Source: Archaeoglobaceae archaeon | GTDB lineage: Archaea; Halobacteriota; Archaeoglobi; Archaeoglobales; Archaeoglobaceae | Direction of reading: 5' to 3' | Length of the DNA: 63,126 nt | Assembly (NCBI GenBank): GCA_025058735.1 | Contig: JANXDX010000011.1 | Span: 1-63,126 of the forward strand | Shown: piece after piece, positions 1 through 63,126 of the stretch | Numbering within the stretch: position 1 is the first letter of the stretch | How the letters are laid out: every line of letters begins with the position of its first letter | Made by a program: the position numbers and the translations under genes | The notes under the pieces: model-generated | What the model was told of the DNA's origin: nothing | Databases searched by the model: none | The model's input: the letters and a program-made list of their open reading frames with translations, nothing else

Positions 1-129
1 ATGTACGATTTTATAAAAAATAACTTAACTTTATCGAACCTTCGATTTTTCAATCTTTTTTGTCACTTAAACAAAAGTTGTTTCATAAATTAAACGTAAT
101 GAATTTATTCTCTAAGAGGAATCAACTAC
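1..129. other. AT-rich intergenic or gene-flank segment
   Basis: No convincing gene is visible. An ORF of 30 codons starts at base 1, but it has no ribosome site and looks like AT-rich spacer. It could be the edge of something that begins outside the window. An AGAGGA stretch at 115-120 lies just before the next ATG and may act as a weak ribosome site. Confidence 0.4.
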
Positions 130-564
130 ATGCGTCCGATCGGTGTATCTTTGATCGCTCTCTTTATACTAGTTTCTGGAATTTTCTACATAATTGCCAG
201 CTTCGCGATGCTTACAGCTAAAGAAGAATCTTTAAAAATTGCAAAGGAGGAAATTTCAAAAATTTTAAATGTAGAAGAAGAGGATTTAGAAAAAATCTAC
301 ATCTTATCAGTTTTAGTTTTACTATTCTTTGGATTTCTGTACTTTTTATCGAGCTACGGTCTTTTTACTATGAAGAATTGGGGAAGAGTTTTGACTGTAG
401 TGATATGTGGGTTAGAAGCTATCTACAGCACGTTCTTCGCTTTCATCAATCCATTCTTTATCTTCGAATTAACAATATGTATTTTAATAATTTGGTATCT
501 TACAAAAAAAGACATCAGAGATCTTTTTACAAAAAGTATAGAGGAAAAAATTTTGAAAAGTTAG
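130..564 (+). CDS. Small four-helix membrane protein, unknown function
   Basis: A 144-residue protein with four hydrophobic segments at about residues 5-28, 57-80, 86-107 and 108-126. A charged, probably helical loop (about 30-55, rich in Lys and Glu) separates the first two. The opening MRPIGVSLIALF resembles many small archaeal membrane proteins of unknown role, but I do not recognise a family. It ends tail to tail with the glutamate-synthase-like gene, overlapping it by 4 bp. The composition and frame look coding. No function is proposed. Confidence 0.7.
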   Translation: MRPIGVSLIALFILVSGIFYIIASFAMLTAKEESLKIAKEEISKILNVEEEDLEKIYILSVLVLLFFGFLYFLSSYGLFTMKNWGRVLTVVICGLEAIYSTFFAFINPFFIFELTICILIIWYLTKKDIRDLFTKSIEEKILKS

Positions 565-2165
565 CTCAAAATGTTCTCGAAAACATCATTATCTAACTTG
601 TGTATCATCGGTATTCCAGTAACTTCACTTGCCAAAGGTGTCAAGGCAGCTAGGTCATCTCTATCTATTAGATCTAGTCTGAACTTTCTGACTCCAGCTA
701 AAAGCTGTTTCATACCAATTTCCATCCTTTTTATGTAGCTATACAAAGCTACAGCACTCCATGGTAATTTTGTTCCTAAGAGATCTTTGAACTTGGATTT
801 GAACTCATTAGCCAATACAAAGAATTTCTCAGGCTTGTCTCCCCATGTTTCAACAAAACTCTTTGGTAATTTTCCATCTTTTGCAAGTTTTACAAAATAT
901 TCAGCTTTCATAACAGCTGTTAGAGGAGCTCTTCCAATCGTTACAGTTTTCACCATTGGCCCTTCTCCAAAGTTGCTCATGGCTATTGCCTTGAATATCT
1001 GAGTTTCATTTATAAATCCTCCAGCTATGCTTATGTCTGGTACATATCTACCTTTTTTCTTCAAAATTCTAGCAGCTTTTAGAACCAAAGCTTCCAAGTA
1101 AACAGTTGGAATTCCCATTTCGTTCATCATAGGTACAGGACTCATCCCAGTTCCGCCACCAGCTCCATCGAAAGTTACATAATCTACTTCAGCCTCACTT
1201 GCAACTTTCATTTGCCAAGCTACATCAGCTGGTCTATAGGCACCAGTTTTTATCGTAACGTTTTTAGCTCCTAGTTCTCTCAACTCTTCTACAAACTCCT
1301 CAAGACTCTTTTCTGTAGGCATTCCAACTCTGCTGTGCCTTTCAAAACTATCTATTGTTCCAGATTTTAGAGCTTCTTGGACTACAGGATCTTCGGGATC
1401 TGGTAAAACTATGTATCCTCTCTTCTTGAGTTCTATGGCTCTCTGCAGATCTTTGACTCTTATCTCTCCTCCTATAGCCTTAGCTCCCTGTCCCCATTTT
1501 ATTTCTACTGTGTTGACTTCGAGCTTTGAAAGAACGTACTCGTAAACTCCAAAGCGTGTATCTTCAACGTTAACCTGCACAACTATATCTCCATACTTTC
1601 CATCCCAGAACTCCTTGAAAGTTTTTATCCTTCTCTCCATCTCAGGTGACCTTACAACTTTTCCATCTTTGAATTCAGATCTAGGATCTACTCCACAGAC
1701 GTTTTCACCAACTATCAGTATGCATCCAGCTAAAGCTGCACCTACTGCTAAGCCCTCCCAGTACCTCCTTGCAACTTCAGTAGAACCATAGGCTCCAAGT
1801 GCTAAAGGAAATCTAACCTTTGTTTTACCGATCTTAGATTCAACTGATGCGTTTGGAAATATTGCAACGTCTGGATCAGCTTCAATTCCTTCAGCTCCAG
1901 TTACTCTAGACATTATGTTGAAGTGGCACCAATCTAATCCGTAGTCTTTTAAAGATGATGCAGTACTTTCTCCAAAATATTTTGGATCCGGATAGAGAGC
2001 CTCGTTTGCTCTAAAAGCTGATAAAGCTATTTCACATACGAACAAACAATCGCTCACGCAAAGTGGACACATTCCGCTCTGTGGATTCACATCTCTTACC
2101 CTCGTCCTCGTCCCCGTAGTAGACATCGCATTTATATACGAGGAGTTCTGCTGAACCCTTTCCAT
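561..2165 (-). CDS. gltB: Archaeal glutamate synthase-like protein (FMN-binding GltB core)
   Basis: This is the FMN/central domain of glutamate synthase as found in archaea, without the amidotransferase or GXGXG domains of bacterial GltB. Seen directly: the TIM-barrel stretches VEIKWGQGAKAIGGE, TFDGAGGGTGMSPVP and the late IAGGF. The N-terminus has a CX2CX3CX3C cluster (C33, C36, C40, C44) that could hold an Fe-S centre, while the usual three cysteines of the [3Fe-4S] site near the barrel end are not seen. Family knowledge: it would reduce 2-oxoglutarate plus ammonia or glutamine nitrogen to glutamate. A TTG codon at 2180 would extend it, but the TATA box at 2189-2198 lies about 28 bp before the ATG at 2165, so I take that ATG as a leaderless start (534 aa). 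It is divergent from glnA. Confidence 0.88.
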   Translation of the reverse strand: MERVQQNSSYINAMSTTGTRTRVRDVNPQSGMCPLCVSDCLFVCEIALSAFRANEALYPDPKYFGESTASSLKDYGLDWCHFNIMSRVTGAEGIEADPDVAIFPNASVESKIGKTKVRFPLALGAYGSTEVARRYWEGLAVGAALAGCILIVGENVCGVDPRSEFKDGKVVRSPEMERRIKTFKEFWDGKYGDIVVQVNVEDTRFGVYEYVLSKLEVNTVEIKWGQGAKAIGGEIRVKDLQRAIELKKRGYIVLPDPEDPVVQEALKSGTIDSFERHSRVGMPTEKSLEEFVEELRELGAKNVTIKTGAYRPADVAWQMKVASEAEVDYVTFDGAGGGTGMSPVPMMNEMGIPTVYLEALVLKAARILKKKGRYVPDISIAGGFINETQIFKAIAMSNFGEGPMVKTVTIGRAPLTAVMKAEYFVKLAKDGKLPKSFVETWGDKPEKFFVLANEFKSKFKDLLGTKLPWSAVALYSYIKRMEIGMKQLLAGVRKFRLDLIDRDDLAALTPLASEVTGIPMIHKLDNDVFENILS

Positions 2166-2188
2166 GGCACTTAATGTCAAAATTGAGC

Positions 2189-2198
2189 ATATAAGTTT
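2189..2198 (-). promoter_or_regulatory. TATA box of the gltB-like gene
   Basis: The reverse strand reads AAAACTTATA here, 23-33 bp before the ATG at 2165. This spacing puts the transcription start at or next to the ATG, implying a leaderless message. Confidence 0.55.
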
Positions 2199-2207
2199 TA
2201 CTAATCG

Positions 2208-2224
2208 ATACTAAATATTAGTAT
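2208..2224. promoter_or_regulatory. Palindrome beside gltB promoter (possible operator)
   Basis: ATACTAA-ATA-TTAGTAT has two perfect 7-bp inverted arms around a 3-bp spacer. It lies directly upstream of the TATA box of the gltB-like gene, where a regulator would block or help TBP/TFB. It may be a nitrogen-control operator. It does not match the GGAA-N8-TTCC form of the methanogen NrpR operator, so the regulator is unknown. Confidence 0.4.
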
Positions 2225-2256
2225 AAATTTGTATGAGATTGTATTGAAAAATTTTT

Positions 2257-2274
2257 AGAAGTTTCGAAATTTCT
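2257..2274. promoter_or_regulatory. Palindrome upstream of glnA (possible operator)
   Basis: The halves AGAAGTTTC and GAAATTTCT form an inverted repeat with a single mismatch. It is centred about 50 bp upstream of the glnA TATA box. The local AT-richness raises the chance of coincidence. Confidence 0.3.
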
Positions 2275-2312
2275 TAAAAAATTTTTAGGGAAAACACTTT
2301 CAAATGAGAAAG

Positions 2313-2321
2313 AATATATAT
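2313..2321 (+). promoter_or_regulatory. TATA box of glnA
   Basis: The run AATATATAT is centred 25 bp before the glnA ATG at 2342, and no ribosome site lies between them. This is the pattern of a leaderless archaeal transcript. Confidence 0.6.
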
Positions 2322-2341
2322 CTTTTCTGAGCTTTTAAAAC

Positions 2342-3778
2342 ATGCTGGAAAGTGCTACAGAAATTTTAAGGAAAGAAAATGTAAAACAGGTTCTTTGTAC
2401 TTTTAGCGATATTCGCGGATATTTCATGTCTTTTTCAATTCCTGCTAGAGAGTTTGTTGAGGGAAATGCTTTGAACGGAATAGGGTTCGATGGATCATCT
2501 ATAAGAGGATTCAAGAGCATAGAAGAAAGTGATATGGTCTGGAAACCAGATTTGGCTACGCTGAAAGTTGTACCTTGGCTTGAAGGTTTAAATAGATCGG
2601 CGATAGTTTTCGGTGACATATATGAAGCCTGGGGAGAAAAGATCGCTGAATGCGACCCGAGAGGCTACGTTGCAAAAAAGATGCAAGATGAGTTGAGATC
2701 GAAGGATCTTTCAGCTATATTTGGACCAGAAATAGAGTTTTTTGTTTTTGAAAGTATAGACTTTAAAAATCTTTTCTGGGATCTTTGGACTTCTCCAAAC
2801 GGTGGAGCAGGAGATAGCTGGGGAGCTCCGAGAGTATTACCAAAAAGTAAAGAACTGAGTGGACCTTATGTTATAAGACCAAAAGAAGGTTACTTTAGAG
2901 CTCCACCTGAAGATACAACTTTTGAATATAGAAACGAACTAGTTCATTACTTGGAAAAACTTGACGTAGTTGTAGAATATCATCACCATGAAGTAGCTAC
3001 TCCAGGTCAGGTTGAGTTGGATTTTAAACCTAAACAACTAGTAGATGCTGCAGATGCTTTTTATCTTTATAAATTTACAGCAAAAAATGTTGCGGCTATG
3101 AAAGGATTAGTTGTAACTTTTATGCCAAAACCAATATATTTAGATAATGCAAGTGGTATGCACGTACATCAAAGCCTTTGGAAAGGTGAACCATTTAAAG
3201 GTGAAGCTCTGTTTTTCGATTCAAATGACGAGTTCATGTTAAGTCAAAAAGCAAGATATTACATAGGTGGATTGTTGGAGCATGCTAAAGCTTTGACAGC
3301 TATATGTTGTCCAACTATAAACAGCTACAAGCGCTTAGTTCCTGGTTTTGAAGCTCCTACAAACATATGCTGGAGCCCAAGAAATAGAAGTGCTTTAATT
3401 AGAGTTCCAATGTATAAAAAGAACAAATCTGCAATAAGAATAGAATACAGAGGAGCAGATCCTAGCTGTAATCCTTATCTAGCTTTCTCATCTCAACTTT
3501 CGGCTGGATTAGATGGAATAAAGAAAAAAATTGATCCAGGAGATCCTGTGATGGTGGATGTTTACAAGTTGTCTCCAAGGGAGAGGAGAGAGATGGGGAT
3601 TGGGGAACTTCCGACGACTTTGAGAGATGCAATAGATCACTTAGCAAGCGATGAACTTTTCAAGAAAGTTCTTGGATCTCACATATTTGATGCTTTCATC
3701 GAAACGAAGATAGATGAGTGGAATCAGTTTTGTCTTTACATAACACCTTGGGAGTACATGAAGTACTTCGACATATGA
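2342..3778 (+). CDS. glnA: Glutamine synthetase, type I
   Basis: A full-length 478-residue GlnA that forms glutamine from glutamate, ammonia and ATP, normally as a cytoplasmic dodecamer. Visible signatures are NGIGFDGSS (45-53), the metal-binding FGPEIEFF (127-134), ASGMHVHQS around residue 270, NRSALIRVP, and RIEYRGADPSCNPYLAF near 365-380. The insertion and adenylylated-tyrosine loop of the GSI-beta subtype are not apparent, so control is probably by effectors or transcription. It is divergent from the glutamate-synthase-like gene and overlaps the next gene by ATGA (3775-3778), which ties that radical SAM protein to nitrogen metabolism. Confidence 0.97.
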   Translation: MLESATEILRKENVKQVLCTFSDIRGYFMSFSIPAREFVEGNALNGIGFDGSSIRGFKSIEESDMVWKPDLATLKVVPWLEGLNRSAIVFGDIYEAWGEKIAECDPRGYVAKKMQDELRSKDLSAIFGPEIEFFVFESIDFKNLFWDLWTSPNGGAGDSWGAPRVLPKSKELSGPYVIRPKEGYFRAPPEDTTFEYRNELVHYLEKLDVVVEYHHHEVATPGQVELDFKPKQLVDAADAFYLYKFTAKNVAAMKGLVVTFMPKPIYLDNASGMHVHQSLWKGEPFKGEALFFDSNDEFMLSQKARYYIGGLLEHAKALTAICCPTINSYKRLVPGFEAPTNICWSPRNRSALIRVPMYKKNKSAIRIEYRGADPSCNPYLAFSSQLSAGLDGIKKKIDPGDPVMVDVYKLSPRERREMGIGELPTTLRDAIDHLASDELFKKVLGSHIFDAFIETKIDEWNQFCLYITPWEYMKYFDI

Positions 3779-4950
3779 TAGTTGACAGGAGTAAGTGCAA
3801 AAGTTGTGGATTCTGTGAACTTGTCTGCAGATCGAAGGAGTGCGTAGAATGCTTAGCATGTTACTACTCATGTCCTTTTGAGGCTAGGAAAATAGAAGAA
3901 AAAAAGAAAAAAGAAGAAAAAGTGACAATATTTTTTGATGATTTGAGATTTGAAGTTCCAAAAACTACTGTTGCAAAAGCACTTCAAACGATTGGATTCA
4001 AGTTCAAAGATCCTGGCAATGAGCCATCTCTTTCATGCAAAACTGGCGGCTGCTGGAGTTGCGCTTTGCTGATAAATGGAAAAGTTGAAAGAGCTTGCAT
4101 AACTCCAGTTAAAGATAACATGAAGATATCTTTTGGAGAATTTGAACCTAGAAGAATTATACATGGGCCAGAACCTCATCTGGTTGGAGGAAAAGCAACT
4201 CCTTGGTGGGAAGTTGACTACTTGCATTACGTAGAAGCTGCAGTGTGGACAGCTGGTTGCAACTTAAGATGTCCTCAATGCCAAAATTACACTGTAACTT
4301 ATGACAACTTCAGCAAAGCTTTAAGTCCAAAAGAAGCTGCAGAACTTTTGGCTTTTTGCCACAAAACTTACAGAACTAAAGGAGTTGCGATAAGTGGCGG
4401 AGAACCGACTTTGAATAGAAAATGGTTAGTAAAGTTTTTCAGGGAATTGTCGAAAATAACTGAGAAAAGAGTTAGAAGACATTTAGATAGTAATGGAACG
4501 ATATTGACAAGAGATTACGTAGATGAGCTAGTTGATGCAGGTTGCAACAACATAGGTATAGAACCTAAGTGTGTTTCAGTTGAAACTTACATGAAAATTA
4601 CTGGTTTAGATGACAAAGAACTTGCATCGAAATACTTGGAAAACGCTTGGAAAATTGCAAAGTACATATGCGATGAACACAGCGGTGTTTACTTAGGAAT
4701 AGGATTAGTTTACAACTCAGCCCTTGTCAGTTTTGAAGAAATTGCTGAAGCTGGGGAAAAAATAGCTAAAATCAGTGGAGAAGTACAAGTTACAGTTTTA
4801 GATTACTTTCCAGCTTTTAGAAGAAGAGATCTAAAAAGGCCGAGCTATGAGGAAATGATCAAAGTGAGATCGATTCTTGAAGGTCAAGGATTAAAGAACG
4901 TAGTAGTTCAAACAGTTAGAGGTCATGTTACTCCACACAATAGAAGATAG
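3775..4950 (+). CDS. Radical SAM protein with N-terminal 2[4Fe-4S] and [2Fe-2S] domains
   Basis: A 391-residue protein with four Cys clusters in order. An 8Fe-ferredoxin-like segment has two CX2CX2CX3C sets (C8, C11, C14, C18 and C23, C26, C29, C33). A plant/SDH-type [2Fe-2S]-like set follows (C88, C93, C96, C108). The radical SAM CX3CX2C (C162, C166, C169) sits in a PflA-like domain, followed by ISGGEPTLN. The domains suggest an electron-input arm feeding a radical SAM enzyme; the substrate is unknown. The ATG at 3775 overlaps the glnA stop. An upstream in-frame ATG inside glnA would give 19 more residues but is less likely. It converges with the PHP gene and overlaps it by 60 bp. Confidence 0.88.
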   Translation: MIVDRSKCKSCGFCELVCRSKECVECLACYYSCPFEARKIEEKKKKEEKVTIFFDDLRFEVPKTTVAKALQTIGFKFKDPGNEPSLSCKTGGCWSCALLINGKVERACITPVKDNMKISFGEFEPRRIIHGPEPHLVGGKATPWWEVDYLHYVEAAVWTAGCNLRCPQCQNYTVTYDNFSKALSPKEAAELLAFCHKTYRTKGVAISGGEPTLNRKWLVKFFRELSKITEKRVRRHLDSNGTILTRDYVDELVDAGCNNIGIEPKCVSVETYMKITGLDDKELASKYLENAWKIAKYICDEHSGVYLGIGLVYNSALVSFEEIAEAGEKIAKISGEVQVTVLDYFPAFRRRDLKRPSYEEMIKVRSILEGQGLKNVVVQTVRGHVTPHNRR

Positions 4951-5487
4951 GAGAGAATTAACTTCTGAATTTTTCAATAAATTTAACACTTTTCCAACTT
5001 CTTCAGCTGAATGAGCATCACTTCCTCCAATTCCTGGTTTTTTGAACTTTATCGCATATCTTTTTGCTAAAAAATTGAAGAAACTTCTAGCATTTAAAAC
5101 TTCAACTCCATCTACGAAATTAAAACTAGATAATCTAACTGTTCCACCTCTAAAGATGTCGAAAGGGTGGGCTAAAAAGCTTAGACCTCCAGCTTTTCTA
5201 ACTTCTTTGCATGTTTCTTTTAAACTCATTTTACTTTCAATATCTTTTTTTATACCATAGGCAATTATGTGACCGTTTTCTGTTGTTATTTCTGATGCAG
5301 TGATCACTTTTATTGGTAAATGTTCTTCTAAAACTATTTTTTCAGCTTCCAAAGATCCTTCGATGCAATCGTGGTCAGTTATAGCAATAACGTCAATCCT
5401 TTTATCTAAAGCTGCAGTCAAAACTCTTTTAACGTTGTCCTTTCCATCGCTGTAGGTTGTGTGTACGTGAAGCTCTGCGAGCAACAT
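4891..5487 (-). CDS. PHP-domain phosphoesterase
   Basis: A 198-residue stand-alone PHP (polymerase and histidinol phosphatase) domain. Metal ligands are visible as HVHTTYSDG (HxH at 7-9), ITDHD (36-40), AHPFD (H107) and GGSDAH (D157, H159). Family members hydrolyse phosphate esters such as histidinol phosphate, 3',5'-bisphosphates or small nucleic-acid ends. No helicase or polymerase domain is attached, so the substrate cannot be read from sequence. The tail overlaps the radical SAM gene on the opposite strand by 60 bp. An ATG start is present and no ribosome site is obvious. Confidence 0.88.
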   Translation of the reverse strand: MLLAELHVHTTYSDGKDNVKRVLTAALDKRIDVIAITDHDCIEGSLEAEKIVLEEHLPIKVITASEITTENGHIIAYGIKKDIESKMSLKETCKEVRKAGGLSFLAHPFDIFRGGTVRLSSFNFVDGVEVLNARSFFNFLAKRYAIKFKKPGIGGSDAHSAEEVGKVLNLLKNSEVNSLLSSIVWSNMTSNCLNYYVL

Positions 5488-5616
5488 ATGGCAATATATA
5501 AAAATTTGTAGAGATAATTCTTTCGCTTTAAAACTTATATATTAAACTTTATTATGTTTTTAATTAAATTTATTAAACTGTTAAAAAATTAAAATTAAAA
5601 ATTATTTCCAGTTAAT

Positions 5617-6471
5617 ATGATGATATTCCCCGTTGCGTTTGATTCGATGGGAGTCAGAAGTATGACTACAGCTGTGCATTCAGAAATCAGAATTTTGATA
5701 GATCCAAGTGTGAGTTTAGCTCCTTATCGCTATGGCCTACCACCTCACAAAGTTGAAGTTGAAAGAATGAAGCAGAAGTGGGAGGAAATAAAGAAAGAAA
5801 TCAGTTTGAGCGACGTAGTAATTATAACTCACTACCACTACGATCACCACAATCCAAACGAAGTAGATCTGTTTGAAGGAAAAAAACTGCTTCTGAAGAA
5901 TCCGAAAGAAAAGATCAACAAGAGTCAGATGAAAAGATCAGCTTACTTTCTTGAAAAGTTGAAAAAAATTGAAGTAGAAATAGATTTTTGTGATAATAAA
6001 CATTACGAATTTGAAAACACACTCATTGAAATTTCCTGGCCAGTTTTTCATGGGATAAACGACAAACTTGGATTTGTGTTAGAGATTTACGTAGCTTCAA
6101 AGAAAACTTTTCTCTTCTCTTCAGACGTTGAAGGAGTTGCTAATGAAGACCAGTTAAGGTTCATGCTTGAAAAAGATGCAGAAATAGTTTTCTTAGATGG
6201 TCCAATGACTTACATGCCTCATAAATATCCACAAGAGTTTTTCACGAAAAGTATTGAAAACGTAAAGAAGTTGATCGAAAAGACACAAGTTGAGAAACTT
6301 GTAATCGATCACCACACGACGAGGGATCTAGCTTGGAGAAAAAAGATTTCAGAGATCTTTAAGTTTGGAGAAGAGAATGGAGTTAAAATTTTATCTGCCG
6401 CAGAATTTGCTGGAGTTGAAGAAGAATTGCTTGAAGCTAAAAGGAAAGAGTTGTGGTCTTCGAGTTTTTGA
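5617..6471 (+). CDS. UPF0282-type metallo-beta-lactamase-fold hydrolase
   Basis: A 284-residue protein matching the archaeal UPF0282 family: FDSMGVRSM at the start, [11 protein letters not shown], then the metal motif [11 protein letters not shown] (H72, H74, D76, H77), and a late DHHTTRD near residue 232 that supplies another ligand. Family members have the metallo-beta-lactamase fold, but their reaction is not established to my knowledge. Two ATG codons stand in tandem at 5617 and 5620, and either could be used. The gene stands alone, with AT-rich spacers on both sides. Confidence 0.85.
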
Positions 6472-6619
6472 TTTAAATTGAATTTACCTTCAAATTTTCA
6501 ACAAAATCACTGTTGAAAGGCAACCCAACTTTTCTACTCTTTAACTTCACTTTCAATCATCAAAAACGATCATTATATTAGCCCCACTAAACTTTTTAAA
6601 TTAGGAGTTAACTCGTAAC

Positions 6620-7477
6620 ATGCTTCCAAAATTCATATTTCAGAAGGAAAACCTTGTAGAAAAACCTTGGGGCGGTGAATGGATTGCTACAATTAAAGGT
6701 TTTAAAGGTCGTTTTGCAGAATCTTGGGAATTTTCTGCTCATCAATCAAACCCTTCAGAAGTTTTCATCAAAGGAAAAACTGTCAGCATGCTGGAGTTGA
6801 TATCTAAGTTTAGAGAAGAGTTGTTTGGTAAAGCTAAGCCAGAATTTCCTTTGATAAAATTTTTAGATGTTAGTGGAAGGATGCCAATACAAGTCCATCC
6901 ATCAGATGAAGTTGCACAATCTTTGGGTGAAAGTGATAGAGGTAAAGATAAGATGTGGATAACCTTATCCAGTGGAAAAGTCTTTGCTGGATTTAAAAAG
7001 AGTGTAAATTTAGAAGAGCTGAAAGTTAAGTTTGAAAAAATAGTAGAACTTATGAATTCTTTTGAATCGAGATTTCTAGATATTTACATGATTAATAGTG
7101 GTATAATTCACTCAGCTGAAAGCATAAAACTCCTCGAAATTTCAACGAACTCAAACTTAACTTATACGATCGAAAACGACGTAGCTTTAAAAGCTTTGAA
7201 TACAAAAAAATCTGAGGAGAATGAAATAAAACTGGGAAGAAGGGAAAAAGTTGAAATGAAAAATTTTGGCATAGAAATCTTGTCAGTTTCTGGAACTAAA
7301 AATTTTGAAATAAGATCTTTTAACGTTTTAATTTGTATAGAAGGATTTGCCTTACTAAAAAGTGAAGAGATCGTCGAACTTCACAAAGGCTATTCATGTC
7401 TAGTTCCAGCGATGACGAAGAACTATTCAATAATATCTGATCATGCCAAAATAGTCAGAGTTTATCCTCTAACTTAA
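6620..7477 (+). CDS. manA: Mannose-6-phosphate isomerase, class I (cupin)
   Basis: A 285-residue type I phosphomannose isomerase homologue, interconverting fructose-6-P and mannose-6-P for nucleotide sugars and glycans. Seen: EKPWGGEW near the N-terminus, the metal motif QVHPSDE (H93), GKDKMW and a second conserved His in SGIIHS (H164). It is shorter than the enzymes of about 390 residues from bacteria, as many archaeal versions are. A TATA-like CTTTTTAAATTA at about 6593-6604 lies close enough to the ATG at 6620 for a leaderless message. Confidence 0.85.
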   Translation: MLPKFIFQKENLVEKPWGGEWIATIKGFKGRFAESWEFSAHQSNPSEVFIKGKTVSMLELISKFREELFGKAKPEFPLIKFLDVSGRMPIQVHPSDEVAQSLGESDRGKDKMWITLSSGKVFAGFKKSVNLEELKVKFEKIVELMNSFESRFLDIYMINSGIIHSAESIKLLEISTNSNLTYTIENDVALKALNTKKSEENEIKLGRREKVEMKNFGIEILSVSGTKNFEIRSFNVLICIEGFALLKSEEIVELHKGYSCLVPAMTKNYSIISDHAKIVRVYPLT

Positions 7478-7520
7478 AGTACATTTTTTTTCTTTAACTA
7501 TATCCTTTGAGCGAAAAGTT

Positions 7521-7527
7521 TATATAT
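7521..7527 (+). promoter_or_regulatory. TATA box of the heat-shock operon
   Basis: TATATAT is centred about 30 bp before the regulator ATG at 7554. The operator next to it begins 3 bp downstream, so a bound repressor would cover the space between the TATA box and the transcription start. Confidence 0.65.
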
Positions 7528-7529
7528 CA

Positions 7530-7544
7530 CTAACTAAAAGTTAC
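7530..7544. promoter_or_regulatory. HSR1-type heat-shock operator
   Basis: CTAAC-TAAAA-GTTAC matches four of the five bases in the right arm and all of the left arm of the CTAAC-N5-GTTAG motif reported for HSR1 of Archaeoglobus fulgidus. A third half-site, CTAAC, follows at 7544-7548. The position between the TATA box and the start codon of the regulator itself is as expected for autoregulation. Confidence 0.75.
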
Positions 7545-7553
7545 TAACTAGAT

Positions 7554-10558
<3,005 letters not shown>

Positions 10559-10567
10559 GGTGGTTTT

Positions 10568-11098
10568 ATGGTTTGGAGAAAGAGGAGGAAAGATTGGGAG
10601 GAGGATTGGGACCCGTTTGATGAGATCTTTAGAAGATTTGGAGCTTTCGACGACATATTCGAAAGAATGATGAAAGACTTTGAAGAGGTAATGAAAAGAG
10701 CAGAGAAAGGAGAAATAAAACCGATAATTAGAGGGTTCAGTATAAGGATTGGTCCAGACGGAAAACCTGAAATAAGAGAATTTGGAACTAAGGGAGTTAG
10801 AGAAATAATGGGTATAGAAGAAAGAAAACCGCTTGTAGATGTAATTGAAACTGACGATGAAGTTCAAGTAATAGCAGAAATGCCTGGAATAAGTAAAGAC
10901 GACATTGAATTGAATGCAACTGAGAAAAGTTTGGAAATTAGAGCAGAAAGTGAAAGCAGAAAATATCACGAAGTAGTAGAACTTCCAGCAGAAGTAGATC
11001 CAGATTCTGCAAAAGCTAAATACAACAACGGAGTTCTAGAAGTTATATTGAAGAAGAAGTATTCAAAGAAAAGTGGAAAGAAGATCCAAGTAGAGTAA
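10568..11098 (+). CDS. hsp20: Small heat-shock protein, Hsp20 family
   Basis: A 176-residue sHSP. A charged N-terminal arm (WRKRRKDWEEDWDPFDEIF) and linker precede the alpha-crystallin domain at about 95-170 (PLVDVIETDDEVQVIAEMPG ... ELPAEVDPDSAKAKYNNGVLEVILKK). It ends in the IXI-like K-K-I-Q-V-E tail used in oligomer assembly. It holds unfolding proteins for refolding or transfer. A GAGGTGG ribosome site (10557-10563) overlaps the cdc48 stop, so translation is probably coupled. Third gene of the heat-shock operon. Confidence 0.95.
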   Translation: MVWRKRRKDWEEDWDPFDEIFRRFGAFDDIFERMMKDFEEVMKRAEKGEIKPIIRGFSIRIGPDGKPEIREFGTKGVREIMGIEERKPLVDVIETDDEVQVIAEMPGISKDDIELNATEKSLEIRAESESRKYHEVVELPAEVDPDSAKAKYNNGVLEVILKKKYSKKSGKKIQVE

Positions 11099-11188
11099 AG
11101 ATATTTTTTTAAAATTAAATTAATTATTTTTATATATATTTTATATGTTATTAGATTCAATATTTAAACCTAGAGCGAAGTGAACACT

Positions 11189-11626
11189 ATGGTCTCGGAA
11201 GTTAGAATGGTAGACGTTTCTGAAAAACCAGAAGTTCTTAGAATAGCTGTAGCTGAGGGCTTAATAAAATTAAAAAAGGAGACTTTGGAAGCTGTAAAAT
11301 TTGAAAAAATTGAGAAAGGAAATGTTTTAGTAACTGCAAACATAGCAGCTGTACTTGCAGCTAAAAGAACTTCTGAAATAATACCTTTGTGTCATCAAAT
11401 ACCTCTAACTTCGGTCAAAGTGGATTTTGAAATACTTGAAGATGGAATAAAGGTTATTTGTGAAGTAAAAGCAAAAGCAAAAACTGGTGTAGAGATGGAA
11501 GCATTGACTGCAGTGTCTGCAGCTTTACTTACTATTTGGGATATGGTAAAATCTTTGGAAAAAGAGGGAGAAAGTTATAGGACATGTATAAAAGAGATAA
11601 AGGTTACAAAAAAGCAAAAAATTTAA
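11189..11626 (+). CDS. moaC: Cyclic pyranopterin monophosphate synthase MoaC
   Basis: A 145-residue MoaC, the enzyme that turns 3',8-cyclo-7,8-dihydro-GTP into cyclic pyranopterin monophosphate for molybdopterin or tungstopterin. Signatures: [10 protein letters not shown] near the start, [15 protein letters not shown] in the middle, and [25 protein letters not shown] at 11180 would add three residues. The TATA-like ATTTAAA at 11162-11168 is about 24 bp before the ATG at 11189, so I chose the ATG (leaderless). No other moa gene is in the window. Confidence 0.95.
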
Positions 11627-11753
11627 TATAAAAATAATATATTAAATTTGGTCATTGGAACGTGTACTAAAAGTGATAATTTTTACATTTTATTAAATTT
11701 TATTAATATAATTATATTGTATATAATTTTATTTGCTTATCTGAACGCCGAAC

Positions 11754-12851
11754 TTGTCTAAAAGAAGAAATAAAAATAAACTGGATCTAGATAATTCTGT
11801 GGACATATTGCAACAAATAAAACAGTTGGAAGAGGAGATAAGAAGGACACCGTACAATAAAGCTACCGAACATCACGTAGGTAGATTAAAAGCTAAACTA
11901 GCTAAGCTTAAAGATGAAGTCGAAAGACAACAAAAAAAGAAAAAAACAGAAATATCTGTAAAAAAAGAAGGTGATGCTACAGTAGCACTTCTAGGCTTTC
12001 CATCAGTAGGAAAGTCAACACTTCTGAACGCTTTAACTGGAGCAAAGAGTGAAGTTGCAGATTACGATTTTACAACTCTTAAACCAGTTCCAGGAATGCT
12101 TGAATACAATGGAGCTAAAATACAGATAATAGATTTACCAGGAATAATAGATGGAGCTTCAAAGGGGAAAGGAAGAGGAAAGGAGGTTCTATCCATAGCT
12201 AGAGTATCTGACCTGATCGTGATCTTAGCAGACGTCTTCACTTTACACACAATAAATATTATAAAGAAAGAACTATATGAAGCTGGTATAAGGTTGGATG
12301 AAAAACCTCCAAACCTAGTAATAAAGAAAAAAGATCGCGGTGGGATAAAGATTAGTTCGACTGTGAAACTTTCTATAAGTGAAGAAACCATTACAGAAGT
12401 TTTAAAAGAGTACAAGATACATAGCGCAGATGTTATAGTGAGAGAAGATTTGACTTTGGACAGGTTGATCGATGCAATAATAGGAAACAGGAAGTACGTA
12501 CCTTCTTTAACAGTTGTGAACAAGGTCGACTTGATGGACGTAGAAGTGGATGGTGCTATAAAAATTTCCGCTGAAAAGGGTATAAACTTGGAGGAGTTGA
12601 AGAGAGCGATATTTGAAAAGCTAGAATTCATTAGAGTGTATCTAAAACCACCTGGAGAAAAAGTTAGTAGTGAACCAATGATCCTTAGAAAAGGAGCTAC
12701 AATAGCGGATGTATGTAAAAAGCTTCACAGTGATTTTCTAAAAAAGTTTAGATATGCAAAAGTTTGGGGAAGATCGGTCAGATTTCAAGGACAACACGTT
12801 GGTTTAGAGCACGTAGTTGAGGATGGTGACGTGGTTACGATATACTTTTGA
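11754..12851 (+). CDS. DRG/Rbg-type GTPase with TGS domain
   Basis: A developmentally-regulated-GTP-binding (DRG) family protein of the Obg class, associated with ribosomes in other organisms. An N-terminal basic helix contains the family mark RRTPYNKATEHHVGRLKAKL. Next come G1 GFPSVGKST, G3 DLPGIIDGASKGKGRG, G4 NKVD, and a C-terminal TGS domain ending in VVEDGDVVTIYF. The start is uncertain: TTG at 11754 (365 aa) fits a TATA-like run at about 11719-11731, while GTG at 11799 (350 aa) matches the usual family length better. The thioredoxin message begins just after. Confidence 0.93.
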   Translation: MSKRRNKNKLDLDNSVDILQQIKQLEEEIRRTPYNKATEHHVGRLKAKLAKLKDEVERQQKKKKTEISVKKEGDATVALLGFPSVGKSTLLNALTGAKSEVADYDFTTLKPVPGMLEYNGAKIQIIDLPGIIDGASKGKGRGKEVLSIARVSDLIVILADVFTLHTINIIKKELYEAGIRLDEKPPNLVIKKKDRGGIKISSTVKLSISEETITEVLKEYKIHSADVIVREDLTLDRLIDAIIGNRKYVPSLTVVNKVDLMDVEVDGAIKISAEKGINLEELKRAIFEKLEFIRVYLKPPGEKVSSEPMILRKGATIADVCKKLHSDFLKKFRYAKVWGRSVRFQGQHVGLEHVVEDGDVVTIYF

Positions 12852-12881
12852 CTTTACAGTTTCCGTCAAAACCAACAAAAT

Positions 12882-12889
12882 TATATATA
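12882..12889 (+). promoter_or_regulatory. TATA box of the thioredoxin gene
   Basis: TATATATA is followed about 30 bp later by the ribosome site GGGTGATC (12913-12920) and the ATG at 12923. This gives the thioredoxin gene its own short-leader transcript separate from the GTPase gene. Confidence 0.55.
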
Positions 12890-12922
12890 AAAGAAAGTAG
12901 CTGTTTGAAGTTGGGTGATCTC

Positions 12923-13237
12923 ATGAAAAAAATTTCAGCTGGAGAACTCAAGAAGGTTGTAAACGGAGAAGAACTTGTAGTTGTAGACTTCTACGCTGAC
13001 TGGTGTATGCCATGCAGGTATCTTAGTCCGATATTAGAAAAACTTGAAAAAGAATTCAAAGAAGTTAAGTTTTACAAACTGAACGTAGATGAAGAAAAAG
13101 ATCTAGCTTTTGAATTAGGTATATCTAGCATACCCACTGTGCTGTTCTTTAAAAAAGGAAAAGTTGTCGGCGGATTCATTGGAGCTTTGCCGGAAAGTGC
13201 TGTGAGGTCTGAGATAAAGAAAGTTTTGAAAATGTAA
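12923..13237 (+). CDS. trxA: Thioredoxin
   Basis: A 104-residue classical thioredoxin fold with the active site DWCMPC (C28, C31) in VVDFYADW, the cis-proline loop SSIPTVLFF, and the final helix. It reduces protein disulfides; CMPC rather than CGPC may shift its redox potential. A longer frame begins at 12848 inside the GTPase gene. The ribosome site GGGTGATC directly before the ATG at 12923 and the family length decide for the short form. A hypothetical gene follows after 9 bp. Confidence 0.95.
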   Translation: MKKISAGELKKVVNGEELVVVDFYADWCMPCRYLSPILEKLEKEFKEVKFYKLNVDEEKDLAFELGISSIPTVLFFKKGKVVGGFIGALPESAVRSEIKKVLKM

Positions 13238-13246
13238 TTTTTTAAC

Positions 13247-13795
13247 ATGAATAGAAACTTGTCTGTGGAGAAGGTAATTAAGATCCTTGGAGGAGACGAG
13301 ATAGCTAAGAAAGCTGTAGAACTTTTATTAGAGAACTACGAACTAGGATCGATAAAAGAAGTTGATTGGGAAGTCGCTTTGACTTTAGATTATTACAGAT
13401 TAGCAGTTCCAATGAAAGCATATTCTCTAAGCTGGAATCAGCGCTTTTTTGGTTCAGAATTTGAAATACCTTACGTTGTCAGGTTTTTCTTTAGAGATTT
13501 AAAAAGAGGAGGAGCTAGCAAAGAAAAAGCTATAACTGACTACTTTGAAAAGATAGGAGAAAAAAGACCAGAAAACTTTGTTACAATTTTTGATGAAATA
13601 GTTAAGAGAAGTAAGAATTTGATAGTTTGTGCTGAAGACGTTGTTGACGTTTGCTTGAGACTTAACTATGAACCAGGAGCTGTGATAGCTGAGATGAAAG
13701 GTGCTGGCTTAATTAGTCCATTTATGGGATGTGGAAAACTTGGAAGGGCAAGAGCTCCGCTTTATGAGATCAACAGATTCTTTTCAATTCTTTAG
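13247..13795 (+). CDS. Conserved archaeal protein of unknown function
   Basis: A 182-residue soluble protein that I do not recognise with certainty; it has some resemblance in size and layout to archaeal DUF2240 proteins. It is mostly helical and charged, with two cysteines in LIVCAEDVVDVCLRL and a Gly-rich end (GAGLISPFMGCGKLGRARAP). No catalytic motif or membrane segment is visible. It sits 9 bp after thioredoxin and overlaps the start of the DUF371 gene by 32 bp, so the three are probably co-transcribed. A thioredoxin-linked role would be a guess. Confidence 0.72.
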   Translation: MNRNLSVEKVIKILGGDEIAKKAVELLLENYELGSIKEVDWEVALTLDYYRLAVPMKAYSLSWNQRFFGSEFEIPYVVRFFFRDLKRGGASKEKAITDYFEKIGEKRPENFVTIFDEIVKRSKNLIVCAEDVVDVCLRLNYEPGAVIAEMKGAGLISPFMGCGKLGRARAPLYEINRFFSIL

Positions 13796-14213
13796 ATTTT
13801 TTGCTAGGGGTCATGAGAATATTAGAGCTGAACACAGAACAACTCTTGAATTTACAAGAGATGAAAATTTAACTTCAAGAGGTGACTGCATAGTCGGAGT
13901 TTCTGCCAGTTGTTCAGCTTTTGAATTACCTGAATGGTTGAAAAAGCATTTGCTTTCAGAAAAACCCATACTCGTTAAAATAAAGCTTGAGGATTATGGA
14001 CTTGAGGATAATTTTAGAGCTTTTGGAAGTAAGAAGATGAGTTTTTTAAGTAAAAAAGATGTTGTTTTCAGAAAAAGCAGTTTTGTTTGTGGAAGAACTG
14101 TTGGAATAAATTCAACAAAAGCTGCAAAGGACTTAAGGAGAGATATTATAGAGTTGTTAAAAGATAGAAAAACTGAGATCACAATCGATATTTTAAGTTT
14201 TACTGAATTTTAA
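13764..14213 (+). CDS. DUF371 family protein
   Basis: A 149-residue protein with the marks of archaeal DUF371: FFARGHENIRAEHRTTLEFTRDENLTSRGDCIVGVSAS near the start and FVCGRTVGINSTKAAKDLRRDI near the end. The function is unknown. The frame opens at 13731, but the family's N-terminus fits the ATG at 13764, which lies inside the previous gene. The 32-bp overlap suggests translational coupling. The conserved His, Arg, Asp and Cys residues hint at an active or binding site. Confidence 0.82.
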   Translation: MRSTDSFQFFRFFARGHENIRAEHRTTLEFTRDENLTSRGDCIVGVSASCSAFELPEWLKKHLLSEKPILVKIKLEDYGLEDNFRAFGSKKMSFLSKKDVVFRKSSFVCGRTVGINSTKAAKDLRRDIIELLKDRKTEITIDILSFTEF

Positions 14214-14250
14214 CAGATAAATAAAATAGTTGTTATATAATTTCCACATC

Positions 14251-16140
14251 CTATCTGAACCTTATCGTTTCTAAGTTTATCGGGGCCCTTGTCTCTATTC
14301 TGTAAGTTTTGTATATTGCAGAGGCCAGTTCCAAACATTTAGATTCATCTCCATGAACTACTACTATTTTTTCTGGTTTATCGCTTAGGGATTTTACGTA
14401 GTTCAACAGTTGTTTTCTATCTGAATGTCCTGAAAAACCATCAACAGTCTCAATTCTCATGTTAACTTTTACGATCTCTCTTTTGCCGTTTACTGAGAAA
14501 GGTATCTCTTTCCAACCTTTCTGAACCTTCCTTCCCAAAGTACCTTCAGCTTGATAACCTACGAATATCAACGTATTTTTTTCATCTTCTGCCAAATTTT
14601 TAAAGTACTCCATCACAGGTCCACCGTTTAACATGCCAGAGGTAGCTATTATTACGCATGGAGATTGATCTCTCAAAACATCTTCTCTTTTTTCGGCAGA
14701 GTCTACTCTTTCAAAGTTCTCACTTATGAATGGGTTAATTCCTTGATAAAAGATGAGTTCTCTTAAATTCGAATTAAGATATTCAGGATAAGCTGTATGT
14801 ATAGCTGTAGCTTCGAATATCATTCCATCTACAAAAACGTTAACTTCTGGTATTCTTTTCTCTCTTATAGCTTCTTCCAGAACAACCATGACTTCCTGAC
14901 TTCTTCCAACCGCAAACGCTGGGATCAAAACTTTACCTCCTCTCTGTACAGTTTCGTTTATCACTTCTATCAATTTATCTTCAGCCTCTTTCCTCGAAGG
15001 CTGCTCATCGTTTACTCCACCGTAAGTAGATTCCATGATCAAAGCTTCAAGTCTTGGAAACGTATTAACTGCTTTATCAAAAAGTCTCGTGTTCTCGAAT
15101 TTAAAGTCACCTGTAAAAGCTATGTTGTAAAGACCATCTCCTACGTGGAAGTGAGCTATTGCGGAACCAAGTATGTGGCCAGCGTTGTAAAAAGTGAGCC
15201 TGACATCTGGAGTTATATCTGTTACCACTCCATAATCCAATGTAACGGTGTGTTTTAAAGCCTCTCTTATGTGTGAAGATTCGTACGGAATCGTGTTTCC
15301 TTCTCTTCCAGAGACTTCTATGAAATCCAATTGAAGTAGGACCATTAGATCTCTTGTAGGTGGGGTCAAATATATCGGTCCCTTGTAGCCAAACTTGTAA
15401 AGTAGTGGGATCCAGCCGCAGTGGTCGAGATGAGCGTGAGTAAGGACTAAAGCATCTATATCTAGCTGAGCAACTTCTGGAATGTAAAGATAGGGAGTAC
15501 TTTTTATGTTGCTGACGTTTACACCGCAGTCTATCATGATCTTACTTTCAGGAGTTTGGAGCAAATAGCAACTTCTTCCAACTTCTCTACTTCCACCAAG
15601 AAAGGTAACTCTTATCCACTTCTCTTCTATCAGTGTAGTTTCTTTGTGGATCCTTTGTCCTATCTTTTTTAAGATCTCTTTTCTTTCATCTCTTACATTG
15701 ATCAAGTAATCTCTCACACTTTCGACTATCTTTGATTTTATCGGTGGAGTTCTTACAACTTTAGGACTCCAGCCAGTTTCCTTTAAGATCTCTTTAAATA
15801 TAGAACCTTGTCTTCCAATAACCATTCCTGGTTTTTCTGCTTCTATTATAACTTCCCCACTCTCTTCATCAAAAAATATGTTAGAAATTTTAGCTTCTTG
15901 CGGAACTATCTTACATATTACTTCTTTAGCCTCGCTTTGGGGCTTTAGGCATTTAGGATCAGATCTTATGGTTATCCTTTTGCGTAGTTCTTTAGCTAAT
16001 CTTCTAACCAAATCAGTCTGAGCTACGTCTTGAGGATTCTCGACATATATGACTACTTGTGGCCCTTCGAATTCGATACTCTTTATTTTTATGTTTGAAG
16101 CTAACTCCTTAATCTTCTTTTTTATTTCTTCAACCCTCAT
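14251..16140 (-). CDS. aCPSF1 (FttA), KH and beta-CASP ribonuclease
   Basis: A 629-residue archaeal CPSF homologue, the conserved endonuclease and exonuclease implicated in transcription termination and RNA decay. The N-terminal KH pair spans about 1-150 with GMVIGRQG (105-112). The metallo-beta-lactamase core has [10 protein letters not shown] (HxHxDH 235-240). The beta-CASP insert and the late [11 protein letters not shown] and VVVHGDE motifs complete it. Its ATG overlaps the psmB stop (ATGA), making it the last gene of ylbF-ccdA-trmY-psmB-aCPSF1. It is full length for the family. Confidence 0.96.
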
Positions 16141-16775
16141 CTATTTCTAAACTTTGCGATTATCTCATCTATTTCTTCAGGTTTCAACTGGTAGTATTCA
16201 TCTTTTGTAATTTTTACAGCATCAATTCCATCTCCAGAAGCGGCATCTCTCCTCATCGCAGACCATATAGCTCTTATTGCTAATTCTAAGGCCTCATCAA
16301 TTTTCATATCTGGTGAAAATCTATCTTCAAGTACACCGTATGCTGTAGGACTTCCACTTCCAGTAGCTACTATATCCTTTTCTTCAATTGCTCCACCGAT
16401 CGGATCTATTGAATATATGCTAGCCCCATACTTGTCAACGCCTCCTATGAGTAATTGAACTAGGTAGGGAAACCATCTGTACGTGTTGAGAATGTTCGAA
16501 GTCAAAGTAGCTACAGCTCTTACAGTTGGTTTCTCTTCTCTTCTTGTTTCGTAAATTTTAGTCTCAACACTTATAAGTCTGGCCAAGAATTGTGCATCAC
16601 CAACAATACCTGCTGTAGTCATTGCAATTCTATCAGCCACTTGATAGATTTTTCTTGCAGCTCTGCTTGCGATGAAATGTCCCATCGTAGCTCTTTTTTC
16701 TGTAGCTAATACTACTCCCTCTCTACATACGAGCCCTACTGTTGTTGTTCCTCTAAAGACTTTATCTTCTATCAT
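16137..16775 (-). CDS. psmB: Proteasome beta subunit
   Basis: The catalytic beta subunit of the 20S proteasome, 212 residues. A 9-residue propeptide ends in FRG, directly before the catalytic threonine (T10) of TTTVGLVC. The conserved Lys of TEKRATMG and the SPTAYGVLE and RRDAASGDG motifs are present. The frame could start at GTG codons at 16784 or 16781, but a GGTGG ribosome site four bases before the ATG at 16775 supports that start. It overlaps aCPSF1 by 4 bp and follows trmY after 11 bp. The alpha subunit is not in the window. Confidence 0.96.
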
Positions 16776-16786
16776 GTCCACCACTT

Positions 16787-17407
16787 TCAGAACAGTCTAA
16801 TATCTTTATTTTTCAATGTTTTTAAATCTTTTGCTCGTTTGTCGAGTTCATAGTGAGCTATAACTATGCACTGCTCAGCCATCAGCGAAATTTCTGAAAC
16901 TTTTACTATTTTTTTAGCAAAATTCAAAATCTTTTCTTCTACCTCTTTAATTACTCCTATATGATCTCCAATAACAAACAACGGTCTTTCAAACGTAACT
17001 TTGGACAGTTCTTCTCCATCTTCTCTCATGTAGTAAACTTCGTACTCTTTGCAAAGATCTTTCAACAGATCCTCCAATTTTTTCCTTGCTATATAAACTC
17101 CGGAATGAACTTCTTTCCAGTTTTCATCTACATCAAAACTTAAAGCTTTATTTATATGTCCTGCTATGTTCCTCTCATCTGGAGCCAATCTTTTTACTTC
17201 TGAACCTCTTATTAAAACACACTTCGGCGGATCTGGTTGACCTAGAAGAAATAAATAAACTTCGACATCTTTTCTTATACCATGAGAAACAAAAAGTGCT
17301 TGAGAGACACATCTGCACATTATATCCATTCTTCCAGCTCCTGGAATGTCGTTCAAGTTGAAGGGTCTAGTGAATGCTTTGTTTCCAACTATCAAAAAAG
17401 CCCTCAT
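16787..17407 (-). CDS. trmY: TrmY, tRNA pseudouridine-54 N1-methyltransferase
   Basis: A 206-residue SPOUT methyltransferase that makes N1-methylpseudouridine at position 54 of archaeal tRNAs. Seen: the N-terminal [28 protein letters not shown], the [23 protein letters not shown] core, and the C-terminal knot region FVIGDHIGV and [16 protein letters not shown]. The length and motifs match the family well. It overlaps ccdA by ATGA and precedes psmB by 11 bp in the minus-strand operon. Confidence 0.94.
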
Positions 17408-17946
17408 AGCAGGGAATAAAAGATGAAGAAGAATATAATTAGTGCCGCGAGTTTTTTTATCAAGTTGAAGTTCTTGACTATGTACTTTCTGCTGAGTTTT
17501 GTTACAACAACTATAGAACTAGTCATTCCTAAAAGGTAAGAAAAAATGGAAAAGATGTTAAAAGTAGCTTGAATTGCTGCAAATCCTAAGAAGGGAAATG
17601 TGCATGGTAACCAAATAAAAGCAAGCAAGAATCCTTTGAAAAATGGTGATGGTACAGTAAAAAATTTGAACCTGTATCTAGAGGTTAAAAAAAATTCAAG
17701 TTTTTCTGAAAGTAAAACTAGCGCGAAGAAAATTAAAAATGCATAAGCTAAAAACCTTAGAAAGTGAAAGATCAATGATGAAAGGCTTAAGATAGTTAAA
17801 GTTCCTACAGTGAGTCCAAGTAGAACGATCAAGGATTTTCTCGCATCTCCAGCGGAGCTAGCAAAAATTATCGGTAGAATTGGAAGTACACATGGAGAAA
17901 AAATCGATAAAAAACCAAAAAAATAAGAGATCGTTATTTCGAGCAT
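17404..17946 (-). CDS. ccdA: CcdA/DsbD-type membrane thiol-disulfide protein
   Basis: A 180-residue membrane protein with six predicted helices. The two redox cysteines lie in membrane motifs FSPCVLPILP (near residue 18) and WLPCTFPF (near 114), as in CcdA. Such proteins pass electrons from cytoplasmic thioredoxin across the membrane. The gene overlaps ylbF by one base (TGATG) and trmY by four. The window also carries a thioredoxin gene at 12.9 kb that could supply the reducing power; this pairing is inference. Confidence 0.88.
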   Translation of the reverse strand: MLEITISYFFGFLSIFSPCVLPILPIIFASSAGDARKSLIVLLGLTVGTLTILSLSSLIFHFLRFLAYAFLIFFALVLLSEKLEFFLTSRYRFKFFTVPSPFFKGFLLAFIWLPCTFPFLGFAAIQATFNIFSIFSYLLGMTSSIVVVTKLSRKYIVKNFNLIKKLAALIIFFFIFYSLL

Positions 17947-18311
17947 CAGTGCTTGTAAACCTCTTCTAGGTCTAGATCTATTCTATCACCTATTATCTCT
18001 AGAATTTCACCTATTACAGACAAAAGTTTGTTGTAGGACTCTATGAATCTTACTACACTCTCTCTTGCATTTAATTTTGCCTGTAAATCTGTTAAATCGT
18101 TCAAAAGCTTTTGATCGAATTCTCCAGCCATTTGCTTCATAACAAAATCTTGCTGCTTTCTTTGAAATTCTAGAAGCATTCTTTGTGCAATTTCATCGTT
18201 TTTCAATTTTTCTTCGTTTTTAAGAAACTCTTTGTACTCTTCCAACTCTTTTATGCAATCTGCAAGTTCTATCGCTTTCTCTACAACTAGATCTTTTATC
18301 AAACTCACCAC
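17946..18311 (-). CDS. YlbF/YmcA-family helical protein
   Basis: A 121-residue all-helical protein resembling the YlbF/YmcA (DUF964) family: EEYKEFLKNEEKLKNDEIAQRMLLEFQRKQQDF, then NDLTDLQAKLNARESVVRFIESYNKLLSVIGEIL. In Bacillus, relatives form a complex that affects RNase Y; the archaeal role is unknown. Here it heads an operon ending in the RNA-processing enzyme aCPSF1, which may be relevant. The start is unclear: tandem GTG codons (18311, 18308) and a TTG (18302) lie beside a GGTGGTGA ribosome-like site. Confidence 0.78.
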   Translation of the reverse strand: MVSLIKDLVVEKAIELADCIKELEEYKEFLKNEEKLKNDEIAQRMLLEFQRKQQDFVMKQMAGEFDQKLLNDLTDLQAKLNARESVVRFIESYNKLLSVIGEILEIIGDRIDLDLEEVYKH

Positions 18312-18754
18312 CTTCAGATTTTGAAAATTTTAATTTTAGGTAATATAACTTTTGTCGTTGTCAATTGTCAGCATCTTATGTCTCAGTTTTGAATAATTGA
18401 TCATTAATGTAATTTACTCTGAACTGCCATGCATATCTACTTCAGCTAACTGCGGAACATAAACTTGATACGATCGTTTTGCTTTGTGATTATCTTTTTA
18501 GATACAACGCATTAGAGTCATTCTGTTGAGTCATCTATAAAAAATTAGCAGCAACAAACTATGTTTTTTACAAAATTATTTTAAAAATATATTTTAAATA
18601 AATTAAATGAATATATTTAAATAGAGTTTTATCTTTTCGAAAACGCTGGACTTTTATAACTGTCAGTAAAATTATTTTTAATTGTTGACGATAGGGTAGT
18701 AGAAAGTTTTAAATTCAAGAAATCTCTGCAATTCTCAATAATTGTTGTGGGATC
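18312..18754. other. 443-bp spacer, no gene seen
   Basis: This separates the minus-strand ylbF operon from the plus-strand coiled-coil gene. All ATG-started frames on both strands are very short. The left half (about 18345-18540) is less AT-rich than the right half and contains several short runs of mixed composition, so an unrecognised small RNA is possible. The right half (18540-18640) is strongly AT-rich. A TATA-like TTTTAAATTC at about 18706-18715 probably serves the coiled-coil gene. I see no tRNA, rRNA or repeat. Confidence 0.5.
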
Positions 18755-19615
18755 ATGATGCTTGAAAAGTTAGAAGAAAGAAAAGAACAACTAGAGAAAG
18801 AGATGGAAGAATTAACAAGGAGGAGAGATGAACTAAATAGAGCTGCAAAAGACTATGCAAGCAAAAGAGATGAATTAAACGCGAAAGTTAAAGAGCTTAT
18901 AAACAGATTTAAGGAGTTAAAAGTGAAAAGAGATGAATTCAATACGAAAGTTAAAGATCTGAAATTTAAAAGAAACAATCTTTATAAAGAGATAGACTCT
19001 CTCTACTCAGAACTCGATCGGCTCAGAAAAAACATTGACAGAGGAGGAAGACCTCTAGGAGAGATAGAAAGAGAAATTAGAAAATTAGAATTTAGACAGC
19101 AGACAAGTGTAATGTCGATAGAAAGGGAAAGAATTTTAGTAGAAAGAATTTCTCAATTAAGGAAAGAGCTTGAAGAAAGAAAAGCTCAGCTTGAAAAGCA
19201 TGAAGAATTTAAAAGACTTATTACAAAAATTAGAGAACTGAAAGACAAAGTTAGGACTTTGAGTAGTGAAATAAAAGCTTACGCTGATGAAGCTGATAGA
19301 TGTCATGAAGAGTTACAAAAAACTGCAGCTGAATTAGATCAGAGCAGAGAGCTTGCAGATCAGATGCATGAAAAGTTCATCGAGAGTAAGAAAGAGGCAG
19401 ACAGATGTCATGAAGAAATTTTAAAGAAGAGAAAAGACATAAAAGATCTGGAAAAAGTTATAAAAGCTCTTAAGGCCAGACAATTTAAGACAAAAGAACA
19501 ACTGGAGAGAGAAGAACTCTTAAAGAGAGCTAGAGAAGTCTATGAAATGTTCAAGAGAGGAGAAAAAATTGAGACAGAAGATCTTCTTATATTGCAAAGA
19601 GCTGGATTGATCTAG
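18755..19615 (+). CDS. Long coiled-coil protein, archaeal conserved
   Basis: A 286-residue protein that is coiled coil nearly throughout (about 1-255), very rich in Lys, Glu and Arg, with a DRCHEEL/DRCHEEI repeat at about 185 and 214 and a short globular end (AREVYEMFKRGEKIETEDLLILQRAGLI). Similar archaeal proteins are often wrongly labelled phosphoserine phosphatase. No catalytic motif is present. The role may be structural or as a scaffold. Tandem ATG codons (18755, 18758) follow a GTGGGATC sequence. It is monocistronic. Confidence 0.85.
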   Translation: MMLEKLEERKEQLEKEMEELTRRRDELNRAAKDYASKRDELNAKVKELINRFKELKVKRDEFNTKVKDLKFKRNNLYKEIDSLYSELDRLRKNIDRGGRPLGEIEREIRKLEFRQQTSVMSIERERILVERISQLRKELEERKAQLEKHEEFKRLITKIRELKDKVRTLSSEIKAYADEADRCHEELQKTAAELDQSRELADQMHEKFIESKKEADRCHEEILKKRKDIKDLEKVIKALKARQFKTKEQLEREELLKRAREVYEMFKRGEKIETEDLLILQRAGLI

Positions 19616-19648
19616 TCATTATCCAAAGTCTTTTTGTTTAAAAATTTG

Positions 19649-21055
19649 TTAAGGAACTTCTATACCTAAGACAGATAAAAATTTTCTCTTCACAGCCTCA
19701 GTTACGAGCTTTGCTAGTGCCTCTTTTTCTTTAACTTCTTCGAATATTCCAAGTGGTATCTGAGCACCTGCAGCATGACTATGCCCTCCAGCACTTCCTA
19801 CTTCACCAAAAGCTCTTCTTAGAACTTCTCCAAGGTTTATCCTTACATCTTTGTTTCTGGCAGAGATGTACACGTAACCTTTTGCTATTCCATAAACTAG
19901 AGTTGTAGATATTCCTTCTAGCCTAAGTAAGAGTTCTGCTGCTTGCGGTAAAGCATCTCGATCGTTTATAAAACCTGCAAAGCTCAAAAGTAAACTTGAA
20001 TATATTTCTCTATTCTTTACAGCAGTTCCAATTACATCCAAAGTTTCAGTTGAAATAGATGGTTGCTCAATTTTCTCGATCAATTCTCTATCGATGTAAG
20101 GCAAAAGATATATTGCTGCTTGAAAGTCTGAAATTTTTGTATTTTTCTTGAAATCGTCAGTTTCCGATTTTATTCCAAAAAATAAAGCTGTAGCTAGATT
20201 TTTGGATGGGGTAATCTCTAGTTCTTTTAAGTACTCTACAAGCATCGTAGCTGTTGATCCAACATCATCTCTAACGTCCACGTATTCAGCCTCCACGTTC
20301 TCTGCAGGATGGTGATCTATGACAATGGATATCTTAATCTCTTTTGGAATCGAATTGTTTATTCCTGGCCCAGATGAGTCGACTAAGGCAAATTTAGTGT
20401 ATTGTGAAAGATCTGTTTCGTTTGCTCTCAGCATTTTAATTTGAAGCAAATTTACCATTGCTCTATTTTTTTGATGTTGAATTTCACCGTAGTATAAGAT
20501 ATCTGCTTGAACTCCAAGTTCTTCAGCTATTTCTTTTAAAGCTAAAGCTGAAGAGATCGCATCTGGGTCTGGGTTGTCGTGGGTGAATATTCCAAGTTTT
20601 TGATCTTTTAAATTTTCTAAAACTTTTCTAAATTTCTCCAATTTTCTGTAAAACTCTATCCTTTTAACATTTTCTATAAAATACTGCTTCAGCACATCTG
20701 GTGCAAAGACAACTAAGTTTGCTCCAGCTACTTTGAAATCATCTTTGAACTTCTGAGAAGAGACCCTTGCTACGATAAAAACATCTTTGCTCAAAGATCT
20801 TAGAACTTTAACTGTTTCAAGGTTCAGTTCATCGTTTGAAGTCAGTACTAAGATAGCTTCTATACCGTCCATCAAATCCTTGTAAGTTTCAGGTTTTGTA
20901 GGATCGGCTAGAATTGCCTCAAAACCTTCGCTTTCTAGCAATTCTATCCTTTCTTTGTATGAATCTATTGCAACAACTCTCTTGCCTAACTTCGTCAACT
21001 CCCTAACTACACCTAAACCTGTGGCCTCGGCCCCAACAACTATATAATCAAACAT
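19649..21055 (-). CDS. RCK_N-DHH-DHHA1 phosphoesterase
   Basis: A 468-residue fusion. The N-terminal Rossmann RCK/TrkA_N domain (about 1-125) starts DYIVVGAEATGLG and carries VVAIDS and VLTSNDE for nucleotide binding. Next is a DHH phosphoesterase domain (THDNPDPDAISSALAL near 158, VDSSGPG, VIDHHPAENVEA near 250, DVGSTATM), then a DHHA1 domain ending GSAGGHSHAAGAQIP. All metal ligands look intact. DHH-DHHA1 enzymes cleave oligoribonucleotides, pAp or cyclic dinucleotides; the RCK domain could sense NAD or another ligand. The substrate is unproven. Confidence 0.9.
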   Translation of the reverse strand: MFDYIVVGAEATGLGVVRELTKLGKRVVAIDSYKERIELLESEGFEAILADPTKPETYKDLMDGIEAILVLTSNDELNLETVKVLRSLSKDVFIVARVSSQKFKDDFKVAGANLVVFAPDVLKQYFIENVKRIEFYRKLEKFRKVLENLKDQKLGIFTHDNPDPDAISSALALKEIAEELGVQADILYYGEIQHQKNRAMVNLLQIKMLRANETDLSQYTKFALVDSSGPGINNSIPKEIKISIVIDHHPAENVEAEYVDVRDDVGSTATMLVEYLKELEITPSKNLATALFFGIKSETDDFKKNTKISDFQAAIYLLPYIDRELIEKIEQPSISTETLDVIGTAVKNREIYSSLLLSFAGFINDRDALPQAAELLLRLEGISTTLVYGIAKGYVYISARNKDVRINLGEVLRRAFGEVGSAGGHSHAAGAQIPLGIFEEVKEKEALAKLVTEAVKRKFLSVLGIEVP

Positions 21056-21090
21056 TATGTTGTGTAGGTCTCGGAAAATTTAACTTTTTT

Positions 21091-21837
21091 CTAGTCTACT
21101 TTCTCAACATTCACTCGCCATAGAGAATTTATAATTGAAGCGATCTTCGGATTTCTAAAACCTTTGATCAACTCCAGATCTTTTGGATAACCTATAAACG
21201 GATCTAAGCTCTCACTTTCAGGATCTATCACCCATACTTTTATTCCAGTTCTTTTGATTTTCTCGGACATGGATCTGAAAAATTTCAAAAAAGGTTCGAC
21301 CTTTCTTTCAGTAACTACGCATACAACATATTCACCATCGAAGCTCTTTGAAATTTTTCTATGAGTTTCAAAGTCTTCGTACAGATCATCTATGATCGAA
21401 TAAAAAACACCGTACTTGCTTTTACCACTGTAAACTCTAAAAAATTTTCCATAGCCATTGTAGCCTTTGAAAAATTTATCTGTAACTTTTCTCATAGTTT
21501 CAAGGTTATCTAAAAGCTTTTTTGATTTTAAAAATTCTTCATGTGCTATTTCGATGTCTTTTTTGCTCGGAAACACTGTGTGCAAGCGATAGAACTTGAT
21601 CCCGTCAATTTCCAGCTCATCGGAAAAGTGCAGATTTTTTATACTTATTGGAAGATCTATAAAACTGCAAGAGATTTCATCAAATTTTTCGCAGAAATCA
21701 TCAATCTTGTATCCTAACACATCAAAAGCTACTCTTAAAACTATTCTAACAACTTCCTCCCTTGTCGTAACTTTTCTACTTTCTAAAATTTTCGAAACCT
21801 TTTCTATGATCTCAGATTCCATGGAATTTTTATGCAT
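21091..21837 (-). CDS. Conserved protein of unknown function
   Basis: A 248-residue soluble protein I do not recognise. It has a helical N-terminus (EIIEKVSKILESRKVTTREEVVRIVLRVAFDVLG), a basic central part (KKSKLLDN-like stretch, RKVTDKFFKGYNGYGKFFR), then alternating strands and helices (YVVCVVTERKVEPFLKFF, GIKVWVIDPESESLDPFIGYPKD). The end might be a Rossmann-like or nuclease-like fold, but no catalytic motif stands out. It lies 8 bp behind elp3 on the same strand, so it is probably co-transcribed. An alternative ATG is five codons in (MESEII). Confidence 0.7.
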   Translation of the reverse strand: MHKNSMESEIIEKVSKILESRKVTTREEVVRIVLRVAFDVLGYKIDDFCEKFDEISCSFIDLPISIKNLHFSDELEIDGIKFYRLHTVFPSKKDIEIAHEEFLKSKKLLDNLETMRKVTDKFFKGYNGYGKFFRVYSGKSKYGVFYSIIDDLYEDFETHRKISKSFDGEYVVCVVTERKVEPFLKFFRSMSEKIKRTGIKVWVIDPESESLDPFIGYPKDLELIKGFRNPKIASIINSLWRVNVEKVD

Positions 21838-21845
21838 GGTTATTT

Positions 21846-23402
21846 TTATCTGTTGAGTTTTTTAACCATATATTCTCCAATTTTTTCATAACCAAACTTT
21901 CTATAGTAGGGTCTTGCTCCAACTCCACTGATCACAGCTACCTCATCGTACTTCTCTTTCGCAATATTCTCAGCTTCAGCAAGAAGTCTCTCTCCGAAAC
22001 CTCTATGTTGAAAAGCATCACTTTCCAATCCAATTCCTACAGCTTTTCCATAGACATGCAATTCTCTTATCAATGCACAGTTTTCAATCGAGGTTTTATA
22101 CGGAAATCTTAATCTAACAAAACCGATCAATGCGTCAAAGTCTGGAATTTCAAACGATATAAAGTACTCTTCTCCCTTCGAAGCTTTGTACTTTCTAACA
22201 AAAAGTTCTGCTCTTTTATATTCTTCGATAGGAACACCTTTGTGTCCAACTTCTCTACACCTTATACACCTGCAGCTGTAGCCAAGATCTTTCAACCTCT
22301 CTTTAACCAATTGTCTAATATTTCCTTTTTCAAGTCCTATGGCAACTTTTACAGGTATATCTCTTTGAACTCTTTGCACTCTAACCCATTCTGGGAAAAA
22401 CTTCTTAGCTTTTGCTATAAGTTCTACAACTTCTTCGGTTGTGTAAGGCTCGTATTCACCTTTTTTCCACATTTCGTAGAGTTTTGTACCTTTTATAACT
22501 AATGTTGGATAAATTTTTAGATAGTCTGGCTTGAAGTTTTCGTTTTCAAATATTTCTTTAAACATTTTTAAATCTTTTTCAAAGTTTGAACCTGGCAATC
22601 CTGGCATTAAATGATAACCTACTTTGAAAGCAAAATCTTTCAAAAGTCTTGTAGCTTCAATCGTTTCAGAAACTCTGTGACCTCTCTCAATTTTTTCCAA
22701 AACATCGTCGTATATACTTTGAACACCTAGCTCAACTTTTGTTCCTCCGTAAAATAGCATTTCGGAGATATGTTCTTCTCTAGCATAATCTGGACGAGTT
22801 TCGAAAGTTAAACCAACGCATCTAGCAAAAGCATGTTCATTTTTACTTTTTGCCTCTTCAAGACTTTTAGAAAGATCGATTTTTTTCTTGTAAATATTTA
22901 AAGCGTTGTAGATGTTCAAGATGAAACTGTCTCTGTATTCTTTATCTCTTGCAATGAAAGTTCCACCCATAACTATTACTTCAACCTTGCTAACATCGTG
23001 TCCTAAGCTTTCTAGTTCTAAAAGCCTGTTGAAAACTTGTTTAAAAGGATCGAAGCTGTATTGGATACCTCTCATAGCAGCAGGTTCTAAGCCTGTGTAG
23101 CTTTGAGGTGTTCCAAACTCTACTCCTCCGGGGCATGGAACGCATTTTCCATGTGGACAATTTGCTGGAGAACTCATTACAGATACTACTGCAACTCCAC
23201 TTACAGTTCTAACTGGTTTCACTCTTAAGATCTCTTTTAATTTTGGATAAATATCGGTCCCTTCAGCAGATTTTAAAATTTCAGCGTTACTTGGAAATCT
23301 TGATAGTTTCAACTCTTTTGAAATCTTTCTCTTTATTCCTTCAGCTTCTCTTCTATTTCTAGCTTCTTCTGCGATCTTTTTTGCTATGGGAAATAGATCC
23401 AC
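21846..23402 (-). CDS. elp3: Elp3, tRNA uridine(34) acetyltransferase
   Basis: A 518-residue Elp3: a radical SAM domain with the family's unusual cluster motif CX4CX2C (C82, C87, C90 in NCPHGKCVPCPGG), VIVMGGTFIA and the LTFETRPDY signature, a zinc region (CRCIRCREVGHKG), and a C-terminal GNAT domain (about 375-518, EDGAs HRGFGERLLAEAE and PYYRKFGYEKIGEYM). It acetylates or carboxymethylates U34 of tRNA. Archaea lack the other Elongator subunits. The start codon is GTG. The unknown gene behind it is probably in the same transcript. Confidence 0.96.
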   Translation of the reverse strand: MDLFPIAKKIAEEARNRREAEGIKRKISKELKLSRFPSNAEILKSAEGTDIYPKLKEILRVKPVRTVSGVAVVSVMSSPANCPHGKCVPCPGGVEFGTPQSYTGLEPAAMRGIQYSFDPFKQVFNRLLELESLGHDVSKVEVIVMGGTFIARDKEYRDSFILNIYNALNIYKKKIDLSKSLEEAKSKNEHAFARCVGLTFETRPDYAREEHISEMLFYGGTKVELGVQSIYDDVLEKIERGHRVSETIEATRLLKDFAFKVGYHLMPGLPGSNFEKDLKMFKEIFENENFKPDYLKIYPTLVIKGTKLYEMWKKGEYEPYTTEEVVELIAKAKKFFPEWVRVQRVQRDIPVKVAIGLEKGNIRQLVKERLKDLGYSCRCIRCREVGHKGVPIEEYKRAELFVRKYKASKGEEYFISFEIPDFDALIGFVRLRFPYKTSIENCALIRELHVYGKAVGIGLESDAFQHRGFGERLLAEAENIAKEKYDEVAVISGVGARPYYRKFGYEKIGEYMVKKLNR

Positions 23403-23544
23403 GAAGTTTGTTTTTCCAAGATATTAACTTTTTTCTCGCTTTCATATTATTATAAATTAAAATATAAATAAAAAATATAATTTTTTCTAAATTATAATAT
23501 TAATGTAGAAAGAAATCATTTTAAAAACCCATCGAACTTTAAAC

Positions 23545-24957
23545 ATGCTTTCATCGATCGAAGTGAAGTTCATAAAACAGCTGGAAGTCGGAAAGAAGTA
23601 CTTGCTAAAGGATGCTGCTGATATAGCAAATTTAAGCTTGGACGCTGCAAAAAAGGCTGCGATGCTTCTTCAGCAGAAAGGTTACTTGAAGATTTATGAA
23701 ACTAAAGAAATAAGCTATAAATTAACTGAAGATGGAGAGAAATTTTTAGAAGAAGGATTTCCTGAAGAAAAACTTCTGAACCTTTTAGAAAAAACAAAAG
23801 ATGTTGAAGAACTAAAAAGAACCATGGGTGAAGATTTTTCAATAGCTGTGAGCTGGTTGAAGAAGAAGGGAAGTGTGGAGATAAAGGATGGTAAAATATT
23901 TTTGTTATCAAGACCAAAAATTCCAGAGAAGGATGTTTTAAAAACTGTTAAAGAAAAAGGAAAAGTTGATGAAAAATTTGTTGAAATTTTGAAAAAAAGA
24001 AAATTGATAGAGGAAGTTGAAAACAAATTTTTCGAAGTAGAAATTTTAAAAAAGCCGTCGATAATTGAAGATTATATAGTAGAGGTTACTCCTGAACTAA
24101 TTTTGAGTGGTGCCTGGAGAGACAAAAAGTTCCTAGCTTACGATGTCAGAGTACAATCGAAAGATGTATATGGTGGAAAAATTCATCCATACGAAAGGAT
24201 AATTAGAGAATGTAGAAAAATATTTTTAGAAATGGGATTCAAAGAAATAAAAGGTCATTACGTACAAACTGCTTTTTGGAACTTCGATTCTCTTTTCCAA
24301 CCTCAAGATCATCCAGCTAGAGATATGCAAGATACGTTCTATCTAGACAAGTACGTTGATTTGGATGAGAAATTAGCTGAGAAAGTTAAAATTGCACATG
24401 AAAAAGGTGTTGCAGGATCAACTGGCTGGGGAGGAATTTGGAGTCTAGAAAAAGCAAAACAACTTGTAATGAGAACTCATACAACCACGATCACAATACA
24501 TTACTTAGCAAGAAATCCAAATCCTCCGCAAAAAGCTTTTTGTATTGACAGAGTTTATAGGAGAGAAGCTATAGATGCTACGCACTTACCTGAATTCGAT
24601 CAACTTGAAGGAGTAGTTTTAGATGAAAAGGTTGGATTTAAGCATCTCTTAGGACTTCTTAAGGAATTCTTCGCTAAGATGGGGTTTGAGGAAGTTAGAT
24701 TTAGGCCAGGTTATTTTCCTTACACAGAACCAAGTGTTGAACCTGAAGTTTACGTAGATGAAATTGGTTGGATCGAGTTGGGAGGTGCTGGTATTTTTAG
24801 AAAAGAAGTTACAGAACCATTAGGTATTAAAGGAAAAGTTTTAGCTTGGGGTTTAGGAATTGGAAGGTTAGCTATGCTTAAACTAGGTTTAAAAGATTTA
24901 AGAAAACTTTACTTACCAGATCTAGGTTGGTTGAGAAATGCTAGGGTGAGAACATGA
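23545..24957 (+). CDS. pheS: Phenylalanyl-tRNA synthetase alpha subunit
   Basis: The 470-residue PheS of the archaeal/eukaryotic type with N-terminal winged-helix domains (about 1-160) and the class II core. Motif 1/2 features are [40 protein letters not shown] and [21 protein letters not shown]; motif 3 is [12 protein letters not shown]. It charges tRNA-Phe with PheT, which is not in the window. A TATA-like TTTTAAAAACC just over 20 bp before the ATG fits a leaderless start. It overlaps valS by ATGA, an unusual synthetase pair. Confidence 0.96.
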
Positions 24958-27518
24958 TCTACGATCCTAACAAGATAGAGGAGAAGTGGTTGAAAGTGTG
25001 GAAAGATGAGATGTACTACTTCGATTGGAAGTCTGAGAAACCTCATTACATAATCGACACACCTCCTCCCTACCCAACTGGCTCTTTTCACTTAGGCCAC
25101 GCTTTGAATTGGTGCATAATAGATTTTATAGCAAGGTATAGAAGGATGAGAGGCTATTCTGTTATGTTTCCTCAGGGCTGGGATTGTCATGGCTTACCTA
25201 CTGAAGTCAAAGTTGAAGAGAAGTATGGAATAAGGAAAAGAGACGTTTCTAGAGAATATTTTAAAGAATTATGTGTGAAATTAACACTAGAAAACATAGA
25301 AAAGATGAGGCAGACAGCAAGGCGTTTGGGGTTTAGTATAGATTGGAGCAAGGAGTATATAACGATGGATCCTGAATATTATTCAAAAACTCAACTTTCT
25401 TTTGTTAAAATGTACAAGAGGGGTTTAATTTACAAAGGTCATCATCCAGTTATAGTTTGTCCAAGGTGTGAAACTACTATAGCTTTAGCGGAAATAGAGT
25501 ACAGAGAAGAAAAAACAAAGTTAAACTATATAAAATTTGATGATGATATAGTTATAGCAACAACTCGTCCAGAACTGATCCCAGCTTGTGTAGCTTTAGC
25601 AGTTAATCCAAAAGATGAAAGATATAAGCATCTTGTAGGTAAAAGCGTTAAAATTCCTACTACAGAATATTTAGCAGAAGTTCTAGCTGATGATGAAGTA
25701 GATCCGAACTTTGGAACTGGAATAGTTATGATCTGTACTTTCGGAGATAGGCAAGATGTGAAGTGGTGGAAGAAGTACAACCTTGAACTGAGGTGTATTG
25801 TAAACAACGACGGAACTTTGAATGAGAAGGCTGGAAAGTATGTAGGTTTGAAGATAGAAGATGCCAGAGAAAAGATAATTGAGGATCTAGCCTCTGAAGG
25901 AAGATTGATAAAGCAGGAGGAGATAGAACACAACGTCGGAGTTTGTTGGAGATGTAAAACTCCTGTAGAAATTATACCAGCTGAACAGTGGTTTGTGAAG
26001 GTTGAAAAAGAAAAGATACTAGAAGCTGCCAGAAAAATAAAATGGGTTCCGGATTACATGTTGAAAAGGTTAGAAGATTGGGTTGAATCGATGGAGTGGG
26101 ATTGGGTAATAAGTAGGCAAAGGATATTTGCAACTCCTATCCCAGTTTGGTATTGTAATAAATGCGGAGAGACGATAGTTGCTAAGGAAGAATGGCTTCC
26201 AGTTGATCCAACGAAAGAAGATCCACCTGAACCATGTCCAAAGTGTGGAGGAATGGAATTTAAGGGGGAGGAAGATGTCTTAGATACGTGGATGGATTCG
26301 AGCATAACTCCTCTATTTATCTGTGGCTGGCCAAAATTGAAAGAGTATCCAACTCACTTACGTCCACAGGGACATGATATAATAAGAACTTGGGCCTTTT
26401 ACACAATTTTGCGCTCAATAGCTTTAGAAAATGAGATCCCATGGTATGAAATTGTGATAAACGGGATGGTCTTTGGAGAGGATGGAAGGAAGATGAGTAA
26501 AAGTTTAGGAAACGTTATAATGCCTGAAGAAATAGTTGAAAAGTATGGAGCAGATGCTTTGAGAATGTGGGCTGCAAGTGGAGTTGTTGGAGAAGATCTG
26601 ATATTTAGCTGGAAAGAGGTCGTTGCAGCTTCAAGGTTTATACAAAAGTTCTGGAATTTAACTCGTTTTGTGGAAATTCATTTGAAAGATTACGAAGTTA
26701 GTGAAAGTGATGAAAAGTTTTTGAGAGATTCAGATAGATGGATCTTGTCGAAGTTCAACAGAACCTTAGCTGAAACTTTAGACCACATGGAAAATTACAG
26801 ATTCTACGAAGCTCTAAAGGCTATAAGGACTTTCACATGGTACGAGTTTGCAGACAATTACATAGAACTCGTAAAAAATAGACTGTATGCTGGTAGTGAG
26901 GAAGAAAAGAGAGCTGCAAGGTTTACTCTCAGCTATATACATAACTCTTTAACTAGAATGCTGGCTCCAATAGCTCCATTTTTAGCTGAAGAGTGCTGGA
27001 GTAAGTTGTATAATGGTAGTGTTCATTTACAAAGTTATCCAAAGTTTGAAGAAAGGTTCGTCGATGAGAGGTATGAGGAGAAAGGTGAAGAGATAAAAGA
27101 GATCGTAGCTGCAGTCAGGAAGTTGAAACACGACAGAGGTTTACCATTAAATTATCCAATTAAAAAAATAATAATATTTTCTAAAATTAAAATAGATACT
27201 AGAGATATAGAAGGTGCAACAAATTCAAAAGTTGAAGTTGTGGAAGAGATGCCAAAAATTAGAAGAGTTGTAAAAGCTGTAAAACCTAAGTTCTCAATAA
27301 TTGGACCAATATTTAAAGATAAAACAAAGTTTTTAGTTGAAACTCTAAACAATTTAGAAAAAAAATATCTTCAAGAGTTTTTTGATAAGGGAAAAATTGA
27401 AATACATGGATTTGAATTGAAAGCAGAATGGTTTGAATTTGAAATTGAAACGATCATAGAAGAGAGACCAGTGGAGGTTATAAAAACGGGCAAAAGTATA
27501 GTTTTCGTTGAGCTATAA
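24954..27518 (+). CDS. valS: Valyl-tRNA synthetase
   Basis: An 854-residue class I ValRS. The HIGH motif appears as [10 protein letters not shown] (about 43-52), the CP1 editing domain holds the hydrolytic-site region ([17 protein letters not shown]), a zinc knuckle follows (CNKCGE ... CPKCGG), and the KMSKS motif is [10 protein letters not shown]. The anticodon-binding helical domain follows; the C-terminal coiled coil of bacterial ValRS is reduced, with a short globular tail instead. Its ATG overlaps pheS and its stop overlaps the MFS gene (TAATG), forming a three-gene run. Confidence 0.96.
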
Positions 27519-28681
27519 TGTTACTTTTATTTATATTATCTAGTTTATATTTTTTAGTTTATTTTCATAGAACTTCAACAGCAGTTTTAGCTGATATACT
27601 GATGTTAGAGTTTGGAGTAACTGCTATAGCTTTGGGAATTTTATCCTCAGCTTACTTTTATCCATACGCAACTCTTCAAATTCCAATAGGGGTGATGTCA
27701 GATACTATAGGAGCTAGAAAAGTTATAACTGTTTTCTCTCTTGTCACATCTCTAGGTTGTGCGATCTTTGCTCTCTCTCCAAACTACGAACTTGCAACTT
27801 TAGGAAGGCTTTTAATAGGAATAGGTGCCTCAGGAGTTTATATTCCAGCTTTGAAGATTCTTTCAAGAGTTTATGTGAAGAAGTTTGCAACAGTTATGGG
27901 TATACTTTTTGCAGTAGGTAATTTAGGGGCCCTTTTCTCTTCATATCCTTTTGCTTTAACAGTTTCGTTTTTCGGATGGAGAGAGACTTTTTACGTAATA
28001 GCTTTATTTAATTTAATAATTATAATTATATTTATTTACTTATATTTATTTAATGAAAAAAATAAAGAAAAGTTTGAAAGTGAAAAGTTGCAGCTTAAAG
28101 ATCTCTCCCTCTTAATGAAAAGTAGAAATATTTGGCTTTTAGGTTTTTCAGCCTTTTTACGCTACGGTGCAACGATGAGCTATCAAGGACTCTGGGGCGG
28201 CCCTTACATGATAGATGTTTACGAAGTTTCAAGGAGCTTTGCTGGATTTGTTTTACTCTTTGTCGGCCTAGGCTCACTCGTCGGAGCACCTATTCTGGGT
28301 TTCATATCTGACAAGATAGGGAGTAGAAAGAAAATTCTCATAGTTGGGGGGATAGGATTTGCGATCAGCTGGTTACCTTTTGCCTTTAAAACATACTCCA
28401 TGAGTTTCTTAGAATTGGTGTTTTTCTCTTTTTCTATGGGTTTTTTTGGAGGAGCTGGACCTGCTGCCTACGCGTTAACTAAGGAATCTTTTCCTCTTAG
28501 AATGACAGGTTTAGCCTCTAGTTTTTTGAACGTTTTTCCTTTTTTAGGAGCGGCTGTTTTTCAAGTACTTCTCAGCTACATCATCGACGTAGGCTATGGT
28601 TACCAAGAAATCTTCCTCTTCTGTCTCTACACTTCAATTGTCTCTATTTTTTCTAACTTAATACTCAAAGAGAAAAGATAA
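27518..28681 (+). CDS. MFS transporter
   Basis: A 387-residue major facilitator with 12 predicted helices. The loop 2-3 signature is GVMSDTIGARKVI and its repeat in the second half is GFISDKIGSRKKI. An early FHRTSTAVLADIL helix resembles anion/nitrate or nucleoside-type MFS members, but the substrate cannot be assigned. It begins at the last base of the valS stop codon, so it is in the pheS-valS transcript. The tail overlaps cobQ on the other strand by 24 bp. Confidence 0.88.
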   Translation: MLLLFILSSLYFLVYFHRTSTAVLADILMLEFGVTAIALGILSSAYFYPYATLQIPIGVMSDTIGARKVITVFSLVTSLGCAIFALSPNYELATLGRLLIGIGASGVYIPALKILSRVYVKKFATVMGILFAVGNLGALFSSYPFALTVSFFGWRETFYVIALFNLIIIIIFIYLYLFNEKNKEKFESEKLQLKDLSLLMKSRNIWLLGFSAFLRYGATMSYQGLWGGPYMIDVYEVSRSFAGFVLLFVGLGSLVGAPILGFISDKIGSRKKILIVGGIGFAISWLPFAFKTYSMSFLELVFFSFSMGFFGGAGPAAYALTKESFPLRMTGLASSFLNVFPFLGAAVFQVLLSYIIDVGYGYQEIFLFCLYTSIVSIFSNLILKEKR

Positions 28682-30025
28682 ATTTATATTTTTTTCAAAT
28701 TCTTCAGCCAATCTTTCAGCCCAATCTTCTCTAAACTCTATCTTCAATCCTAGATAATTTCCAAGAGCTTCAATTAAATTTTTGTTCCAAAAGATACCGT
28801 GCAAATAAGTTCCCCAAACCATTCCATCATCGCTTACACATCCATCATCTTCCAGTACAGGTCTACTAGCTTTAGTTATCCCCTTATGGATCTCGTAACC
28901 CCAAACTTTTTGTCCTCTTATCTCTTCCAATATTACAGCATCCCCTGTAACTTTTTTAACTACTTGCTTCGTGATTTTTTTGTAACTTCTGAACTCTGTA
29001 AAAGCATCTAACAAACCTAAGCCTTTAACTCTTAAAAATCCATGTTCGACACCGTGATCTATTATCTCCTTTCCAAGCATTTGATAGCCGCCACATATAC
29101 CTATGATTGGTTTTTTTCCAGCTATAGCTCTAATTTCATCTTCGAGAGTTTTTAGATAAGCCAGATCTGCAACAGTATCCTTGCTTCCTGGAACAATTAA
29201 AACTTCAAAGTCTCCACTCAGGTCTTTTGAAAAATGGCATACGTTTCTTACACTTTCAAAGTCCGTATAGTTAGACATCCTGGGAAGTTTCAAAATTTTT
29301 ACAGGTCCGTTTCCTTTCCACTCTTCTAAATTTAAAGAATCTTCACTAGGTAAATTTATTTCAAGGTAAGGAAGTACACCTAAAACTTTAACTCCGCAGA
29401 TCTCTTCGATCTTTCTTATTCCATCATCTAACAATTCTTTTCTTCCTCTGAGTTTGTTTATGATGAAACCTTTTACCAATTCTCTCACGTCACTAGGCAA
29501 AAGCATGTATGTTCCGTAGAGAGAGGCAAAAACTCCTCCCCTATCTATATCTCCAACGATCACTATTTTCGGTTTTGCAAATCTTGCAACAAAAATGTTT
29601 GGAATGTCCCTTTCAAACAAGTTTATCTCTGCAAAACCTCCGGCACCCTCGATTACTATTATTTCGAATTCAGAAGCTAGTTCTTCGTAAGCTCTCATCA
29701 CAACATCTTTCAACCACTCTAGTTTCAAGTAGTCTATGTAGCTAACGTCACCAACAACTTCTCCCATAACTACTAGCTGAGATACAAAGTTTCCTTTTGG
29801 TTTCAGCAGTATGGGATTCATCCTCTCATCCGGCTCAATTCCAGCTGCAAAAGCTTGATAAGCCTGTGCAAATGCAATCTCTTTACCATTCTTTGTTACA
29901 AAAGAGTTTAAACTCATGTTCTGAGCTTTGAATGGGGCTACTTCGTAACCTCTTTTCGCCAAAATTCTACATATGGCTGCAACTATTGTACTCTTCCCAG
30001 CACTGCTCGACGTTCCCGCTACCAT
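28658..30025 (-). CDS. cobQ: Cobyric acid synthase
   Basis: CobQ/CbiP amidates four side chains of adenosylcobyrinate a,c-diamide with glutamine and ATP. The N-terminal dethiobiotin-synthetase-like ATPase has VAGTSSSAGKST, then FKAQNMSLNS and IEGAGGFAEINL. The C-terminal GATase has PGSKDTVADL, the nucleophile in GICGGYQMLG, and the His in GTYLHG. A GTG at 30034 would add three residues; the shared TATA box at 30039-30051 suits the ATG at 30025. It serves cobalamin (corrinoid) synthesis. Confidence 0.94.
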   Translation of the reverse strand: MVAGTSSSAGKSTIVAAICRILAKRGYEVAPFKAQNMSLNSFVTKNGKEIAFAQAYQAFAAGIEPDERMNPILLKPKGNFVSQLVVMGEVVGDVSYIDYLKLEWLKDVVMRAYEELASEFEIIVIEGAGGFAEINLFERDIPNIFVARFAKPKIVIVGDIDRGGVFASLYGTYMLLPSDVRELVKGFIINKLRGRKELLDDGIRKIEEICGVKVLGVLPYLEINLPSEDSLNLEEWKGNGPVKILKLPRMSNYTDFESVRNVCHFSKDLSGDFEVLIVPGSKDTVADLAYLKTLEDEIRAIAGKKPIIGICGGYQMLGKEIIDHGVEHGFLRVKGLGLLDAFTEFRSYKKITKQVVKKVTGDAVILEEIRGQKVWGYEIHKGITKASRPVLEDDGCVSDDGMVWGTYLHGIFWNKNLIEALGNYLGLKIEFREDWAERLAEEFEKNINLSFLFEY

Positions 30026-30038
30026 TATGTTCACGAAT

Positions 30039-30051
30039 AAGTTTTAAACTT
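30039..30051. promoter_or_regulatory. Bidirectional TATA box between cobQ and gatB
   Basis: AAGTTTTAAACTT is an almost perfect palindrome. Its centre (30045) lies 24 bp from the gatB ATG (30069) and 20 bp from the cobQ ATG (30025). The whole gap is only 43 bp, so both leaderless messages seem to use one TATA element read in either direction. Confidence 0.55.
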
Positions 30052-30068
30052 GACGAAATATTTCTGTT

Positions 30069-31481
30069 ATGGAAGATGTTACGATAGGTCTAGAGGTTCA
30101 CGTTCAACTCAACAAACTCAAAACTAAGCTGTTCTGTTCATGTCCTTTGAACTACCACGATAGTCCTCCGAATACACATGTATGTCCTGTTTGTTTAGGA
30201 ATGCCAGGAGCTATGCCAGTTTTGAATAAAGAAGCTGTAAAAGCTGCTATAAAAGTTGCAATGGCCTTAAATGCAAAAATTCAGCAAACTGTAGTTTTCG
30301 ACAGAAAAAATTACTTCTATCCAGATCTGCCAAAGGGTTTCCAGATAAGTCAGTACGATCGTCCGTTAGCATTTGGTGGCTACGTGATCGTTGACGTAGA
30401 TGGAGTTGAGAAGAGGATAGATTTGAAGAGGATTCACATAGAAGAGGATCCTGGGAAGTTGTACTATAAAGGTTCGATAACTGTAGCAAAGTATTCCTTG
30501 ATCGATTACAACAGAAGTGGAGCCCCCCTTCTAGAGATAGTTACAGAACCTGTGATGAAGTCTCCAAAAGAAGCTAGAGCTTTTTTAAATAAACTTAGAA
30601 TACTGTTGGAATATCTTGATGTCTTTGATCCAGAGCTCGAAGGAGCTATGAGAGTAGATGCAAATGTGTCGATAGCAGGTGGTGGTAGAGTTGAGATAAA
30701 GAACATATCGTCTTTCAAAGGAGTAGAAAAAGCTTTAAACTACGAAATAATGAGACAAAGAAATTTAATTAAAATGGGAAGAAAGATAGAAAGAGAAACT
30801 AGACACTTCGATGAAGCTCAAAGTATAACTGTATCTTTAAGGAGTAAGGAGGAGGAGCAGGATTACAGATATTTCCCTGAACCTGACCTAGTTCCAATAA
30901 ATGTTGAAGAGTTGATGAAAGAAGTTGGAAAATTACCGGAGTTACCAGAGGAGAAAAAAGAAAGACTAAAAGCTCAGTATGGGATATCGGAGAATTATGC
31001 TAAAGTTTTGGTCTTAGATCCGAAGATGTCAGATTACTTTGAAATAGTTGCAAAATCTGTAAATGCAAAAATAGCTGCTACTTGGGTAGTTGACGTTTTG
31101 AGGGGAGAATTAAATTACAGGGGCTGGAATTTTTTAAAGTGCTTTGAAAAATTCCCACCAGAAGAGTTTTCTAAACTTTTAAACTACTTCTTAGAAGAAA
31201 AAATAACTGAGAAAGGTGTAGTTGAAGTTTTAAGGACAAAACTAGATCAAGGTGGGAAAGTTGAAGAAATTGTAGAAAAGAAAAGACTTTTTGCAATTCC
31301 AAAAAGTGAAATTTTAAATTTCTGCAAAGAAGTGATTGAGGAGAATCCAAAAGCTGTTCAAGATTATTACAGTGGAAAAAAGCAAGCGATCAATTTTTTA
31401 GTTGGTCAAGTAATGAAGAAAACAAAAGGCCGAGCAGATCCTGAAGAAACTGCTAAAATTTTGAGTGATCTGCTAAAATGA
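30069..31481 (+). CDS. gatB: Asp/Glu-tRNA amidotransferase subunit B
   Basis: A 470-residue GatB, the tRNA-binding and kinase subunit of GatCAB, which converts Asp-tRNA(Asn) and/or Glu-tRNA(Gln) to the amide form. Hallmarks: [54 protein letters not shown], the [16 protein letters not shown] block, and the C-terminal YqeY-like tail domain. The partner genes gatC and gatA lie 13 kb away at 44.8-46.4 kb. It overlaps the glycosyltransferase gene by ATGA. Confidence 0.97.
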
Positions 31482-32437
31482 AGATAGCTCTAGTAATTCC
31501 AGTCTCACCTTTTGAAAGCAAAAGTACAGTTCTTGAGAGTGTTAAGGTTTTGAAGTCTTTAGATTTTTCAAATTTTGAGTATAAAATAGTCTACGTTGTA
31601 GATTTCAATGAAGAATGTGCTTTGGCACTAAAGAGTGAAGGTGTAGAAGTTCTCTTTAGAAAAGATAATAGAGGAAAAAGGGCTGGAGCAATAAATGATG
31701 CAGTGGATTACCTTTCAGATTTTAATCCTGATTATTTAGCGATATTCGATGTCGATTCTAGACCGCAAAAAAACTTTTTGATCAAATGTATTGAAGCTTT
31801 AGAAAAGTGCGAAGACTGTTACATAGCATCGTCTAAACGCTACATATGGAATGGAATTAATCTAGTTACAGAAACAGTTGAAGCTGAATATTACTTGATA
31901 AACTTCTTCCTTGAAAGGTTGAAATGGAAGCAGTTCAACGGATTGATAGGCGTTTTAAAATATAAAATTTTGAAAGAGGAAAAATTGAACGAACTAGCTT
32001 TAACTGAAGATGCAGATTTTTCTACAAGGATGCATGCCAAAGGAAAAAAAGCTTTACTCGTAAAAACAACAAAAATCTATGAGGAAGCTCCAATGAGCTG
32101 GAAAGAACTTTATAATCAAAGAAAACGTTGGTACTATGGTGGATTACAACTTTGGAAATACAGAAAAACTTTTGATGAAAGAAAAGTTAAAATCTCTTGG
32201 ATCTTAGCTTTAACTTTAAGTTACGTTGTAATCTTAGCTTTACCTCTTATAATACTGGCACCTCCCTTGCTGCTTTATCATTACAAAAAGATATCAAAAC
32301 TTAAATTGGTGTTAGGTTTAACAGTTCACGCTCTTTTGCTTCAGATTGCGGCCCTGGATGCTATTTTTAGTTACTTGACAAAGAAAAGTGTTGGTTGGAG
32401 TAAGGTAAGAAGAGTTACGGAAAAATTAAATACGTGA
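31478..32437 (+). CDS. Membrane glycosyltransferase, family GT2
   Basis: A 319-residue GT-A-fold glycosyltransferase. Seen: the nucleotide-binding start [12 protein letters not shown], the DXD-like FDVDSRP (about 88-94), the late acceptor motif [14 protein letters not shown], the QRKRWYYGG block (QxxRW) of processive GT2 enzymes, and then two C-terminal membrane helices (about 245-272 and 278-305). It probably builds surface polysaccharide or glycan on a lipid carrier. The next gene encodes an anchored surface protein, so an envelope role is likely. Confidence 0.87.
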
Positions 32438-32452
32438 TGATGTACAAAAAAT

Positions 32453-33196
32453 GTGCTCGAACTTCTGATCACTGTAATACTACTTGGATACGACGGAGTT
32501 GCAAACCTTACAGTTGTAGGAGTTGGAAACTTCGAAGTAGTCAATGGAACTGAAATACCTTTGCAGGAGGGAACTTACATCTTTGAACTTTCAGCGATGG
32601 AAAAAGTTTTTGTGAAAGAAGTTAATGCAAATGAAAGCTTTGTAATCTTCAACTTAAAATTTACAAACTCTACAAAGAACATCTCGATTTTTTACCATAC
32701 AATTTTATCATCTATCGTTAGCGAAGTTGTAGTCCTAACGAACAGGGGGGATGAGAACTTCGAAGGTGATCTTACTTTACCTATGCCAGATCTTAGAAAT
32801 CTAGAAGTTGTATCTTCAAGCCTCGATTACAAATCTTTTCATGCTAAAGATCTTTTTTTGACTTTCAACTCTCTCCTAATCCCTGCGAGAGGTGAAGGTC
32901 AAATAGTACTTCATTACGAGCTGAATTCAAACGTGTTCTACAGAGATGGAAGAAATGCTAGCTACGTGATATTGACAGATCTAGATTTCGAAGATTTTAG
33001 AGGATTAGTTTTTCAAGGGGAAAGAACTTTCAATGGAGTAAATTTTAAAGTCCTTTCCGGTGAAAATTCAGAATACTTGTTGAAAATTAAAAGCCCACAA
33101 ATTAGCTACAATTTACTAGCGCTCCTCGGCATATTTTTATCTTCTCTAGTTGTATTTATTCATTTCTATGATAGAAGAGGGAAGTGGAAGTTGTAG
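32453..33196 (+). CDS. Secreted membrane-anchored protein, unknown
   Basis: A 247-residue protein with a short hydrophobic N-terminus (LELLITVILLGYDGVA), a beta-rich extracellular part containing six NXS/T sequons (for example NLT, NGT, NES, NST, NIS, NAS), one C-terminal membrane helix (about 216-238: LLALLGIFLSSLVVFIHFY) and a basic cytoplasmic tail (DRRGKWKL). I do not recognise a family. It starts with GTG 15 bp after the glycosyltransferase gene and is probably co-transcribed with it. A degraded insertion sequence begins just behind it. Confidence 0.72.
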   Translation: MLELLITVILLGYDGVANLTVVGVGNFEVVNGTEIPLQEGTYIFELSAMEKVFVKEVNANESFVIFNLKFTNSTKNISIFYHTILSSIVSEVVVLTNRGDENFEGDLTLPMPDLRNLEVVSSSLDYKSFHAKDLFLTFNSLLIPARGEGQIVLHYELNSNVFYRDGRNASYVILTDLDFEDFRGLVFQGERTFNGVNFKVLSGENSEYLLKIKSPQISYNLLALLGIFLSSLVVFIHFYDRRGKWKL

Positions 33197-33266
33197 TTTA
33201 CTTGCCTAAGTCAGTAGTTTCAGGATATATTGATTTAAATATTGGGTTAACTATATCGGTTCTTTG

Positions 33267-33448
33267 ATGGAAGAAGTTCTCTTACGTCCATCAGAAGTTG
33301 CTAAGAAGTTCGGCATCTCGGTTAAGACTCTCTGGAAGTGGCAAAAGAAGGGGATCTTAAAGCTGTTAGGCTTCCTACTGGGAAGCTACGCTACCCTAAA
33401 AGCGAGGTAGAAAGGTTATGGAAGCAATTAAGAGTTACAAAACCCTAA
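33267..33448 (+). pseudogene. IS607-type HTH (TnpA N-terminal domain), frameshifted
   Basis: The first frame reads MEEVLLRPSEVAKKFGISVKTLWKWQKKGILK, a MerR-like winged helix. After a one-base loss near 33359-33361 the reading continues in another frame as AVRLPTGKLRYPKSEVERL and ends at 33448 with VTKP. A normal IS607 TnpA would continue into a serine-recombinase domain here, but nothing of it is seen. The tnpB ATG (33418) overlaps its end. Confidence 0.8.
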
Positions 33449-34500
33449 TAGAGGCTCCAATAGACTTAATTGAGGAGTACTTCAAGGTTAAGCAGAGGGC
33501 TTTAGAGGTGATCTTCTCAGTTAAACTTTCTAAGAAGGCTCACTTAAGCTTCAACAAGGAGGATAGTGAAAGCTTAGAAATGAGTTGTTGAAAGATTGGA
33601 AGTACTCTAAGCACTATGTGGATTCAGCAATAAACTCTGTCATAGGCCTTGTCAAGGGCTGGATAACGCTATACAACAGAGGGAGGGCGAAAGAGAAGCC
33701 TAAAATAACAAAGAAAACTGTCTACATCAAAAACACGCTTTTCAGTTATAGGAACGGTGTTCTCAAGATAAGTATAGAGCCGAATAAACGACATCTGAAA
33801 GTAGACTTAACAGAGCATTCATGGATTCCAAAAGACTTCGATAGGATTGGAGGCTTAATCCTAACAGAGAGGGAATTGATAATCACTGTTAAGAAGAACG
33901 TTGAGCCAAAAGCAGAAAAGTGGGCTTCATTCGATGTAAACCTGACAAACATAACAGCTCTAGTGAATGGAGAGGTCAAACGTTACGATTTGAGGGAGCC
34001 CTATCACATTCACAAGGTATATGAGGTTAAGCGCCAAAGAATACAAAAGCTAAGCAAAAATAAGCCTAAAACATCAAAGAGACTACTCAGAAAATATTCG
34101 AACCGAGAGAGAAACAGAGCTAGAGATTTCATGCATAAACTAACAACAGACATAGTTAGGGAGCTTAAAGAAAACGGCTGCGGAGCAATCCTAGAAGACC
34201 TAAAAAATATTAAAAAGAGAATTCTAAAACGGCTCAAGAAACATGAACCGCAAGCTCTCAAAGTGGAACGCTAGAACTTTCCAGTTCATGCTAGAATACA
34301 AGCTCCTCTGGGCTGAGCTACCAGTAAAATATGTGAAACCACAAAACACATCAAAAACCTGTCCTCTCTGTTCTGGGAGCATGGCTCCCTATGAGGACAG
34401 GTTAATGAAATGCAGTAACTGTGGCTTCATATTGGATAGAGACGTTATAGCTGTGCTGAACCTTCAGATTGGGGGCAGATCTCCAAAGGGTCCTCGATGA
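33418..34500 (+). pseudogene. tnpB: TnpB (RNA-guided nuclease of IS607/IS605), two frameshifts
   Basis: Three frames together give a near full-length TnpB of about 360 residues: 33418-about 33575, about 33575-34240, and about 34240-34500. Residues of all three RuvC positions remain: Asp in ASFDVNLTN, Glu in AILEDLKNI, and Asp in DRDVIAVLNL. The zinc ribbon (CPLC ... CSNC) is intact. The first shift is a one-base loss near SESL/RNELL. The second is a net one-base gain (or two-base loss) just before NRKLSKWN. The gene is therefore dead by frameshift rather than by active-site loss. Confidence 0.85.
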
Positions 34501-34516
34501 GATAAACGAGAGGAAA

Positions 34517-34545
34517 GAGCTACATGTCTATTGACTATGTGGCTC
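34517..34545 (+). repeat. Right-end hairpin of the IS element (possible omega-RNA end)
   Basis: The arms GAGCTACATG and TATGTGGCTC can pair over ten positions, two of them G-U in RNA, with a 9-nt loop. The hairpin begins 17 bp after the tnpB stop. In IS605/IS607 elements this region gives the guide RNA of TnpB and the transposon end. It reaches the stop codon of the opposing thioesterase gene. Confidence 0.55.
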
Positions 34546-34948
34546 AGAACCCTAAAACTTTTTCTATCTTGAAAACTGTACCTTTTGCCAAAGCTACGAT
34601 CTCATCACCCCTTTTAACTTCTATTATATACGTTGCAGTTTTGTTTCCACTGTAAACTTCTTTAGCTTCTGCAACAATTTTATCTCCTAAGTTTACTGTT
34701 CTAAAGTAACTTATGCTGACATCAATTGTCAAAGCTAGCTTACCACAACTGTTACTTGCTAAACCAAAAGCTAGATCTGCTAAGGCAAAGATTACTGCTC
34801 CATGACAAACTTTTGCGGCGTTTAAGTGTTCATCTTTCACAACCATTCCAACTTTTGCAAAATTTTTACCAACTTCCAAGATCTCAACTTCCAACAGGTC
34901 AAAGAGTCTATCGTTCTCTCTTATGTATTTAACAACGTCCATGAACAT
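34544..34948 (-). CDS. PaaI-type hotdog thioesterase
   Basis: A 134-residue hotdog-fold protein with the PaaI/YbgC-like active motif HLNAAKVCHGAVIFALADLAFG (HGG-type helix; catalytic Asp in ALAD), then SISYFRTVNLGDKIVAEAK. It would hydrolyse acyl-CoA thioesters, for example phenylacetyl- or medium-chain acyl-CoA. Its stop codon touches the insertion-sequence hairpin; the length looks normal, so it does not seem truncated. It follows the UbiA gene closely on the same strand only in map order: it ends the 34.5-38 kb minus-strand run, with its start 1 bp from the UbiA stop. Confidence 0.85.
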   Translation of the reverse strand: MFMDVVKYIRENDRLFDLLEVEILEVGKNFAKVGMVVKDEHLNAAKVCHGAVIFALADLAFGLASNSCGKLALTIDVSISYFRTVNLGDKIVAEAKEVYSGNKTATYIIEVKRGDEIVALAKGTVFKIEKVLGF

Positions 34949-34949
34949 T

Positions 34950-35795
34950 TTAGAAAGCGCCCGCTATAAAAGCTATGAGTCCTACGATTACTGCTAGAAG
35001 TGTCTCAATTCTAAATTTTTTAATATAATATTTTTTCTTCAATAAATTAATTGAAACTTTAAAAAGTATAGCATCTGTCAAAAGGACGGGGAAAAAGTAC
35101 TTAGGATCTCTGTACTCTTCAAAAATTAAAGGTGTAAAACTTAAAACTATAGAAATTATAAAAAATATTGTAGAAACCTTTGCTGCAAAATCTACCCCAT
35201 AGATCCTCGCAATTGATCTGACGTTTCTAATTCTATCGCCAGCCACATCTTCAATACTTTTCATAATCTCTCTTCCCAATCCACAAAAGAAAGCTATCGA
35301 TGCTAGAACTAGTACAGTAGGAGTAACACTGTTTACAACGATCCCTCCAAAAACAAAAGGCGCCGCCATAGATAGTGCTATGTACACGTTTCCAAGGAAT
35401 CCTAACTCTTTCAACTTAACGTCGTAAGCTACACCGAGTAGAGCTATGGCTGAAGCAAAGATAAAAGCTTGTAAGGAAATCATGTAGGAAGTTATAAAAC
35501 CTAGAGGAAAAGTTACGAGAAAAGATTTAAAAGCTTGCTCTCTCTTTATCTCTCCTCTAACGAGTGGCCTATCAAACCTTCTGTTTTCTAAATCTACATA
35601 GTAGTCGAAGTAATCGTTCAAAGCGAAAGTTGAGGCTTGAAAAAATAGAGCAGTTGTATAAGCTAAAAAAGCTCTAAAATCAATGGGTTGACCAGCTACT
35701 ATTATACCGACTGTTGTAGCGAAGCCGTAAATTAGTCCATGCTCTAAGCGAAAAAGTTGCCAATAAGCTTTAAGGTACTGTAGAAAGGTAGGCAT
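34950..35795 (-). CDS. UbiA prenyltransferase, probable DGGGP synthase
   Basis: A 281-residue membrane prenyltransferase with eight or nine helices. The two Asp-rich motifs are [18 protein letters not shown] (about 60-77) and DVAGDRIRN with the neighbouring YDVKLKELG. Family plus context point to (S)-2,3-di-O-geranylgeranylglyceryl phosphate synthase, which adds the second geranylgeranyl chain of archaeal lipids: the gene directly upstream is GGGP synthase, which adds the first. The two genes overlap by 26 bp. Other UbiA substrates (quinone, heme) are less likely here. Confidence 0.87.
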
Positions 35796-36450
35796 TCAAA
35801 CCTTTTTCGTAGATAACGTTTCCAACGATTATTGTGTCTGCATATTTTAACATTTCAATTGCTTTCTCTCTACTATCTATTCCTCCTCCGTAGAAAAGCC
35901 TTGAACTATTTAGAACGCTCTTAACTTCTTTAACAACTTCTGGATCTCCATAAGTTCCACTGTACTCTATGTATATGATCGGTAACTTCATCATCCTTTC
36001 ACCGATAAAAGCGTAGCTTGCAGCCATCTTTGCATCCATCTGCAAGGATCTTGTAACTTTAGCTACAGCTGAGTTTGGATTTAGAACTATGTAGCCTTCA
36101 AAAACAACTCTGTTGAAAAGGTCTTCAAAATTTTTATCTTTATAGTTCATAAAAACCCACTTAGCATGCTTTCCAGTTATCCATTCTCCATCCAAAGAAT
36201 TTAAAACTGTAGGAACAAACAAGTAGTCCGCATCGTATACGACGTTCGATGGATCTGAAGGCTCAACTACAGTTGGAACGTTGTACTTTTTCAGCATAGA
36301 CAAAAGTTTCTTGACCTTTTCAGCAGTCACATTTTGAGTTCCAGAAACCATAACTGCATCGGTTCCACTTTCAGCTACAGCTTTAACTAGCTCTTCTGAA
36401 TTTTTTCTATCTGGATCAAGCTTTGTTATATGTTTCCAGCTTTTCCACAT
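35770..36450 (-). CDS. Geranylgeranylglyceryl phosphate synthase
   Basis: A 226-residue TIM-barrel GGGP synthase that joins geranylgeranyl-PP to glycerol-1-phosphate, the first committed step of archaeal ether lipids. It closely follows the Archaeoglobus-type enzyme: [68 protein letters not shown] and [12 protein letters not shown]. It starts with ATG one base after the stop of the tiny Cys-rich gene and overlaps the UbiA gene by 26 bp, forming a tight lipid operon. Confidence 0.96.
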
Positions 36451-36451
36451 A

Positions 36452-36625
36452 CTAAAACCTTAATCTTTCATCTTTTTTTGCTACATCTTTAGCACAAAAA
36501 TATTCTTTACCAATTTTTCTCAAATAAGGGCATTTTTTACCAGTATATCCTACTATGCAAAGCTCACAATCTTCTTTATATACTTTCCTCAAACCAAGTT
36601 GCTCTGCGATAAGCCTAATGTTCAT
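36452..36625 (-). CDS. Small Cys-rich protein (57 aa), unknown
   Basis: This gene is too short for common ORF cut-offs. It encodes 57 residues starting [20 protein letters not shown] and ending DERLRF. Four cysteines form CX2CX8CX11C (C20, C23, C32, C44), likely a zinc or Fe-S site; the rest is Lys-rich. Evidence that it is real: it fills the gap between the PfkB kinase stop (17 bp away) and the GGGP synthase ATG (1 bp away), in the same direction, and has codon use like its neighbours. I do not recognise a family. Confidence 0.68.
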
Positions 36626-36642
36626 GTTAATTCGACTTCTAT

Positions 36643-37497
36643 CTACTTTAAAATCTTTGCGAGAAAAGACTCTATCTCTTCAAAACTTGGAAAATTCCTA
36701 GCTCCAATTCTGGAAACTTTATATGCTCCACAGAAGTTTCCTAACTTTAAACAAATCTCTATTGGTAATTCTCTCATGAATCCATAAATAAAACCAGCTG
36801 CAAAAGCATCTCCAGCTCCAGTTGTATCTACTACTTTTGTTTTAAATGCTTTTGCATAGTAACTAGCTTCCGAAGTTATACACTCACTCCCTTCAGCCCC
36901 TTTTGTCACAATTAAGTAGTCCACAAACTTTAAAATTTCTTTAAAATCTACTTTCAACTCTTTTAGTTCTTCGTGAGAAAGAATGAGCATATCTACAAAT
37001 TCTAGCATATCTTTAAGTTTTTCAAACTCCATGGAAGAATAAATGTGACAAGGATTTAGAATTTTGAAGGCCTCTGAGTTTTTCAGAACTTCAAGCTGGA
37101 CGTCAAAACTTTTTTTACTGGGAAAAGGATCTACGTACAAGTATTTGCATTTTATTTTTTTGAAAACAGGATATTCTGATGCGTTTGGTTCTATAAAGAA
37201 CGTTCTCTCTCCACTAGAATCTACAAAAACTAAAACTTTTCCGGTTTTTTCGTGTGTAACTTCAGCATAAACTTCTGCAGTAGTGTTTTCGAGGAAAAAC
37301 TTCGCATCATCATCTCTTCCAATTGAAGTGAATATTTTTGCATCTATTCCGATCTTTGCCAAGTTATGAGCTACGTTCGCTCCGGCACCTCCAGCTGATT
37401 TGAAAAAGCTTTTTATCAAGGTATTTTTTCCTTTTTCAGGATATTTATCGATGAAATAAAAGTAATCAACTAAAGCTGGTCCGTGCACTGAAAACAT
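36643..37497 (-). CDS. PfkB-family sugar or nucleoside kinase
   Basis: A 284-residue ribokinase-like kinase. Seen: an early GPALVDYFYFIDKYP, GGAGANVAHNLAKIG (substrate lid region), DPFPSKKS, LSHEELKEL, and the C-terminal catalytic/anion-hole motif DTTGAGDAFAAGFI with the base Asp. The substrate could be a sugar, a nucleoside or a phosphosugar and cannot be decided. It starts one base into the stop of the upstream gene (TGATG) and heads toward the Cys-rich and GGGP synthase genes, so it is in the same transcript. Confidence 0.88.
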   Translation of the reverse strand: MFSVHGPALVDYFYFIDKYPEKGKNTLIKSFFKSAGGAGANVAHNLAKIGIDAKIFTSIGRDDDAKFFLENTTAEVYAEVTHEKTGKVLVFVDSSGERTFFIEPNASEYPVFKKIKCKYLYVDPFPSKKSFDVQLEVLKNSEAFKILNPCHIYSSMEFEKLKDMLEFVDMLILSHEELKELKVDFKEILKFVDYLIVTKGAEGSECITSEASYYAKAFKTKVVDTTGAGDAFAAGFIYGFMRELPIEICLKLGNFCGAYKVSRIGARNFPSFEEIESFLAKILK

Positions 37498-38066
37498 CAG
37501 AACTCACCGCTCAAAATTGCTATTGCCAATTTTCTGTTTTCTTTTACATCTATAGAATAGTTGTCCCAAAAAACACACGTCCCAAGAACTGCCAAGTTGT
37601 CTATTTTTGCTGCAAAAACATCTTTTCCTACAACGAAAGGATCACCTCCAGTTATAGATGCTGAACATGGCATCAAGACTTCTCTGTTGTTCCACTTTGC
37701 TATTGGGAAAATTTCATCACAAAGATTCTTTTCTTGGTCTTTTATTAAATCATAGTTTACTTTTATTCCTAAGTTTAACGTAACTCTGTTTACATTTTCA
37801 GAAACGTTGTCGTAGTTGTTGTAGTAAGCTGTAAAAATAATTATTTTTTTATTTTTAAACCATTTTATAATTTTAGCAACCTCCGATCTGCTAAAGGGTT
37901 TTTCTGGATAGTTGAACACTATTACATCGTATCTTTCTAGTTTTCTAAAAGATTTAATTTCTTCTACATCAAATCCTTCTTCTTTAGCTAGCTTTAGAAG
38001 TTTTGAAAAATAATAGTAGTCATTAATTGAAAATTCCCAGTGACTGGCGTCCCAGGCTACTTTCAT
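37497..38066 (-). CDS. Unknown protein, GATase/IFT52-like fold possible
   Basis: A 189-residue soluble protein. Features: a short N-terminal strand with FDASHWEFS-like start (AWDASHWEFSIND), a middle VIVFNYPEKPFSRSEVAKIIKWFKNKKIIIFTAYYNNYD, and a late AVLGTCVFWDNYSIDVKENRKLAIAIL. This order of strands resembles the GATase-like modules of GldG, IFT52 and DUF4350 proteins, which often end in a D-x-x-N pattern; the assignment is tentative. It is the first gene of the PfkB/Cys-rich/GGGPS/UbiA run. Confidence 0.68.
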   Translation of the reverse strand: MKVAWDASHWEFSINDYYYFSKLLKLAKEEGFDVEEIKSFRKLERYDVIVFNYPEKPFSRSEVAKIIKWFKNKKIIIFTAYYNNYDNVSENVNRVTLNLGIKVNYDLIKDQEKNLCDEIFPIAKWNNREVLMPCSASITGGDPFVVGKDVFAAKIDNLAVLGTCVFWDNYSIDVKENRKLAIAILSGEF

Positions 38067-38219
38067 AGCTAGAAGTCAGCTGACGGTTTTTATTGTTTGT
38101 GAGTAATAATTCAATTAAAAAATATATATTTTTAATTTAAATCTAAAATTTTAAATTTTTATTGTCTTTAATAAAATTTTTAAGCAAAAACAACTTAAAG
38201 TTAGAGGAGCATTCTCTGT

Positions 38220-38558
38220 ATGAAAAGGATCGAACTCTACACATACGAAGATGCAACAAAAGACATGGAAGAAGGAATTTGCGAGGAAGATGCGATAATT
38301 AAAAAGTGGGAATCGATAGTAGATGCTCTAATAGAAATTGAAAACGTTGCTTTGCAAATAACACCGTACTGTGAAAAGTATTTTGATTGCGAAGGTTGTC
38401 CCATAACACTTTTTGATTACGACTGTTCTCATCCTATGTCGATATACAACATATTCTGCACCGAGCTGAAAAAGCTCAGAATAATCACTGAAAGTATGCT
38501 TACAACTCTTTACTTAGTTAAAAGAAAAATTGAAAAAGATAGAGAGCCTTTTGTATGA
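38220..38558 (+). CDS. Cys-rich helical protein paired with a radical SAM gene
   Basis: A 112-residue protein not recognised by me. An acidic N-terminal half contains C21; the middle holds a compact set C51, C57, C60, C69, H71 and C80 (PYCEKYFDCEGCPITLFDYDC), which could bind an Fe-S cluster or zinc; the C-terminal helix is LKKLRIITESMLTTLYLVKRKI. It overlaps the radical SAM gene by ATGA, so the two are translated together. A GAGGAG ribosome-like site lies 11 bp before the ATG. It may be a partner or substrate of the radical SAM protein. Confidence 0.75.
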   Translation: MKRIELYTYEDATKDMEEGICEEDAIIKKWESIVDALIEIENVALQITPYCEKYFDCEGCPITLFDYDCSHPMSIYNIFCTELKKLRIITESMLTTLYLVKRKIEKDREPFV

Positions 38559-39475
38559 GATGCAAATGTGGAGCTAAGCTCTTCAGTAAAGCAATTCCTC
38601 TTTGCCCAAAGTGCGCAAAAAGAGAAGTAGTTGATTTACATCCACCTTTGTACAAAGTAGAAGTAAAAAAATGCAAACTCTGCAGTAACGAGTGCAGTGG
38701 ATTGGCTTTGTGTGGGAAGCCACCTTATGGAGCTCTAAGTTATTACGAAGATCCTTTGCCAACAAATTGCTGTAATGCCTGGTTCTGCAAAGCAAGTAAA
38801 ATGAGAGGAACGAATTTGGCAGTTTTTTATTATGGATGTAACTTCGATTGTCTTTTCTGTCAAAACTGGATACATAAAAGAATACCTGGAAGAACTGTAG
38901 AGATAGAAGAGTTACTTGAAGTTTTAAAAAATGAAAGAATAAAATGCATATGTCACTTTGGCGGTTCTCCTGAGCCCCAACTTCCATATGCTTTGAAGTT
39001 TTCAAGAAAAGCTTTAGAGATTAGAAGAGATCTAATGATTTGCTGGGAATGGAATGGAGCTGGAAATACTAGTTTAGCTTTAAGGGCTGCTGAGATAAGT
39101 AGTAGAAGTGGTGGAACTGTTAAGTTCGATCTAAAAGCTTGGAACGATAATTTGCATGTAATTTTGACTGGTAGAAGTAATGAAAGAGTTAAAGAGAACT
39201 TCTGTAAAATAGCTGAAAAATACTTAGAAGTCCTTTCCGCGACAACTCTTTTGGTTCCGTTTTACGTAGATGCTGAAGAGGTTGAGAACATTGCAAAGTT
39301 CATATCTTCGATAGATGAAAACATTCCTTACAGCCTTCTAGTTTTCCATCCAGATTACAGATTGTCTGATATGCCAATAACTCCGAAAGATCAGGTTTTT
39401 GAATGCTACAGCGTAGCTAAAAAACATTTGAAGAACGTAAGTATAGGAAATTTACACTTGCTTTATAGATTTTAG
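38555..39475 (+). CDS. Radical SAM protein with Cys-rich N-terminus
   Basis: A 306-residue PflA-like radical SAM protein. The SAM cluster motif is CX3CX2C (C95, C99, C102 in YGCNFDCLFCQNW). Before it are eleven cysteines: C3, C5, C17, C20 (zinc-ribbon-like), C40, C43, C47, C53, C72, C73 and C78, enough for a zinc site plus at least one auxiliary cluster. Later motifs include HFGGSPEPQLP and VKFDLKAWN. The substrate is unknown. It is translationally coupled to the Cys-rich protein before it; its tail overlaps hemD by 24 bp on the opposite strand. Confidence 0.86.
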   Translation: MRCKCGAKLFSKAIPLCPKCAKREVVDLHPPLYKVEVKKCKLCSNECSGLALCGKPPYGALSYYEDPLPTNCCNAWFCKASKMRGTNLAVFYYGCNFDCLFCQNWIHKRIPGRTVEIEELLEVLKNERIKCICHFGGSPEPQLPYALKFSRKALEIRRDLMICWEWNGAGNTSLALRAAEISSRSGGTVKFDLKAWNDNLHVILTGRSNERVKENFCKIAEKYLEVLSATTLLVPFYVDAEEVENIAKFISSIDENIPYSLLVFHPDYRLSDMPITPKDQVFECYSVAKKHLKNVSIGNLHLLYRF

Positions 39476-40123
39476 AAGATCCAGAACACTTTCAAAAGTA
39501 CTCTCCTTAGGTTTCAACGCTTCTATTGAAAAATTCTTTAAATATTGAGCAGTTGGCTCGCCTATAGCTACAACAATTTTCTTTTTCAAAACCTCTGGAT
39601 CGCACAGATCTAAAAAGCTTTCAGCGATCATCTTACTTGAGAAAACTATAACGTTGAAAAAGCAATCCTCCGTAAGTTTTACAACTCTTTTTTGTTCATC
39701 TCCGTTCAATTTCTTTGTTCTGTAAGCTACAACTTCTGAAAAATTGCAGAACTTGGAAAGTTCTCTCAACTCATCCCCACCTTTATCACTTCTTATTGCC
39801 ACAACTTTCTTACCTTTGACCACATCTTTAAACTCCTCAACTAAGCTTTTTGAGTTAAAATTCTTAGGTATCAATGCTTTTTGGTTCAAGGCTTTTGCTG
39901 TCTTCTCTCCAATTGCAATAACATTTTTTAGCTTTATTTTTCTTTCAACAATAGCTTTTGCAGCATTTTGACTTGTAACGATTGCATAGTCATGTTCTGG
40001 AACTTCAAAGTCTAGAAATTCTATTTCTATGAATGGACAGCCATAAGTTTCAAATCCTTCCATTTTAAATTTTTCTAAAGTCTCTTTCAATTGCTCTCTA
40101 GGTCTTAAAATTAAAACTCGCAT
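39452..40123 (-). CDS. hemD: Uroporphyrinogen-III synthase
   Basis: A 223-residue two-lobed HemD that cyclises hydroxymethylbilane with D-ring inversion. Visible: an early MRVLILRPREQ, DYAIVTSQNAAKAIVE, the lobe linker VIAIGEKTAKAL, AIRSDKGGDELREL, FSEVVAYRTKKL, NVIVFSSKMIAESFLDL and IVVAIGEPTAQYL. These fit the family, which is poorly conserved in sequence. It overlaps the nitrilase gene by 13 bp. hemC, hemL and cobA are 10 kb away at 49.4-52.2 kb. Confidence 0.88.
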   Translation of the reverse strand: MRVLILRPREQLKETLEKFKMEGFETYGCPFIEIEFLDFEVPEHDYAIVTSQNAAKAIVERKIKLKNVIAIGEKTAKALNQKALIPKNFNSKSLVEEFKDVVKGKKVVAIRSDKGGDELRELSKFCNFSEVVAYRTKKLNGDEQKRVVKLTEDCFFNVIVFSSKMIAESFLDLCDPEVLKKKIVVAIGEPTAQYLKNFSIEALKPKESTFESVLDLLKSIKQV

Positions 40124-40866
40124 AGTTCTTTCAGAAAAGGAAACTCCTTTCTGACCTTTTCGATCTCTTTCAGATCTACATCGCTAACTACAACTTCCTG
40201 CAGCTCTCCAGCTTCTGCTAAAACTTTTCCCATCGGATCGACGATCATAGATCTTCCACCACATTCCATGTTCCCGTCGACGCAGTTAGCACCGATCACA
40301 AAGAGCTGATTTTCTATCGCTCTAGCTTTGATCAAAGTTTTCCAGTGCTCTATTCTATCCTTTGGAAATTCTGCAGGAACAATTATCATTTCGGCTCCCA
40401 TTTTTGTAAGTTTTCTTGAAAGTTCTGGAAAACGAATTTCATAGCATATAATTACTCCAATTCTGCCAAAATCAGTTTCAAAGACTTCTAGTTTGTTTCC
40501 AGCTTTAAAAAACTTTTTTTCATCACTTAGGGGAAAAAGGATATTTTTTCTATACTTTCCAACAATTTCACCTTTCCAGATCAAAACGGCAGAATTGTAA
40601 AGGTAGTTGTCTCTTTCTGCAACGCCTGCAACGATCAGAGTATCTTTGCTAAGTTCGATGAGACTTTTCAACTCATTATTTAACTTTTCAACTCTCTCTA
40701 GGTTTTTATGATAGAAACCTGTTGTATGAACTTCTGGAAGGACTACTATGTCAGCTTTTAATTTTATAGCTTTTTTAACTAAATTCAGACTATTTGTTAT
40801 GTTTTTGTTCCTATCTGGTAAGATCTTTTGTTGAACAACGCAAACTCTACAGATCAAAGGCTTCAC
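40111..40866 (-). CDS. Carbon-nitrogen hydrolase (nitrilase superfamily)
   Basis: A 251-residue amidase-type nitrilase with all three catalytic residues: Glu in VVLPEVHTTGF (about 45), Lys in GKYRKNILFP, and Cys in VIICYEIRFPE. It hydrolyses a C-N amide bond; omega-amidase (2-oxoglutaramate) and carbamoyl-type substrates are possible. It overlaps hemD, so a role in clearing an amide by-product is conceivable but unsupported. The ATG start at 40866 is followed by a Cys-containing beta strand. Confidence 0.87.
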   Translation of the reverse strand: MKPLICRVCVVQQKILPDRNKNITNSLNLVKKAIKLKADIVVLPEVHTTGFYHKNLERVEKLNNELKSLIELSKDTLIVAGVAERDNYLYNSAVLIWKGEIVGKYRKNILFPLSDEKKFFKAGNKLEVFETDFGRIGVIICYEIRFPELSRKLTKMGAEMIIVPAEFPKDRIEHWKTLIKARAIENQLFVIGANCVDGNMECGGRSMIVDPMGKVLAEAGELQEVVVSDVDLKEIEKVRKEFPFLKELCEF

Positions 40867-41084
40867 CTTCCGGTTTATTGCAGCTAAAGTTATTAAACCT
40901 TACGAAAATATTTAACAATAAATTATTTAAATTTAATATTAATGTGAAAAATATAATTTCTTAAATCGATTGCGGATTTGACTAGTGTTAGAAAGCTAGA
41001 GATAAATTTTGATCAGCTTTTAAGCAAAAGAACGTGTAGAAAAAGTTTTAAAGGTTTAACAATATAATATAAAAATATAATATA

Positions 41085-41873
41085 TTATGATATAATTTTA
41101 CCTTCAATAGCTAGATCGTGCCCTGGAATTATGTTTCTCCTTCTTACAATGCTTAAAACTTTAAAGCTACTTTTAAACCAATCTCCTAGATTTATATTTA
41201 GACCTGGTGGAATGAAAGGTAAGTTTTCACCACTCAAAACAGCAGTCTCTCCTTTTGAATTTCTAAGCTCTATTGGCTGAACTGGAGGGAATATGTTGAA
41301 ATAACTGTAAAAATGATCTCCTGCAAAGAGGTATTTTTCTCTTTTACCTTCGAACAAAACTCCTTGCAAACCTTCTGTATGACCTGGTAGATGGATAAGC
41401 TTAACTCCTTCAGCTATACAAACATCTCCATCAACTAAGCAAAGATCCATTTTTTCCAAAGGAGCAAAAAGTCTCTCATCGTAAGCCTCTCTGTAGTGTG
41501 GAAGTGGATCAAAAGCGCTTCTCCATTCAGATCTTTGAACGTATATACGTGCATTGTGGAAGAGACTTGCAAAGGCTACGTGATCTATGTGCAAATGAGT
41601 TAGGATCAGTTTTTCTACTTCCTCCACTTTCACTCCAGCTTTCAATAAGATCTCTCTAAAGATCCTCTCCCCACCTCCAACTACTGGAAATCTTTTTACA
41701 AAACCATTCTTCGGCTCTTCTACTCCAGAATCGATCAATATCTTTTCATCTTCACTTTCCAAGATCCAGATGTAAACGTTACCCCTTGCAAGAAAACGCA
41801 TATCAGCTAAATAAAAAACGATCCCCAAAGGTGCATAGATCTCTGCATGTTTCAACGGTTTAAGTTGCCACAT
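41085..41873 (-). CDS. Metallo-beta-lactamase-fold hydrolase (lactonase-like)
   Basis: A 262-residue MBL protein. Metal motif THLHIDHVAF (HxHxDH, near residue 92), LIHLPGHTEG, FAGDHFY and a final IIPGHD supply the usual ligands for two metals. The layout resembles acyl-homoserine-lactonase-type enzymes, but the archaeal substrate is unknown. A TATA-like GTTTTAAAAAC (41892-41902) lies about 25 bp before its ATG on the reverse strand, inside the 34-bp gap shared with the next regulator, which is divergent. Confidence 0.87.
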   Translation of the reverse strand: MWQLKPLKHAEIYAPLGIVFYLADMRFLARGNVYIWILESEDEKILIDSGVEEPKNGFVKRFPVVGGGERIFREILLKAGVKVEEVEKLILTHLHIDHVAFASLFHNARIYVQRSEWRSAFDPLPHYREAYDERLFAPLEKMDLCLVDGDVCIAEGVKLIHLPGHTEGLQGVLFEGKREKYLFAGDHFYSYFNIFPPVQPIELRNSKGETAVLSGENLPFIPPGLNINLGDWFKSSFKVLSIVRRRNIIPGHDLAIEGKIIS

Positions 41874-41907
41874 AAAAGATATTAGTTTTTAGTTTTAAAA
41901 ACTTAAC

Positions 41908-42840
41908 ATGGACGCTGCTGAAGAAAAAATAGTTTCTTTGCTCAAAAAAGTTAAGAGCGAAGGTATTCTGCAAAGTGAAATTGCAGAAAAACTTAGAATA
42001 TCAAAATCTACTGTTTCAGAAATTTTGTCTAAGTTGGAGGAGGAAAAAGAGGTTGTAAGATCGCAAGTTTCCTCAAAATCTTATAGAGTATGGCTTTCTG
42101 AGTTTGCTCCATTTCCGATAGATGGTTTGATGAGAGTAGGTATTTTAAAAGCAAGTGAATATCCAAAAGTAGTCTTTGCAGCAAAGAAGTTGGATGCAAT
42201 TGTAAAAGTTTATGAAAACGCATTGGAACTTACAAGGGATCTAGCAGCTGGAACAGTTGATGTGGCTGCAAGTCCTTTGATAACTCAAGTTTACTTTGGA
42301 GCTTTGATGAAAAATATAAAAATCTACAGACTTGTTGCAATGAATGGAAGTGGAGTAGTTTTTTCGAACAAAGAAAGTGAGTGGTACGGTTGTTCAGAGT
42401 TTTCAACGATGGAATTCAACCTAAGGAACTATCTTAAGAAGAAAGGCTACAGCTTGAAGATCAGATACTTCAGATCTCCTGAGATCATGATCGAATCTTT
42501 AAGGGAACTCAAGGGGATCGCAGTTTGGGAGCCTTATTTAACTCTTCTAAGTGAGTTTGAAAGCGAAAAGTTCAGAGACGTTTTAGGTGATTTTGTTTGC
42601 TGCTCTTTAGCAGCGAACTCATTTTTTATAACTAAAAATTATGATTTTTTTGATCCTTTCCTTAAAGAGTTCGATAGGTGTAAAGTTGGAAGGGATGAAG
42701 CTTTGATGATATCTAAGCTGATAGGATTCGATCCAGAGATCGTTTACAGATCTTTTGAAAGTTACGAATTCGATGTTCCTCAAGAAGTACCTAGATTAGA
42801 TGTTCTTGGAAGGATCGATGAAGTCTTTTGCTTTAAGTAG
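41908..42840 (+). CDS. HTH regulator fused to substrate-binding-like domain
   Basis: A 310-residue one-component regulator. A MarR/Lrp-like winged helix spans about 1-60 (ILQSEIAEKLRISKSTVSEILSKLEEEKEVVR). From about 70 on the sequence looks like a type II periplasmic-binding fold (MRVGILKASEYPKVVFAAKKL, LAAGTVDVAASPLITQ, GIAVWEPYL), as in NMT1/TauA-like binding proteins, but without a signal peptide, so it senses a cytoplasmic ligand. It is divergent from the lactonase-like gene by 34 bp. Its tail overlaps pyrE by 45 bp on the other strand. Confidence 0.82.
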   Translation: MDAAEEKIVSLLKKVKSEGILQSEIAEKLRISKSTVSEILSKLEEEKEVVRSQVSSKSYRVWLSEFAPFPIDGLMRVGILKASEYPKVVFAAKKLDAIVKVYENALELTRDLAAGTVDVAASPLITQVYFGALMKNIKIYRLVAMNGSGVVFSNKESEWYGCSEFSTMEFNLRNYLKKKGYSLKIRYFRSPEIMIESLRELKGIAVWEPYLTLLSEFESEKFRDVLGDFVCCSLAANSFFITKNYDFFDPFLKEFDRCKVGRDEALMISKLIGFDPEIVYRSFESYEFDVPQEVPRLDVLGRIDEVFCFK

Positions 42841-43323
42841 ATCGCTAAGTTTCAACAAACTCTCTATTTCTAAACTGCTCTCTTCTCTATCAACTACTGC
42901 AAAAATCTTTACAACTTTCCCGCCAGATCTTTCAATTCTTTCTACAGCGGACAATGCAGATCTTCCAGTAGTTACAACGTCTTCAATCAGGACAAATTTC
43001 TCTCCCTCATTCACAACCCCTACTCTATCTTCCATAACTCCATAGTCTTTTTTCTGTTTTCTAAATATAACTAGTGGTTTTTTAACTTTAAGTGAGACTG
43101 CAACTGCTATTGGAACTCCTCCTAACTCTACACACGCAATTTTATCAAAATCTAGTTTTTCAAGCTTTTTCGTTATTTCCAACGCAATTTCTTCAAGAAC
43201 TTCAGGGTAAGTTGAAGCTAACTTTATATCAACGTAAACATTACTCCTTTTTCCTGATGAAAGTAAAAAGTCTCCAAACTTTAGTGCTCCAACTTTTAAA
43301 AGCATCTCAGCCAAATTCACCAT
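42796..43323 (-). CDS. pyrE: Orotate phosphoribosyltransferase
   Basis: A 175-residue PyrE that makes orotidine-5'-phosphate from orotate and PRPP in pyrimidine synthesis. Seen: the hood stretch FLLSSGKRSNVYVDIKLAS, VELGGVPIAVAVSLK, FRKQKKDYG and the PRPP-binding loop FVLIEDVVTTGRSALSAVE. The short length is normal for archaea. It overlaps carS by 7 bp and is the last gene of the HTH-carS-pyrE run. Confidence 0.93.
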   Translation of the reverse strand: MVNLAEMLLKVGALKFGDFLLSSGKRSNVYVDIKLASTYPEVLEEIALEITKKLEKLDFDKIACVELGGVPIAVAVSLKVKKPLVIFRKQKKDYGVMEDRVGVVNEGEKFVLIEDVVTTGRSALSAVERIERSGGKVVKIFAVVDREESSLEIESLLKLSDLLKAKDFIDPSKNI

Positions 43324-43853
43324 GGAACATCTTTGAGTTTGAGTTTATAAGCTAGTACGTTGACAGCTATATGTAGAAAAGGTGTTACGATGAAAGCTAC
43401 AACGATCTTTTCAAAATCAAAGAGATACCAAAAAGCATAAAATTGGCTGGAAATCAAAATTGCAACAAAAAGAAACATCAGCTGGTCTAGAACTGGTAGA
43501 GGTTTTCCTTTTTCATAGCTTAAACGTCTCTTTATGAAACTTCCTGCTAGATCGCCTAACATAGATCCAAAAGCTAGAAGAAAAGTTAGAACAAAGAAAT
43601 CAAAATATTTCAACGATGAAAATATTTCAAAGCCAAAGAGATCTTCTATACAGATCTGTAGGTTTGCTACAAATACTCCTCCAACAATTCCTGCCAAAAA
43701 TCCTCTAATTGTTTTTCCGTCTCCAAATATTCTTTTTCCTAGAAAATTTTTTCCAAGATCTATCGGCTTCCCACCACCAAGTACTACGGCAAAGTTGTTT
43801 GGAGTGTACGCTGGTAGAAGTAACCAAATCGTAACTAACACTAGCTCTATCAC
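43317..43853 (-). CDS. carS: CDP-archaeol synthase
   Basis: A 178-residue membrane protein of the CarS (DUF46) family, which activates unsaturated archaetidic acid with CTP. Motifs: LLPAYTPNNFAVVLGGGKPIDLGK, KRIFGDGKTIRGFLAGIVGG, AFGSMLGDLAGSFIKRRLSYEKGKPLPVLDQL. Five or so membrane helices are apparent. It acts on the product of the GGGP/DGGGP synthases encoded at 35-36.5 kb. It starts with GTG overlapping the stop of the HTH gene (GTGA) and overlaps pyrE. Confidence 0.94.
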   Translation of the reverse strand: MIELVLVTIWLLLPAYTPNNFAVVLGGGKPIDLGKNFLGKRIFGDGKTIRGFLAGIVGGVFVANLQICIEDLFGFEIFSSLKYFDFFVLTFLLAFGSMLGDLAGSFIKRRLSYEKGKPLPVLDQLMFLFVAILISSQFYAFWYLFDFEKIVVAFIVTPFLHIAVNVLAYKLKLKDVPW

Positions 43854-44149
43854 AGCTTCTTGATCATCTCATCTATTTGATTTACAATAACTTTTATCTC
43901 CTCGATCTCTTTTTTAAGACCTTCTATTTTGTCGTAACCTTCATCTCTAACCCTAGCTCCATGTTGAGTTGGAACTATTATTCCAGCTTGCTCAAGAACT
44001 CTCAAAGAGTATCTAACTTTGTGCTTTGGCATGTTTAGCATTTCGGAAAGCTTAAAAATTCCTATAGGTTGTTTTTCGAGGACAGCTTTCAATATTTGTA
44101 GATGCCTCAAAGAAATCTCAGCTTCGCTTTTTAATTTATCAAACACCAT
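43850..44149 (-). CDS. Small winged-helix regulator
   Basis: A 99-residue protein with a winged helix at about 15-68 (LRHLQILKAVLEKQPIGIFKLSEMLNMPKHKVRYSLRVLEQAGII) and a C-terminal helix (EGLKKEIEEIKVIVNQIDEMIKK) likely to dimerise. As the first gene before carS and pyrE it may control lipid or pyrimidine genes, but this is inference. The start lies 50 bp from the divergent PUA gene; a symmetric TATA box between them may serve both. Confidence 0.82.
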   Translation of the reverse strand: MVFDKLKSEAEISLRHLQILKAVLEKQPIGIFKLSEMLNMPKHKVRYSLRVLEQAGIIVPTQHGARVRDEGYDKIEGLKKEIEEIKVIVNQIDEMIKKL

Positions 44150-44164
44150 GGAGTTTTAGTTCAC

Positions 44165-44176
44165 TATAAATTTATA
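44165..44176. promoter_or_regulatory. Bidirectional TATA box between HTH-carS-pyrE and PUA gene
   Basis: TATAAATTTATA is a perfect 12-bp palindrome. Its centre is about 21 bp from the HTH start (44149) on one side and about 30 bp from the PUA start (44200) on the other. The 50-bp gap leaves little room for two separate promoters. Confidence 0.55.
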
Positions 44177-44199
44177 AATATTTTGTTAGTGATCGTAAC

Positions 44200-44667
44200 A
44201 TGAAGATTTACAGGTTGAGGAAGAAAGTTGCCAAAGCTGTAGCTGAAGAGGTGAAAGTTAGAGCTGGAGTGATCGTGGAAGGTGAAATGGATATAGTTGA
44301 ATTTGATAAATTTAACATAATACTTGTTGACGGTGAACCTCTACTGATCCAGTACGACGGAAAACACTACGTCAGCGTTTATGGAGCTATAAAATTGAAA
44401 CCGGAAAAGTATGAAGTAATGGTTGATGAAGGTGCCATGAAAGCTATATTAAATGGTGCAGATGTTATGAAGCCCGGAATAGTTTTTTCTGATGAAAGAA
44501 TAAATGATGGGGATTTTGTTTTTGTTACAGTTGAAGGAAAAAGGACTCCAATAGCTGTAGGATTAGCATTATGCAAATCATCTGAAATGAAAGGAAAAGG
44601 AAAAGCTGTTTTAAATATACACTACGTTGGAGATAAAGTTTGGAACTACTTTTTCAAGAAAAAATAA
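44200..44667 (+). CDS. PUA-domain RNA-binding protein
   Basis: A 155-residue archaeal protein with a pre-PUA N-terminal domain (about 1-70) and a C-terminal PUA domain (about 75-150: VMVDEGAMKAILNGADVMKPGIV, DGDFVFVTVEGKRTPIAVGLA). The arrangement is like the MCT-1/Tma20 and DUF1947-PUA group, which bind rRNA or tRNA near the ribosome. The exact target is unknown. It is monocistronic, divergent from the HTH-carS-pyrE genes and followed by a 99-bp AT-rich spacer before gatC. Confidence 0.87.
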   Translation: MKIYRLRKKVAKAVAEEVKVRAGVIVEGEMDIVEFDKFNIILVDGEPLLIQYDGKHYVSVYGAIKLKPEKYEVMVDEGAMKAILNGADVMKPGIVFSDERINDGDFVFVTVEGKRTPIAVGLALCKSSEMKGKGKAVLNIHYVGDKVWNYFFKKK

Positions 44668-44766
44668 TTAAAAATTAAATTTATATTTTATTAAATATTT
44701 ATTTTTTATATTGTAAAATAAAAGTTGTTGAACAAAAGATATAATAGCTGCGCAAAACTGTTAGCG

Positions 44767-45045
44767 ATGGTAAGTTTGGAAGATGTTTACCACGTTGCAA
44801 AGCTTTCCAAGATAGAAGTAAACGAAGATGAGGCTAGAAAGTTCAGGGATGAGTTTGAAAAGATCCTTGAATACTTCAATTTACTCGACGAAGCTCCAGA
44901 ATCTGAACCGATGTACCACGTTCTTGAACTTATAAACGTTTTTAGGGAAGATTCTCCAAAAATCTGTTTGACGCAAAACGAAGCTTTGATGAATACAAGG
45001 CATAAGGAGGAAGGTTATTTCAAAGGGCCGAAGGTGATGGAGTGA
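44767..45045 (+). CDS. gatC: Asp/Glu-tRNA amidotransferase subunit C
   Basis: A 92-residue GatC, the linker that stabilises GatA with GatB. Its helices SLEDVYHVAKLSKIEVNEDEARKF and FEKILEYFNLLDEA are typical. The frame could begin at a TTG at 44725, but the conserved start is the ATG at 44767 (MVSLEDVYHVAKLSKI). It overlaps gatA (GTGA at 45042-45045), so the pair are translated together. Confidence 0.93.
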   Translation: MVSLEDVYHVAKLSKIEVNEDEARKFRDEFEKILEYFNLLDEAPESEPMYHVLELINVFREDSPKICLTQNEALMNTRHKEEGYFKGPKVME

Positions 45046-46409
45046 AGATATCTGAATGGAGATCTGAGGAGAGCTGTTATGAGGCTACAGCTAAAATGTT
45101 GAAAAGAATCGAGAAAAGTGAATTGAACGCCTACATCACAGTTTGCAAGGATGATGCTTTGAAATTGGCTGAAAAATATGAAAAACGAGAATTAAAAGGG
45201 AAGTTAGCTGGAATACCTGTCGCAGTTAAAGACAACATAACTACAAAAAATATAAGAACTACTTGCGCTTCAAAGATGCTTTTAAACTATTTACCAGTTT
45301 TCGATGCTCACGTAGTTGAAAGGTTGAAACAGGAAGGAGCAATAATAATAGGTAAAACGAACATGGATGAATTCAGCATGGGTACGACGACTGAAACTTC
45401 GTACTTCGGAGTTGTGAAGAATCCCTACGATTTAAGCAGAGTAGCTGGTGGAAGTAGTGGAGGAAGTGCAGCAGCTGTAGCTGCGGACGAGACAGTTTTA
45501 GCTCTTGGAACAGATACTGGTGGAAGTATAAGATGTCCTGCAAGCTTTTGCGGTATATACGGTTTGAAACCAACTTATGGATTAGTTTCTAGATATGGAT
45601 TAATTCCGTACGCAAATTCTTTAGAACAGATAGGTCCAATGGCTTCATGCATAGAAGATCTTGCTTTGCTTTTAGAAGTAATAGCTGGGAAAGATGAAAG
45701 AGATTCTACGAACGTTGGAAAAAGTTTCAAGTTTCAAAGATCTTTTAAGGATTTCAAAGTAGGAGTTTTAAAGGACATGGGTGCAAGTGAGGAGGTAATG
45801 GAGAAGTTCAACGAAGTTGTCGATAAATTGAGAAAGAACTTTTACGTCGAAGAAGTAAGCTTGCAATCGCTGAAATTCGCACTCGCATCTTACTACATAA
45901 TAGCTATGAGTGAAGCATCATCGAACTTGGCAAGGTACGATGGGATCAGGTACGGCTATACGGAGGAGCTAAGTGGTTCTTGGACTGAATTCTTTTCAAA
46001 GATTAGAGCAAGGGGATTTGGTGAAGAAGTTAAGAGGAGAATTTTACTTGGAAGTTTTGCCTTATCTGCTGGTTATTATGGAAAATACTATCTGAAAGCT
46101 TTAAAAGTCAGAAAACTCATAACTGAGGATTTCAAAAAAGCCTTTGGAAAATTTGATGTTCTGATCTCTCCAACTATGCCATCTTTACCTTTTAAAATCG
46201 GAGAACTTAAAGATCCTCTGACTATGTATATGGCAGACGTGAACACAGTTCCAGTAAACCTTGCTGGATTGCCTGCTTTAAGTATGCCGATAGGTTTTGT
46301 GAAAGGTCTACCAGTTGGTTTGCAAGTAATTGGAAACTACTTTGAAGAGAACACAATACTGAACTTCGCTATAGAAGTTGAAAAGACATTAGATAGTAGT
46401 GAACGTTGA
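45042..46409 (+). CDS. gatA: Asp/Glu-tRNA amidotransferase subunit A
   Basis: A 455-residue amidase that frees ammonia from glutamine for GatB. The catalytic triad is visible: Lys in PVAVKDNI, cis-Ser in RVAGGSSGGSAAAVAA and the nucleophile Ser in GTDTGGSIRCPASFCG. It begins with GTG overlapping the gatC stop. Because tRNA-Asn is also in the window, the enzyme could make Asn-tRNA, Gln-tRNA or both; the sequence does not tell. The tail overlaps an orphan nuclease gene by 41 bp on the other strand. Confidence 0.97.
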   Translation: MKISEWRSEESCYEATAKMLKRIEKSELNAYITVCKDDALKLAEKYEKRELKGKLAGIPVAVKDNITTKNIRTTCASKMLLNYLPVFDAHVVERLKQEGAIIIGKTNMDEFSMGTTTETSYFGVVKNPYDLSRVAGGSSGGSAAAVAADETVLALGTDTGGSIRCPASFCGIYGLKPTYGLVSRYGLIPYANSLEQIGPMASCIEDLALLLEVIAGKDERDSTNVGKSFKFQRSFKDFKVGVLKDMGASEEVMEKFNEVVDKLRKNFYVEEVSLQSLKFALASYYIIAMSEASSNLARYDGIRYGYTEELSGSWTEFFSKIRARGFGEEVKRRILLGSFALSAGYYGKYYLKALKVRKLITEDFKKAFGKFDVLISPTMPSLPFKIGELKDPLTMYMADVNTVPVNLAGLPALSMPIGFVKGLPVGLQVIGNYFEENTILNFAIEVEKTLDSSER

Positions 46410-46755
46410 ACAAAAACTCGTTGAAAGAGTTGAATGGAACTATCAAGCAGCCACCGTGGAAGTAGATCTTGTCGTCGATGAAAGGTACTAGAACTGGAAT
46501 ACATTTCTTTTTTATTATCTTCTCAAATCTCTTACATCTTTTGAAATGTTTCTCAGCCTCTTTTTTAAGCTGTGAAACTCTATACCTTTTTGCTGAGTAA
46601 AATTTCGTATCTATGCAGATAACAAGGTCGAACCTCTTTGCAACTAGATCTATTTCACATTTTCCATGATCATCTTTAAATACGAAGTTTCTTTCGACTT
46701 CGAATCCGTGCATCGAACATACCTTTTCAACTTCTCTTTCAAAGCTCTTCCACAC
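46369..46755 (-). CDS. PD-(D/E)XK nuclease-like protein
   Basis: A 128-residue protein with a restriction-endonuclease-like core: N-terminal helix SFEREVEKVCSMHGF, the motif CEIDLVAKRFDLVICIDTKFYSA (Asp after Glu-Ile, then D-T-K), and a later IPVLVPFID strand. It resembles Mrr/NERD-like or transposon-associated nucleases; the target is unknown. Its start is GTG at 46755, 14 bp from the divergent THEP1 gene. No methylase or specificity subunit is next to it. Confidence 0.74.
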   Translation of the reverse strand: MWKSFEREVEKVCSMHGFEVERNFVFKDDHGKCEIDLVAKRFDLVICIDTKFYSAKRYRVSQLKKEAEKHFKRCKRFEKIIKKKCIPVLVPFIDDKIYFHGGCLIVPFNSFNEFLFNVHYYLMSFQLL

Positions 46756-46769
46756 AAAAATATATACCC

Positions 46770-47270
46770 ATGATCACAAAAACTGTGCGCATAGCAATAA
46801 CTGGCAGGCCAGGTGTTGGAAAAACTACTGTTTGCTTAAAAGTATTTGAAAGAGTAAAGAGTGCAGATGGATTCGTAACTTTAGAAGTTAGAGAAAAAGG
46901 ACAGAGAATTGGATTTAAAATTAAATCGTTGCAAAGTGGAAAAGAAGTTTGGCTTGCAAAGGTTGGAGAAGGAAAGTATAAAGTTGGAAAATATGCTGTT
47001 TTTGTTGAAAATCTGGACAAGTTTCTTGAAGATGAAAAATTTGAAGCGGAAATTTTGATCGTTGACGAAATAGGGCCGATGGAACTGAAAAGCAAAAAGT
47101 TCGTTGAGTTTGTAGAAAAGGAAGTTTTAACTAGAAAAAAAGTTTTAGTTAGCGTTCATTACAAATCAACACATCCTTTAGCTGAAAAGGTACGCAGAGA
47201 ATTTAAGTTGTTCACTGTAGATGAAGAAAATAGAGGAAAGCTTGTAGATGAGATAGTAAAGTTATGGTGA
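46770..47270 (+). CDS. THEP1-family nucleoside triphosphatase
   Basis: A 166-residue P-loop NTPase of the archaeal THEP1/COG1618 group. Walker A is ITGRPGVGKTT (10-20), Walker B is ILIVDEIGPME (about 95-105), and a Lys-rich lid and the SVHYKSTHPLAEKV block follow. Family members hydrolyse NTPs with low specificity; a true nucleotide-kinase role is also discussed. It overlaps trm1 by 7 bp, and so a tRNA- or nucleotide-related job is plausible. It starts ATG, 14 bp from the divergent nuclease. Confidence 0.87.
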   Translation: MITKTVRIAITGRPGVGKTTVCLKVFERVKSADGFVTLEVREKGQRIGFKIKSLQSGKEVWLAKVGEGKYKVGKYAVFVENLDKFLEDEKFEAEILIVDEIGPMELKSKKFVEFVEKEVLTRKKVLVSVHYKSTHPLAEKVRREFKLFTVDEENRGKLVDEIVKLW

Positions 47271-48319
47271 CTGTTGAGGAGGGAAAAGCGAAAATAATCT
47301 TGGATGGGGTTTTTTACAATCCAAGGATGAGATTCTGCAGAGATCTTGATGTTTTGATCTTCTCCTCAATAGATTCTAAAGAAATACTTGATTCTTTAGC
47401 TGCAAGTGGAATAAGAGGAATAAGAGCTGCTTTGGAAGCTAAGAAGATGCCGAAATTCAACGATATAGATAAGAAAGCTGTAGAAGTAATAAAGAAAAAC
47501 TTGGAAATAAATGGGATAGATGCAGAAGTTTACAACTGTGATGCAAACAAACTTTTTAGAGAAAAAAAGTTTGAACATGTAGATGTAGATCCGTTCGGTT
47601 CTCCTGCAATTTTCATCGAATCTGCCTGCTTTTCTGCAAAAAAATATCTGAGCATAACAGCAACAGATACTGCAGCTTTGTGTGGAAGTTCAACAAGTTC
47701 CGGTCTTAGAAAATATTCTGCTTTTGCAGTAAAAACAGACACTCACCATGAAACTGGTCTGAGAATTCTTTTGGGCTTTATAGCAAGACAGGCTACGAAG
47801 ATAGATAAAGCTATAATTCCAATAGCTAGCTGGACTTTCGAGCATTGCTACAGAGTTCACTTAGCTTTGAAGCGTTCAAGTTCTGCAGTTTCAAGGATCT
47901 ACGAAAAAATTGGTTACATTTTTTATTGCAAAAGTTGCAACGCCAAAGTAGTTAAAGGTTTTGGAGAAGTTTTAGAAAATTGCAGGTGTGGAGGAAAATT
48001 TACACAAATAGGTCCTCTCTGGATAGGGGAAATTAAAGACAAAGATGTAGTTTCAAAAGCTGTAAAAATTGCAACTGGAAAAGCTAGAAAATTCTTGACG
48101 ATTATATTAGATGAAGTAGATGTAGCTACGAGCTACGACGTTCAAAGAGTGGCTCAAAAGCTGAAGATTAGCACTCCTCCAATTCAAAGTGTAGTTGAAA
48201 AACTTAGAGGTTTAGGTTTCAAAGCTTCAAGATCTCACTACTGCGGAAACTGCGTAAAAACTGATGCAAGTTTAGACGATCTAAGTGAAATAGTTACTTC
48301 CCTTTCACACCAAGTATAG
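47264..48319 (+). CDS. trm1: Trm1, tRNA (guanine-26 N2) dimethyltransferase
   Basis: A 351-residue SAM-dependent methyltransferase forming m2,2G at tRNA position 26. Signature: early VEEGKAKIILDGVFYNPRMRFCRDL, LDSLAASGIRGIRAALEAKK (SAM-binding), VDVDPFGSPAIFIESA (catalytic D-P-F-G), ATDTAALCGS, and a C-terminal zinc knuckle (CKSCNAKVV, CRCGGKFTQ). It begins inside the THEP1 stop region, overlapping by 7 bp. The tail overlaps the small basic gene on the opposite strand by 26 bp. Confidence 0.95.
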   Translation: MVTVEEGKAKIILDGVFYNPRMRFCRDLDVLIFSSIDSKEILDSLAASGIRGIRAALEAKKMPKFNDIDKKAVEVIKKNLEINGIDAEVYNCDANKLFREKKFEHVDVDPFGSPAIFIESACFSAKKYLSITATDTAALCGSSTSSGLRKYSAFAVKTDTHHETGLRILLGFIARQATKIDKAIIPIASWTFEHCYRVHLALKRSSSAVSRIYEKIGYIFYCKSCNAKVVKGFGEVLENCRCGGKFTQIGPLWIGEIKDKDVVSKAVKIATGKARKFLTIILDEVDVATSYDVQRVAQKLKISTPPIQSVVEKLRGLGFKASRSHYCGNCVKTDASLDDLSEIVTSLSHQV

Positions 48320-48482
48320 ACTTTTGCGATCTCTTTATCCTCTTTCTTCTTTTTCCATCAGATGTATATTTTTGATTTGGTCCAGCTTTCTTGTAATTTT
48401 GCCACTTTGTAGGTACAAGTCTGTATTCATTACTATTTCTCTTTTTTATTTTAATCCATGTTACAGATCCAGTTTTACCCAT
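48294..48482 (-). CDS. Small basic conserved archaeal protein (62 aa)
   Basis: A 62-residue, strongly basic protein (about a third Lys plus Arg) starting MGKTGSVTWIKIKKRNSNEY and continuing RLVPTKWQNYKKAGPNQKYTS. It resembles a small archaeal family (I believe DUF5350) of unknown role; its composition suggests RNA or ribosome binding. It has an ATG start and converges with trm1. No ribosome site is clear. Confidence 0.72.
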   Translation of the reverse strand: MGKTGSVTWIKIKKRNSNEYRLVPTKWQNYKKAGPNQKYTSDGKRRKRIKRSQKSILGVKGK

Positions 48483-48661
48483 AGAACAGCTTAGTCGGAT
48501 CGCTAAAAAACTTTACGCATTCTAGGATTTATTTTTATAACTTCAAAGGCTTTTGACGAATTATGAAGTCTGAGTTCTTTAAGAATAATTTTTGAAAGGA
48601 TTTTACTGCGGCCAAAATTTTTTAGAAAAACAAATTCTTTCATGGGAGTTTATTAATTTAG

Positions 48662-49072
48662 CTACAAGATTATAGTTCTTAAGCCGTGTTTAGTAGAGAC
48701 TTCTGCTTGCTTTCGATCACAAGTCATTAGGCAAGCTCTTCTCTCTAACGCAAGAGCTATGTAGAGAGAATCATAAAAAGTCAAATTATTCTCAATTGCT
48801 ATGCTAAAAGCTTTCTCAATGTAATCTTCCTCCATTTCAAGGATCAAAACTCCAGCTTTAATAAGTTTGATCAAAGAATAAAAAACTTCGAATGCTCTTT
48901 TTTGGTCTATGACTTTGAACTGAGAACAATGTTTCCATATGGAGTTTGCAACTTCCTTGATCACATGATCTATTGAGTAAATTGGCTCTCTTCTAATATA
49001 ATACGAGACAGATTGCCACCCTTTCTCTCTCAGCAAGTACTTGACAAGAACTGTAGCATCAGCTACTATCAC
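48662..49072 (-). CDS. vapC: VapC-type PIN ribonuclease toxin
   Basis: A 136-residue PIN domain with acidic residues at the usual sites: Asp in IVADATVLVKYLL, Glu in VIKEVANSIW, Asp in LTFYDSLYIALA and Asp in LMTCDRKQ. VapC toxins cleave RNA (in several cases tRNA or rRNA). It starts GTG at 49072 and overlaps the antitoxin gene by 14 bp, as in toxin-antitoxin operons. The active-site set looks complete, so it may be functional. Confidence 0.85.
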   Translation of the reverse strand: MIVADATVLVKYLLREKGWQSVSYYIRREPIYSIDHVIKEVANSIWKHCSQFKVIDQKRAFEVFYSLIKLIKAGVLILEMEEDYIEKAFSIAIENNLTFYDSLYIALALERRACLMTCDRKQAEVSTKHGLRTIIL

Positions 49073-49289
49073 GATCTTCCCTCACGTATCTACTTGCAGT
49101 ACCTTCTGGAACTTCTGGTAACGATCTTATTAATTTCTCAATTTCTTCAACTGTTGAAATTCGTTCATATTCCTTAATTTTTTTCTCAATAAATTCTCTT
49201 ACTTCTTTGCTCCAGTTTATCTTACCTTTTAACTCATCCATCTTCCTCTTGATCTCCTTTGGAACTCGAAAAGATACGACTACGGTCAT
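49059..49289 (-). CDS. vapB: VapB-type ribbon-helix-helix antitoxin
   Basis: A 76-residue protein. The ribbon-helix-helix DNA-binding part is at the N-terminus (VVVSFRVPKEIKRKMDELK, then WSKEVREFIEKKIKEY), followed by a toxin-binding tail (LIRSLPEVPEGTASRYVRED). It binds VapC and probably represses its own promoter; a TATA-like TTTAAATATAATA lies upstream near 49303-49315 on the reverse strand. ATG start. First gene of the pair. Confidence 0.83.
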   Translation of the reverse strand: MTVVVSFRVPKEIKRKMDELKGKINWSKEVREFIEKKIKEYERISTVEEIEKLIRSLPEVPEGTASRYVREDRDSS

Positions 49290-49386
49290 AGCATTAGTTG
49301 TAATACTTATTATATTTAAAAATTTGTAAACAAAGCTTTTAAGTCTTGATAGATGAGTTTCAAGTATCTAAAAGACAAGACGTAAA

Positions 49387-50106
49387 TCATCCTCTGACTA
49401 AAGAGAGTTCAGCAACTTCTCCAATAACAAGTACAGCAGGTGGCTGAACATTTTCTTTTTCAGATATTTCTGCTATGTTTTTCAATTTTCCCCTGAAAAC
49501 CCTTTGCTCTTTTGTAAACCCCTTCTCTATCAAAGCTGCTGGAGTTTCTGGATCTTTTCCATTCTCGATCAGTCTACTGCAGATCTCTCTCATTTTACCT
49601 ACACCCATCAGAACAACTATTGTTGCGTTGAGTTTTGCCAAAGCTTCCCAGTTCAGCCTTCTTCTACTCTCTCTTCCAGTTATTACTACGAAAGCTGGAT
49701 CGTATCGTCTGTGGGTTACTGGAATACCTGCTACAGCTGGAACTGCTATTGCAGAAGTTACACCTGGTACTACTTCGAAGTCAACTCCGTTTTTCAGTAA
49801 ATATTCAGCCTCTTCTCCTCCTCTTCCAAAAACAAAAGGATCTCCTCCTTTAAGTCTCACAACTACATCGTATTCTTTAGAAAACTTTACCAACAAGTTG
49901 TTGATTTCTTCTTGACTCATCCTATGTTTTCCACTTCTTTTACCAACATTTAAAAGTTTTGCTTTGCTTTGATTCAGAAGTTCTACAACATCTCCTATCA
50001 GTTCATCGTACAAGATTACGTCTGCTTTCTTTATAAGTTCGTATGCTTTCAAGGTTAAAAGTTCTTTTTTTCCAGGTCCGGCACCTACTATGTATACTTT
50101 CCCCAT
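49387..50106 (-). CDS. cobA: Uroporphyrinogen-III C-methyltransferase
   Basis: A 239-residue SUMT that adds two methyls to uroporphyrinogen III to give precorrin-2, the branch to siroheme, cobalamin, F430 and archaeal heme. Motifs: VYIVGAGPGKKELLTLKAYELI, DVVVRLKGGDPFVFGRGGEEAEYL, VPGVTSAIAVPAVAGIPVTHR and IVVLMGVGKM. It is a stand-alone methylase with no CysG/HemD fusion. It overlaps hemC by 19 bp and ends the hemL-hemC-cobA run. Confidence 0.95.
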   Translation of the reverse strand: MGKVYIVGAGPGKKELLTLKAYELIKKADVILYDELIGDVVELLNQSKAKLLNVGKRSGKHRMSQEEINNLLVKFSKEYDVVVRLKGGDPFVFGRGGEEAEYLLKNGVDFEVVPGVTSAIAVPAVAGIPVTHRRYDPAFVVITGRESRRRLNWEALAKLNATIVVLMGVGKMREICSRLIENGKDPETPAALIEKGFTKEQRVFRGKLKNIAEISEKENVQPPAVLVIGEVAELSLVRG

Positions 50107-50954
50107 AGTTCAGCTCTTATATTCCTAGCAACTTCTAAAGCTTCCTCAACAGCACTTTCCCTGCAAAGATCCTCTTCTACTCTTAAATATTTTTCACCTA
50201 AGATCTCACATATCAACCTAACTTTTCCCCTCACTTCAGCATAGATCCCAGCTGGAACTGCGCAGCCTATTCCTAGAACTTTAAGAACAGCCCTTTCAAC
50301 ACTAGCCTCTAGGAAAGTTTTTTCATCGTTCATGAAGCTTACTAATTCCTCTTCACCAACTCTTGTAGCTACAGCTATTATTCCTTGGTTTGCAGCAGGA
50401 ACTATTAGATCTGGAGAAAACCTTTGATATTTAACATTCAACCCTAACCTCAAGATTCCGGCCTCTGCAACTATTATTGCATCGTACAATCCTTCTTTCA
50501 ATTTCCTTATCCTAGTATCTAAGTTTCCCCTCAGATTTTCAAATAAAAGATCTCTCCTCAACCTTGAAAATTGTGCGATCCTCCTTATGCTAGAAGTTCC
50601 GACTTTAGCTCTGCTTGGAAGATCTTCAAGTTTATGTTCAGACACCAAAGCATCGCAGGGACTGTCTCTTTCAAGAACTGCTGCAACTGTAGTACCTTCT
50701 ATCCTTTGACTCGGAACATCTTTATAGCTGTGAACTGCAACATCTATCTCTTTTCTAGCTAAAGCTAAATCTATAGCTCTTACAAAAGCTCCTTTACCTT
50801 TAAATTCATGCAATGGCTTATCTTTCATTAAATCTCCTTCAGTTTTTATTATTTTTAGCTCAACTTCGTATCCTTCACTTCTTAGTTTTTCTAAAACTCT
50901 TTTAGTTTGAGCTAAAGCCAACTTACTTCCTCTGCTTCCAACCACAAGCTTCAT
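50088..50954 (-). CDS. hemC: Hydroxymethylbilane synthase (porphobilinogen deaminase)
   Basis: HemC joins four porphobilinogens. Seen: MKLVVGSRGSKLALAQT, the GAFVRAIDLAL loop, HSYKDVPSQ, GTSSIRRIAQF, RGNLDTRIRKL and the cofactor cysteine in LGIGCAVPAG. The frame could start at TTG 50966 or ATG 50960, but the conserved N-terminus fits the ATG at 50954 (288 aa). It overlaps both hemL (32 bp) and cobA (19 bp), consistent with coupled translation. Confidence 0.96.
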   Translation of the reverse strand: MKLVVGSRGSKLALAQTKRVLEKLRSEGYEVELKIIKTEGDLMKDKPLHEFKGKGAFVRAIDLALARKEIDVAVHSYKDVPSQRIEGTTVAAVLERDSPCDALVSEHKLEDLPSRAKVGTSSIRRIAQFSRLRRDLLFENLRGNLDTRIRKLKEGLYDAIIVAEAGILRLGLNVKYQRFSPDLIVPAANQGIIAVATRVGEEELVSFMNDEKTFLEASVERAVLKVLGIGCAVPAGIYAEVRGKVRLICEILGEKYLRVEEDLCRESAVEEALEVARNIRAELWGKYT

Positions 50955-52182
50955 ACGCATCGTCAAAAGCTTCTATCGTTTTCTCCAGATCGTAATCTGT
51001 GTGTGCAAAACTTAAAAAGCAAACTTCGAACTGAGATGGGGGGAAAAATACTCCTCTCTTTAAAAGTTCATGGAAAAATTTCATGTAAGCCTCTTTATTT
51101 AATTTTAAAGCATCCGAATAATTCCTTGGAACTTCTCCGAAGTAAACGCAGAAAATTGATGAGATGTAAGCAGCTTTTCCATTTGTTATATCTTTTATAG
51201 CTTTTCCTATTTCTTCAGTTTTCCTGTTTATCTCTTCTAAATTCCTTTTCTTGAGCTCTTTTACAGTTGTGTACCCAGCTATCAAACTCAACGGATTTCC
51301 ACTAAAAGTTCCTGCCTGATATACATTTCCAGAAGGGGCTATCATCTCCATTATTTCTTTTCTTCCACCGAATATTCCTATTGGTAATCCACCTCCAGCT
51401 ATTTTTCCTAGAGTTGTTAGATCTGGCTTGACTTTGTAATACTCCTGAGCACCTCCTAAAGAAACTCTGAAACCTGTTATTATTTCATCGAAAATTAGAA
51501 GGACATCGTTTTCTTCAGTTATCTTTCTAACTTCTCTCAAGTAACCTTCCTCTGGAATTATTAAAGATGAGTTTCCCATAACAGGTTCCATTATTACAGC
51601 TGCAACATCTTTGTTTTTCTCTAAAATATAAGATAGGGCTTCAAGATCGTTGAATGGTACTTGTAAAGTGTTTTTAACAAAATCCAAAGGTACTCCTGCA
51701 GAGTTAGGTATTCCGTGAGTTGTTGCTCCACTTCCAGCCTTCACCAAAACTGCTTCATGAGAACCGTGAAAACTTCCTTCAATTTTCACTATTTTGTCTC
51801 TTTCTTTGAATGCCCTTGCAACTCTTAAAGCACTCATCGTAGCCTCACTTCCTGTGTTTACAAATCTAAGCATTTCTATTGAAGGATAAATTTTTTTTAT
51901 TAATTTTGCATATTTTATTTCCAGTTCAACGGGAGCTCCATATAACCAGCCTTTTTCAATTTGTTCATATAGGGCTTTTTTCAAAGATTCTGGAGAATGA
52001 CCAAAGATCAGTGGACCATAAGCTAAGCAGTAGTCTATGTATTCTTTTCCATCAACATCGTAAATTTTCGATCCATTAGCTCTTTCAACGTAGAAAGGAT
52101 GAGGTTTGAAAGCTCTAACTGGACTACTTACACCGCCTGGCATGAGTTTTATAGCTTCATCGTAAAGCTCCTTCGATCGCAT
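50923..52182 (-). CDS. hemL: Glutamate-1-semialdehyde 2,1-aminomutase
   Basis: A 419-residue PLP enzyme making 5-aminolevulinate in the C5 pathway. Marks: LMPGGVSSPVRAF, KYIDYCLAYGPLIFGHS, NTGSEATMSALRVARAF, FDEIITGFRV and the PLP-lysine motif TTLGKIAGGGLPIG, then YQAGTFSGNPLSLIAG. It begins the hemL-hemC-cobA run. Nine bases separate its ATG from that of the divergent small gene on the plus strand. Confidence 0.96.
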   Translation of the reverse strand: MRSKELYDEAIKLMPGGVSSPVRAFKPHPFYVERANGSKIYDVDGKEYIDYCLAYGPLIFGHSPESLKKALYEQIEKGWLYGAPVELEIKYAKLIKKIYPSIEMLRFVNTGSEATMSALRVARAFKERDKIVKIEGSFHGSHEAVLVKAGSGATTHGIPNSAGVPLDFVKNTLQVPFNDLEALSYILEKNKDVAAVIMEPVMGNSSLIIPEEGYLREVRKITEENDVLLIFDEIITGFRVSLGGAQEYYKVKPDLTTLGKIAGGGLPIGIFGGRKEIMEMIAPSGNVYQAGTFSGNPLSLIAGYTTVKELKKRNLEEINRKTEEIGKAIKDITNGKAAYISSIFCVYFGEVPRNYSDALKLNKEAYMKFFHELLKRGVFFPPSQFEVCFLSFAHTDYDLEKTIEAFDDAYEACGWKQRK

Positions 52183-52191
52183 AAAAAAAAT

Positions 52192-52560
52192 ATGCTCAAG
52201 GTAATAACTCTTGTGGCTTTATACTTATCTTTAGGTCTGACAGCTAAACAAGTTTCTAAACTTTTAGCTGAGATAGTTGAGATGATCGATAAGAAGATGA
52301 GGGACGATGAGATGTTGAAGAGGATTTCTGAAAAGTTTGAAAGTTTTGAAGCTATACTTGCAGCTTATATACTTGGAAGAGTAGTTGGAATGAGCTTTGC
52401 TATAAAAAACTTTGATCTTGCAAAAGCAATAATTTCAGATTTTGGTAGATACATCGACATTTTCAAAAAAAGTGGAAGAGAAGAGCTTGAAAAGTTAATA
52501 GAAAAAGAGACTTTGGAAGAGGCTTTTAAAGATGTTGAAAGGTTCAAGGATGTGATCTAG
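52192..52560 (+). CDS. Small helical protein, unknown
   Basis: A 122-residue protein beginning MLKVITLVALYLSLGLTAKQVSKLL, so a hydrophobic helix (about 4-17) near the start, then all-helical charged segments (LAEIVEMIDKKMRDDEMLKRISEKFESFEAILAAYILGR) and a Lys/Glu-rich end. The longer frame from 52099 runs inside hemL; the ATG at 52192 is the likely start. I do not recognise it. It precedes ftr by 33 bp in the same direction and may be co-transcribed. Confidence 0.6.
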   Translation: MLKVITLVALYLSLGLTAKQVSKLLAEIVEMIDKKMRDDEMLKRISEKFESFEAILAAYILGRVVGMSFAIKNFDLAKAIISDFGRYIDIFKKSGREELEKLIEKETLEEAFKDVERFKDVI

Positions 52561-52593
52561 AAAAAGTTATCTTTCTGAGCTGATAAAACTTCT

Positions 52594-53479
52594 ATGCTCG
52601 AGATAAATGGAGTTCCGGTTGAAGATACCTATTGCGAAGCTTTCGACGGAATATATTCAAGGATAATAGTGACGGCAAAAAACATGAGTTTATTAAAAAA
52701 AGCTGCAAATTCAGCAACTGCTTTACCATCTACAGTTTTTGGAGAAGCTGAAGGTGGAATAGAGAAATGGCTTTCACCAGAAGATACACCGGATGGAAGA
52801 GTTGGTGCAGTTTGTCAAATATGGGTTCAAAAAACGAAAAAATTCTACGAAGTGTTGATGAGGGAGATGGGGAAGAGGATTAGACAAGGAATTCTCGTAG
52901 TTCCAACTACTAGAGTTTTCAACGCAACTGAAAGTGAAAAGAAGTTCGACGCTGAAATAAACGTTGGAAGATGTGGAGACGGTTACGAATGGGAGGAAGA
53001 GAGGTGGGGAAGAAAAGTTATAGTTGTTCCGATAATGTTCGGAGAGTTTGTTATTGAAAGGTACATAGGTTATGCACAGGGAGTTGCAGGAGGAAACGTT
53101 TGGATTTTCTGTGAAAGTGAAGATTCTGCTTTAGAAGCTGGAGAAGCTGCAGTTGAAGCTTTGAAGTACTTAGATGGAGTGATCACTTCTTTCGACATAT
53201 GCTCAGCTGGAAGCAAGCCTGAAACAAAGTACCCTGAGATTGGTCCAACTACAAACCACTACTACTGTCCAACGTTGAAAGGAAAGATACCAGATTCTAA
53301 AGTTCCAGATGGAGTAAGATCTATTCCAGAAATAGTTATAAATGGAATAAACAGAGAAGTTGTTGAGAAAGCTATGTACGTCTGCATGAAAGTTGCGAGT
53401 AGAATAGATGGGGTTGTAAAGCTATCTGCTGGAAACTACGAAGGTAAACTAGGTCAGCACAAAATTTATTTAAGAGATA

Positions 53480-53502
<23 letters not shown>
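52594..53502 (+). CDS. ftr: Formylmethanofuran:tetrahydromethanopterin formyltransferase
   Basis: A 302-residue Ftr, which moves the formyl group between methanofuran and tetrahydromethanopterin in methanogenesis or, in Archaeoglobus, in the C1 oxidation branch. Signatures: INGVPVEDTYCEAFDGIYSRIIVTA, FGEAEGGIEKWLSPEDTPDGR, FDAEINVGRCGDGYEWEE, GYAQGVAGGNVW and SAGSKPETKYPEIGPTTNH. The other mcr, fmd or mtd genes are not here. ATG start; the tail overlaps ogt by 23 bp on the other strand. Confidence 0.97.
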
Positions 53503-55940
<2,438 letters not shown>

Positions 55941-56117
55941 CGAAAAATAAAACCTCAGTATTTAATTTTTTTGCGTTTTTGATTTTAATTCAAAATTTTA
56001 TATAGTTTAATATTAAAAACTTATTATTTTATTACAATTAAAATATATTGAATATAACATAATAAGATTTCTAAAAAGATTTCTAAAGGTTTTTAAGTTG
56101 TCGGAAGTCCTTGGAAG

Positions 56118-57185
56118 GTGAGGGAGAAGATATTAAAAATATTAAAAAATTATAAAATAGATAAAATTAAAATTGGAACACTCGGAAGTCATTCGGCTCT
56201 GAACATACTTAGAGGAGCTAAAGATGAAGGTTTTGATACAGTTTGCATATGTAAAAAAGAAGATAAAAAGATTTACGAGAACTTTGGAGTTGCAGATAAA
56301 GTGATAGAGGTTGAGGATTTTAAAATGCTGTTAGATAGAGACGTTCAGGAATACTTAAGGAAAGAAAACGTGATCTTAATTCCGCACGGCTCATTCAACG
56401 CTTACATAGGGAAATTCGATGAGTTACTTGTTCCGATCTTTGGAAACAGAGAGTTGATGGAATGGGAAATCGATAGAGAGAAGCAGAGGATCTGGCTTGA
56501 AAGAGCTAGAGTTAGAATGCCTAAAAGGTTTTCAAGGCCTGAGGAGATAGACAGGGTTTGCATAGTTAAATTCATGGGAGCAAGGGGAGGTAGAGGTTAT
56601 TTTCTAGCAAAGGATGCAAAAGATTTTTACGATAAGGCAAAGAAATTTGTAGAGATGGGACTTGCAAGGTTAGAGGATTTAAGTTCCGCAGAGATTCAAG
56701 AGTACGTGGTTGGAGCAACAGTTTATTTCTCCTTCTTCTATTCTCCAATAAACGAAAGGATAGAGTTGATATCTATAGATAGAAGATACGAAGTTGTCGA
56801 TGCGCTTGGAAAAGTTCCTGCTGAAATTCAGCTTGGGAGTGAAATTTATCCAACTTACACAGTCATTGGAAACTTCCCCTTAGTTTTGAGGGAGAGTTTG
56901 TTGAGACAGGCTTTTGAATTTGCAGAAAGGATCGTGGAAGTCTCTAAAGAAATAGCTTATCCTGGAATGGTTGGACCTTTTTGCGTAGAATCCGTTTTCA
57001 ACAACAATGCAGAAATGATAGTTTTCGAGATCTCTGCAAGGATCGTTGCAGGGACAAACGTTGGTATTCCTTTTTCGCCCTACTCTTACATTCTCTTTGG
57101 AGAATTCATGTACATGGGGAGAAGGATCGCTAGGGAAATAAAAGTTGCTTTGGAGAAAGGTATGCTGGAGGATTTGATATACTGA
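56118..57185 (+). CDS. purP: PurP, formate-dependent FAICAR synthetase
   Basis: A 355-residue ATP-grasp enzyme (archaeal PurP) that formylates AICAR with formate and ATP in purine synthesis. Seen: an early IGTLGSHSALNILRGAKDEGF, IPHGSFNAYIG, the metal/ATP region EWEIDREKQRIWLERARVRMPKRF, FMGARGGRGYF, and FEISARIVAGTNVGIPFSPYSY. It starts with GTG at 56118 next to GGAAG. The 177-bp upstream spacer contains a doubled AGATTTCTAAA (56067 and 56079 area), a possible control or chance repeat. Confidence 0.95.
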   Translation: MREKILKILKNYKIDKIKIGTLGSHSALNILRGAKDEGFDTVCICKKEDKKIYENFGVADKVIEVEDFKMLLDRDVQEYLRKENVILIPHGSFNAYIGKFDELLVPIFGNRELMEWEIDREKQRIWLERARVRMPKRFSRPEEIDRVCIVKFMGARGGRGYFLAKDAKDFYDKAKKFVEMGLARLEDLSSAEIQEYVVGATVYFSFFYSPINERIELISIDRRYEVVDALGKVPAEIQLGSEIYPTYTVIGNFPLVLRESLLRQAFEFAERIVEVSKEIAYPGMVGPFCVESVFNNNAEMIVFEISARIVAGTNVGIPFSPYSYILFGEFMYMGRRIAREIKVALEKGMLEDLIY

Positions 57186-57286
57186 CTCTGCAATAAAAGC
57201 ATAAGATTGAACGCTTGCAAGTTAAGGTTTTTAGAAAGTGAGAAAGTTTTAAAAATAGAAGTAAAACCTTTACAATTCAAAAATAA

Positions 57287-57359
57287 CGCCGCCGGCAGGA
57301 TTCGAACCTGCGACCATGCGGTTAACAGCCGCACGCTCTACCAGCTGAGCTACGGCGGC
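57287..57359 (-). tRNA. tRNA-Asn (GTT)
   Basis: A 73-nt cloverleaf on the minus strand. The acceptor stem GCCGCCG/CGGCGGC pairs fully, with G as discriminator; the D arm is GCTC-AGCTGGTA-GAGC, and the anticodon stem loop is GCGGC-TGTTAAC-CGC with anticodon GTT. The T arm reads GCAGG-TTCGAATC-CTGC. No intron is present and CCA is not encoded. A TATA-like TTTAAATATC lies about 27 bp upstream (57383-57392). It fills the gap between purP and thiC. Confidence 0.95.
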
Positions 57360-57450
57360 TCAATTGAAATGGATTTGCAGATATTTAAAGCTTGTGATGT
57401 ATTTTTCATTTGCAACAAAGTTTTTATTCAAGGAGACTCTAAATTTTTTA

Positions 57451-58707
57451 ATGTTGATCGAGGAGGCTAGAAAAGGTTATGCGAACGATCTCGTAAAAAA
57501 AGCTGCTGAATTTGAGAACATAAGTTTAGAGAAATTCCTTAGACTGATCTCTCATGGTTACGTTGTAATGCCAAAGAACGTTCTGAGAGACACTGCTCCA
57601 AAAGCTATAGGGATGATGTGTTCAACGAAAGTAAACGTAAACGTTGGAACTTCAATAGATCACGTTAACTTGGATGAAGAAGTTGAAAAGGTCAGAGTTG
57701 CTGAAAAGTTTGGAGCAGATGCTGTTATGGATCTATCTACAGGCGGAGATCTCGATGCTATAAGGAGGAGATTAATAAAGGAAACTAGGTTACCTTTTGG
57801 AACAGTTCCAATATATCAAGCTGCTAGAGGTTGTAGAATAGTTGATATGAGTGAAGACGACTTCTTTGAAGTTGTAGAAAAGCAGTGCAGAGATGGTGTA
57901 GACTTCATGACAATACATGCAGGAGTGAATTGGGAGAGTGTTGAAAAGCTGAAAAGGGCAAAGAGGTTGGTTGGGATCGTTAGTAGAGGGGGAGCAATAA
58001 CTTTGGCTTGGATGCTGCACAACGAAAAGGAGAATCCTTACTACAAAGAATTCGACTACTTACTTGAAATCCTAAAGCAGTACGACGTCACCATAAGTTT
58101 GGGAGATGCTTATAGACCAGGATCTATATTTGATGCTGATAGAGTAAAGCTCATGGAGTACGTTGTCTTGGGAGAGCTAGTTGAGAGGTGTAGGGAAAGA
58201 GGTGTTCAGTGCATAGTTGAAGGGCCTGGGCATGTTAGTATAGATCTGATCGAGCCCTCAGTTAAAGCTATGAAGATTGCTACGAACAACGCTCCACTTT
58301 ACCTTCTAGGCCCTTTGGTTACAGACGTTGCGTTAGGCTACGATCACATAGCTGCAGCAATAGGTGCTGCTATAGCTGCAAAAGCTGGAGCAGACTTCAT
58401 TTGCTACGTAACACCCTCAGAACACCTCGGCTTACCGACGGTTGAAGATGTAAAGGAGGGAGTGATAGCTGCTAAGATAGCTGCACATGCAGCGGATCTG
58501 ATCAAAAATGAGAAAGCTAAGGAGTGGGATTACGAAATGTCTATAGCTAGGAAAAAACTTGACTGGGAAAAGCAGTTTAAATTGTCTTTAGACCCTGAGA
58601 AGGCTAGAGAAATTTGGAGTAGAAGGAGATCAAACTACGCTTGCAGTATGTGCGGAGATCTTTGCGCTATAAAAATTGCAGAAAAATTCTTTGAGATAAG
58701 TTTATAA
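57451..58707 (+). CDS. thiC: Phosphomethylpyrimidine synthase ThiC
   Basis: A 418-residue ThiC, a radical SAM enzyme with a C-terminal cluster that rearranges AIR to HMP-P for thiamine. Motifs: VKVNVNVGTSIDHV-like VNVNVGTSIDHVNLDEE, TLSTGGDL-like DLSTGGDLDAIRR, PVYQA-like IYQAARGC, DFMTIHAG, SLGDAYRPG, VEGPGHV, GYDHIAAAIGAA and the CX2CX4C end (CSMCGDLC). The frame opens at 57364 across the tRNA flank; ATG 57451 fits the family start (MLIEEARKGY) with a TATA-like TTTTTATTC about 25 bp upstream. Confidence 0.96.
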   Translation: MLIEEARKGYANDLVKKAAEFENISLEKFLRLISHGYVVMPKNVLRDTAPKAIGMMCSTKVNVNVGTSIDHVNLDEEVEKVRVAEKFGADAVMDLSTGGDLDAIRRRLIKETRLPFGTVPIYQAARGCRIVDMSEDDFFEVVEKQCRDGVDFMTIHAGVNWESVEKLKRAKRLVGIVSRGGAITLAWMLHNEKENPYYKEFDYLLEILKQYDVTISLGDAYRPGSIFDADRVKLMEYVVLGELVERCRERGVQCIVEGPGHVSIDLIEPSVKAMKIATNNAPLYLLGPLVTDVALGYDHIAAAIGAAIAAKAGADFICYVTPSEHLGLPTVEDVKEGVIAAKIAAHAADLIKNEKAKEWDYEMSIARKKLDWEKQFKLSLDPEKAREIWSRRRSNYACSMCGDLCAIKIAEKFFEISL

Positions 58708-58730
58708 AGCGATCCAATTTAGTTATTAAA

Positions 58731-58806
<76 letters not shown>

Positions 58807-58843
58807 TTTTCTATTTCGATCTTCTTCAAAACTTTTAAATTTT

Positions 58844-59761
58844 CTATTTTGTTATATTTTTTAAATCTTTCAAGCTACCTCCAAAAGTTGTGGTCGAGTC
58901 TGCAAGATAGCAACCAAAGATCGCAGTTTCGAAGGAACTTTCACTTTTAACAAAGATCTCACTTCCAAACACTTCCATAAACTCTAAAAGAATCTTAAAA
59001 TTAGTTCTTTCTCTATTCTCAACGTGACTTGCAAACCAATCATCAAGCATTTCGTTGTTCATCTTTATGGTAAAATTCAAAGTAGATTCAGCTTTTGGAG
59101 GTATAACTGTTTCTATTTTTTTAATTTCTTCTGCGATCTTTACTTCGTTCATTTCCAAAGAATATCTAAGCTTAGTAATTGAAACTGGGAAAGGGTTTTC
59201 GTTGTAGATCTTTGCAGTCGTTAAAACTTCTGTATAATCTTTCTCAACTTTTCCCCAGTGAAAGCTTAGAGATTTTAAAGTCAAAGCTGATGGGCCAACT
59301 TTTATCTTTTGATCAGAAACAATCGAAAGTAGATCTGTCTTTATCAAGATCGACCGCTCAAAAGGATATCTAAACTCTGTGATCTTAAGATCGAAGACGA
59401 CGTAACCTTTAAACTTAAAGTTCGTAACTTCACCACTTTTAACGTGTGTTACCCACCATTCTGGAATCTTGCTGTTATCTATTTTCGTCGAAATTATCAG
59501 TGAAGAGTTTCCTGGAGGCATTTCAGCTTTTAAAGCTTTTCCTTCTCCCATTTTCAAATCGTTCATGTATATTTCTGTTAGAACATCTTTTAGAGGTAGT
59601 GGAATTGGATTTGGATTGTAAACTATAATTTCTGTAAGAATCTCCGTCTCTGAATTTGTAACTTTTCCCCAACAGTTCGTTACACTTTTAACTTCTGGCT
59701 TTCCAAACTGTAAGCAAAATGTGAGAGCTGTAATTAGCAGGAGTATCAATACTCTAAGCAT
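58844..59761 (-). CDS. Secreted protein with two LEA14/WHy domains
   Basis: A 305-residue protein. The N-terminal hydrophobic segment (MLRVLILLLITALTFC) may be a signal or lipoprotein-like anchor. Two repeats follow: about 24-155 (KSVTNCWGKVTNSETEILTEIIVYNPNPIPLPL) and about 165-285 (SFHWGKVEKDYTEVLTTAKIYNENPFPVSI), each with the conserved N-P-x-P-x-P turn of the water-stress/LEA14 fold and the motif WVTHVKSGEVTNF/WFASHVENRERTNF. Such proteins occur in many archaea; the function is unknown. It is monocistronic. Confidence 0.82.
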   Translation of the reverse strand: MLRVLILLLITALTFCLQFGKPEVKSVTNCWGKVTNSETEILTEIIVYNPNPIPLPLKDVLTEIYMNDLKMGEGKALKAEMPPGNSSLIISTKIDNSKIPEWWVTHVKSGEVTNFKFKGYVVFDLKITEFRYPFERSILIKTDLLSIVSDQKIKVGPSALTLKSLSFHWGKVEKDYTEVLTTAKIYNENPFPVSITKLRYSLEMNEVKIAEEIKKIETVIPPKAESTLNFTIKMNNEMLDDWFASHVENRERTNFKILLEFMEVFGSEIFVKSESSFETAIFGCYLADSTTTFGGSLKDLKNITK

Positions 59762-59813
59762 GGGTTGAATATTTGTTGTGTTTTAAAATCTTTACGATGA
59801 GGATTCTATACGT

Positions 59814-60857
59814 TTACCTTTTATCTCTTATCACTGCAGCTAAAAGGCAAAGGATAGCTCCGAATATCATGCAAGATCTGTAATCAAAAATTTCAGCTAT
59901 TATTCCTCCAAATACTGAGCCAACTATTGTTGAAAAGTATATGGTTGAATTTAAAAATCCTACAACACTTCCTTTTTCTTCGTTCTTTTCAAGTAAAGCC
60001 TTTAAAGCTCCTACATAAATTGAACTCCAGCCAAAAGCTATTAAGAATTGGATCAAGATGAATTGCCATGTGCAGTTCAAAAAAGAGTAGAAGATAAAAG
60101 TAAAAGCTGAAAAAATTGCTCCAGAGGTGATCAATTTCTCAGAGCTAAACTTTTCAACTCTTGGCATCATAAAGAATTGCATAAAAGAGTTTGCAAAGTA
60201 TATAACTCCGATCCAGAATTTTGAAATTCCAAGCTGGTGAAGATAAATTGGAAAAACTAGCCAAACTGCAGAGGCTCCGACGTGTCTTAAAAAGAATGCA
60301 AAATATATTCTGAAGTTCTCTTTGAGAATTCTTTTCTGACTCCTCACAGTTAGAATTTTTATCGGTTTTATTTTAAAAAAAGATGTTGCAAAAGCTATGA
60401 AAGTTAAAATTGAGCCAAAAATAAATATTTTATCGTAAAACATTATTATACCAGCAGCTAGCTGACCAAAGGCCCATCCCAAGCTTCCAAATGCTGAAAA
60501 ATAACCTATTTTTTTCTCTTCTTTGTAAGCATAACTCATCAAAGCTGCAGGAAAAATTCCTAAAGAGAAGCCGAGAAGAGTTCTGACAATCAGAAGTTGA
60601 AGTGAATTTGAGGCTAAAGATTGTAGAGCGAAGAAGATCGAAGATAAAACTAATCCAAGGGCTGCGAAGTTTTTTTCATATAGATCGGAAAGCCTTCCAA
60701 AGAGCCACGAGGATATGAATATCGATAAACTGTAAAATGAAGTTATTAAACCGATTTCAAGATCAGATGCTCCGAGCTCTTTAGCAAAGAGTGGAATGAA
60801 TATTAGAGATGAAGCTATCGAAACTTGAACGAGGAAGTTCACGAAGGCTGCGATCAT
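59814..60857 (-). CDS. MFS transporter
   Basis: A 347-residue transporter with about 11-12 helices and the MFS A-type loop FGRLSDLYEKNFAA (loop 2-3). The sequence is short for MFS. The first helix lacks a long cytoplasmic N-terminus. The substrate is unknown; the sequence layout resembles sugar-efflux or drug-efflux members. It is the last minus-strand gene before the S-layer-like protein and has a 138-bp spacer from it. Confidence 0.82.
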   Translation of the reverse strand: MIAAFVNFLVQVSIASSLIFIPLFAKELGASDLEIGLITSFYSLSIFISSWLFGRLSDLYEKNFAALGLVLSSIFFALQSLASNSLQLLIVRTLLGFSLGIFPAALMSYAYKEEKKIGYFSAFGSLGWAFGQLAAGIIMFYDKIFIFGSILTFIAFATSFFKIKPIKILTVRSQKRILKENFRIYFAFFLRHVGASAVWLVFPIYLHQLGISKFWIGVIYFANSFMQFFMMPRVEKFSSEKLITSGAIFSAFTFIFYSFLNCTWQFILIQFLIAFGWSSIYVGALKALLEKNEEKGSVVGFLNSTIYFSTIVGSVFGGIIAEIFDYRSCMIFGAILCLLAAVIRDKR

Positions 60858-60934
60858 AGTTGCACTTTAACTGCACAATTAAAGTTTTTAGTCGAATCCT
60901 ATTTAGACTTTTGCCGAAATTGGACAAAGAAAAA

Positions 60935-60943
60935 TTTATATAT
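60935..60943 (+). promoter_or_regulatory. TATA box of the S-layer-like gene
   Basis: The run TTTATATAT follows a purine-rich AAAGAAAAA (BRE-like) and lies about 60 bp before the ATG, giving a leader of about 30 nt. This is a strong promoter layout for a highly expressed surface protein. Confidence 0.6.
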
Positions 60944-60981
60944 TACGTATATTACTATTCCTCAGCGGCGGGATAGCTGTT

Positions 60982-60988
60982 GGGAGGT
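60982..60988 (+). promoter_or_regulatory. Strong ribosome site of the S-layer-like gene
   Basis: GGGAGGT stands 7 nt before the ATG at 60996 and pairs well with the archaeal 16S tail. Unlike most lone genes of this window, which seem leaderless, this one uses a leader plus Shine-Dalgarno site. Confidence 0.65.
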
Positions 60989-60995
60989 TGGTACG

Positions 60996-63126
60996 ATGAA
61001 AAGATACGGGTTAGTAGGACTGGTATTGCTGGCGTTAGTACTTTCAGCAACTCCAGCGATGGCTCAAACAATGGTACCGGGACCAATATCTCTAAACGCT
61101 ACAGATCCACTGAATCTTACACTTACAAAGTTCGATGTATCTCCAATAAGTGGAAAGTTTCCATTGAACGTATCTATAACTATCTACGTTGACAACAAAA
61201 ATGCTACAACAAACCTGACAGGTAACGTAACACTTTTCATAAACGGTACACGAGTAGTACCAACTTTAGCAGTACCAGTAACAACTACGGGAATGTTGGG
61301 ATGTAGTTTTGCCACTGGCGACGTAAACGTCACAGTCAATGTTTCAGCGGGAGCTACGGATGCTAGGTGTACACTGTATTTCAACTTCTCAGATTCAGCA
61401 TGGGTGGGAGTTCATAGAGTAAGTGTAGGTAACTATACGCATTGTCTACCGTACAAACTCGTAGGTGTTCTGAACGATCTAGCAAATAATACCACTTTAA
61501 GAATTGATAGAGTAAAGTTGTCTGCTACCACAGTTAGTGTAGGAAAAGAACTAACTATCAGCGCCGATTGGGGCTACTATAGTAAAGATCTTGGAACAAG
61601 AAGGATCGCTGTAATTACGTATGAAGACTTTGTTGCAGTTGGAGAGGACGTAGCTAGAATATTAGATAAAGCTAAGAAGATAATTGCATTACCAGAGGAA
61701 GGTGGTAGTGGCAGTTGGACGTTTGCTCCTGATGCACCAGGATACTACTACGTATTGATGACCGGAAACGAAACGTTCCGCGTAGCAAGTGAACGCTTAT
61801 TGTTTAGAGCAGAACCACCGGTTCCAGGAGTTCCAACAGTCAGCATAAGTGTTGATAGAAGTGTAGTCGTAGTTGGAGATTATGTTAATGTCAAAGCTTC
61901 GATGTCTAGCGATGTTGCAGTCAGTCCTGTTAGGATATTCATAACTGCTGCAGGTATTTTCATAAATGAAACTGGTGTTCATCCAAGTCCAGGATTTATC
62001 TGTTACAGTACAGTACCAGCAACTACAGTAGTAGGCGCTTGCGGAAAAGATTCATGGTGGATCAGAATACCAAGGGGAGCTTTAGCTGATCAAACTGAAC
62101 TTCTATTCGTAGCAAAGATCGATGTAGGTTCTGGTCCAACGAGAGCTGAAGCAGTTGCTACATTTAAAGTTGTAAAACCAGCAATAACAGAACTTAAAGT
62201 TCCACCAACTCATGTTATTGGAAGAGATCTTGTGATCGAAGGAACAAGCAACCTTGCAAAGAGTGGAACAAAAGCTGATAGCGGAGTAGATGGGTTGGTG
62301 GAGAATTTAGCTGTACTTACGATAAAAGACCTTGCAGGAAAAACTATAGTTGATCCTACAATGGCTGTAGCTCAATCGTACATAGGAGATGCTGGAAAGT
62401 TCAGATTTAAGATCGACAACTTTGGTGTAGATAAACCTCCTCTCAGGAAAGTATTACGCCCAGGCTTCTACACAGTTGAAGTTGAGATTCGTTCAGGAGA
62501 ACTTACAGACAAAGAATCAGCAACTTTTGAACTTGTAAAAGCTTCAGTTAAATTGTCTGTGGATAAACCTACAGTAACAAGAGGAGATAGTGTAACGTTT
62601 ACGATAACAACTAACCTAAAAGTCGGCAGTGAAGTTAATTTCACAATTAAAGATACAAGATTTTGCACAGGAGATCCAGCTTGCGTGGGAACAAAAACAT
62701 ACAATGTTGACGTAGCGGGAAGAGTCAGTATCAAACTTGCAGTTAACAGTACAGCTCCTCTAATAGAGTACAAATTTGAAGCAGTTGAACCCGTTACTGG
62801 AGTAAGCGATGAAATAAAGGTATTAGTTGTTAAACAGACACTAGACTTAAAGCCAGATAAAACTACTGTTGCAAGAGGAGGAGAAATAAGATTCACAGGA
62901 ACAACTACTGCTGCAAGAGTTTACGTCTATGCAAATGAAGCTGGTGTTTTCAGAATAGCAGGTGTGAACGTATCGGAACTTCCAACTCTTACGGTATTTG
63001 ATCCAACAGTAGATGCTAATAGAACTGCTTTCGTCACTCCAACAGAAAAGAAACTCGACTTCAAGGTAGAAGTATTGACAACCGCTGAAGCCGGAACTTA
63101 CTATTTGTACTTCTTCGCTCCAGCAA
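60996..63126 (+). CDS. Large glycosylated S-layer-like surface protein (3' end outside window)
   Basis: An open frame of 710 codons that reaches the window end without a stop. It has a signal peptide (MKRYGLVGLVLLALVLSATPAMAQ), about 18 NXS/T sequons crowded in the first 200 residues, and only beta-rich, Thr/Val-rich sequence. At least five Ig-like units recur every 95-120 residues, each opening with a V-x-(3-6)-T-V-x-x-G type strand (for example KLSATTVSVG, SISVDRSVVVVG, KLSVDKPTVTRG, LDLKPDKTTVARG). This fits an archaeal S-layer or adhesin glycoprotein. The C-terminal anchor is not visible. Strong promoter and ribosome site. Confidence 0.85.
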   Translation, partial: MKRYGLVGLVLLALVLSATPAMAQTMVPGPISLNATDPLNLTLTKFDVSPISGKFPLNVSITIYVDNKNATTNLTGNVTLFINGTRVVPTLAVPVTTTGMLGCSFATGDVNVTVNVSAGATDARCTLYFNFSDSAWVGVHRVSVGNYTHCLPYKLVGVLNDLANNTTLRIDRVKLSATTVSVGKELTISADWGYYSKDLGTRRIAVITYEDFVAVGEDVARILDKAKKIIALPEEGGSGSWTFAPDAPGYYYVLMTGNETFRVASERLLFRAEPPVPGVPTVSISVDRSVVVVGDYVNVKASMSSDVAVSPVRIFITAAGIFINETGVHPSPGFICYSTVPATTVVGACGKDSWWIRIPRGALADQTELLFVAKIDVGSGPTRAEAVATFKVVKPAITELKVPPTHVIGRDLVIEGTSNLAKSGTKADSGVDGLVENLAVLTIKDLAGKTIVDPTMAVAQSYIGDAGKFRFKIDNFGVDKPPLRKVLRPGFYTVEVEIRSGELTDKESATFELVKASVKLSVDKPTVTRGDSVTFTITTNLKVGSEVNFTIKDTRFCTGDPACVGTKTYNVDVAGRVSIKLAVNSTAPLIEYKFEAVEPVTGVSDEIKVLVVKQTLDLKPDKTTVARGGEIRFTGTTTAARVYVYANEAGVFRIAGVNVSELPTLTVFDPTVDANRTAFVTPTEKKLDFKVEVLTTAEAGTYYLYFFAPA

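Follow-up and report, generated by a model that had tools for sequence, protein, structure and literature searches.

The window, the whole stretch of 63,126 nucleotides from an Archaeoglobaceae archaeon that was analysed here, belongs to a genome of 1,222,266 bases in 29 contigs and carries a gene for a small cysteine-rich protein directly followed by a gene for a radical SAM enzyme (Table 1). The first-pass annotation had described the two genes as overlapping by ATGA, and the enzyme as having eleven cysteines ahead of its SAM cluster. Both descriptions are borne out: the genes lie on the same strand and share these four bases, and the cysteines in question are C3, C5, C17, C20, C40, C43, C47, C53, C72, C73 and C78. 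The flanking genes that were scanned in the window include those for PfkB, HemD, CN_hydrolase, UbiA and Lactamase_B, among others. Elsewhere in the window, two overlapping frames on the plus strand (229 and 85 amino acids, positions 33585-34500) appear, by eye, to be two parts of a TnpB-type transposon gene that a frameshift has divided.

Table 1. Coordinates of the gene pair, its motifs and the convergent neighbor in the window
Feature	Position	Strand	Properties or basis
Small protein gene	38220..38558	+	112 aa; predicted hairpin of two helices, four cysteines at the turn; putative divergent branch of a virus-borne cysteine family
Codons of C51, C57, C60 (then P61), C69	38370..38426	+	Invariant in 18/18 rows
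ATGA overlap, small gene/enzyme gene	38555..38558	+	Read from both ORFs
Radical SAM gene	38555..39475	+	306 aa; pyruvate-formate-lyase-activase-like predicted fold
Enzyme front, eleven cysteines	38561..38788	+	10/11 invariant in 28 rows, C73 in at least 90%
CX3CX2C motif (C95, C99, C102), SAM-binding 4Fe-4S cluster	38837..38860	+	Sequence, alignment
HemD (uroporphyrinogen-III synthase) gene	39452..40123	-	Convergent, overlaps enzyme gene; conserved neighbor outside the pair

The radical SAM enzyme

The enzyme matches the Pfam models Radical_SAM (66.1 bits, cut-off 29.5) and Fer4_12 (25 bits, cut-off 22) and falls below every NCBIfam cut-off, with the best score of 48.4 bits obtained for YjjW, against a cut-off of 250.2. 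Its predicted structure (mean pLDDT 91.2) has pyruvate formate-lyase activating enzyme (PFL-AE) as the best fold match in the PDB (E 2.3e-11, TM 0.64 by query length), and the two PDB sequence matches at E ≤0.01 are both to PFL-AE. The enzyme alignment comprises 28 rows out of 40 frames, near-copies, one frame with an ambiguous residue and one broken frame having been excluded; in addition to the early cysteines, which are conserved as given in Table 1, C95, C99, C102, C131, C133, C163 and C284 are invariant. C3/C5 and C17/C20 would make up a zinc-ribbon-like N-terminus, and C40-x2-C43-x3-C47-x5-C53 together with C72-C73-x4-C78 could hold an auxiliary cluster.

The survey set consisted of 99 genomes, the window's own and 98 relatives, with 55 of the total coming from its own family. 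A glycyl radical enzyme (PF01228) was detected in 17 of these genomes and in 14 of the 49 in which the radical SAM enzyme scores at least 200 bits; none was found in the window's genome (G000) or in the other 35 of the 49, so that activation of a glycyl radical enzyme is not the general task of this protein, and that role was rejected. We take the enzyme gene of genome G040 to be AF_0117, and the designation Act to stand for pyruvate-formate-lyase activase. PMC8359953 lists ‘Act-1-4 (AF_0117, ...)' after PflCD and PflX; the available portion of PMC3004389 does not deal with the enzyme, and among the partial texts returned by literature searches by context, locus tag and motif string, there was no paper on the gene pair or on the virus family described below.

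The genome neighbors of the enzyme change from genus to genus and point to no pathway. Near the enzyme gene of two genomes from another family of the same order (L113:7595-9314 and L108:4397-6142), there are frames of 495-498 and 82-84 amino acids that, by eye, are of the sulfite reductase and TusA types, respectively, and immediately downstream of the enzyme gene, genus g10 has a conserved frame of 72 amino acids (L125:1047-1265 and L126:8714-8932). Where all 28 aligned rows have a glutamine after the SAM-cluster cysteines, the enzyme gene of G055 has an in-frame TAG (L113:10062-10064), with the frame open on both sides; this may be a sequencing error, a pseudogene or a read-through codon.

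Distribution and linkage of the two genes

Matches to the small protein were found in 20 of the 99 genomes, all of the window's own family, and 18 of these have an intact frame; G049 has a 42-residue fragment with a stop, and the copy in G044 is a remnant with three stops (L106, about 1500-1760), a decay that demonstrates that the small gene can be lost. The profile of the small proteins (A1), run against 392 genomes of the phylum at E ≤0.01, produced 22 matches, namely the 18 intact genes, the G044 remnant, a protein from G089 that is discussed below, and weak frames with stops in G194 and G350 that were taken as chance. In a scan of a genome collection, 58 pattern matches yielded 15 confirmed loci (one of these, L093, partial), all of them from entries titled Archaeoglobus, Ferroglobus, Archaeoglobales, Archaeoglobaceae or Archaeoglobi. 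Beyond the copy in the window, a search of the window's genome at E ≤10 detected no second small gene. Of the 49 genomes that pass the 200-bit threshold for the enzyme, 41 are among the 55 of the window's own family and 8 lie outside it. Among those 41, there are 17 with an intact small gene and 24 without one, of which 17 are rated at least 95% complete; in G029 (90% complete, 320 contigs), the small gene is present and a close copy of the enzyme was not found.

The small gene adjoins the enzyme gene in 8 of the 18 genomes that have it intact (G000, G009, G013, G016, G024, G033, G040 and G045). These genomes belong to the genera g1, g5 and g8, and in all of them, the small gene lies directly upstream on the same strand, either overlapping the enzyme gene or separated from it by a gap of up to about 26 bases, counting from the first ATG. 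The remaining 10 small genes are located elsewhere, among unrelated neighbors and with no relative of the enzyme adjoining, an arrangement that the first-pass annotation itself had named as a refutation of its proposal. In the chromosome of G019, the one among these ten that is complete, the two genes are 249 kb apart; six of the ten unlinked contigs are shorter than 50 kb and three are under 6 kb, so that only the near neighborhood is covered on these. The scanned neighbors of the unlinked copies vary by genus and include lysyl-tRNA synthetase, M48 peptidase, deoxyhypusine synthase, an ARMT1-like phosphatase, a KaiC ATPase and an HTH/TOBE regulator. In G042, a gene with a CxxCxxCC putative metal-chelating domain (PF03692; L065:9057-9479) is convergent with the small gene. 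Among 14 loci, a tRNA gene is found within 1 kb of the small gene only in L072.

In the unrooted tree of the small proteins, the eight linked rows make up one side of a branch with 100/100 support, and the linked or unlinked state is shown to have switched a single time on this tree. The tree of the enzymes places the linked clade within unlinked lineages, and this favors, although it does not prove, a gain of linkage in the linked clade. The same clade also holds enzymes of the window's own genus from genomes that lack the small gene, a pattern suggestive of genomes that lost this gene and retained the enzyme. Three enzymes of that genus were aligned from genomes with no intact small gene, and they keep all the invariant cysteines.

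The gene order around the pair is conserved in part. In the five linked loci that were read (the window, G009, G013, G016 and G040), genes for HemD and a CN-hydrolase come after the enzyme gene, and the same holds for three loci of the window's own genus that have no small gene (G003, G005 and G007), so that part of the synteny is independent of the pair; the next gene is an HTH gene in all eight loci except the window. The gene directly upstream of the pair differs among the five linked loci, and the maintenance of linkage in three genera despite this changing upstream gene hints at selection for togetherness. In G007, a CRISPR-type array with 44 repeat copies spaced at about 67 bases (L077:2576 to about 5500) adjoins the gene, Sir2-like by eye, of the HTH/CN-hydrolase/HemD/enzyme block, and L076 of G003 contains frames derived from the same kind of repeat.

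The first-pass annotation had viewed the pair as a small module in which an enzyme is coupled to its substrate, carrier or delivery protein. What stands of this proposal is the tight pair in the eight linked genomes; with 10 of the 18 small genes unlinked and 24 genomes of the family having the enzyme only, a general enzyme-plus-substrate module is unlikely, and the pair is a true operon in one clade only. For that clade, it is possible, if rather unlikely, that the two genes do constitute a true module, with the small protein serving as a dedicated substrate, docking adaptor or regulator of the enzyme that would have been recruited from a virus-type family and lost where it was no longer needed. 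The overlap or tight spacing in all eight linked genomes and the linkage that three genera keep while the upstream neighbors change (in five loci) argue for such a module. In addition, four of the eight show, by eye, a TTTAAATA box some 30 bases ahead of the small gene, a position that would suit a transcript starting with this gene. Apart from the unlinked and enzyme-only genomes, this interpretation has to contend with the three own-genus enzymes that retain all the invariant cysteines in genomes without the small gene, and with the HemD gene that follows the enzyme in five linked loci and equally in three own-genus loci devoid of the small gene, so that synteny alone may explain the linkage.

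The small protein and a virus-borne cysteine family

The C-x5-C-x2-C-x8-C-x-H set noticed in the first-pass annotation is present in the small protein (C51, C57, C60, C69 and H71), and its cysteines are invariant in all 18 aligned rows, along with P61, K29, W30 and further residues, but the histidine is not: 12 rows have H at position 71, and the other six, all of them small proteins linked to the enzyme, have E or D. The histidine was, accordingly, rejected as a conserved ligand; C21 and C81 are not conserved either. The predicted structure (mean pLDDT 82.9) consists of two long helices, residues 22-53 and 75-107, with the cysteines mainly between them. Around the cysteine turn, the block means drop to 54-67, and with model confidence low right at this turn, a metal site is something that we infer. 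No Pfam or NCBIfam family matched the small protein at E ≤1, and when Pfam was searched with the members of A1, any one family matched at most three of them (best E 0.017). The fold search of the PDB with the small-protein model returned long-helix proteins, at a best E of 1.3.

The one match of A1 outside the small genes that was retained is weak: P0003, a protein of G089 (E 1.4e-4), the other frames around which are, by eye, mobile-element-like. The reverse search with P0003 in 196 genomes (E ≤0.01) returned the protein itself and nine weak matches, two of which are small genes (those of G019 and G021). Two motif scans of virus contigs yielded 11 and 67 stretches, and apart from some chance frames, most of the frames listed from these belong to one family with the pattern SIxKWexIv...NC[AP]LC...CxGCPv...C...aelxFLxsL. 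Two profiles were built from this family, A2 with 30 sequences picked by eye and A3 with 7, both of which include P0003; A2 contains no Archaeoglobaceae rows.

In hhalign comparisons, A1 scored 60.5 against A2 (pairwise E 5.4e-10) and 57.0 against A3, in a short alignment of low identity in which A1 has an Neff of only about 2. The shuffle controls for these comparisons (60 each) reached at most 25.8 with all columns shuffled, 25.7 with the cysteine columns kept and 42.6 with the whole cysteine window kept, and the reversed-profile control at most 17.4. After removal of P0003 and its five nearest virus rows from A2 (24 of the 30 rows retained), the score was 53.6, compared with the respective shuffle maxima of 19.3, 26.9 and 47.5, and with this smaller profile, every one of the 18 small proteins obtains a score in the range of 18.1-29.2 bits. 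A search of 384 genomes with A2 at E ≤1e-6 produced four matches: the G089 row that is part of the profile, and three small genes, those of G018, G028 and G025; the window's own small protein was not reached at this threshold. The profile match between the small proteins and the virus family exceeds the shuffle controls, and is obtained in both search directions. A scan of virus contigs with A1 gave 43 pattern matches and one with P0003 gave 5, none of which were confirmed, and tblastn searches of deposited phages (with P0001, P0003 and L162) and plasmids (with P0003) detected no relative, so that the link to viruses rests on the profiles and the motif scan.

Judging from these comparisons, the small protein is almost certainly homologous to the virus-borne family. 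The small proteins have four of the five cysteines that are invariant in that family, and would for this reason represent a divergent branch rather than full members. Convergence of short cysteine-rich helical proteins, as opposed to descent, could be invoked given the short alignment of low identity, the low Neff of A1, the mismatch of five versus four invariant cysteines, and the comparatively narrow difference between 53.6 and 47.5 when the cysteine window is kept and P0003 with its nearest rows removed. We nevertheless give this explanation hardly any credence: shuffles that keep the cysteine columns reach no more than 25.7 where the actual scores are 57.0-60.5, and 26.9 where the actual score is 53.6, the A2 search finds three small genes and otherwise its own row only, and of the nine weak matches that P0003 has besides itself, two are small genes.

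To our knowledge, no metal binding or biochemical function has been described for the virus family. When the 30 members of A2 were searched against PHROGs, Pfam and NCBIfam, each family listed was matched by no more than one or two of them (best E 0.0027), and PDB sequence searches with A1 and A2 found no match at E ≤1. A known defence system was rejected as a candidate: no PADLOC model matched the two window proteins, P0003 or one virus member at E ≤0.01. In the 67 of the 77 virus loci that have a usable motif frame, no other gene family is shared by more than three loci at a distance of up to four genes from the family member. In three related virus contigs (L138, L140 and L146), a radical SAM frame of 240-263 amino acids lies a few genes away from the family member, and the L138 copy, the only one scanned, matches NrdG2 with 137.8 bits against a cut-off of 131.15. 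This neighborhood recalls the pair in the window and, to that extent, favors the module interpretation; it is, however, confined to one virus group, the pattern scan of the remaining virus loci having revealed one further plausible radical SAM frame (L155), and is an anecdote, not a statistic.

Interpretation and comparison with known systems

The explanation that we favor, and consider probable, is an operon made up of two genes that have histories of their own, one for an activase-type enzyme and one for a virus-related hairpin, and that stand side by side in one clade of the Archaeoglobaceae only. The enzyme would combine an activase-type barrel with a zinc-ribbon-like N-terminus, and its further cysteines most likely hold an auxiliary iron-sulfur cluster; it would make the 5'-deoxyadenosyl radical for a substrate that, in general, is something other than the small protein. 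The latter would be a helical hairpin stabilized by a metal (zinc or an iron-sulfur cluster), a chromosomal branch of the family found on virus contigs, and most likely an adaptor that binds protein or nucleic acid; as with the metal content, any direction assigned to the transfer between virus and host is presumptive.

The four invariant cysteines of the small protein, encoded beside a protein with many cluster-type cysteines, and the adjacency of the small gene to the putative chelating-domain gene (PF03692) in G042 would also fit a metal or iron-sulfur carrier that loads the enzyme in the linked clade and serves other clients elsewhere. This is very unlikely, considering that genomes lacking the small gene still have the enzyme with its invariant cysteines, and that searches of Pfam and NCBIfam linked the small protein to no known carrier family and those of the PDB to no sequence. 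A broader conjecture, to which we assign a low probability, is that activase-type radical SAM enzymes employ the virus-type hairpins as detachable adaptors or substrates; one such hairpin would have been tamed in the Archaeoglobaceae and fixed in an operon in one clade, and the virus group would have the same kind of pair, a hairpin near an NrdG2-type activase.

What appears to be new is the placement, on sequence grounds, of the small protein with a family of virus-borne proteins that have five invariant cysteines; it would be a divergent chromosomal branch of this family, for which Pfam, PHROG and NCBIfam gave no convincing match. A lineage-specific orphan would thus gain a home, and because the Archaeoglobaceae keep a chromosomal copy with many invariant residues, a culturable archaeon could be used to learn the role of the virus family. 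The well-kept radical SAM enzyme, for its part, is now separated both from its likely annotation, glycyl-radical-enzyme activase, and from its neighbor.

Among the known systems, pairs of a RiPP precursor and a radical SAM maturase resemble the linked clade in that a radical SAM gene is immediately preceded by a small one. Unlike in such pairs, no SPASM- or twitch-type model matches the enzyme (Pfam and NCBIfam, E ≤1), conservation of the small protein extends over both helices instead of showing a division into leader and variable core, and more than half of the small genes (10/18) have no relative of the enzyme adjoining. The AmmeMemoRadiSam enzyme (TIGR04337) aligns over model positions 8-287 with residues 48-340 of L108, a relative from outside the family, whereas the enzyme of the window scores 47.2 bits and two relatives 60 and 76.7 bits against a cut-off of 220, with neither AMMECR1 nor Memo among the flanking genes scanned. 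With PFL-AE (PDB 3c8f) and the glycyl-radical activases, the enzyme shares the CX3CX2C motif and, in the predicted model, the activase-type fold; these lack the eleven-cysteine front, the enzyme is below every activase cut-off in NCBIfam, and the genome of the window yielded no glycyl radical enzyme. The virus NC[AP]LC-x5/7-C-x-GCP family (A2) differs from the small protein in its CxLC pair, of which the archaeal proteins keep the second cysteine only, and the archaeal branch sits among ordinary chromosomal genes; the two have in common the KW-containing first helix, the C-x(n)-C-x2-C-P core, the fourth cysteine and the second helical stretch.
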